The position numbers and the translations under genes are program-made. 8,323 nucleotides of DNA from Bacillota bacterium (GTDB taxonomy: Bacteria > Bacillota > Bacilli > Alicyclobacillales > SLC66), in assembly GCA_021797415.1 (NCBI GenBank), contig JAJZZT010000388.1:1-8323 (forward strand). Direction: 5' to 3'. This document shows positions 1 through 8,323 of the stretch, piece after piece (position 1 is the stretch's first letter; every line of letters starts with the position of its first letter). A model generated the notes under the pieces. It was not told where the DNA came from. It did not search any database and saw only the letters and a program-made list of their open reading frames with translations.

Positions 1-108
1 GAGGCCACGTTCAAGGGGTTTTCGCAGGATGAATTGCGCCTGTTTTCCGGGTTGTTGCGGCGTCTGCTGAGCGCGTTGGGCGAATGTGCGGACGGCGGCG
101 GAGCTTGA
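1..108 (+). CDS. C-terminal end of a probable MarR-family transcriptional regulator (partial)
   Basis: The window opens inside a reading frame that ends at TGA 106-108. The 35 visible residues include FKGFSQDELRLFSGLLRRLL followed by SALGE. This pattern, a short loop, then S-x-(D/E)-E-L, then an amphipathic helix of L-x-x-L-L-x-x-L-L type, is typical of the last dimerisation helix of MarR-family regulators. The DNA-binding domain lies outside the window, so the family call rests on this helix alone. The last residues (DGGGA) are already encoded by the first copy of the 47-bp tandem repeat, so the repeat has probably modified the C terminus. Its position just upstream of a dehydrogenase and an efflux pump fits a local repressor of those genes, which is inference. 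Confidence 0.5.
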   Translation, partial: EATFKGFSQDELRLFSGLLRRLLSALGECADGGGA

Positions 109-209
109 CGGCGGCAGGGTCGGCGATGACGGAACTTGGCAATGGCGGAGCTTGACGGCGGCAGGGTCGGCGATGACGGAACTTGGCGATGGCGGAGCTT
201 GACGGCGGC
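98..209. repeat. Tandem repeat, 47-bp unit, about 2.4 copies
   Basis: The unit starts GCGGAGCTTGACGGCGGCAG at 98 and 145, and a partial third copy starts at 192. The first two copies differ at one base (A versus G near 141 and 188). The third stops matching after about 18 bases. The first copy contains the stop codon of the upstream MarR-like gene. A 47-bp period is not a multiple of three, so the array cannot be a coding repeat. Near identity of the copies points to recent slippage or duplication. Confidence 0.9.
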
Positions 210-279
210 GTGGACTAAGCCGGCCGGGTGACATCTGGGCGACCGTTTGAATGTTAAAGTGGGCGGTTTTACCCAAATG

Positions 280-293
280 GTCAATGAATTGAC
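280..293. promoter_or_regulatory. Palindrome in the SDR leader, candidate operator
   Basis: GTCAAT-GA-ATTGAC is a perfect 6-bp inverted repeat with a 2-bp spacer. It ends 7 bases before the GAGGAGG ribosome site (301-307) of the dehydrogenase gene. A weak extended -10-like sequence (TGT-TAAAGT, 252-260) lies upstream, which would place the palindrome just after the transcription start. MarR proteins bind short palindromes in such positions, so a site for the regulator encoded upstream is plausible but not shown. Confidence 0.4.
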
Positions 294-313
294 TTAATTT
301 GAGGAGGATATGC

Positions 314-1060
314 ATGGAAAATAAACGAGTGGCTCTGGTGACGGGCGCAAGCCGGGGCATAGGCGCCGAGACGGCGATACTGCTGGCGTCCCGGGGTTAT
401 CGCGTCGCGGTGAATTACATGGCGAGTCCCGACAGGGCGAACGAGGTGGTCCAAAGGATTGAACAGGCCGGTGGCGAGGCCTGGGCGATTCAGGCGGATG
501 TGCGCTCCGCGCCGCAGGTGGAACGGATGGTGGAGGAGATGGCAAGAAGGTGGGGCGCGGTGGACGCGCTGGTGAACAATGCGAGCATGTCGTTTGCCGT
601 CAAGCCGTTCCGGGAAATGGCGTGGGACGAGTTTTCTCAGAAATTGAACGACGAGATGGGCGCCGCGTTCATCCTGACCAAGACGGTGGCGCCTTATATG
701 GTGAAAAATGGGTATGGTCGGATTGTCTATGTAGCGAGCGGCTTGGCGCGCCGCCCAACCGTGGGCATGATCGCACACGGCACGGCCAAGGCGGCTCTGG
801 TGCAGTTTGCCCGCTTCATCGCCCAGGAGTTTGGTCCGCACGGGATCACGGTCAATGTGATCTCGCCCGGTCTGGTGGACACAGAGGCGACTGCGGACAT
901 TCCGCCGCAACTGCGTGAGCGTGCGGCGGCTCTCACGCCGCTCGGCCGCATCGCCAGCGCGCAGGATGTGGCCGGAGCCATCGCGATGGTTGTCGGCGAC
1001 GACGCACGCTTTATCACGGGCGTCTATGTGCCGGTGAACGGCGGAAGCGCTATGGATTGA
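314..1060 (+). CDS. Short-chain dehydrogenase/reductase (SDR), atypical active site
   Basis: This 248-residue protein has the standard length of a classical FabG-like SDR. The Rossmann NAD(P)-binding motif TGASRGIG is at residues 10-17, D62-V63 follows strand 3, NNAS is at 88-91, the catalytic-type Ser is S142 in YVASG, and the conserved P185-G186 follows strand 6. The lysine of YxxxK is present (K159), but the tyrosine is histidine (H155, codon CAC 776-778), giving HGTAK. The Asn usually found three residues before the helix-4 glycine also looks replaced (D113 before G116). A cytosolic NAD(P)-dependent oxidoreductase would be expected, but these changes make the normal proton-relay mechanism doubtful. 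ATG 314 is chosen because GAGGAGG at 301-307 lies 6 bases upstream; the frame is open back to TTG 299, but that start would overlap the ribosome site. The MFS gene follows after 78 bases with no visible terminator, suggesting one transcript. Substrate unknown. Confidence 0.88.
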   Translation: MENKRVALVTGASRGIGAETAILLASRGYRVAVNYMASPDRANEVVQRIEQAGGEAWAIQADVRSAPQVERMVEEMARRWGAVDALVNNASMSFAVKPFREMAWDEFSQKLNDEMGAAFILTKTVAPYMVKNGYGRIVYVASGLARRPTVGMIAHGTAKAALVQFARFIAQEFGPHGITVNVISPGLVDTEATADIPPQLRERAAALTPLGRIASAQDVAGAIAMVVGDDARFITGVYVPVNGGSAMD

Positions 1061-1138
1061 AGCGGTTAAGCGCCCTATTCTGGGATCGTGCCGTGCGTCC
1101 CCGGTGCTGGCCTGAGACTGGCTTGGGAGTTGAACGCC

Positions 1139-2482
1139 GTGAGAACGAGATACGGCATACTGGCCGCCATCCTGTGCGGCGCTTTTGCGGGGAATATGGA
1201 GGCTGTGATGCCCAATGCGGCACTCTCTCGCATGCTGATTGCGCTGCATGCCACCGTGGCGGGCGGAACGTGGATTCTGACGATCTACACGCTGCTTTTC
1301 GCGGTGACGATGCCGGCGTTCGGTACTGCGGGGGACAGAGTCGGCCATGAGCGCCTCTACGTGTGGAGTCTGGTTACATTCTCCATAACAATGATATTTT
1401 CCGGACTTTCTCGCACGCTGTTGGAACTCATCGTGTGGAGAGCGCTGGCCGGAATATCCATCGCGCCATCCCTGCCTGCGGCCATGGCCATTGCATCGAA
1501 ACACTTTCCCGCGAAGGAGCGGGGCAAGGCGATGGGTATTCTCGGGATGGCGATCGCGGCCTCAACCGCCATCGGTGTGCCGGTCGGCGGTATCATCGGA
1601 CAATACGCAGGGTGGCCGGCGGTGTTTTACGCGGGAATTCCCGTGGCTCTCATCGGAATTGTGCTCAGTCTCATCGTTTTACCGAAGGGTGAGCGCCGCA
1701 AAGCGAGCGGGCGATTTGACTTTTTCGGCATGGTATATTTTACGGCGGGATCTATCTGCCTGATGTTCATTCTGACCATGAGTTCTGCAGCCAACTGGAG
1801 GACTCCCGCGATTTGGATCGTCCTGCTGTGCGCCGTCGGCAGCGCGGTTGCCTTTGTTGTCGCGGAACAGCGGAGTGCCGAACCTTTTTTGCCGTTGCGC
1901 CTGTTTCGCGCGGCCCCCTTTATGGCTGTCTCTCTGATTCGGGCGCTGCAAATGGCCGTTTTGTATGGCGTCCTGTTCCTGCTGCCGCTGTACTGGGAAC
2001 AAGTCAGGCGCGAGGCGGCGAGCAGCGCGGGGCTGGGCTTGCTGATTCTGCCGCTCGTCATCATGATCGCTGCGCCTGTTGCGGGGCAACTCACCGATCG
2101 ATGGGGCAGCAGAACCCTGGTTGTGGTCGGCATGTTTGCAACCGCGCTGGGATCGTGCGGCTTGCTGATCAATTTTGGCGGCGTCGGGAACCCCTTGATG
2201 CTGGCGAGTATGGTTGTCCTCGGGGCGGGATTTGGCTTTGTCCAGTCAGCCTCCATGACGGCAGCGACGCTTTTGCTGCCGCGGGACAGGTTTGGGGTGG
2301 GGCTTGGGGTGTTCAACATGCTGACATTTGTCGGTGGGACAATGGGGCTGGCACTGTTTGGATCGCTGACGATTTCCGCCGGGTTTCGCGCTGACTACGC
2401 TGTGATGACAGCGGCGGGGCTGACGGGCGCCATATTGGCTCTGGCCTTCTTGCGCAACGGATTCATCCAAACGGACCAGTAA
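1139..2482 (+). CDS. MFS multidrug-type efflux transporter (DHA2/EmrB-QacA-like)
   Basis: This integral membrane protein of about 447 residues has many hydrophobic helices and fits the 14-TM drug:proton antiporter branch of the major facilitator superfamily. The first helix ends in GNMEAVMPNAAL, resembling the LD-x-T-(I/V)-V-N-x-A-L-P region of that branch. Motif A is GTAGDRVGHERL (about residues 62-73), between helices 2 and 3. The antiporter motif C region is GVPVGGIIGQYAGW (about 146-159). GTG 1139 is preferred because GGGAG at 1125-1129 lies 9 bases upstream and translation then begins MRTRYG just before the first helix. In-frame alternatives are GTG 1088 and TTG 1130. It probably shares a transcript with the SDR gene, so the pair could modify and export a toxic compound; this is inference, and the substrate cannot be read from the sequence. 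Confidence 0.88.
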   Translation: MRTRYGILAAILCGAFAGNMEAVMPNAALSRMLIALHATVAGGTWILTIYTLLFAVTMPAFGTAGDRVGHERLYVWSLVTFSITMIFSGLSRTLLELIVWRALAGISIAPSLPAAMAIASKHFPAKERGKAMGILGMAIAASTAIGVPVGGIIGQYAGWPAVFYAGIPVALIGIVLSLIVLPKGERRKASGRFDFFGMVYFTAGSICLMFILTMSSAANWRTPAIWIVLLCAVGSAVAFVVAEQRSAEPFLPLRLFRAAPFMAVSLIRALQMAVLYGVLFLLPLYWEQVRREAASSAGLGLLILPLVIMIAAPVAGQLTDRWGSRTLVVVGMFATALGSCGLLINFGGVGNPLMLASMVVLGAGFGFVQSASMTAATLLLPRDRFGVGLGVFNMLTFVGGTMGLALFGSLTISAGFRADYAVMTAAGLTGAILALAFLRNGFIQTDQ

Positions 2483-2522
2483 ATGAGTCGTAATCAGCGG
2501 CGATATTGATCCTTGCGAGTGA

Positions 2523-2550
2523 TTCCGCAAACGATTCTCCCTGTTACGAT
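2523..2550 (+). promoter_or_regulatory. Predicted extended -10 promoter of the DoxX gene
   Basis: TGT-TACGAT (2542-2550) matches an extended -10 element, and TTCCGC (2523-2528) lies 16 bases upstream as a weak -35. Transcription would start near 2557, inside the palindrome at 2554-2571. It separates the DoxX gene from the SDR-MFS unit. Confidence 0.45.
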
Positions 2551-2553
2551 AAC

Positions 2554-2571
2554 AGTGTGAAATTTTACACT
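2554..2571. promoter_or_regulatory. 18-bp palindromic operator candidate before the DoxX gene
   Basis: AGTGTGAAATTTTACACT is an inverted repeat with 8 of 9 base pairs matching (AGTGTgAAA against AGTGTaAAA in the other half). It covers the predicted transcription start and ends 3 bases before the GGGAGGGG ribosome site (2575-2582). A repressor bound here would block initiation. DoxX-like genes in Bacillota can be controlled by redox- or quinone-sensing MarR/HxlR-type repressors (CatD of B. subtilis is a known case), but this sequence does not identify the regulator. Confidence 0.55.
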
Positions 2572-2588
2572 ACTGGGAGGGGATCGAG

Positions 2589-3134
2589 ATGGTCGCCTGG
2601 TTGCGCAATCATGTGGTTGCACGCTGGATCATGGCAGTCTTGCGCGTTTGGGTTGGATGGCAATGGGTGAGCGCCGGAGCCGAAAAATTGGGCTCGCCGG
2701 CTTGGACGGGGAACAAGGCGGGCACTGCCATCACCGGGTTTCTGCAGCATGCGGCGAGTCTGAGCCAAGGACCGCACCCCAGTGTTCAGGGCTGGTATGC
2801 CGGGTTCATCCATGGGGTGGCTCTTCCGGATGCCGTGTTTTTCAGCTATCTGGTGTCGTGGGGAGAAATGCTGGTCGGCCTGGCGCTGATTTTCGGTATT
2901 TTCACGACCTTCGCGGCACTGATGGGAGCGGTCATGAACACCTCCTATCTGCTAGCGGGAACTTCCAGCACGAACCCGAACATGCTCATCATCGAAGTGC
3001 TCATCTTGATTGCGGGATTCAACGCCGCCGCCTATGGAGTGGACTACTGGCTCATTCCACGGTTTCGCCGCTGGATGAAGTATGAAGTCGAGCCGTCCGC
3101 CGTCGGTGGGCTCAAACGCAAAAGCGGTGCCTGA
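2589..3134 (+). CDS. DoxX-family membrane protein
   Basis: This 181-residue protein has four predicted membrane helices (about 12-30, 82-103, 104-124 and 132-151) and a basic C-terminal tail. It carries the DoxX pattern: WVGWQWVSAGAEKL (21-34), PAWTG (37-41), FSYLVSWGEMLVGLAL (85-100), and the helix-3 sequence MNTSYLLAG (116-124) followed by NP (129-130). Members of this family are linked to quinone, thiosulfate or catechol-related redox processes, but most have no proven reaction, and none is claimed here. ATG 2589 is supported by GGGAGGGG at 2575-2582. It has its own promoter with a palindromic operator candidate and is followed by a hairpin, so it is probably monocistronic. Confidence 0.85.
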   Translation: MVAWLRNHVVARWIMAVLRVWVGWQWVSAGAEKLGSPAWTGNKAGTAITGFLQHAASLSQGPHPSVQGWYAGFIHGVALPDAVFFSYLVSWGEMLVGLALIFGIFTTFAALMGAVMNTSYLLAGTSSTNPNMLIIEVLILIAGFNAAAYGVDYWLIPRFRRWMKYEVEPSAVGGLKRKSGA

Positions 3135-3181
3135 TGCACGATGCGCGTGCTGGGGCCGCCGAATCATCCATCGGGCGGTTG

Positions 3182-3400
3182 TCAAAAATGAGAGCCGACG
3201 GCTGGGCACAGCAATCGGCTCTCATTGACTTTTAACACGGCATGCGCAATGCGTTCCTTCACATCGTCCGCCATGGACGATCCAGGATTGCCCGGCATCT
3301 CGCCGAACGTCAGGCGAAAGGCGACCTTCGCGGCGAACACTTCCTCGTAGAAACGGATTGCTTCCCTCGTGGTTCCATCCATCGTCAGATAAAATGACAA
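3182..3400 (-). pseudogene. Truncated VOC-superfamily (PhnB/YjdN-like) protein
   Basis: The minus-strand frame encodes about 72 residues. The first 55 or so look like the N-terminal half of PhnB-type VOC proteins: FYLTMDGTTREAIRFYEEVF, then a segment with TFGEMPGNP, then ERIAHAVLKV. Family members are usually around 130-150 residues. Family-like sequence stops after LKV, and the remaining residues (NESRLLCPAVGSHF) are encoded by the two arms and loop of the hairpin at 3187-3226, ending in TGA at 3184-3182. The second half of the fold, with the rest of the metal or ligand site, is absent. The start is also doubtful: the frame begins at TTG with no good ribosome site, while AAGGATAGG lies where a start at an ATT codon (about 3412) would be expected. 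I read it as a remnant. Confidence 0.7.
3187..3226. terminator. Hairpin, probable bidirectional terminator
   Basis: AATGAGAGCCGA (3187-3198) and TCGGCTCTCATT (3215-3226) form a perfect 12-bp stem with a 16-base loop. On the minus strand the stem is followed by T residues (CTCATTTTTGAC); on the plus strand by TTGACTTTTAAC. It begins 52 bases after the DoxX stop and could end that transcript. The loop is longer than in most intrinsic terminators and the stem is only half GC, so function is likely but not certain. Confidence 0.55.
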
Positions 3401-3487
3401 AATCGCAATGACCGGACCTATCCTTATGGATTATATGCTGATGGAATGAAATTAAAGCATTAAAACTGTCGTATAAAGTTATTATAG

Positions 3488-3517
3488 TTGACGTATAGGG
3501 AGTTTTTGCGGTATTGT
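3488..3517 (+). promoter_or_regulatory. Predicted sigma-A type promoter of the nitrite-reduction operon
   Basis: TTGACG (3488-3493) and TATTGT (3512-3517) are separated by 18 bases within a markedly AT-rich stretch (about 3395-3540) in otherwise GC-rich DNA. Transcription would start near 3524, giving a leader of about 50 bases before ATG 3575. I found no convincing TnrA/GlnR site (TGTNA-N7-TNACA) nearby. Confidence 0.5.
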
Positions 3518-3532
3518 ATTTCATATAAATAC
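3516..3532. promoter_or_regulatory. Inverted repeat over the predicted start of the nitrite operon transcript
   Basis: GTATTT-CATAT-AAATAC has 6-bp arms and a 5-base spacer, and is centred on the predicted transcription start (about 3524). Its placement fits a repressor site. The sequence is AT-rich, so chance is a real possibility. Confidence 0.35.
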
Positions 3533-3574
3533 GAGTTTTTATGTGAAATCCGCTTTGACGGGAGAAAACATCAC

Positions 3575-4669
3575 ATGAAGTGCATCCCTGATTCCTCCGG
3601 CAGCGGCGAATCCGCTTTGAGTCCGGTCACGCATTGTCCGTTTTGCAGTGTTCAGTGTGCGTTGCGCCGAAGTGCGTCCGGCCACACCCTGCGACCCGTT
3701 CAGACGCATACCGTCGCTCGCGGAAAAACATGCCGGAAAGGGCAGATGTCCGCCGGCGCTGTTGCAGTGGAGCGGCGCATCAGACGGGCGCTTCTGCGGA
3801 CATCCGACGGTCTTGTTCCGGTTTCGACGGAACGCGCGCTTCGTCATGCGGCGCGTTCCGTCGCGCAACTGCAGGCGCTGTACGGCCGCGAGACGGTGGG
3901 AGTGTACGGGAGCGGCGCATTGTTGAACGAGGAGGCATACCTGCTTGGAAAGTTTGCGCGCGTGGCGTTGCGCACGCCGTACATTGACTACAATGGCCGC
4001 TACTGTATGGCTTCGGCCGCGTATGCCATGAACGCCGCTTTTGGACTTGACCGCGGTCTGCCGTTTCCCGCCGAGGATATTGCAGACGCGGAATTTGTGC
4101 TGTTGCTTGGCGCCAATCTGGCGGAGTGCCAGCCGACGCTTGTGCAGTACCTCGTCCAGATGCGCAAACGCGGAGGCAGGCTGACGGTGGTCGATCCGCG
4201 CCGGACGCGCACGGCGGACCTGGCGGATGAGCATCTGGCCATCGCGCCCGGAGCGGACCGCCAAGGACTCGTTCTCGGTCTCGTTGGCGCGGGCAATACC
4301 GGGACGCTGCTGGCTACTTTTTTTGCCGGACGGATTGCGCAGGCGGCGAGATGGCATGCGGATTTTGGCATCGCATTGATCCCGATGGCCGTCGTGCTGT
4401 TGCTGTTGATCTTTGTGGCGAAGGAGGCTCCGACACGAAGCGGAGCGGGCGGGCTGGGCGGTTTTTTCCTGCCCATCATTCTCGGATACGCCAAGGCGAC
4501 GCTGGGTCATTACCAGGTGGGATTTGCCGTGCTGGCGGGCGTTTCAGCCATCGCGCTGACGGTGATTGTGCGCGTCCGCGCAAGGTGGATGGCACAGTCG
4601 TCTGTGTTCGCGGCGCTCCTGGATACGCGCCGGGATGATTTGTTCGAACAGGAGAGTCAGGCCCAATGA
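3575..4669 (+). pseudogene. In-frame chimera: nitrate reductase N-terminus joined to two fragments of a NarK/NasA-type nitrate transporter
   Basis: This open frame of 364 codons has three parts. Residues about 1-236 match the start of an assimilatory/NapA-like molybdopterin nitrate reductase: a [4Fe-4S] motif C21-x2-C24-x3-C28-x24-C53, the segment IDYNGRYCMASA (137-148) with the Mo-ligand-type C144, the MGD-binding GANLAECQPT (179-188), and VVDPRRTRTADLADEHLAIA then PGAD (205-228). Such enzymes usually run to about 700 residues, so two thirds is missing. From G238 the sequence becomes transporter-like: GAGNTGTLLATFF and two helices to VAKEAPTR (288). It then jumps to AGGLGGFFLPIILG (291-304) and the last helices. 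In NarK-type proteins these blocks are separated by roughly 150 residues. The product could neither reduce nor transport nitrate. ATG 3575 has GGGAG 10 bases upstream. Two in-frame joins without a stop suggest recent deletions, or an assembly error. Confidence 0.8.
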
Positions 4670-4713
4670 TCGGCGGGGGGACAGCGCAAAAACTCATCAC
4701 AGGGGGTATCCGG

Positions 4714-6219
4714 ATGAACAAGATAGAGGAGCTCAAGAGTGCGCGCGACGGCCTGCTGATCATGGAGGACCTGAAGCGATTTGCCGCCGGCGGATACGAT
4801 TCGATCCCGGAGGACGACATGACGCGGCTGCGTTGGGCCGGGTTGTTCGCGCGCAACACCACGCCGGGTCACTTCATGTTGCGCGTGCGCGTGCCGGCGG
4901 GAGTACTCGAAGCGCAGCAGTGGAAGACGCTGGGGAAATTGGCCGAGAGCTATGGTCGATCGATCATGGATATCACCACACGCCAGGGTGTTCAGTTGCG
5001 CTGGATCCGCATCGAGGATGCGCCGGCCATTTTTGCGCGACTCGCCGCCGTCGGCCTGTCTCCGTTGCAGACTGGACACGACAATGCGCGCAATGTGATG
5101 AGCTGTCCTGTCGCGGGGCTCGATCCCCGCGAGTGGGCGGATGTGCAAGACGCGGTGCGTGCCGTCAACAGCATGATCGTGGGCAACCGGGAATTTTCCA
5201 ATCTCCCGCGCAAGTTCAACATTGCAATCACCGGCTGTCCCGATGATTGCGGGCACAGCGAGATCAACGATATCGGCGTGGTTCCCGTGCACGCGGCGGA
5301 CGGGCGCGTGCGGTTTTGCGTCCGGGTCGGGGGAGCGCTCGGTCCGACGTACCACCGGATTGCCGAATGGATGCCGGGATCGATCGCGCGCCGGGAGATT
5401 GCGCCTGTCTGCCGGGCGATCCTGGAACTGTACCGCGATTTTGGGCCGCGCGACAAGCGCCACAAGGCGCGCCTGTTCCATCTGCTGGACCGATGGGGGA
5501 TGGAGCGGTTCGCTTCACTGGTCCGGAAGCGCTCCGGCGTGTCTTTTGATTCTGCCCCGGTCGTCCTGCCGCATGGAGCGCAGCGGCGGGATCACATCGG
5601 GATTTACCGGGAACGCGATTCGCTGCGCGCGTATGTCGGGCTGCTTGTGCCGGTCGGGAGCATCACGGCGCAACAATGGCTCGCGATCGGGAACATGGCC
5701 GCCAGGTACGGAACGGGACAGGTGCGCTTGACCGCCGGCCAGAATATTGTGGTGCCGCACATTCACCGCAGTGAACTGGACGCCTTTCTGGCGGAGGATG
5801 TCATCGTCGCCCTGTCGCCGATGCCAAACCCATTTTTGCGGGGCACCGTGAGCTGCACGGGGAAACAATTTTGCGACAAGGCCATCATCGAGACCAAGCA
5901 GGTGGCCCGCGCGATTGCCGACCATCTTGATCATACGGTCGAGGCCAGTGAGCGTCCGCTGCACATTCACTGGTCCGGGTGCCCGAATTCGTGCGGGCAA
6001 CACCAGGTGGCGGACATCGGGTTGCAGGGCACGAAGGTCCGCCTGGACGGGAGGATGACTGACGCCGTCGACATCCATCTCGGCGGCGCTGTCGCGCCGG
6101 AGGGTTCGCGCGTGTATCGCGAGCGTGTGCCAGTGAGCGAATTGCCTGAAGTGATGCGCTGCCTGGTCGAAGGGATCATGCAGGAACAGCGGGACGGCAC
6201 GCCGCCATCGGCAGGATGA
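4714..6219 (+). CDS. nirA: Ferredoxin-dependent assimilatory nitrite reductase (NirA type)
   Basis: This 501-residue soluble enzyme would reduce nitrite to ammonium with six electrons, using siroheme coupled to a [4Fe-4S] cluster. The nitrite/sulfite reductase layout is visible: two ferredoxin-like half-domains (about 45-110 and 295-360) and two siroheme/cluster domains. The cluster ligands are C381-x5-C387 (SCTGKQFC) and C423-x3-C427 (SGCPNSCGQ). Basic residues of the substrate pocket are likely R57, R59, R90 and R96. CTGKQFC fits nitrite reductases better than sulfite reductases, and the nitrate-reductase fragment upstream supports nitrite, but a sulfite role cannot be excluded. ATG 4714 has AGGGGG 7 bases upstream. 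An in-frame ATG at 4666 overlaps the preceding frame as ATGA, with AGGAG 11 bases upstream, and would add 16 residues. All key residues appear intact. The electron donor is not encoded in the window. Confidence 0.88.
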   Translation: MNKIEELKSARDGLLIMEDLKRFAAGGYDSIPEDDMTRLRWAGLFARNTTPGHFMLRVRVPAGVLEAQQWKTLGKLAESYGRSIMDITTRQGVQLRWIRIEDAPAIFARLAAVGLSPLQTGHDNARNVMSCPVAGLDPREWADVQDAVRAVNSMIVGNREFSNLPRKFNIAITGCPDDCGHSEINDIGVVPVHAADGRVRFCVRVGGALGPTYHRIAEWMPGSIARREIAPVCRAILELYRDFGPRDKRHKARLFHLLDRWGMERFASLVRKRSGVSFDSAPVVLPHGAQRRDHIGIYRERDSLRAYVGLLVPVGSITAQQWLAIGNMAARYGTGQVRLTAGQNIVVPHIHRSELDAFLAEDVIVALSPMPNPFLRGTVSCTGKQFCDKAIIETKQVARAIADHLDHTVEASERPLHIHWSGCPNSCGQHQVADIGLQGTKVRLDGRMTDAVDIHLGGAVAPEGSRVYRERVPVSELPEVMRCLVEGIMQEQRDGTPPSAG

Positions 6220-6279
6220 AAATGTGCTGGGCCGGTGCCATGCCCTATGCCCGGCGGGTTCCGCGCCGCGGACAAGGTT

Positions 6280-6365
6280 TGCTGGGCCGCCAGCATCCCT
6301 TTGCTCGTCGCGAGTTTAGCGATAGCGGTGTCCGAGCAGGAGCAAAGGGATACTGGCGGCTAGCA
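6280..6365 (+). repeat. Very long imperfect hairpin in the nirA-sirB spacer
   Basis: Arms 6286-6306 (GCCGCCAGCATCCCTTTGCTC on the top strand) and 6340-6360 pair over 21 positions with one C/A mismatch, around a 33-base loop. After a small internal loop, TGCT (6280-6283) also pairs with AGCA (6362-6365). The loop carries a smaller hairpin option (CTCG-TCG-CGAG), and 6280-6295 can fold alone as TGCTGG-GCCG-CCAGCA, so competing structures exist. TGCTGGGCCG also occurs at 6225-6234, 55 bases before its copy at 6280. No U-run follows, so this is not a simple terminator. It could tune expression or RNA processing between the two genes, or be a small palindromic repeat element. Confidence 0.8.
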
Positions 6366-6406
6366 GAAGACATTTTCAAGACATCCTATTTGCGGGAGTG
6401 ATACAG

Positions 6407-7249
6407 ATGAATACGGCCGTACTGCTGGTCGGACATGGAACTAAAAACCCCGCCGGCCGCGCAGAGTTCATGGCGTTCGCCGATCTCGCCGCCCACCGCC
6501 TGCGGCGTCTGCAAGCCGGTCGCTCCTTGCTCATATCGCCCGTATACCTCGAACTGGCGGAACCCGGTATCGCGGCGGGCGTCGCATCGTGCCTTTCTCG
6601 CGGTGTCTCCCGGATCGTGGTCGTTCCCCTGATGCTCTTTGCCGCCGGCCATGTGAAGCGGGATATCCCGGATGCGGTGCACACTGCGGCCGCCGCTGCG
6701 ACGGGATGCCGCGTGGAGTTTCTCGACGCGGTAGAGGCCGATGAGGTGTTCGCCAGAGTGGCCTTGGCGCGTCTTGTCGAAAGCGGCTATCGCGTTCAAT
6801 CGCGCGCAAAACAGGCCGTCGTATTTGTGACGCGCGGCAGCCGGGACGTGGAGGCACAGCGCAAGCGAGCGGCGTTCGCCGCGTTGTTGCAGCGCATCGC
6901 GGGCGCGACGCACCTGCACGCATGCGGCCTCACAGGCGGCGGACCGTCTCTGGAGGACGCGCTTGCGCAGTGTGAAGCGGTGGGACAGCAAGAAATATTT
7001 TTAATTCCTTATTTATTGTTTCACGGTGCATTGACTGCGGAGACGGTCAAACGCGCTTTTGCGTGGCAGTCTTCCTCTTCCGGCGCAAAGGCTCATATTG
7101 CCGTCGCCCGCCACCTTGGGCCGGATCCGCAACTTGCGTGGCGCTTGGCGGACCGGATAGCAGGGCGGCTGTGGCGGTCTCAGGGTAGGCGTCGCAGTTT
7201 GTCCGCGATCGGCGTGCGCGCCTTCGCCTCGGGCACTTCCAGCGGATAA
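6407..7249 (+). CDS. sirB: Sirohydrochlorin ferrochelatase, two-domain SirB/CbiX type
   Basis: This protein of about 280 residues contains two CbiX-like domains (about 1-125 and 135-255), as in long SirB/CbiX enzymes that insert a divalent metal (Fe2+ for siroheme) into sirohydrochlorin. The first domain carries the metal-site histidines: LLVGHGTKNP with H10 and LFAAGHVKRDIP with H82, and also PVYLEL with E49. The second keeps the RGS-x-D motif (R143-D147) and LFHG (H206). ATG 6407 is preferred because GGGAG at 6394-6398 lies 8 bases upstream. Its place after nirA suggests it provides siroheme for the nitrite reductase; without other cobalamin genes nearby, iron is the likelier metal. The last 23 or so residues are rich in R, S and G, look unlike the family, and are encoded opposite the end of the nitroreductase gene, so the stop may have been acquired by read-through. 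CbiX (cobalt) remains an alternative. Confidence 0.85.
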   Translation: MNTAVLLVGHGTKNPAGRAEFMAFADLAAHRLRRLQAGRSLLISPVYLELAEPGIAAGVASCLSRGVSRIVVVPLMLFAAGHVKRDIPDAVHTAAAAATGCRVEFLDAVEADEVFARVALARLVESGYRVQSRAKQAVVFVTRGSRDVEAQRKRAAFAALLQRIAGATHLHACGLTGGGPSLEDALAQCEAVGQQEIFLIPYLLFHGALTAETVKRAFAWQSSSSGAKAHIAVARHLGPDPQLAWRLADRIAGRLWRSQGRRRSLSAIGVRAFASGTSSG

Positions 7250-7695
7250 CCGACCGGGACCAGCCCCACAACGTCAAATCCGTCCGGTACCTGCAGGATC
7301 TCGCGGCCGCGCGGCGTGTTGCCGAGCGAGGAGATTCCCGTTCCGACGCCGTCGGCGTGCGCGGCAAGCATGAAGTTTTGCAGAAAACACGCGGTGGCGA
7401 CCATGTTTTCGTCGCGATCCAGCGGCGTCCTGGCGGGGAGTGAGAGGATGGCGAGCAAAACGGGCGCACCGCCAAAATCCGTCTTGTGGTTCAACTTCCT
7501 GCGCGTTTCCGGCCCCACGGCGATGATTTCCCAAGGTTCCGTCATGCGATGGTTCGGCGCGTAGCGCGCGAAGTCGAGCCATGCGTCCAGCTTTGCGGCG
7601 TCAAGCGGGTCGGGTTTGAATGACTTGATGTTGCGGCGCGTGGAAATAATGTCCTCGATGCGAATGATCCCCATCTCCTTTGCGAATGAAGCCAT
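7180..7695 (-). CDS. Nitroreductase-family protein
   Basis: From the ATG at 7695-7693 this is a 171-residue, FMN-dependent nitroreductase-like oxidoreductase. Visible family marks are IIRIEDIISTRRNIKSFKPD (10-29) with the FMN-phosphate-type R20-R21, YAPNHRMTEPWEIIAVG (45-61), GVGTGISSLGN (116-126) and VGLVPVGYPLEVPEAKART (143-161). It would bind FMN as a cytosolic dimer and reduce nitro or related compounds with NAD(P)H; the substrate is unknown. The start is uncertain. The frame extends to ATG 7749, but a predicted extended -10 overlaps that codon. ATG 7674 gives the length most like family N termini, but AAGGAG abuts it with no spacing. The gene's 3' end overlaps that of sirB by 70 bases, tail to tail, with no terminator between. 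Confidence 0.82.
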   Translation of the reverse strand: MASFAKEMGIIRIEDIISTRRNIKSFKPDPLDAAKLDAWLDFARYAPNHRMTEPWEIIAVGPETRRKLNHKTDFGGAPVLLAILSLPARTPLDRDENMVATACFLQNFMLAAHADGVGTGISSLGNTPRGREILQVPDGFDVVGLVPVGYPLEVPEAKARTPIADKLRRLP

Positions 7696-7747
7696 CGGCA
7701 GGTACAGTTTGCACCATGATCCGCCGACTGTATCCCGGTCGTCCTCC

Positions 7748-7756
7748 ATGATAGCA
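7748..7756 (-). promoter_or_regulatory. Predicted extended -10 element of the nitroreductase gene
   Basis: On the minus strand TGC-TATCAT reads from 7756 to 7748, a five-of-six -10 hexamer with the TG extension. No good -35 lies at the usual distance. Transcription would begin near 7740, downstream of the ATG at 7749, which favours a start codon at 7695 or 7674. Confidence 0.4.
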
Positions 7757-7786
7757 TTTCGGCCCGCGCAAGGGGGCCGTGTTTTA

Positions 7787-7992
7787 GAGGTTGTTCAAAA
7801 AGGGGGCAGAACTCCTCGGCGCATTGCCGCGTCATCATCAGAAATGCTCCCCCACGTACCCGAAAACGTACGCTCGGTCCGCATTTATGGCTGCTTCCAA
7901 TGGGACATGGGATAAAGTCCACTGAACACTCGGTTTATCCCATGTCCCATTGCACTGCGCGGGTCAACCCTGCCCTCTTTTTGAACAGGCTC
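7787..7992. mobile_element. MITE-like element with 23-bp terminal inverted repeats
   Basis: The left end 7787-7809 starts GAGGTTGTTCAAAAAGGGGG. The right end 7970-7992, read inward on the minus strand, starts GAGCCTGTTCAAAAAGAGGG. They match at 20 of 23 positions. Ends of the form GAGG-x-TGTTCAAAAAG are common on insertion sequences, and the 206-bp length with no intact gene fits a non-autonomous derivative. I could not define a clear target-site duplication (TTTA before the left end and ATTTA after the right end are only suggestive). Inside lies a perfect 19-bp hairpin. A minus-strand stretch just inside the left half reads NADRAYVFGYVGEHF then stop, which might be a leftover of a coding end; no function is assigned. 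The 38 bases between its left end and 7749 hold the nitroreductase promoter region. Confidence 0.65.
7898..7952. repeat. Perfect 19-bp inverted repeat inside the MITE-like element
   Basis: CAATGGGACATGGGATAAA (7898-7916) and its exact reverse complement (7934-7952) are separated by 17 bases (GTCCACTGAACACTCGG). The stem would be very stable in RNA or as a DNA cruciform. No T-run follows on either strand, so a terminator is not indicated. Confidence 0.9.
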
Positions 7993-8144
7993 ATTTATTC
8001 GCAAAATTCCTCTCGCGGGCTGGAAAAGGTGGTGGACACGCGAACAAACGGGCCTGTCGCGGGCAATGTCCCCCCAAAAGATCGCTTCGCTTTACAAATG
8101 CTTTACGCGGACGCTGCAAAACCTTTTCATTCTGGATTTAAAAT
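7993..8144. other. Non-coding stretch between the MITE-like element and the terminal pseudogene
   Basis: No reading frame here has a ribosome site or a recognisable domain. Apart from the AT-rich palindrome at its right end, I see no tRNA, riboswitch or repeat. Together with the MITE-like element and the nitroreductase leader it makes up the nearly 400 bases (7750-8144) without an intact gene. Confidence 0.5.
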
Positions 8145-8151
8145 TTAAATC
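8135..8151. repeat. AT-rich palindrome at the end of the terminal pseudogene
   Basis: GATTTAAA-A-TTTAAATC is a perfect 8-bp inverted repeat around one central base. It overlaps the last codons and TAA stop (8147-8145) of the minus-strand gene. With a one-base loop it suits a protein-binding site better than an RNA hairpin. Chance is possible in an AT-rich patch. Confidence 0.4.
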
Positions 8152-8323
8152 GCGACATGTCCCGGCACGGTGATGAGAACCGTCACCCATGTGCCGTCGG
8201 GGACGATGTCCACGTCCTGATTGGTTCAAAATTTATCACACGCACCGGCAGGTGGGAGAGGAGGAACTGCAGAACCTGGCGCAGATGGCGCCGGGGATGC
8301 AGACATTCCAACATGGCAAAAGA
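8145..8323 (-). pseudogene. C-terminal part of an unidentified gene with an apparent one-base frameshift
   Basis: On the minus strand, from the window edge, one frame reads SFAMLECLHPRRHLRQVLQF, LLSHLPV and RVINFEP, which looks like genuine protein. Beyond about 8222 that frame turns into low-quality sequence (IRTWTSSPTAHG, stop). At the same point a second frame becomes protein-like: NQDVDIVPDGTWVTVLITVP, GHVAI, stop TAA at 8147-8145. One extra A in the CCAAT at 8224-8220 would join them as INFEP-NQDVDIVPDG. The simplest reading is a single-base deletion in a real gene, or a sequencing error. I do not recognise the family, and the N-terminal part lies outside the window. Confidence 0.5.

Follow-up and report, generated by a model that had tools for sequence, protein, structure and literature searches.

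A probable remnant of nasC and narK left by two recent deletions upstream of nirA in a Bacillota bacterium

How a single open frame comes to join part of a nitrate reductase to parts of a nitrate transporter, and whether such a frame encodes a working protein, are the questions raised by positions 3575-4669 (+ strand) of a Bacillota bacterium contig (GenBank JAJZZT010000388.1), within the 8,323-nucleotide stretch analysed here and referred to as the window. A first-pass annotation, made from the letters and translations without database searches, had described this region as a reductase/transporter chimera kept open over 1.1 kb, and the frame does run from an ATG at 3575 to a TGA at 4667-4669 over 364 codons with zero internal stops. 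Its composition was confirmed as a cut-down NasC joined to two NarK-type transporter pieces that are not contiguous in the parent: the NasC profile NF047855 (positions 23-244 of 708) matches residues 19-236 (E 8.8e-71; 239.1 bits), the NarK profile TIGR00886 (positions 123-195 of 368) matches residues 229-288 (E 2.7e-5; 23.4 bits), and the C-terminal transporter piece, invisible to profiles, is clear in alignment with the intact NarK protein P0002. Both scores fall below the curated cut-offs (1100 and 311.7 bits, respectively), and the only Pfam matches are PF04879 (Fe4S4, residues 19-60) and positions 2-164 of the 353 of PF00384 (residues 69-229). Judged from these sequence comparisons, the family matches of the pieces are far beyond chance; a chance open frame was ruled out by the NasC and NarK profile matches together with the parent alignments, and read-through of two adjacent unrelated genes by the sharing of one frame among all pieces. 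The best reading of the frame is that nasC and narK, upstream of nirA, were recently reduced to a remnant by two deletions; to this we assign a probability of about 0.72.

Intact parents in close relatives, as expected for a remnant derived by deletion, are present. The whole-frame protein search returned 503 proteins at E up to 0.001 from 7993 scored candidates, the best 120 of which were examined; its length rule excludes full-length NasC, and a second search scored residues 1-232 inside a longer window reading. The fusion itself (P0001, on a contig of 15,531 bases) is the sole member of its 90% cluster, and the next best match after it is P0002 (416 aa, on a contig of 3650 bases); the second search yielded P0121, an intact NasC of 735 aa on a contig of 2915 bases, with PF00384 and PF01568 both present and complete. 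Fusion residues 1-228 are identical to P0121 at 228 of 228 positions, substantiating the N-terminal [4Fe-4S]/Mo-cofactor segment proposed from the sequence. Residues 226-290 agree with P0002 132-196 at 60 of 65 positions (226-253 being fully identical to 132-159) and residues 291-364 with P0002 343-416 at 72 of 74, so that both NarK pieces together are ∼95% identical (132/139). With 228 of 735 NasC and 139 of 416 NarK residues remaining, about two thirds of each parent has been lost, as had been estimated from family knowledge. The next full-length NasC after P0121, P0122, has 64% identity over the matched part, and among the best 120 matches listed for P0002 one other NarK exceeds 50% identity (P0231, 74%); among named Bacilli relatives, the NasC of Kyrpidia tusciae reaches 54% and the NarK of Fodinisporobacter ferrooxydans 47%, and the host probably belongs to an uncultured lineage related to such Bacilli. 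P0121 and P0002 lie on different contigs and may stem from different strains; the difference between 100% identity to the NasC parent and 95% to the NarK parent counts against the deletion reading.

The two joins can be placed closely in protein alignment (Table 1). At join 1 the intact NasC reads PGAD-VWLL, the intact NarK YGAD-RQGL and the fusion PGAD-RQGL; because the fusion equals P0002 132-159 from residue 226 onwards and P0121 departs after residue 228, the join falls within 4250-4258. The first-pass annotation had recognised the central NarK fragment correctly, an identity borne out by TIGR00886 and the alignment to P0002, and had set its start at 4286 with GGCGCGGGC as the homology at the join; both parent alignments move the join about 28-36 nt upstream, which leaves that motif inside the transporter piece. 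At join 2 the intact NarK has RSGKGGEA around the left break point and GEAGGLGG around the right one, where the fusion has RSGAGGLGG, in agreement with the earlier placing of this break, and of the C-terminal transporter fragment that follows it, at about 4445. The earlier description is therefore right in substance and off by about 30 bases at join 1. In the protein alignment the two parent ends have GAD in common at the first join and GG at the second. Any direct repeat at join 1 would be about 10 nt at most, and the repeat lengths at both joins are upper bounds because the intact narK and nasC DNA of the strain itself was not found.

Table 1. Coordinates, strand and basis of assignment for the fusion frame and neighbouring features in the window
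Feature	Position	Strand	Basis
VOC/PhnB-type frame, 72 codons	3182-3400	-	aligns with about residues 4-64 of VOC/PhnB-type proteins
nasC remnant, codons 1-228	3575-4258	+	identical to intact P0121 1-228; [4Fe-4S] segment and first half of molybdopterin oxidoreductase domain
Join 1, codons 226-228 (G-A-D)	4250-4258	+	common to P0121 226-228 and P0002 132-134; DNA GGAGCGGAC (GGA GCG GAC)
narK remnant, middle piece, codons 229-290	4259-4444	+	equals P0002 135-196; TIGR00886 match
Join 2, codons 291-293 (A-G-G)	4445-4453 (about)	+	P0002: KGG left (197-199), AGG right (343-345)
narK remnant, C-terminal piece and stop, codons 291-364	4445-4669	+	equals P0002 343-416
nirA, ferredoxin-nitrite reductase type, apparently complete, 501 codons	4714-6219	+	two PF01077 and two PF03460 stretches
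CbiX-type chelatase gene	6398-7249	+	PF01903, E 1.6e-35

The product is like NasC in residues 1-228, in which the four [4Fe-4S] cysteines (C21, C24, C28 and C53) and the Mo-ligand C144 are retained, all invariant in a four-sequence alignment; C144 aligns with a residue printed x in 9t1s, presumably a selenocysteine. It differs from P0121 in lacking codons 229-735, and with them the C-terminal molybdopterin-dinucleotide domain (PF01568) and the second half of PF00384, which is cut at position 164. From the NarK/NasA family (TIGR00886; P0002; E. coli NarK, 4u4t/4jr9) it keeps P0002 132-196 and 343-416 with the GAGNTG and GGLGGFF motifs, the middle piece presumably corresponding, by the TM numbering of E. 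coli NarK, to the region around TM5-TM6, and it differs in lacking P0002 1-131 and 197-342. Both R66 and R264 of P0002, arginine in 120/120 NarK sequences and aligned to E. coli NarK (4u4t) positions 89 and 305, fall in these deleted stretches, leaving the fusion without either. We take the E. coli arginines to have a role in nitrate binding; a literature search on such a role of NarK arginines found nothing. As judged from these alignments, the product would keep its cysteines but would lack both a complete cofactor-binding fold and a substrate site. Two strongly hydrophobic stretches lie at residues 260-287 and 313-336, and a single-sequence structure model of P0001 (mean pLDDT 41.8) is uninformative either way.

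Among the seven differences from P0002 in the NarK pieces, only R259 is unseen among the 120 NarK sequences, of which 118 have glycine at this position, two serine and none arginine; it may be strain variation predating the deletions, if the parents are different strains. Codon-position GC of the fusion pieces resembles that of the neighbours (third positions 0.65-0.73, compared with 0.69-0.77). With the frame open and the composition neighbour-like, the deletions and R259 are the only signs of decay.

That both joins keep the frame had been pointed out in the first-pass annotation. The fact holds but is unremarkable: of the 554 maximal direct repeats 8 nt or longer in the six + strand genes/frames of the window, 303 share codon phase, in a count that takes in the fusion frame itself and repeats inside one gene. 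At other minimum lengths the same-phase counts are 3074/6620 (6 nt), 964/1917 (7 nt), 95/174 (9 nt), 23/50 (10 nt), 7/12 (11 nt) and 2/5 (12 nt), that is, 46-58% for minima of 6 to 11 nt. If two repeat-mediated deletions arose independently, the frame would survive both in roughly 20-30% of cases, and any special meaning of the double in-frame join is ruled out by these counts. The open frame can be accounted for without invoking selection, because in-frame joins are common and stops would be absent through recency.

The recent double-deletion reading starts from an operon nasC-narK-nirA. One deletion would have run from nasC codon 228 to narK codon 134, taking 507 nasC codons with their stop, whatever spacer followed and the initial 131-134 codons of narK; the other would have removed 146 codons inside narK (P0002 197-342); each pair of ends sits on two or three shared residues, making very short direct repeats, acting through slippage or recombination, the likely route, with the frame kept at both joins by chance. 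Identity to P0121 at all 228 residues, when the next NasC, P0122, reaches only 64%, argues for a recent event, and recency would in turn explain why no stops have accumulated. Since a complete cofactor-binding fold and a substrate site both appear to be missing, nitrate uptake and reduction by the locus have probably been lost, while the downstream nirA looks complete. Fused remnants born of deletion are known in bacteria, where adjacent same-strand genes are joined in frame as the DNA between short shared words is lost; the present fusion differs from this general kind in nothing essential, with a second in-frame deletion ∼190 bases on, and unless it is a chimera it represents an ordinary kind of gene loss. 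It would then offer a clean snapshot of the loss of an assimilation operon, in which reductase and transporter go first and nirA is still apparently complete, and would illustrate that even >1 kb of frame without a stop gives weak evidence of a working gene where short repeats share codon phase.

The main competitor, an assembly or amplification chimera in which a genome with an intact operon had its pieces misjoined (for example, in amplified single-cell DNA or a strain mixture), is unlikely while still deserving some weight: an intact protein with the same 228 residues (P0121) sits on another contig, and the two joins within 200 bases have a third cut-short gene beside them, making three within 1.3 kb on one contig of 15,531 bases. 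However, the stretches shared at the joins are at most ∼10 nt, and since short-read assembler word lengths exceed this, assembly by itself is unlikely to have produced the two joins; further, residue 259 and the six other differences indicate that the NarK pieces are not simple copies of P0002. Were the fusion a chimera after all, it would stand as a warning against trusting such frames.

A real new protein, membrane-tethered and carrying an Fe-S cluster, its frame kept by selection, would accord with the openness of all 364 codons, the retained Fe-S cysteines and C144, and the two hydrophobic stretches, but is very improbable given the break inside the molybdopterin domain, the frequency with which in-frame joins are expected, and the G-to-R change at a nearly invariant NarK position (259). 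Full-length homologues of the same fusion in several species, which the first-pass annotation had named as the mark of a real protein, were likewise sought: no second fusion occurs among the best 120 of the 503 whole-frame matches and 0/348 fetched proteins match both halves, and a conserved natural fusion was set aside on these grounds. Even less probable is a very young gene, in which the two in-frame deletions would have made out of reductase and transporter a membrane-anchored Fe-S protein already expressed and used, for instance to carry electrons for the adjacent nitrite reductase. The earlier preference for decay over a functional Fe-S protein is thus upheld, as intact parents exist and both have lost needed parts. 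The least probable explanation considered is a shortened extra copy decaying beside intact nasC and narK elsewhere in the genome; the intact P0121, identical at 228/228 residues on its contig of 2915 bases (from the same genome or another), would fit, but nirA and the cbiX-type gene directly follow the remnant, as expected of the original operon. A literature search found no description of such a fusion in the material it covered, which is no proof of absence in print.

The ancestral order of the recent double-deletion reading, reductase, transporter, nirA, is implied by the order in the window together with NasC/NarK pairs of relatives. In one relative P0122 (NasC) and P0231 (NarK) each derive from a contig of 18572 bases, and in Tumebacillus sp. 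DT12 P0184 (NasC) and P0304 (NarK) each derive from a contig of 840243 bases, which suggests that NasC and NarK share one contig in those relatives, in whichever order. Plasmid protein searches returned relatives all below 60% identity, and a plasmid DNA search matched 7 records at 60-80% identity, each over less than 80% of the query. The order nasC-narK-nirA is absent from the four plasmid regions read (L007-L010): L007 has reductase and nirB opposite in orientation to the transporter; L009 has the order transporter, nirB, nirD, reductase, cobA; L008 is a stretch without annotation; and L010 places a nitrite/sulfite reductase within a sulfate cluster. Viral contigs scanned with P0121 and P0002 contained no relative. 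A genome-contig scan with nirA found one distant locus (L001, 4342 bases, from a Nitrospiraceae MAG), on which no frame of 120 aa or longer is a nasC or narK, and a NasC search of the L001 genome gave five partial matches, none above cut-off. The ORF at 2737-3735 of L001, presumably formate/nitrite transporter-like, sits immediately ahead of a nirA that has 52% identity to that of the window.

The ATG of the window's nirA was chosen to match the start of this relative (MNKIEELK); a 517-codon reading scores 513.4 bits with NF007125, under the cut-off of 594. The CbiX-type chelatase downstream is a possible siroheme partner of nirA. On the other side of the fusion, the VOC/PhnB-type frame is related to proteins in 24 plasmid records (best 49% identity) and to the 153-residue PhnB 5kef (E 0.0023), with PF00903 matched only at E 0.19; it looks like a gene lacking its C-terminal half, and thus a third cut-short gene within 1.3 kb. 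Rfam and tRNA searches of the window returned no match and no tRNA, respectively; upstream promoter-like sites (two, compared with 0.8 expected) and terminator-like sites (one, compared with 2.0 expected) were not used as evidence. A hairpin at 3180-3232 (-31.1 kcal/mol; shuffles mean -11.0, z -7.8), between a DoxX-type gene and the cut-short VOC frame, is perhaps a terminator. Further upstream, positions 1088-2482 (+) encode an efflux-type MFS transporter (DHA2/EmrB), whose TIGR00711 score of 205.3 bits falls short of the 230.2 cut-off, and a 47-base tandem repeat (2.4 copies, 98% matches) occupies 97-209, upstream of an SDR gene.
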